NCBI GenBank assembly: GCA_021828935.1
Contig: JAJZCU010000030.1
Coordinates: 1-11,000, forward strand
Direction of reading: 5' to 3'
From: Planctomycetota bacterium
GTDB lineage: Bacteria; Planctomycetota; Phycisphaerae; WQYP01
DNA: 11,000 nt
Shown here: positions 1 through 11,000 of the stretch, in pieces
Position numbering within the stretch: position 1 is the stretch's first letter
Layout: each line of letters opens with the position of its first letter
Program-made: the position numbers and the translations under genes
The notes under the pieces: model-generated
Told to the model about the DNA's origin: nothing
Database searches by the model: none
What the model saw: the letters and a program-made list of their open reading frames with translations, nothing else

Positions 1-86
1 CGTTTTTCGGCGGAGGCAAGCTGATTGTAACCGCTGATTTTAACGGCTGGATTCAGGTCTGGCGCCTGCAAAAGGTTTCGCGATGA
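1..86 (+). CDS. WD40-repeat protein, C-terminal fragment
   Basis: The frame beginning at base 3 is open from the window edge and stops at the TGA at 84-86, giving the last 27 residues of a protein whose body lies upstream. The visible stretch contains LIVTADFNGWIQVWRL, which matches the closing strands of a WD40 blade: a hydrophobic strand, an Asp before a Gly turn, then the V-W pair followed by a basic residue and Leu. WD40 proteins form beta-propellers used as protein-interaction platforms, and in PVC bacteria they are often fused to kinases or cytochrome-like domains. The rest is unseen, so domain partners and function cannot be given. The next likely gene on this strand starts about 200 bases on. 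Confidence 0.6.
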   Translation, partial: FFGGGKLIVTADFNGWIQVWRLQKVSR

Positions 87-291
87 CCTTCGGCCAGCGT
101 CCACCGTGACGAACTCCGCCGCAGTAGACGGCTCTGACCCGCCTCTCCCCGGAGCTTCCAAGGACGTTGACCCCCTGTGCCGCCCGCGACGAACAAGGCC
201 TCACGTCCGGCAATATGATCTGCTGAAAGGCCTGCCGGCTCCGCGCCCGAATAGGCAGCGGATGGTTGTCAAGAAATGGAAGGTTCTGCTT

Positions 292-855
292 ATGGCAATA
301 GATGAAGACCAATTATCCAGAAGCTTTGATGCCGCAATATGCGGCGCAATTGCCCGTTCCGAACCGCTGGGCGCCAAGCTTTTCCAAGCCGGATATTACG
401 CCGAATATGTTCGCAGCCAATCGCCCCTCGGCGATGTGTGGCAGGCGTTTCAGGATGAGGCAACCGCAGTTGAGGCGCGTTGCCAGCGCGTGCTAACCAT
501 TGCCGAAGGCGTCCTAAAGGGATTTCCGGAGCTGAGGGTCAGCCGCGAGCGGCTGACCGTGCGCTGCAACCTCGCTGATACCGGCGTTCATACCGCCGCT
601 GTCCGCCGGATCGGCTGCATGTTCCATTTTGAAGCGACGCACAATTTCTCGGGTTCCAGCCGGTTTCTTGGCGCCTTGCCGTCGGCCCACGTCAGCCACG
701 CCAGCGCTGCGGGCGGCCCGGCCACCAGCAATGCGCACCAGACGGCGCAGGAGCGGCTGGAAGACTTGCTTAATATCTTAAGCAATTCATTGGAGGAGTT
801 CCTGGCGGGCGTCGGCGCGGCGGTTGGCGCCGCGCGTGGGGCAAAGGGATTATGA
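292..855 (+). CDS. Hypothetical 187-aa helical protein
   Basis: I do not recognise a family. The ATG at 292 is preferred because GGAAGG at 278-283 sits 8 bases upstream. The frame stays open back to a GTG at 106, with another ATG at 262, but the residues before 292 are rich in Arg and Pro and look non-coding. The protein has no signal peptide or membrane segment. Its first half (about residues 1-85) reads as amphipathic helices rich in Ala, Glu and Gln. A middle part (about 85-125) has alternating hydrophobics and could be beta strands. An Ala/Ser/Gly/His-rich linker (about 130-150) precedes a leucine-rich helix (about 150-175, LEDLLNILSNSLEEFLAGVG). Codon use looks ordinary for the region. 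A small membrane-protein gene follows after 48 bases on the same strand and is probably co-transcribed. A cytoplasmic adaptor is possible but not shown. Confidence 0.55.
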   Translation: MAIDEDQLSRSFDAAICGAIARSEPLGAKLFQAGYYAEYVRSQSPLGDVWQAFQDEATAVEARCQRVLTIAEGVLKGFPELRVSRERLTVRCNLADTGVHTAAVRRIGCMFHFEATHNFSGSSRFLGALPSAHVSHASAAGGPATSNAHQTAQERLEDLLNILSNSLEEFLAGVGAAVGAARGAKGL

Positions 856-903
856 TACTGCGCGCCGCTGGTTTTATTTTCAGCGCCCCGTGAGGCATTC
901 AAT

Positions 904-1113
904 ATGAATGTTGTGCAATTGATATTAACCTGGCTGGGGTATGCGGTGGTTGCCGCCTTCGTGGTCATCATACTGGCCCTGAACCTCCGAATGTTGGTGT
1001 TTGGACACCGGATGACCAAAACCATGATCTTCCGGTGGCTAAGGCGCCTGTCCTGGTTGTTTATTATTGCCGACGGATTGCTGATCGCCGGCGAGCTCTT
1101 GCGGCATGTGTAA
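904..1113 (+). CDS. Small membrane protein, two helices, 69 aa
   Basis: The short protein has two hydrophobic segments, about residues 5-30 and 48-65. A basic loop between them (RMLVFGHRMTK...RWLRR) predicts a hairpin in the inner membrane with the loop on the cytoplasmic side. GAGG at 892-895 is 8 bases before the ATG, which supports this start. It lies 48 bases after the preceding hypothetical gene on the same strand, so the two probably form an operon. No family is recognised. The opposite strand is also open here (588-1121), but its translation is low-quality and spans both plus-strand genes, so I treat it as a shadow. Confidence 0.5.
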   Translation: MNVVQLILTWLGYAVVAAFVVIILALNLRMLVFGHRMTKTMIFRWLRRLSWLFIIADGLLIAGELLRHV

Positions 1114-1503
1114 GGATGCATCGGTGCGTGCTCCCGGCCCGCGCGAGTAGCGCCGTGGTGAGTCCGCGGGGCAGGGCGAGCACCTGCAGCCAGTCCAGGT
1201 TAAATTCCGCGCCAGCGAAACCCCGCCAGCAGCATGCAGTTCTTTTATCTGTTGGACCGCTCTCGCGTCAATGATTTTCCACGCGATGCCAACGCCCTCC
1301 CAATGAGGCGGGCCTGACTGTGGATGCCTTTTTCCACAATTTCCGATTTGAAACAGCAGCGACCTCGCGTTGGCGCCGGAAAGCATCTTTAGACCCCTCA
1401 GAGGTGCATCCGGTTTCACGAACGCGCCGCGCGCGTCGGTCCCGGCGCGCCTCGTGTTTATCGCAATCCACACGCCGGCGTCCTTACAGGCCGTTGCGCC
1501 GTT
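1114..1503. other. Gene-poor spacer, possibly decayed coding DNA
   Basis: No frame here is convincing. A 144-codon minus-strand frame covers 1039-1473 but runs 75 bases into the small membrane-protein gene and has no good ribosome binding site. A second minus frame reads a short protein-like stretch (FNLDWLQVLALPRGL) around 1130-1210. Protein-like pieces in different frames would fit a decayed gene, but I cannot name one. A short inverted repeat, TGTGGA at 1319-1324 with TCCACA at 1333-1338, lies inside; it has no T-tract and is not a clear terminator. The spacer separates the plus-strand gene pair from the end of the minus-strand AIM24 gene. Confidence 0.35.
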
Positions 1504-2205
1504 TCAGGACGCGCCTTCAGACGTGATTGGCATGTACATGGACTGCAAGGCGATTCTTCCCGGCCCGGTGAAACGGTTCCATACCAACTGCCCGGCGCTG
1601 GCAAATATGCCGGATGTCAGCTTTTGCATCTTTGTCTCCATGCTCACGCTGGGATCTTTGTATATCCATCCACCCGGCTCGATGTCGATCTGCTCGCGCG
1701 GGCCAAGTTCAATTTCGAATACATTTCCATAGCCATGCAGCCATAGGATGCCTTCCTGGTGGCCCGTTGTGAAGGTATCGATAAAAAAACCGGTGCCGCT
1801 AAAAAGCATGTTGACCACGCCCTGCACGCGCCGGAAGGAGTAGTCCACGTTGCTGCTGGCGGCCAGGAATTGGTGCTCGCGCACATCCACCGCCTGGCCT
1901 GCCGTCAAGTGTAACGCGAAGACGTGCCCAGGGCCGTCCCGGCTGAAAGCGATTCGCCCCGGGCCTTTCGCTTCGGTCATGAAAATCGCCATGCCCGCGA
2001 TCATACGCTTAAAAACCCCTTTCATTGCCCTGATACCCACGTTTACGGCTGGATCTTTCCAGAGCAACACATGGTGCTCGAAGTAAATGCCCATGTCGCG
2101 CATTTCGATTTGCAGCACGGGCGTCAGTTCCCCCTCAATGTGGTAGGTGAGGCCTGCATAATTTTCATCGCGCAATTGAGTGCTTAATAAAGTGGGAACC
2201 GCCAT
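1504..2205 (-). CDS. AIM24 (TIGR00266/DUF124) family protein
   Basis: The 233-aa product is full length for the AIM24/TIGR00266 family. These are compact proteins of stacked beta-sandwich (double-stranded beta-helix) units, named after a yeast mitochondrial biogenesis factor; the bacterial role is unclear. Family features include KGPGRIAFSRDGPGHVFAL (about residues 80-98), a strand-rich middle with FSGTGFFIDTF (about 135-145), the block WLHGYGNVFEIELGPREQI (about 152-170) with EPGGWIYKD, and the closing WNRFTGPGRIALQSMYMP motif. There is no signal peptide or membrane helix, so a cytosolic location is likely. The start at 2205 is chosen because AAAGGA lies 9 bases upstream; an in-frame ATG at 2214 would overlap that site. 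The gene stands alone: upstream lies a spacer, and downstream is gene-poor DNA. It carries no sign of being part of the RHS island. Confidence 0.9.
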   Translation of the reverse strand: MAVPTLLSTQLRDENYAGLTYHIEGELTPVLQIEMRDMGIYFEHHVLLWKDPAVNVGIRAMKGVFKRMIAGMAIFMTEAKGPGRIAFSRDGPGHVFALHLTAGQAVDVREHQFLAASSNVDYSFRRVQGVVNMLFSGTGFFIDTFTTGHQEGILWLHGYGNVFEIELGPREQIDIEPGGWIYKDPSVSMETKMQKLTSGIFASAGQLVWNRFTGPGRIALQSMYMPITSEGAS

Positions 2206-2541
2206 GACAGCCATTCCTTTCGATTGCGTAACATTCAAATGTGGACGGCCGCATCGCATGCGCCAGCGCGCATAACATACCAAGCTTGTGGCGCCACGCC
2301 AAGCCCGCGGCCCTCACGAAAAGGGGTGTGGCAAAACTTTTGGGGGCCCGGTTTAATTGTTAGAAACGGCCTGAAGTTGCCAAAATCGTTCGGTTTGGCC
2401 GCTGTGGTCCAGGGCTTCCAAGGCCATGATCTCCTCACCGGTCCAAATCCGGCGATCCTGCGGCGCAATTGAATATTTAGGATGCGCATCACGCCACGAA
2501 ATGGGGGGTTTTAATGAGCGTGTTGGAAAGAGTTGGGGCAC
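2206..2541. other. Intergenic region upstream of the AIM24 gene
   Basis: Apart from the doubtful 62-codon minus-strand frame at 2353-2541, nothing here looks like a gene. The stretch must contain the promoter of the minus-strand AIM24 gene, but I see no confident -35/-10 pair. The ribosome binding site of that gene (AAAGGA on the minus strand) lies at its left edge, just above base 2214. No terminator hairpin with a T-tract was found for the island genes entering from the right. Confidence 0.4.
2353..2541 (-). CDS. Possible small protein or gene remnant, 62 aa
   Basis: This frame opens with GTG directly after the stop of the upstream membrane-protein gene on the same strand and ends at 2353. 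Its C-terminal half (RRIWTGEEIMALEALDHSG, then QTERFWQLQAVSNN) looks protein-like: acidic, helical, with two tryptophans. The N-terminal third is poor in coding character, and no ribosome binding site stands out. It could be a third gene of the RHS-linked transcript, a remnant of a longer gene, or chance. No family is recognised. Confidence 0.22.
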   Translation of the reverse strand: MPQLFPTRSLKPPISWRDAHPKYSIAPQDRRIWTGEEIMALEALDHSGQTERFWQLQAVSNN

Positions 2542-2844
2542 CTATCGATCTGGACCACGCGGCGGCGGTTGAGCGGGTGCGGATTTTTCGTCGGCGAAAC
2601 GTTTCCCATCCCGCGGTATCCTGTTTTTAGCGGTTCGCGACCATGCAAATCCGCTGACCCAGTAGAAGGCAACAAAGCTAAACGCGCCCTCAACCAGTGA
2701 CGCCAGCGTCAGGCCCAGGCCGCCCTTGAAGATCAATGGAGCCCCGGACGCCATGAAAATGGCGAACACGGTCGATTGAAAGAGACGATCTTTCCGCAAG
2801 TATCTTCGTCGAATACGGTACTTCTTTATGAACCCTCGCGCCAT
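2542..2844 (-). CDS. Small membrane protein after RHS fragment 2; candidate immunity protein
   Basis: The product is 100 aa. It has a strongly basic N-terminus (residues 1-20, with IKKYRIRRRYLRKDR), two hydrophobic segments at about 21-39 and 43-68, and a hydrophilic, proline-rich tail. By the positive-inside rule the N-terminus should be cytoplasmic. The start at 2844 is chosen because AAGAAGGA lies 9 bases upstream; ATGs at 2850 and 2853 would sit on that site. It begins 58 bases after the stop of the second RHS fragment, on the same strand. In polymorphic toxin systems that slot normally holds the cognate immunity gene, and a membrane protein there would fit a membrane-acting toxin. I recognise no immunity family, so the role is inferred from position alone. 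Confidence 0.55.
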   Translation of the reverse strand: MARGFIKKYRIRRRYLRKDRLFQSTVFAIFMASGAPLIFKGGLGLTLASLVEGAFSFVAFYWVSGFAWSRTAKNRIPRDGKRFADEKSAPAQPPPRGPDR

Positions 2845-2902
2845 ATGCATCATCCTTCTTCGCGCCCGCAGCCGAGGTGGGCCAAACACGGAGTCACACC
2901 GC

Positions 2903-3646
2903 TTACAGTTGTCCCCAAAGCCACTCTATCCCCCGCACGATCGGGTAGCCGACGGCGCCCCCAGCGCCGCCGATAACCCCGCCGGTGGCCGCGCCGAGAC
3001 CGATGCCGGGCAGATCCTCGGGTCCGCTCATAACACAGACCGTGGCAGCGCCGCCCGTCGCGCCATAGGCGCCCCCCTCAAGAATCACCTGCCCCCAGCG
3101 ATGAAAAAAATTGCCGCGGCTTGCGGAAGGCGCTGCGACCGTGCCATTCTTGTCGACGGCCTCCGCAGGTTGCCCCATGACGAATTGGTACGTGTTCCCC
3201 CCATTAATATACCCCGCCGGATCCTGTTCGATCCAGTTGCCCAGCGTCGGCGAGTAGTCGCGGTGGCGGAAATCGTACAAGCCGGTGATGGGGTCTTCGC
3301 GGCCGCAGTAGCCCCACCCATTCATGGTGGGGCCTGCTACGCGGTGGGAAGGATCCCGGATATTGGAACGTGCGCCGCGGTTTGCGTTGAGGACGGTGGG
3401 GACGCCGTAGGGGGTGTACACGTAACGCTGGACGACGCCCCAGGTGCCGGTGCCGGCTTTATATCCTATTAATGCAGTGACGTTGTAATTTGCGTCGAGC
3501 TGCGTGTAGATGCGGGCGTCGGGTTCGATGGCGCCCGCGCGGTAAGTGTCCCGCAATACCATCGCGTTGATGGTCGCCCACGCGGCAGCGTGGACATAGC
3601 ACCGTCCATTTATGGCGGTGCCCCGTTCCGCGTTTACGCGATCCAT
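2903..3646 (-). CDS. Truncated RHS-core protein with glycine-rich tip (fragment 2)
   Basis: RHS proteins form beta-shells of YD repeats enclosing a C-terminal toxin. This product carries only the end of the RHS core. Counting from the ATG at 3646, RHS similarity begins near residue 16 and includes MVLRD (29-33), YTPYG (77-81), DPITGLYDF (118-126), DYSPTLGNWIEQDP and AGYINGGNTY, ending at AVDKNG (163-168). The remaining tip of about 79 aa is Gly/Ala-rich with small-residue spacing like a glycine zipper (ATGGVIGGAGGAVG), then WLWGQL at the end; this suggests membrane insertion. The frame stays open to 3961, but the extra residues are Arg/Cys-rich and show no RHS similarity, so the true start is uncertain. 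A full RHS protein is usually over 1000 aa, so the N-terminal shell and any secretion domain are missing. It may be a silent cassette. Confidence 0.6.
   Translation of the reverse strand: MDRVNAERGTAINGRCYVHAAAWATINAMVLRDTYRAGAIEPDARIYTQLDANYNVTALIGYKAGTGTWGVVQRYVYTPYGVPTVLNANRGARSNIRDPSHRVAGPTMNGWGYCGREDPITGLYDFRHRDYSPTLGNWIEQDPAGYINGGNTYQFVMGQPAEAVDKNGTVAAPSASRGNFFHRWGQVILEGGAYGATGGAATVCVMSGPEDLPGIGLGAATGGVIGGAGGAVGYPIVRGIEWLWGQL
3181..3306. repeat. RHS core-end direct repeat, copy A
   Basis: This 126-base stretch encodes the conserved end of the RHS core in fragment 2. It matches 4931-5056 at a fixed offset of 1750 bases with 12 mismatches by my hand count, about 90% identity. Several mismatches are silent at the protein level. 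Identity falls away on the tip side, where the C-termini become unrelated. Such core-end homology is where RHS tips are exchanged by recombination. Confidence 0.85.
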
Positions 3647-4042
3647 CACGCCTCGCGAACACGCGAAACATTCTTTATTTTGATTGTGCGAATGCTCGTG
3701 GAGCACGAACGGAGCGTTTGCCGCCCTCCCTTGCCGCCGCGCGGCGGCTCGGCGACATCCGTCGCCGCAGCCGCGCCGGGAAGTGCGTTTATCAATTTTT
3801 TCGGCCAGGCACACCATGGGCACCCCCCCCGGTATTTCTCGAAATCTTACTGCCGCGCGTAACCGGCCGCAAATAAACAATTGCGGCATCGGCGGCCGCC
3901 GGCCCATCAGGGCCCGAAGTTTGGGCGCCGGCGTCGTCGTTTCCCTTTGCTCACGGTACAATCGCCGGGGTTATTCATAGATTTATCCCCTGACGCCACG
4001 TCGCGGGCCATCAGGTGTGCCGGTCAATGCCGCCTCCCGGCC
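3647..4042. other. Spacer between the two RHS modules
   Basis: Between the small membrane protein ending at 4043 and the ATG chosen for RHS fragment 2 I see no convincing gene. The minus-strand frame of fragment 2 is open up to 3961 but reads as Arg/Cys-rich sequence unlike RHS. Plus-strand frames here are similar in quality. RHS similarity begins sharply near base 3600, so this stretch is probably junction DNA left by the rearrangement that removed the 5' part of the gene. A run of G on the minus strand (about 3823-3830) could mimic a ribosome binding site for an ATG at 3817, but the product would not be recognisable. Confidence 0.4.
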
Positions 4043-4303
4043 TTAACGGACGCCCGACAGGACGACCAGCAGCACCGGAAACGCGGCGAATGCCGCGAAG
4101 CGCCCCTCCCGGACACGCCATGAGCACAATCCACCCGCGAATCCGAAACCACAGAGGCCAAGCGCGGGCCCGACGCTCATTCCGCGCAGCACCATATCCG
4201 CCAGCAGGGCAATACAGGATATTGCCCCGAGCGCTTGTCCGCCGCCTAGGTCTGGTATCCAGTCCTGCATAACCCACAAGACCCCGCGCATCCAACCGAG
4301 CAT
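4043..4303 (-). CDS. Small membrane protein after RHS gene 1; candidate immunity protein
   Basis: The product is 86 aa and mostly hydrophobic, with three probable membrane helices at about residues 23-39, 45-61 and 68-84. Short loops contain RGMS and RVREGR. The ATG at 4303 has a strong GGAGG ribosome binding site 7 bases upstream, lying in the 16-base gap after the RHS stop at 4320. This tight spacing implies translation from the same transcript as the RHS gene. The position directly downstream of an RHS tip is the usual immunity slot in polymorphic toxin loci. No known immunity family is recognised. An overlapping frame (4011-4295) on the same strand is Arg-rich and without a good start, so I prefer this one. 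Confidence 0.55.
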   Translation of the reverse strand: MLGWMRGVLWVMQDWIPDLGGGQALGAISCIALLADMVLRGMSVGPALGLCGFGFAGGLCSWRVREGRFAAFAAFPVLLVVLSGVR

Positions 4304-4319
4304 TCCTTAGCCTCCGTGG

Positions 4320-5828
4320 TCAGGGACAATTTTTGGCAATTAGCTTGAACTTGTACTTCAGCGGCCCCATGGTGTAGCCACCCTTGTAGCTGACCGTCCT
4401 TCTCGTGCCAATAGTGATACCCCCGTTTTTTCCGCCGATGTTGACGCCGAGGCCGCTCTTGATCGTGAAGGTTCCACCCACGTTAACGAGCATCCTGACC
4501 GTCACGGTTACCCAATGCTTCTTGGCGCCCTTATTATGAAATTTTGTTGTATAGGTCAAGCTCGTGTGCAGCATGCCGTCCTGCGAGTCGCCGGTGAGTT
4601 TAAGCCCCGTTCCGACCGAAATCCTGCCATTCTGCGACAGGTGGAAGGGCAACCTGAGATCCTGCCCTGCAGCGCGGCGGTGCTCCACAATGAACAGCCA
4701 GCTCAAACCCGGAAACTTGAACATCGCGCCGCTAATCACATGGACTCGGCTCTTATGCTCGACCACCGCGGTACCCGCCCATTTAAGATGGGCGTAAATG
4801 TTCCAGAACACCCCCTCCACGTAGTCCTTAACGGTTGCCTTCTTCGCCCACATGCGGTCTTTTCCGTGGGGGCTCACCCATTTCCATTTCGTGCCTGCAA
4901 AGTCCACCATGCCCGCCGGCCGTGAGGCCGCGAATTCGTACCTGTTCCCCCCATTCACATATCCCGCCGGATCTTGTTCGATCCAGTTGCCGAGCGTCGG
5001 CGAGTAGTCACGGTTTCTGAAATCGTACAAGCCGGTGATGGGGTCTTGGCGGCCGCCTTGGTGCAGGTATTGTGTGAGCGGAATCTGGCTGGCCGCCGTG
5101 GTCCAGTCGGCGTTGAGGACTGTCACCACGCCGTAGGGCGTGTAGATGTAACGTTGCGTGACCTGCCATGTGGTGCCGACGAGGCCTACGATGGCGGTGG
5201 TGTTGAAATTGGCGTCGTGCTGGTAGTAAATCCGCTGCCCGGGCTGTATCGTTCCGCTGCTGTAAGCGTCGCGCAGCACCATCGCATCAATGTACATCTG
5301 CGACCAGACATACTGGTGCGCGACATCCGTGCTTGCCGTGCCATTAACGCGCGTCTCAAGCACCTGCCAGTTATTTGAATAATAAAGGTATTTGACGGTG
5401 CCGGCGGCGACGCCGTTGCCGCCTTGGGGGTAGCTTTCGCTGATTCTGTAGCCAAGCGCGTTGTAGCTGTACGCGGCGATGGTTTGCCCGGCGGGATTTT
5501 GCACGGCAACCAGGCGATTCCACGCATCATAAATTAATTTATTGCCGTTCTGGTCGGTGGTCATGTTGCCGTTGGCATCGTACGTCGGCGTGGCCGACGT
5601 GCCGCTGATGCCGGTGATCTGGTTTTGATTATTAAAGCTACGGGTCTGGGCGGCGCCATTCGTGGTGGAACTGCTCCAATTGCCCAGGGCGTCCATGTTC
5701 CAGGTTTGGCTTTGCGTGGCGGCGGAACTGGTATCGAGCGTGGCGCCGTTGTTTCCGCTGGCGGAGCTGTTGGCGCAGTACAGTTTTGTCTGCGAGCGAT
5801 CCGCTCGCGGTCCGAAGAACCCTTCCAT
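4320..5828 (-). CDS. N-terminally truncated RHS-repeat protein with unknown beta-rich tip (RHS 1)
   Basis: The product is 502 aa from the ATG at 5828, which has AAGGGG 9 bases upstream; a GTG at 5882 is an alternative. RHS similarity begins near residue 20 (SSASGNNGATLDT) and runs through YD-type units YDANGNM (83), YDAWNRL (100) and YSYNALGYRI (120). It continues with MVLRD (183) and YTPYG (229) to the conserved core end DPITGLYDFRNRDYSP (262) and AGYVNGGNRYEF, closing near residue 313. The last roughly 189 residues are an unrelated tip. It starts with Trp/Lys-rich sequence (KWKWVSPHGKDRMW), has a hydrophobic patch (MFKFPGLSWLFIVE), and ends in alternating Thr/Val/Gly strands and a Cys-Pro terminus. 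Known RHS tips are toxins released inside the shell; this one is not a family I can name. The usual N-terminal shell is absent, so the gene is an orphan cassette or a 5'-deleted gene. A small membrane-protein gene follows after 16 bases. Confidence 0.75.
   Translation of the reverse strand: MEGFFGPRADRSQTKLYCANSSASGNNGATLDTSSAATQSQTWNMDALGNWSSSTTNGAAQTRSFNNQNQITGISGTSATPTYDANGNMTTDQNGNKLIYDAWNRLVAVQNPAGQTIAAYSYNALGYRISESYPQGGNGVAAGTVKYLYYSNNWQVLETRVNGTASTDVAHQYVWSQMYIDAMVLRDAYSSGTIQPGQRIYYQHDANFNTTAIVGLVGTTWQVTQRYIYTPYGVVTVLNADWTTAASQIPLTQYLHQGGRQDPITGLYDFRNRDYSPTLGNWIEQDPAGYVNGGNRYEFAASRPAGMVDFAGTKWKWVSPHGKDRMWAKKATVKDYVEGVFWNIYAHLKWAGTAVVEHKSRVHVISGAMFKFPGLSWLFIVEHRRAAGQDLRLPFHLSQNGRISVGTGLKLTGDSQDGMLHTSLTYTTKFHNKGAKKHWVTVTVRMLVNVGGTFTIKSGLGVNIGGKNGGITIGTRRTVSYKGGYTMGPLKYKFKLIAKNCP
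4931..5056. repeat. RHS core-end direct repeat, copy B
   Basis: This is the second copy of the core-end repeat, inside RHS gene 1 and in the same orientation as the copy at 3181-3306. A further, weaker stretch of similarity lies upstream in gene order (about 5105-5160 against 3380-3435), at a slightly different offset because the intervening segment differs in length. Recombination between the copies would delete one tip and one small membrane-protein gene together. Confidence 0.85.
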
Positions 5829-6069
5829 ACGCCGCGACCCCTTGTGCGATGCCTGGACAATCCTATTATGAAACTGCGACACGATATTGGCGGCGAAGGG
5901 CCAAGATGGACCTTGCCGAAGATGACTGAGGGAAATTTAACCGATGTTTTCGGACGTTGCAAGTGAAATACAGTAATTTTTGACAAAATAGGGGCGCCAA
6001 GCGGCTGGCGACAACGCCGTAAGCTGTTGCAGGATAAGGGTTGACGGAACTTTCAAGAAATTTCCCGGC

Positions 6070-6091
6070 GGCGGGATACTGGCGGGATACT
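6070..6091. repeat. Tandem 11-base repeat
   Basis: GGCGGGATACT occurs twice head to tail at 6070-6080 and 6081-6091. It lies in the spacer with no gene on it. Function is unknown; replication slippage is the simplest explanation. Confidence 0.7.
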
Positions 6092-6188
6092 GTGGCAGGC
6101 AAACGGCGAAAATAAATCGGATCCCCGCGGCGGTCCTCTCGGCCTGCGTCCTCGACGGTGCCCGCGCGGTTATTCTTCGCGGCGGGTC

Positions 6189-6256
6189 GTCGTCGTTTCA
6201 ATCTGTGGTAATCTGTGGGTGCCCTCTGGGCGATCTGTGGATAAAAGTCGTCGTTT
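6189..6256. repeat. Cluster of ATCTGTGG repeats flanked by GTCGTCGTTT
   Basis: ATCTGTGG appears at 6201-6208, 6211-6218 and 6233-6240. The cluster is bracketed by two copies of GTCGTCGTTT at 6189-6198 and 6247-6256. The overall composition resembles the short 'ATCTGTGGTAATCTGTGG' interspersed repeats I recall from Verrucomicrobia and related genomes; that link is from memory and unverified. No gene overlaps it. Confidence 0.55.
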
Positions 6257-6278
6257 ATCTGCGCCTGCAGCTTGGCTC

Positions 6279-6300
6279 GCCGGCATATTTATATGCCGGC
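6279..6300. repeat. Perfect inverted repeat with AT-rich centre
   Basis: GCCGGCATAT and ATATGCCGGC are perfect inverted copies separated by two bases, so the 22 bases can form a stem with a GC base and AT top. No T-tract follows on either strand, so it is not a standard intrinsic terminator. It could be a protein-binding palindrome or a repeat end; it lies 23 bases beyond the short-repeat cluster. Confidence 0.5.
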
Positions 6301-6606
6301 TAAGAAACACCGGTGGCCTGTGTTAATCGGCCGACGCACAATTCTCGGTGTAAAGCGGGCCGCTGAAACGATTGACGACGGCGGCAACGCGCTTAGGCGT
6401 TCGGGGCCGAACGGAACGCGCCAATGACCTTTTTCATTTTGACTCTCCGGGCTGCGGCGCGGTATCATGCGGAACGGCTCCGAAAGGCGATCATAGTCAT
6501 TTGCGAACCTAAAGATGATCCAATGAATGAAGGGGCCCCGCTGCCACGCGGGAGTTAGTTCGCGCCGGCTCGCTGAATCGCATTTCACGGGGACGAGCCG
6601 TCAACA

Positions 6607-6622
6607 GTGCTGGAAGCAGCAC
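6607..6622 (+). promoter_or_regulatory. Hairpin in probable leader of the surface-protein gene
   Basis: GTGCTG and CAGCAC form a perfect 6-base stem around the loop GAAG, ending 56 bases before the ATG at 6679. If transcription starts upstream, it lies in the 5' untranslated region. No T-tract follows, so a terminator is unlikely; a structural or binding role is speculative. Confidence 0.25.
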
Positions 6623-6678
6623 GCGCTGGGCAGTGCCTGTATTGGTGTAGAGCGTTCAGACATCGGAGAAGGTGATTT

Positions 6679-9615
6679 ATGGGCAGGCAAAGAACTAATT
6701 GCGTGATTCTCGCGGTCCTTTGTGCGGCGGGGGGGCTTTTTGCCCATCCAATTCATGCGGCGATACAAACCGCGTCTTGGATCGGCGGCAACGGTGACTG
6801 GCTGGGTTCACCGGAGTTGTGGTCCCCCGCCAATCTGCCGAATAACACGGGTTCCTCGCAATATAATGTCGTCGTCTCAGCCCCGTCACCGAACCCCTAT
6901 TACGGCGGACGCTATGGGGTGACCTTTGGCGGCGCCGCGGAGAGCGCCGCGACGGTAACTATTAACAATTTGGTTATCAACAACAAGATGGCGGCCGTCG
7001 CGCAGTACGGCGGGACGATGGACCTGGGCGGGGCCGGGTCTCCGGGAAAACTCGCGATCGATGCCGGTTATTACTATATAAGCGGGGGATTGCTGGAAAA
7101 CGCGGCCGTGGCCACGGGAAGCGATGGCCTGTTCGTGGTAAATGGCGGGACGCTCAAGAACGTCACTGTTGACGGGCGAAATGCAGTAGCCGACTTTGGC
7201 GGACTGAACATTGCCAACACGGCTGCCGCTCCAGACCCGGTAAGCAATGAAGTAATATATTTTGGCGGCAGTAATACGCTGCTGTCGTTTTCCGATGCCG
7301 CGGGAACAGGTGGCGCCGCGATCGGGCAGACGTTGATAAACAGCACGATCTACGATAATGGATTCGAATCCACGCTGGACGCGGGGCAGAAGTTGACAAT
7401 CGGGGCCGGTTCAACGCTGAGCGTCAACGCTTTTGGGAGCTACAGCGCCAACGCCACGCCACTGCCCGCGACAATGACTGGCGGAAGCATTACAAACGAC
7501 GGCGCCATCAATGTCACGTTTCATAACGCCCCCGAATCGCTGGGCATGAATCAAATGGGCGACATCACCATCAATCCGAGCAATTTCGACAACCGCGGGG
7601 TAATTACCGTCCTGCCATTATGCAATCTGACAATTAGCGCGGCGAATTGGACCAACAGCGGGACAATTCAAGCGCTGCCGTCGCCAACACCGGGATACGG
7701 CAAATATTATTCCGAGTTAACTTTTGGGGGGGACTGGTCGAACTCCGGGGTCATTGCGTTGAATCATGACACGGGCTTGAGCCTCGGTGGGAATTTTAAA
7801 TCGTCAGATATCGGGCTGGCGCCCGGCGGCGGCGTCCTGGCCCCGAATGGGGCCGGCGTAGCCATTACGGGGACAATGGATAACACCGGCGATAGCATCG
7901 CATTTAACAGTACCACGGGCGGCTACGGTCTTGAGGGAACCATCGTGGGTGGAACGATTTCAACGATTGACCCCAAAACCGGCATGAACTACCTCGGCGA
8001 AGGGGGCCCCAACGGCGGCACATTAAGATCGGTAACGCTGGGCACCAATCTGGAGGCCCAATCCCTGACTGTCCAAAACACGCCGGGCAACGACGCCGGC
8101 TTAATGCCCAATGGCCATACGCTCATCGTGGATGGGTTTATTAATTTTCAGAATACGGCCGGCCCGGAAGTGTTCAACAATGGGGCGATTTCCGCGCCCT
8201 ACGGCGGCCAGATCAGCGGGACAACGTGGACCATCGGCCCGAACGCATCCGTTGATATGGCGCGTCCGCTATCAAACCAACCCGACAATTTCACGCTGCT
8301 GGGCAAAACTTCTCTTACCAACTATGCGCCCGTCACGGTGGGCCACATGAAGCTGTCGCTGGATAACCTGCAAATCGCCGCGGGCAACTTCACCAACCAC
8401 GGCCCCATCACCAGTGATGGAACGTTGGACATTAATGCATTTTCATGGACCAATACCAGCGCGATTACCATCAACAGTTATGGGGTTCTTTATACGTCCG
8501 GAAACTGGTCCAACACCGGCAGCATCACCGCGGCGCCGAACAGCCAGATATTTTTGGGCGGCACGTTTCACGCCTCGGATGTTGGATTGGCGCCCGGCGG
8601 CGGCACATTCACGCATCCCAGCATGATGCAGTTGGAAATCACCGGCACGATGGATTTGGGCGGCCAGACGGTTACTTTCGGGCCCAGCACCGGAAACTGG
8701 ATGCTCAATGGCGGTACAATTGCAAACGGCTCTCTTGAAATTGCCAAACAAACGTATCCGAACCTGTGGCTCACCGTCACCGGAAACACGCCCAGCACAC
8801 TGGAAAATGTCAAAGTCATTGGTAATTGGAGTCTGGGCGGAACCTATTCCACGTTGAACATCGTCAACACCGGGTCGACCAGCGATGTATTGGACCTCAA
8901 TGGCCAAACCATAACCATCAATGGCAGTTCGGTCGCGCTGGCCCTGGGCACAAAGGATTTCGGCTTGCAGTACGATGGCGCGACAATATCCAATGGCAAT
9001 ATCACCATTGATGGCGGGAATCAAATCACCACGCCAACCGCACTGACCATTGACCCCGGCGCCCAGATCACCGCCGACACCGGCCAAAATTCATCCGCGA
9101 CAATCCAAGCCGCTTCCATCAATTTACTGGGTAGCATCAGGGCAATTAGTAATTCCACGCTTTATATTGATCCGTCCGGCATGACCGTTGGCGGTACATT
9201 GGAAGCCGATCCCTCAAGCATCATCGCTGTAGAGACCAATTTAGCGCTGGCCAGCCGCGGAAATTTTACCGTTGGCCTCAACAGCGACCAAATCGCAGGG
9301 TTGGAAATTGGGGGAAACCTGACGCTGGCCTCAGGCAGCGTCTTGAATATTCTCCCCGGCACGGGTTTGCTGGGCGGCCACTGGTATAAGTTAATCAGTT
9401 ATAGCGGAGCGTTGTCAGGGACATTCAGTTCCGTTACGCCAGGATACCAATTAAATTATTCCGCCGCTGGCGAGATTCTTGCCACGCCCGTCCCCGAGGC
9501 GCCCACGCTGGCCCTGCTTTGCCTGGCGATTCCGCTGCTATCGTTTGCGGGCCGGAAGCGAAGGCATTTGGCGGTGATGGAGCCGGGTCGACGCATTCGA
9601 CGGCGCCCCGAATAA
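6679..9615 (+). CDS. Large exported repetitive protein with PEP-CTERM-type sorting signal
   Basis: The 978-aa product starts at the ATG at 6679 with GGAGAAGG 6 bases upstream. Residues 1-28 form a Sec signal peptide (basic start, VILAVLCAAGGLFA core, cleavage after HAA). The mature start SWIGGNGDWLGSPELWSPA resembles the Trp/Gly opening of autotransporter-type and PEP-CTERM beta-helix proteins. The body is rich in Asn, Thr, Gly and Ser, with many short strands around WTNSGTI, WSNTGSI and ITGTMD units, suggesting a right-handed beta-helix. A longer unit is duplicated: SSDIGLAPGGG at about 375 and ASDVGLAPGGG at about 632. Residues 938-963 are the sorting signal: VPEAP, a hydrophobic helix (TLALLCLAIPLLSFAG) and RKRRH. 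Such signals are cut by exosortase, placing the protein at the envelope or in exopolysaccharide. The motif is PEA-P rather than the usual PEP, and about 15 extra basic residues follow. The gene stands alone; its ligand or role is unknown. Confidence 0.85.
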   Translation: MGRQRTNCVILAVLCAAGGLFAHPIHAAIQTASWIGGNGDWLGSPELWSPANLPNNTGSSQYNVVVSAPSPNPYYGGRYGVTFGGAAESAATVTINNLVINNKMAAVAQYGGTMDLGGAGSPGKLAIDAGYYYISGGLLENAAVATGSDGLFVVNGGTLKNVTVDGRNAVADFGGLNIANTAAAPDPVSNEVIYFGGSNTLLSFSDAAGTGGAAIGQTLINSTIYDNGFESTLDAGQKLTIGAGSTLSVNAFGSYSANATPLPATMTGGSITNDGAINVTFHNAPESLGMNQMGDITINPSNFDNRGVITVLPLCNLTISAANWTNSGTIQALPSPTPGYGKYYSELTFGGDWSNSGVIALNHDTGLSLGGNFKSSDIGLAPGGGVLAPNGAGVAITGTMDNTGDSIAFNSTTGGYGLEGTIVGGTISTIDPKTGMNYLGEGGPNGGTLRSVTLGTNLEAQSLTVQNTPGNDAGLMPNGHTLIVDGFINFQNTAGPEVFNNGAISAPYGGQISGTTWTIGPNASVDMARPLSNQPDNFTLLGKTSLTNYAPVTVGHMKLSLDNLQIAAGNFTNHGPITSDGTLDINAFSWTNTSAITINSYGVLYTSGNWSNTGSITAAPNSQIFLGGTFHASDVGLAPGGGTFTHPSMMQLEITGTMDLGGQTVTFGPSTGNWMLNGGTIANGSLEIAKQTYPNLWLTVTGNTPSTLENVKVIGNWSLGGTYSTLNIVNTGSTSDVLDLNGQTITINGSSVALALGTKDFGLQYDGATISNGNITIDGGNQITTPTALTIDPGAQITADTGQNSSATIQAASINLLGSIRAISNSTLYIDPSGMTVGGTLEADPSSIIAVETNLALASRGNFTVGLNSDQIAGLEIGGNLTLASGSVLNILPGTGLLGGHWYKLISYSGALSGTFSSVTPGYQLNYSAAGEILATPVPEAPTLALLCLAIPLLSFAGRKRRHLAVMEPGRRIRRRPE

Positions 9616-9830
9616 TTTGTGTATCTGGCATTCTTTCTCCGTGACCCCACTGAATCAGCCGAAGTTAGTTGTTTAGGAGGGATCACGGCGATCCCGCGTG
9701 TTACGTTTCGCCGCCGGCGTCATGGAATCGGCTCGCGCGCACGGCGTGCGATGGGACTTCTTAATAAATTATGGATCGAATCGCCCGCGGCGGCGGAGCC
9801 AAGGCCGGGGCTGCATAGCCGCCCCGCCGC
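9616..9830. other. Convergent intergenic region between surface protein and mreC
   Basis: These 215 bases separate two genes that converge. AGGAGG at 9675-9680 resembles a ribosome binding site, and a short plus-strand frame (GTG near 9699 to a stop at 9840) lies beyond it, but the spacing is too long and the frame ends inside mreC. CGGGGC (9806-9811) and GCCCCG (9821-9826) can pair as a 6-base stem just beyond the mreC stop; without a T-tract it is at best a weak terminator candidate. Confidence 0.35.
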
Positions 9831-10703
9831 TCATCGCTTAGCGTCCACCAATATCACCACCTGGTGGACGCGTTGCACGTCCACCCGCGGCTTAATATGG
9901 ACCACCCACCGAAGTTGATGAATCTGGGATGATCGTACCACCGTAACCTGCCCGATTACGGCGCCCCGCACCGAGGCCGGCCAGCCGGTGTCATTGAGGG
10001 CTACCAAATCCCCCTTGCGCGGCGCGATTGACTGGACCGAATCCGGCAGTTCACACCGCATCTGGCCATGGCCCGTGCCCACCACCATGCATAGGCGCGC
10101 CACCGGCAGTTCCCCGGTGCGCGTGGGCCGCACGATCATGGCCATGACTTTCATGCGCGGGCTGGACACCAACTGCGCCGTGCAGGTCTTTGGCCCCGCG
10201 CTGATGATGCGCCCCACCACCGCGGCGTGGGCCAGCACAACATCGCCCCGGCGGATGCCTTTTGAATCCATGGTTCCGCGGTCCAGCACACAGGATCCGC
10301 TGCCGGCGCTGGAAAAGCCGATGATATCGGCGGCGCGCAGGCTTTGTCCGGTGATGCCCGGAAAGGTGCGGTGGACAAGTCTGGCGTTTTTCAAAATGGC
10401 CTGAAGTCGCGCGATGCGGGCCAGCAGCATGGTTTTTATATTCACCCAGCGCCGCCGCAGCCGCCGCCGGCGCGCGGGCGAACGCGCCGTGGTGAAATGA
10501 TGCCAAAGATCGTTCACGCCCGATTGCGCCCGCGTACACAAGGCCGAAGCCGGGGTAAGCAGCAGATGCATGGCCTGGGCGGAAACATGGCGCGGGCCAT
10601 TTTCCAGGGCGGGGCGGAAATAATTGATAAGGAGGCTCAGGAAGGCGCCGGCCACGAGCAACAGAAACCAGCGCTGCGGCGTCATGCGTTGCAAGAATGG
10701 CAT
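9831..10703 (-). CDS. mreC: Rod shape-determining protein MreC
   Basis: MreC is an inner-membrane protein with a periplasmic domain that links MreB filaments to the elongation peptidoglycan synthases. The 290-aa product is of normal length. It has one N-terminal membrane helix (about residues 11-29), a helical and partly coiled segment (about 45-107), then two beta-barrel lobes. The lobes carry the family's typical wording: VLDRGTMDSKGIRRGDVVL (about 139-157), then VVGRIISAGP and the segment with AQLVSSPRMKVMAMI, and later GDLVALNDTG and GAVIGQVTVV. A notably basic run (RRRRLRRRW, about 78-86) interrupts the coiled region. The start at 10703 has GGAA 5 bases upstream. It follows mreB by 75 bases on the same strand, the classic order. 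No mreD frame follows; downstream is a convergent surface-protein gene. Confidence 0.88.
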   Translation of the reverse strand: MPFLQRMTPQRWFLLLVAGAFLSLLINYFRPALENGPRHVSAQAMHLLLTPASALCTRAQSGVNDLWHHFTTARSPARRRRLRRRWVNIKTMLLARIARLQAILKNARLVHRTFPGITGQSLRAADIIGFSSAGSGSCVLDRGTMDSKGIRRGDVVLAHAAVVGRIISAGPKTCTAQLVSSPRMKVMAMIVRPTRTGELPVARLCMVVGTGHGQMRCELPDSVQSIAPRKGDLVALNDTGWPASVRGAVIGQVTVVRSSQIHQLRWVVHIKPRVDVQRVHQVVILVDAKR

Positions 10704-10778
10704 GGCAATTCCACGTTAAAATAACAGCACGACGGCGTCCGGCGGAGGCTTTGAAGCCAGAAAGCCCGACGCGGGGGC

Positions 10779-11000
10779 TTACATATCATCCTGCCCGGAT
10801 TCCATGGTGTCCTTCCACAGTTCCAGATTTTCCAGAAACACGCTGGTGCCGCGGGCCACGCACGTCAGCGGATCATCGGCAATGCGCACCGGCAGCCCCG
10901 TGGCTTGGTGGATTATTCTATCGACCCCGCGCAACAGCGCCCCGCCCCCGGCCAAACAAATGCCATTTTCCACCAAGTCCGCCAGGATGATATGTAAGCA
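10779..11000 (-). CDS. mreB: Rod shape-determining protein MreB, C-terminal fragment
   Basis: The frame is open from the window edge and ends at the TAA at 10779-10781, giving the last 73 residues of the protein. The segment reads GICLAGGGALLRGVDRII, then TGLPVRIADDPLTCVARGT and a short tail. This is the highly conserved end of MreB, including the Gly-rich adenosine-binding loop of the actin fold and the ADDPL...VARGTG-type motif (the last Gly is Ser here). MreB forms membrane-bound actin-like filaments that guide lateral wall synthesis. The final DTMESGQDDM tail is acidic. mreC follows after 75 bases, so both are probably transcribed together. Confidence 0.92.
   Translation of the reverse strand, partial: CLHIILADLVENGICLAGGGALLRGVDRIIHQATGLPVRIADDPLTCVARGTSVFLENLELWKDTMESGQDDM

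Follow-up and report, generated by a model that had tools for sequence, protein, structure and literature searches.

Two RHS cassettes lie in tandem on the minus strand of the window, which is the whole stretch of 11,000 nucleotides that was analysed. Read along that strand, RHS fragment A carries tip A and is followed by an 86-aa membrane protein; RHS fragment B with its own tip B comes next, and a 100-aa membrane protein closes the series. The coordinates are listed in Table 1. A sequence-only reading of this DNA had described the same gene order, and the open reading frames match it. The core ends that it called near-identical share 126 nt at 90% identity, and the two cores exhibit 62% protein identity over a longer alignment (residues 187-332). 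The tips and the downstream proteins are unrelated between cassettes A and B, as it had also claimed. The 502-, 86-, and 100-aa protein versions correspond to the protein-database entries P0001-P0003.

Table 1. Features of the two RHS cassettes and their leaders (positions in the window).
Feature	Position	Strand	Remarks
Leader of cassette A, repeat-bearing	5829..6276	-	Common to cassettes on C213 and C153
Cassette A, truncated RHS core without N-terminal delivery part	4893..5828	-	TIGR03696 (RHS core domain), E 3e-14; ATG 5828; frame open to 5936
Tip A, 190 aa + stop	4320..4892	-	No relatives found
Partner A, 86 aa, putative immunity protein of tip A	4043..4303	-	Two to three predicted membrane helices
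Leader of cassette B	3647..3931	-	Partly common to C195 and C386
Cassette B, short RHS core fragment	3143..3646	-	TIGR03696, E 1e-13; likely ATG 3646 (start picked from the sequence)
Tip B, 79 aa + stop, glycine-zipper-like	2903..3142	-	C-terminal end VGYPIVRGIEWLWGQL
Partner B, 100 aa, putative immunity protein of tip B	2542..2844	-	Two predicted membrane helices, basic N-terminus

Both cassettes lack the N-terminal delivery region, and no full-length RHS gene was found within the 11-kb contig. The proteins with their tips measure 502-520 aa (A) and about 247 aa (B). The PxxxxDPxGL border motif is degenerate in both cassettes (RPAGMVDFAGT in A and QPAEAVDKNGT in B). A last DPxG form was found by regular expression in 39 of the 83 core ends of the window's own genome and family, so the absence of the motif is common in this family. 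Rfam gave nothing at gathering scores over the whole window. Tips A and B and both partners matched no described family in the libraries searched, and neither tip had a match in Pfam, NCBIfam, or PADLOC.

The RHS frame of cassette A runs from 5882 or 5828 to 4320. It encodes 502 aa from ATG 5828, the start that agrees with P0001. The PDB relatives of core A are Rhs, TccC, YenC2, and Tse5, where the match to Tse5 is weak. The single match of tip A among 5.77 billion proteins is tip A itself, and it occurs in one of the 101 genomes of the genome set, its own. No PDB chain was matched at E<=1 in a sequence search, and the single-sequence AlphaFold2 model (pLDDT 33.5) is uninformative as a fold. 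Partner A begins 16 nt past the stop of tip A, behind the SD GGAGG. Partner A, which had been described as a three-helix protein, has two helices by Kyte-Doolittle and acquires the third at a laxer setting only; the two helices described for partner B are found at a cut-off of 1.5 and only one at 1.6.

Partner A also matched nothing but itself among the 5.77 billion proteins. Its weak matches number 15, with E values of 1e-4 to 9e-3, and come from seven other genomes; nine of these loci were inspected (L116, L117, L118, L119, L121, L123, L124, L127, and L128). They lie in pilin-like or other unrelated frames, and none was accepted as a relative. L116, L117, L123, L124, L127, and L128 are long frames with a pilin-like segment, and no RHS context was apparent around L121, a 92-aa hydrophobic frame.

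The leader of cassette A holds CCACAGAT units and marks a 5' junction common with C213 and C153. It has at least 29 matches in the genome, including its own place, where 40 of the 55 candidates were scored. The leader was rejected as a cassette-specific control element; it recurs elsewhere in the genome, and its occurrences on C227 and C98 were not accompanied by any RHS match.

The RHS frame of cassette B ends at 2903 and is about 245-247 aa long with its tip. Two intact relatives of tip B were found (G018:C53 and G010:C35), each of which terminates an RHS frame, and the alignment of this family exhibits a GxxxG-type pattern. The best of five models of tip B consists of two helices at moderate confidence (pLDDT 69, pTM 0.45), and the remaining four have pLDDT 47-64. 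A small hydrophobic protein adjoins the tip in all three intact loci, at a distance of 235 nt in G018:C53. No intact relative of tip B without such a neighbour was found, among only two relatives. The proteins behind the two relatives are most likely two-helix hairpins. Two helices are predicted at a cut-off of 1.5 in two of the three loci, and for the G010 neighbour at a laxer setting only.

ATG 2844 (100 aa), which is preceded by the SD AAGGA, is a likelier start of partner B than GTG 2889 (115 aa). Partner B is not clearly related in sequence to the proteins that neighbour the two tip B relatives (16 of 1000 shuffles for one, which is weak, and 297 of 1000 for the other), and those two neighbours are unrelated to each other (263 of 1000). 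A protein on G018:C86 matches partner B with a score of 72 (E 0.002), where none of 5000 pattern-keeping shuffles exceeded 53. Homologs of the small proteins in unrelated settings had been named as evidence against the toxin-immunity reading. The G018:C86 protein lacks an RHS core nearby, yet the glycine-rich pieces next to it could be the remains of a tip B. It also matches membrane proteins in G019 (E 2.9e-4) and G003 (E 0.003), with 0 of 3000 shuffles, and the match to G019 is stronger than that to partner B. The gene beside both of these proteins is one that we take to be ClpX-like. The likeness of the G018:C86 protein to ClpX-adjoining membrane proteins counts against specificity. Partner B itself compared with the G019 and G003 proteins gave 74 and 26 of 3000 shuffles. 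These results indicate that hydrophobic hairpins pass the shuffle test easily, and the G018:C86 relative is therefore given medium weight at most. Partner B also has a weak NCBIfam match to PspM (E 0.019; 14.9 bits, where the cut-off is 80), and other weak matches at L132, L134, and L135, of which L132 and L134 were inspected.

The same architecture recurs in the window's own genome and across its family. The genome has 22 matches to the RHS protein of cassette A, including the two of the window, and several of these are pieces of one copy. In it, 11 core ends are complete and carry a tip, and none of these tips is related to another at E 1e-3. An RHS core (E<=1e-20) was found in 18 of the 28 genomes of the family, own genome included. 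The six longest RHS frames in the family are 3192-4308 aa long. Two or more cassettes lie on 24 of the 51 locus-strands. Full-length RHS genes precede orphan cassettes on C53 and C57 of G018, where the 3290-aa frame on C53 is followed by two orphan cassettes in tandem. The 83 core ends read in the own genome and family have variable tips behind a conserved core, with 18 related tip pairs among 3003.

Tips and partners are frequently inherited together. The partner was taken as the longest ATG/GTG ORF of at least 60 aa starting -50 to +250 nt from the tip stop. Of the 83 core ends, 78 were kept: contig ends truncated two, two more lacked a partner ORF, and one had a tip below 50 aa. This gave 75 distinct partners. 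For the window's two partners, the starts ATG 4303 and ATG 2844 were assigned manually, as the rule had taken a helix-less 88-aa ORF for A. Related partners were found in 10 of the 18 related tip pairs (counted by hand) compared with 63 of all 3003 pairs. They were found in 8 of 13 tip pairs once five pairs matching over only 19-22 residues were dropped, and in 5 of 10 after three identical pairs were also removed. No relation of the partners was detectable in 5 of the 13 pairs, and two partner families each occur with several unrelated tips. A membrane helix (Kyte-Doolittle cut-off 1.6) is predicted in 55 of the 75 partners compared with 20 of 106 ORFs behind non-RHS ORFs, and in 53 of 73 when the window's two partners are left out.

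Proteobacteria are the group in which orphan toxin-immunity cassettes are best described. We consider it likely that both units of the window are such displaced (orphan) RHS toxin-immunity cassettes in tandem, with the actions proposed below. The sequence-only reading had also seen them as orphan polymorphic-toxin cassettes, and the context supports it well, through the units of core, tip, and partner in the own genome and family, the tandem arrays behind long frames, and the co-inheritance of tip and partner. Each cassette would consist of a piece of RHS core kept as homology, a variable C-terminal tip, and a gene protecting against that tip. Each cassette by itself would be a store, since the N-terminal part that mediates export is absent from both. 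The partner could be expressed from the stored cassette and give immunity, and recombination in the common core could transfer the tip to a full-length RHS gene. The glycine-zipper-like character of tip B makes membrane depolarisation its likely action, as for CDI ionophores, EsxX, and Tse5. Its helical hairpin would enter the inner membrane of the target, the membrane potential would be lost, and the two-helix partner B would block the tip within the membrane. Tip A may act at the envelope, where the two- or three-helix partner A would block it. The earlier suggestion that both pairs may be membrane-acting has some basis for tip B in the glycine-zipper pattern, the hairpin model, and the three hydrophobic neighbours; for tip A the one pointer is its membrane-protein partner.

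Other explanations were weighed against this. The cassettes could be decaying RHS debris left by recombination and repeat insertion, in which tips and partners no longer work. The missing delivery part and the degenerate cleavage motifs would fit, and so would the cassette A leader ahead of a diverged, broken-looking RHS remnant on C70 and the C195 relative of cassette B that matches in two different frames. Core B has a dN/dS of 0.27-0.44 against nine copies, which shows relaxed selection, and cassette B may be decaying. However, the comparison with seven own-genome copies gives core A a dN/dS of 0.08-0.17, and those with C149 and core B give 0.34 and 0.40; all of these core values are rough because dS is 0.6-1.2. 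Good ribosome sites also precede both partners, the frames stay open for about 500 and 245 aa, and orphan modules elsewhere are described as functional (PMC3150448). We regard general decay as improbable. It is also rather unlikely that tip B is merely a membrane-passage (pre-toxin) segment whose catalytic toxin end was lost. In a tip on C149 of the own genome, a further domain does follow a glycine-rich stretch, and translocation is among the possible roles given for glycine zippers (PMC10240207). However, all three intact members of the tip B family stop 5-6 residues past the tryptophan of a common GYP..G..W motif, which indicates conservation of the end itself, and a small hydrophobic neighbour accompanies each of them.

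The partners could instead be accessory or anchoring membrane proteins of non-toxin surface RHS proteins and not immunity proteins. The predicted helices in most partners and the partner families common to several unrelated tips are compatible with this, as are the fn3 and DUF1349 domains carried by one very long RHS frame. We assign this explanation little probability, as a conserved core combined with hypervariable tips and partners, and the frequent occurrence of related partners beside related tips, are both expected for toxin and immunity.

The displaced toxin-immunity cassettes proposed here resemble the orphan rhs-CT/rhsI and cdiA-CT/cdiI modules of Dickeya and E. coli EC93/EC869, as described in PMC3150448, in the truncated core, the variable tip, and the adjoining small gene; the tandem arrays behind a very long gene also occur in the window's relatives. 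They differ in that the window apparently comes from another phylum, both fragments have a possible start codon, the tips and partners are without a family match in the libraries searched, and the cleavage motif is degenerate. The CdiI proteins of CDI ionophore toxins are described as two-helix proteins of 72-100 residues that diverge to about 30% identity, comparable to partner B with its 100 aa and two predicted helices beside a glycine-zipper-like tip (PMC11630599). Unlike the RHS cassettes, these ionophores use CdiA delivery, and by the same description the ionophore is a five-helix bundle with an entry domain, whereas tip B has about 70-79 residues modelled as two helices. EsxX with ExiCD is a depolarising glycine-zipper membrane toxin with polytopic membrane immunity and orphan immunity genes, as proposed here, but it is described with Type VII LXG delivery in Staphylococcus and a soluble immunity pair, ExiAB (PMC12744356). 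The Rhs pore former Tse5/Tsi5 combines an RHS shell with a membrane-active C-terminal tip, and two helices are predicted in its immunity protein; Tse5-CT has 149 residues and is delivered by the T6SS (PMC9637101), compared with 79 aa for tip B and 190 aa for tip A.

The kind of system is already known and the tips appear new. A storage layout described best in proteobacteria (PMC3150448) recurs in what seems to be a family of uncultured planctomycetes, and its tips went unrecognised in the libraries tested. If toxic, the tip B family would represent a membrane toxin of very small size carried by an RHS shell, and it is simple to test. We tentatively suggest that this planctomycete family may possess a large set of RHS tips, most of them undescribed, that are directed mainly against the envelope, with giant RHS surface carriers, tandem orphan stores, and tip B as a minimal glycine-zipper toxin of about 70 residues. 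The envelope is proposed as the target because a membrane helix or signal-like segment is predicted in the products of about three quarters of the inspected partner genes. The excess of membrane-helix partners suggests that the lineage is specialised in weapons against the envelope.

The window, one entire 11-kb contig of a genome that is 53.7%-complete, carries two RHS cassettes (A and B), each consisting of an RHS core fragment, a variable C-terminal tip, and a partner that is the putative immunity protein. The best named matches of the RHS core suggest that this genome is planctomycete. The coordinates confirm the order described from the sequence alone, which is core with tip A, partner A, core with tip B, and partner B on the minus strand. 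Each RHS fragment carries the RHS-associated core domain (TIGR03696), and core A is similar to solved chains of Rhs, TcC-type, and Tse5 proteins. The core ends had been called near-identical, and they share 90% identity over the terminal 126 nt (62% protein identity over the wider core). Tip A is unrelated to tip B and partner A is unrelated to partner B, as had also been read. The gap between tip A and partner A is 16 nt with a GGAGG site before partner A, and AAGGA precedes the start codon of partner B. The database versions of the 502-, 86-, and 100-aa proteins have identical starts and are located on two contigs, the longest of 22,106 bases.

The AIM24-family gene lies on one side of the cassettes, and MreC and the end of MreB lie on the other. 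The C-terminal end of the repetitive protein resembles a PEP-CTERM anchor. The dispersed repeat has at least 29 matches in the genome, its own copy included, and is found upstream of RHS cassettes and also at sites without an RHS match. The palindromic segment, noticed by eye, is part of the core B reading frame at a place where the sequence is conserved among other copies; the copy on contig C195 encodes the same residues.

Features of the window with their positions and strands
Feature	Position	Strand	Remark
AIM24-family protein	1507-2283	-	
Partner B	ATG 2844 to 2542	-	100 aa
RHS fragment B with tip B	about ATG 3646 to 2903	-	
Palindromic GCCCCACC...GGTGGGGC	about 3308-3335	-	
Partner A	4303-4043	-	86 aa
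RHS fragment A with tip A	ATG 5828 to 4320	-	502 aa
Dispersed repeat with CCACAGAT units	5829-6320	-	
Repetitive protein	6679-9612	+	978 aa; without Pfam match
MreC	9834-10703	-	
MreB, end	10779-11000	-	

The host genome has 22 matches to the RHS protein of cassette A, including the window's two, and several are pieces of one copy. Eleven full core ends, each with its tip, were examined in it (two of them in the window), and comparison of their tips gave no related pair at E 1e-3. The core is present at E<=1e-20 in 18 of the 28 family genomes (own genome included). We examined 83 core ends from own-genome and family loci, which are part of the core matches listed. Six RHS frames of 3192-4308 aa were identified in genomes G018, G002, G027, and G017, and the 3290-aa frame on contig G018:C53 is followed by two orphans. 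One of three long frames matches LEPR-XLL just under the cut-off (16.6 vs 17), and in another DUF1349 and fn3 domains score above their cut-offs (two proteins scanned). At least two tandem cassettes occur on 24 of the 51 locus-strands. The family arrays have the layout of the orphan rhs-CT/rhsI modules described in the available text of Poole et al. (PMC3150448), which agrees with the orphan polymorphic-toxin arrangement proposed in the sequence-only reading.

The tip and the partner are often inherited together. Among the 78 of 83 cassettes used for pair counts, the tips are related in 18 pairs, 10 of which also have related partners; partners are related in 63 of all 3003 cassette pairs. Five of the 18 tip pairs match over just 19-22 residues. 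The expectation that the same tip accompanies the same partner in other genomes is partly borne out, with related partners in 8 of the 13 tip pairs that remain (5/10 without three that are identical copies in two genomes). Where no relation between the partners is detected, they can nonetheless share a type; for example, a protein with three predicted helices lies downstream of both the tip on contig C110 and its relative L197_2437. The tip and partner of L188 (G017:C104) and L191 (G002:C154) are 100% identical in genomes of two genera, which is either a recent transfer or a binning error. At L181, L183, L191, L199, L200, and L206, a repeat protein family, presumably Sel1-like, accompanies several tips that are not related to each other, and a second partner family of about 330-360 aa lies downstream of several mostly short tips.

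Searches of 5.77 billion proteins, which depend on shared 5-residue words, retrieved nothing for tip A (190 aa) or for partner A apart from the queries themselves. Tip A matched nothing in 100 other genomes that are related to its own, no PDB chain, and no tip in Pfam, NCBIfam, and PADLOC (one Pfam hit, E 0.2), and its fold prediction gave no usable model. Tip A may act on the envelope, as its membrane partner suggests. As proposed, the two pairs may be undescribed; the libraries gave no known family for either. The general system in the phylum is already known, since planctomycetes are named among polymorphic toxin carriers in the available text of Zhang et al. 2012 (PMC3482391), which holds nothing matching these tips. 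Among the literature matches listed, no title concerns planctomycete orphan RHS cassettes.

Tip B is glycine-rich with the conserved end GYP[IV]xxGxxW. Its relatives, overlooked by the BLAST tip comparison and spotted by eye, are located in G018:C53 and G010:C35, each at the C-terminus of an RHS frame. The profile of the three sequences retrieved only these three intact loci from 397 class and 392 phylum genomes, where the draws partly overlap and just 15 candidates were scored in some genomes. It also gave a weak match interrupted by a stop in G157 (E 3e-4). The sole addition from 48,450 frames of the loci read is a weak match (E 0.002) within the next RHS tip of G018:C53. The best of five AlphaFold2 models from the three-row alignment is a two-helix hairpin (pLDDT 69, pTM 0.45; the remaining four, pLDDT 47-64). 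Another tip, in L109 (G000:C149, about 830-1360), has a glycine-rich stretch and then a His/Asp-rich end that resembles a polymorphic toxin type 24 domain; Pfam and NCBIfam gave no tip match.

A small hydrophobic protein lies downstream of all three tip B loci. At cut-off 1.5, partner B has two predicted helices, as does the G018:C53 neighbour, which lies 235 nt downstream of its tip; the second helix of the G010 neighbour is predicted solely when the window is shortened and the cut-off lowered. Partner B is weakly similar to one of these neighbours (16 of 1000 shuffles; 3/74 other partners score as high) and not to the second (297 of 1000 shuffles; 48/74 as high), and the two neighbours are not related to one another (263 of 1000 shuffles). 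A protein in G018:C86 is possibly related to partner B, with a score of 72 that none of 5000 hydropathy-keeping shuffles reached (best 53). It lies behind genes that we take to be Sel1-repeat-like and adjoins glycine-rich segments, spread over several frames, that are possibly the remains of a tip B (E 0.024 for one of them); no RHS core match was found at this locus below E 0.18. However, the G018:C86 protein is also similar to a membrane protein encoded next to a presumably ClpX-like gene in each of two genomes, G019 and G003, and in one case more strongly than to partner B, so that as a relative it deserves medium weight at most. Hairpins such as that of the G018:C86 protein may have originated from these membrane proteins (L260 in G019:C62 and L262 in G003:C74), or the likeness may be a shared hydrophobic pattern.

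Tip B would insert into the inner membrane and depolarise it, where partner B would block it. We infer these roles from the CDI ionophores, EsxX, and Tse5, which are known membrane toxins of the glycine-zipper type and have small polytopic immunity proteins. In the available texts, CdiI proteins of 72-100 residues are predicted two-helix hairpins (PMC11630599), which partner B resembles in its length and its two predicted helices; EsxX is another such toxin (PMC12744356); and Tse5 is an Rhs pore former whose Tsi5 has two predicted transmembrane regions (PMC9637101).

Selection on core A is purifying (dN/dS 0.08-0.17 vs seven own copies, 0.34 vs C149, and 0.40 vs core B), and on core B it is less so (0.27-0.44). 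The cleavage motif at the tip border is degenerate in both cassettes. Cassette B may be decaying, and partner B may still be useful even so.

At least one membrane helix is predicted in 55 of 75 distinct partners (loci L168-L207 in the family and L101-L113 in the own genome). The corresponding count is 20 of the 106 ORFs that follow non-RHS ORFs (Fisher 1.5e-13), and leaving out the window's two partners gives 53/73. Among proteins of 80-600 aa at the same loci, a helix is predicted in 55/73 partners vs 49/262 non-RHS ORFs (4e-19). The excess is present in each of three length classes, and 8 of 11 own-genome partners have a helix. The size and meaning of the excess are uncertain because the control ORFs are mechanical, with non-genes among them, and a lone predicted helix could belong to a signal peptide. 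If the excess stands, this RHS lineage would be aimed mainly at the envelope.
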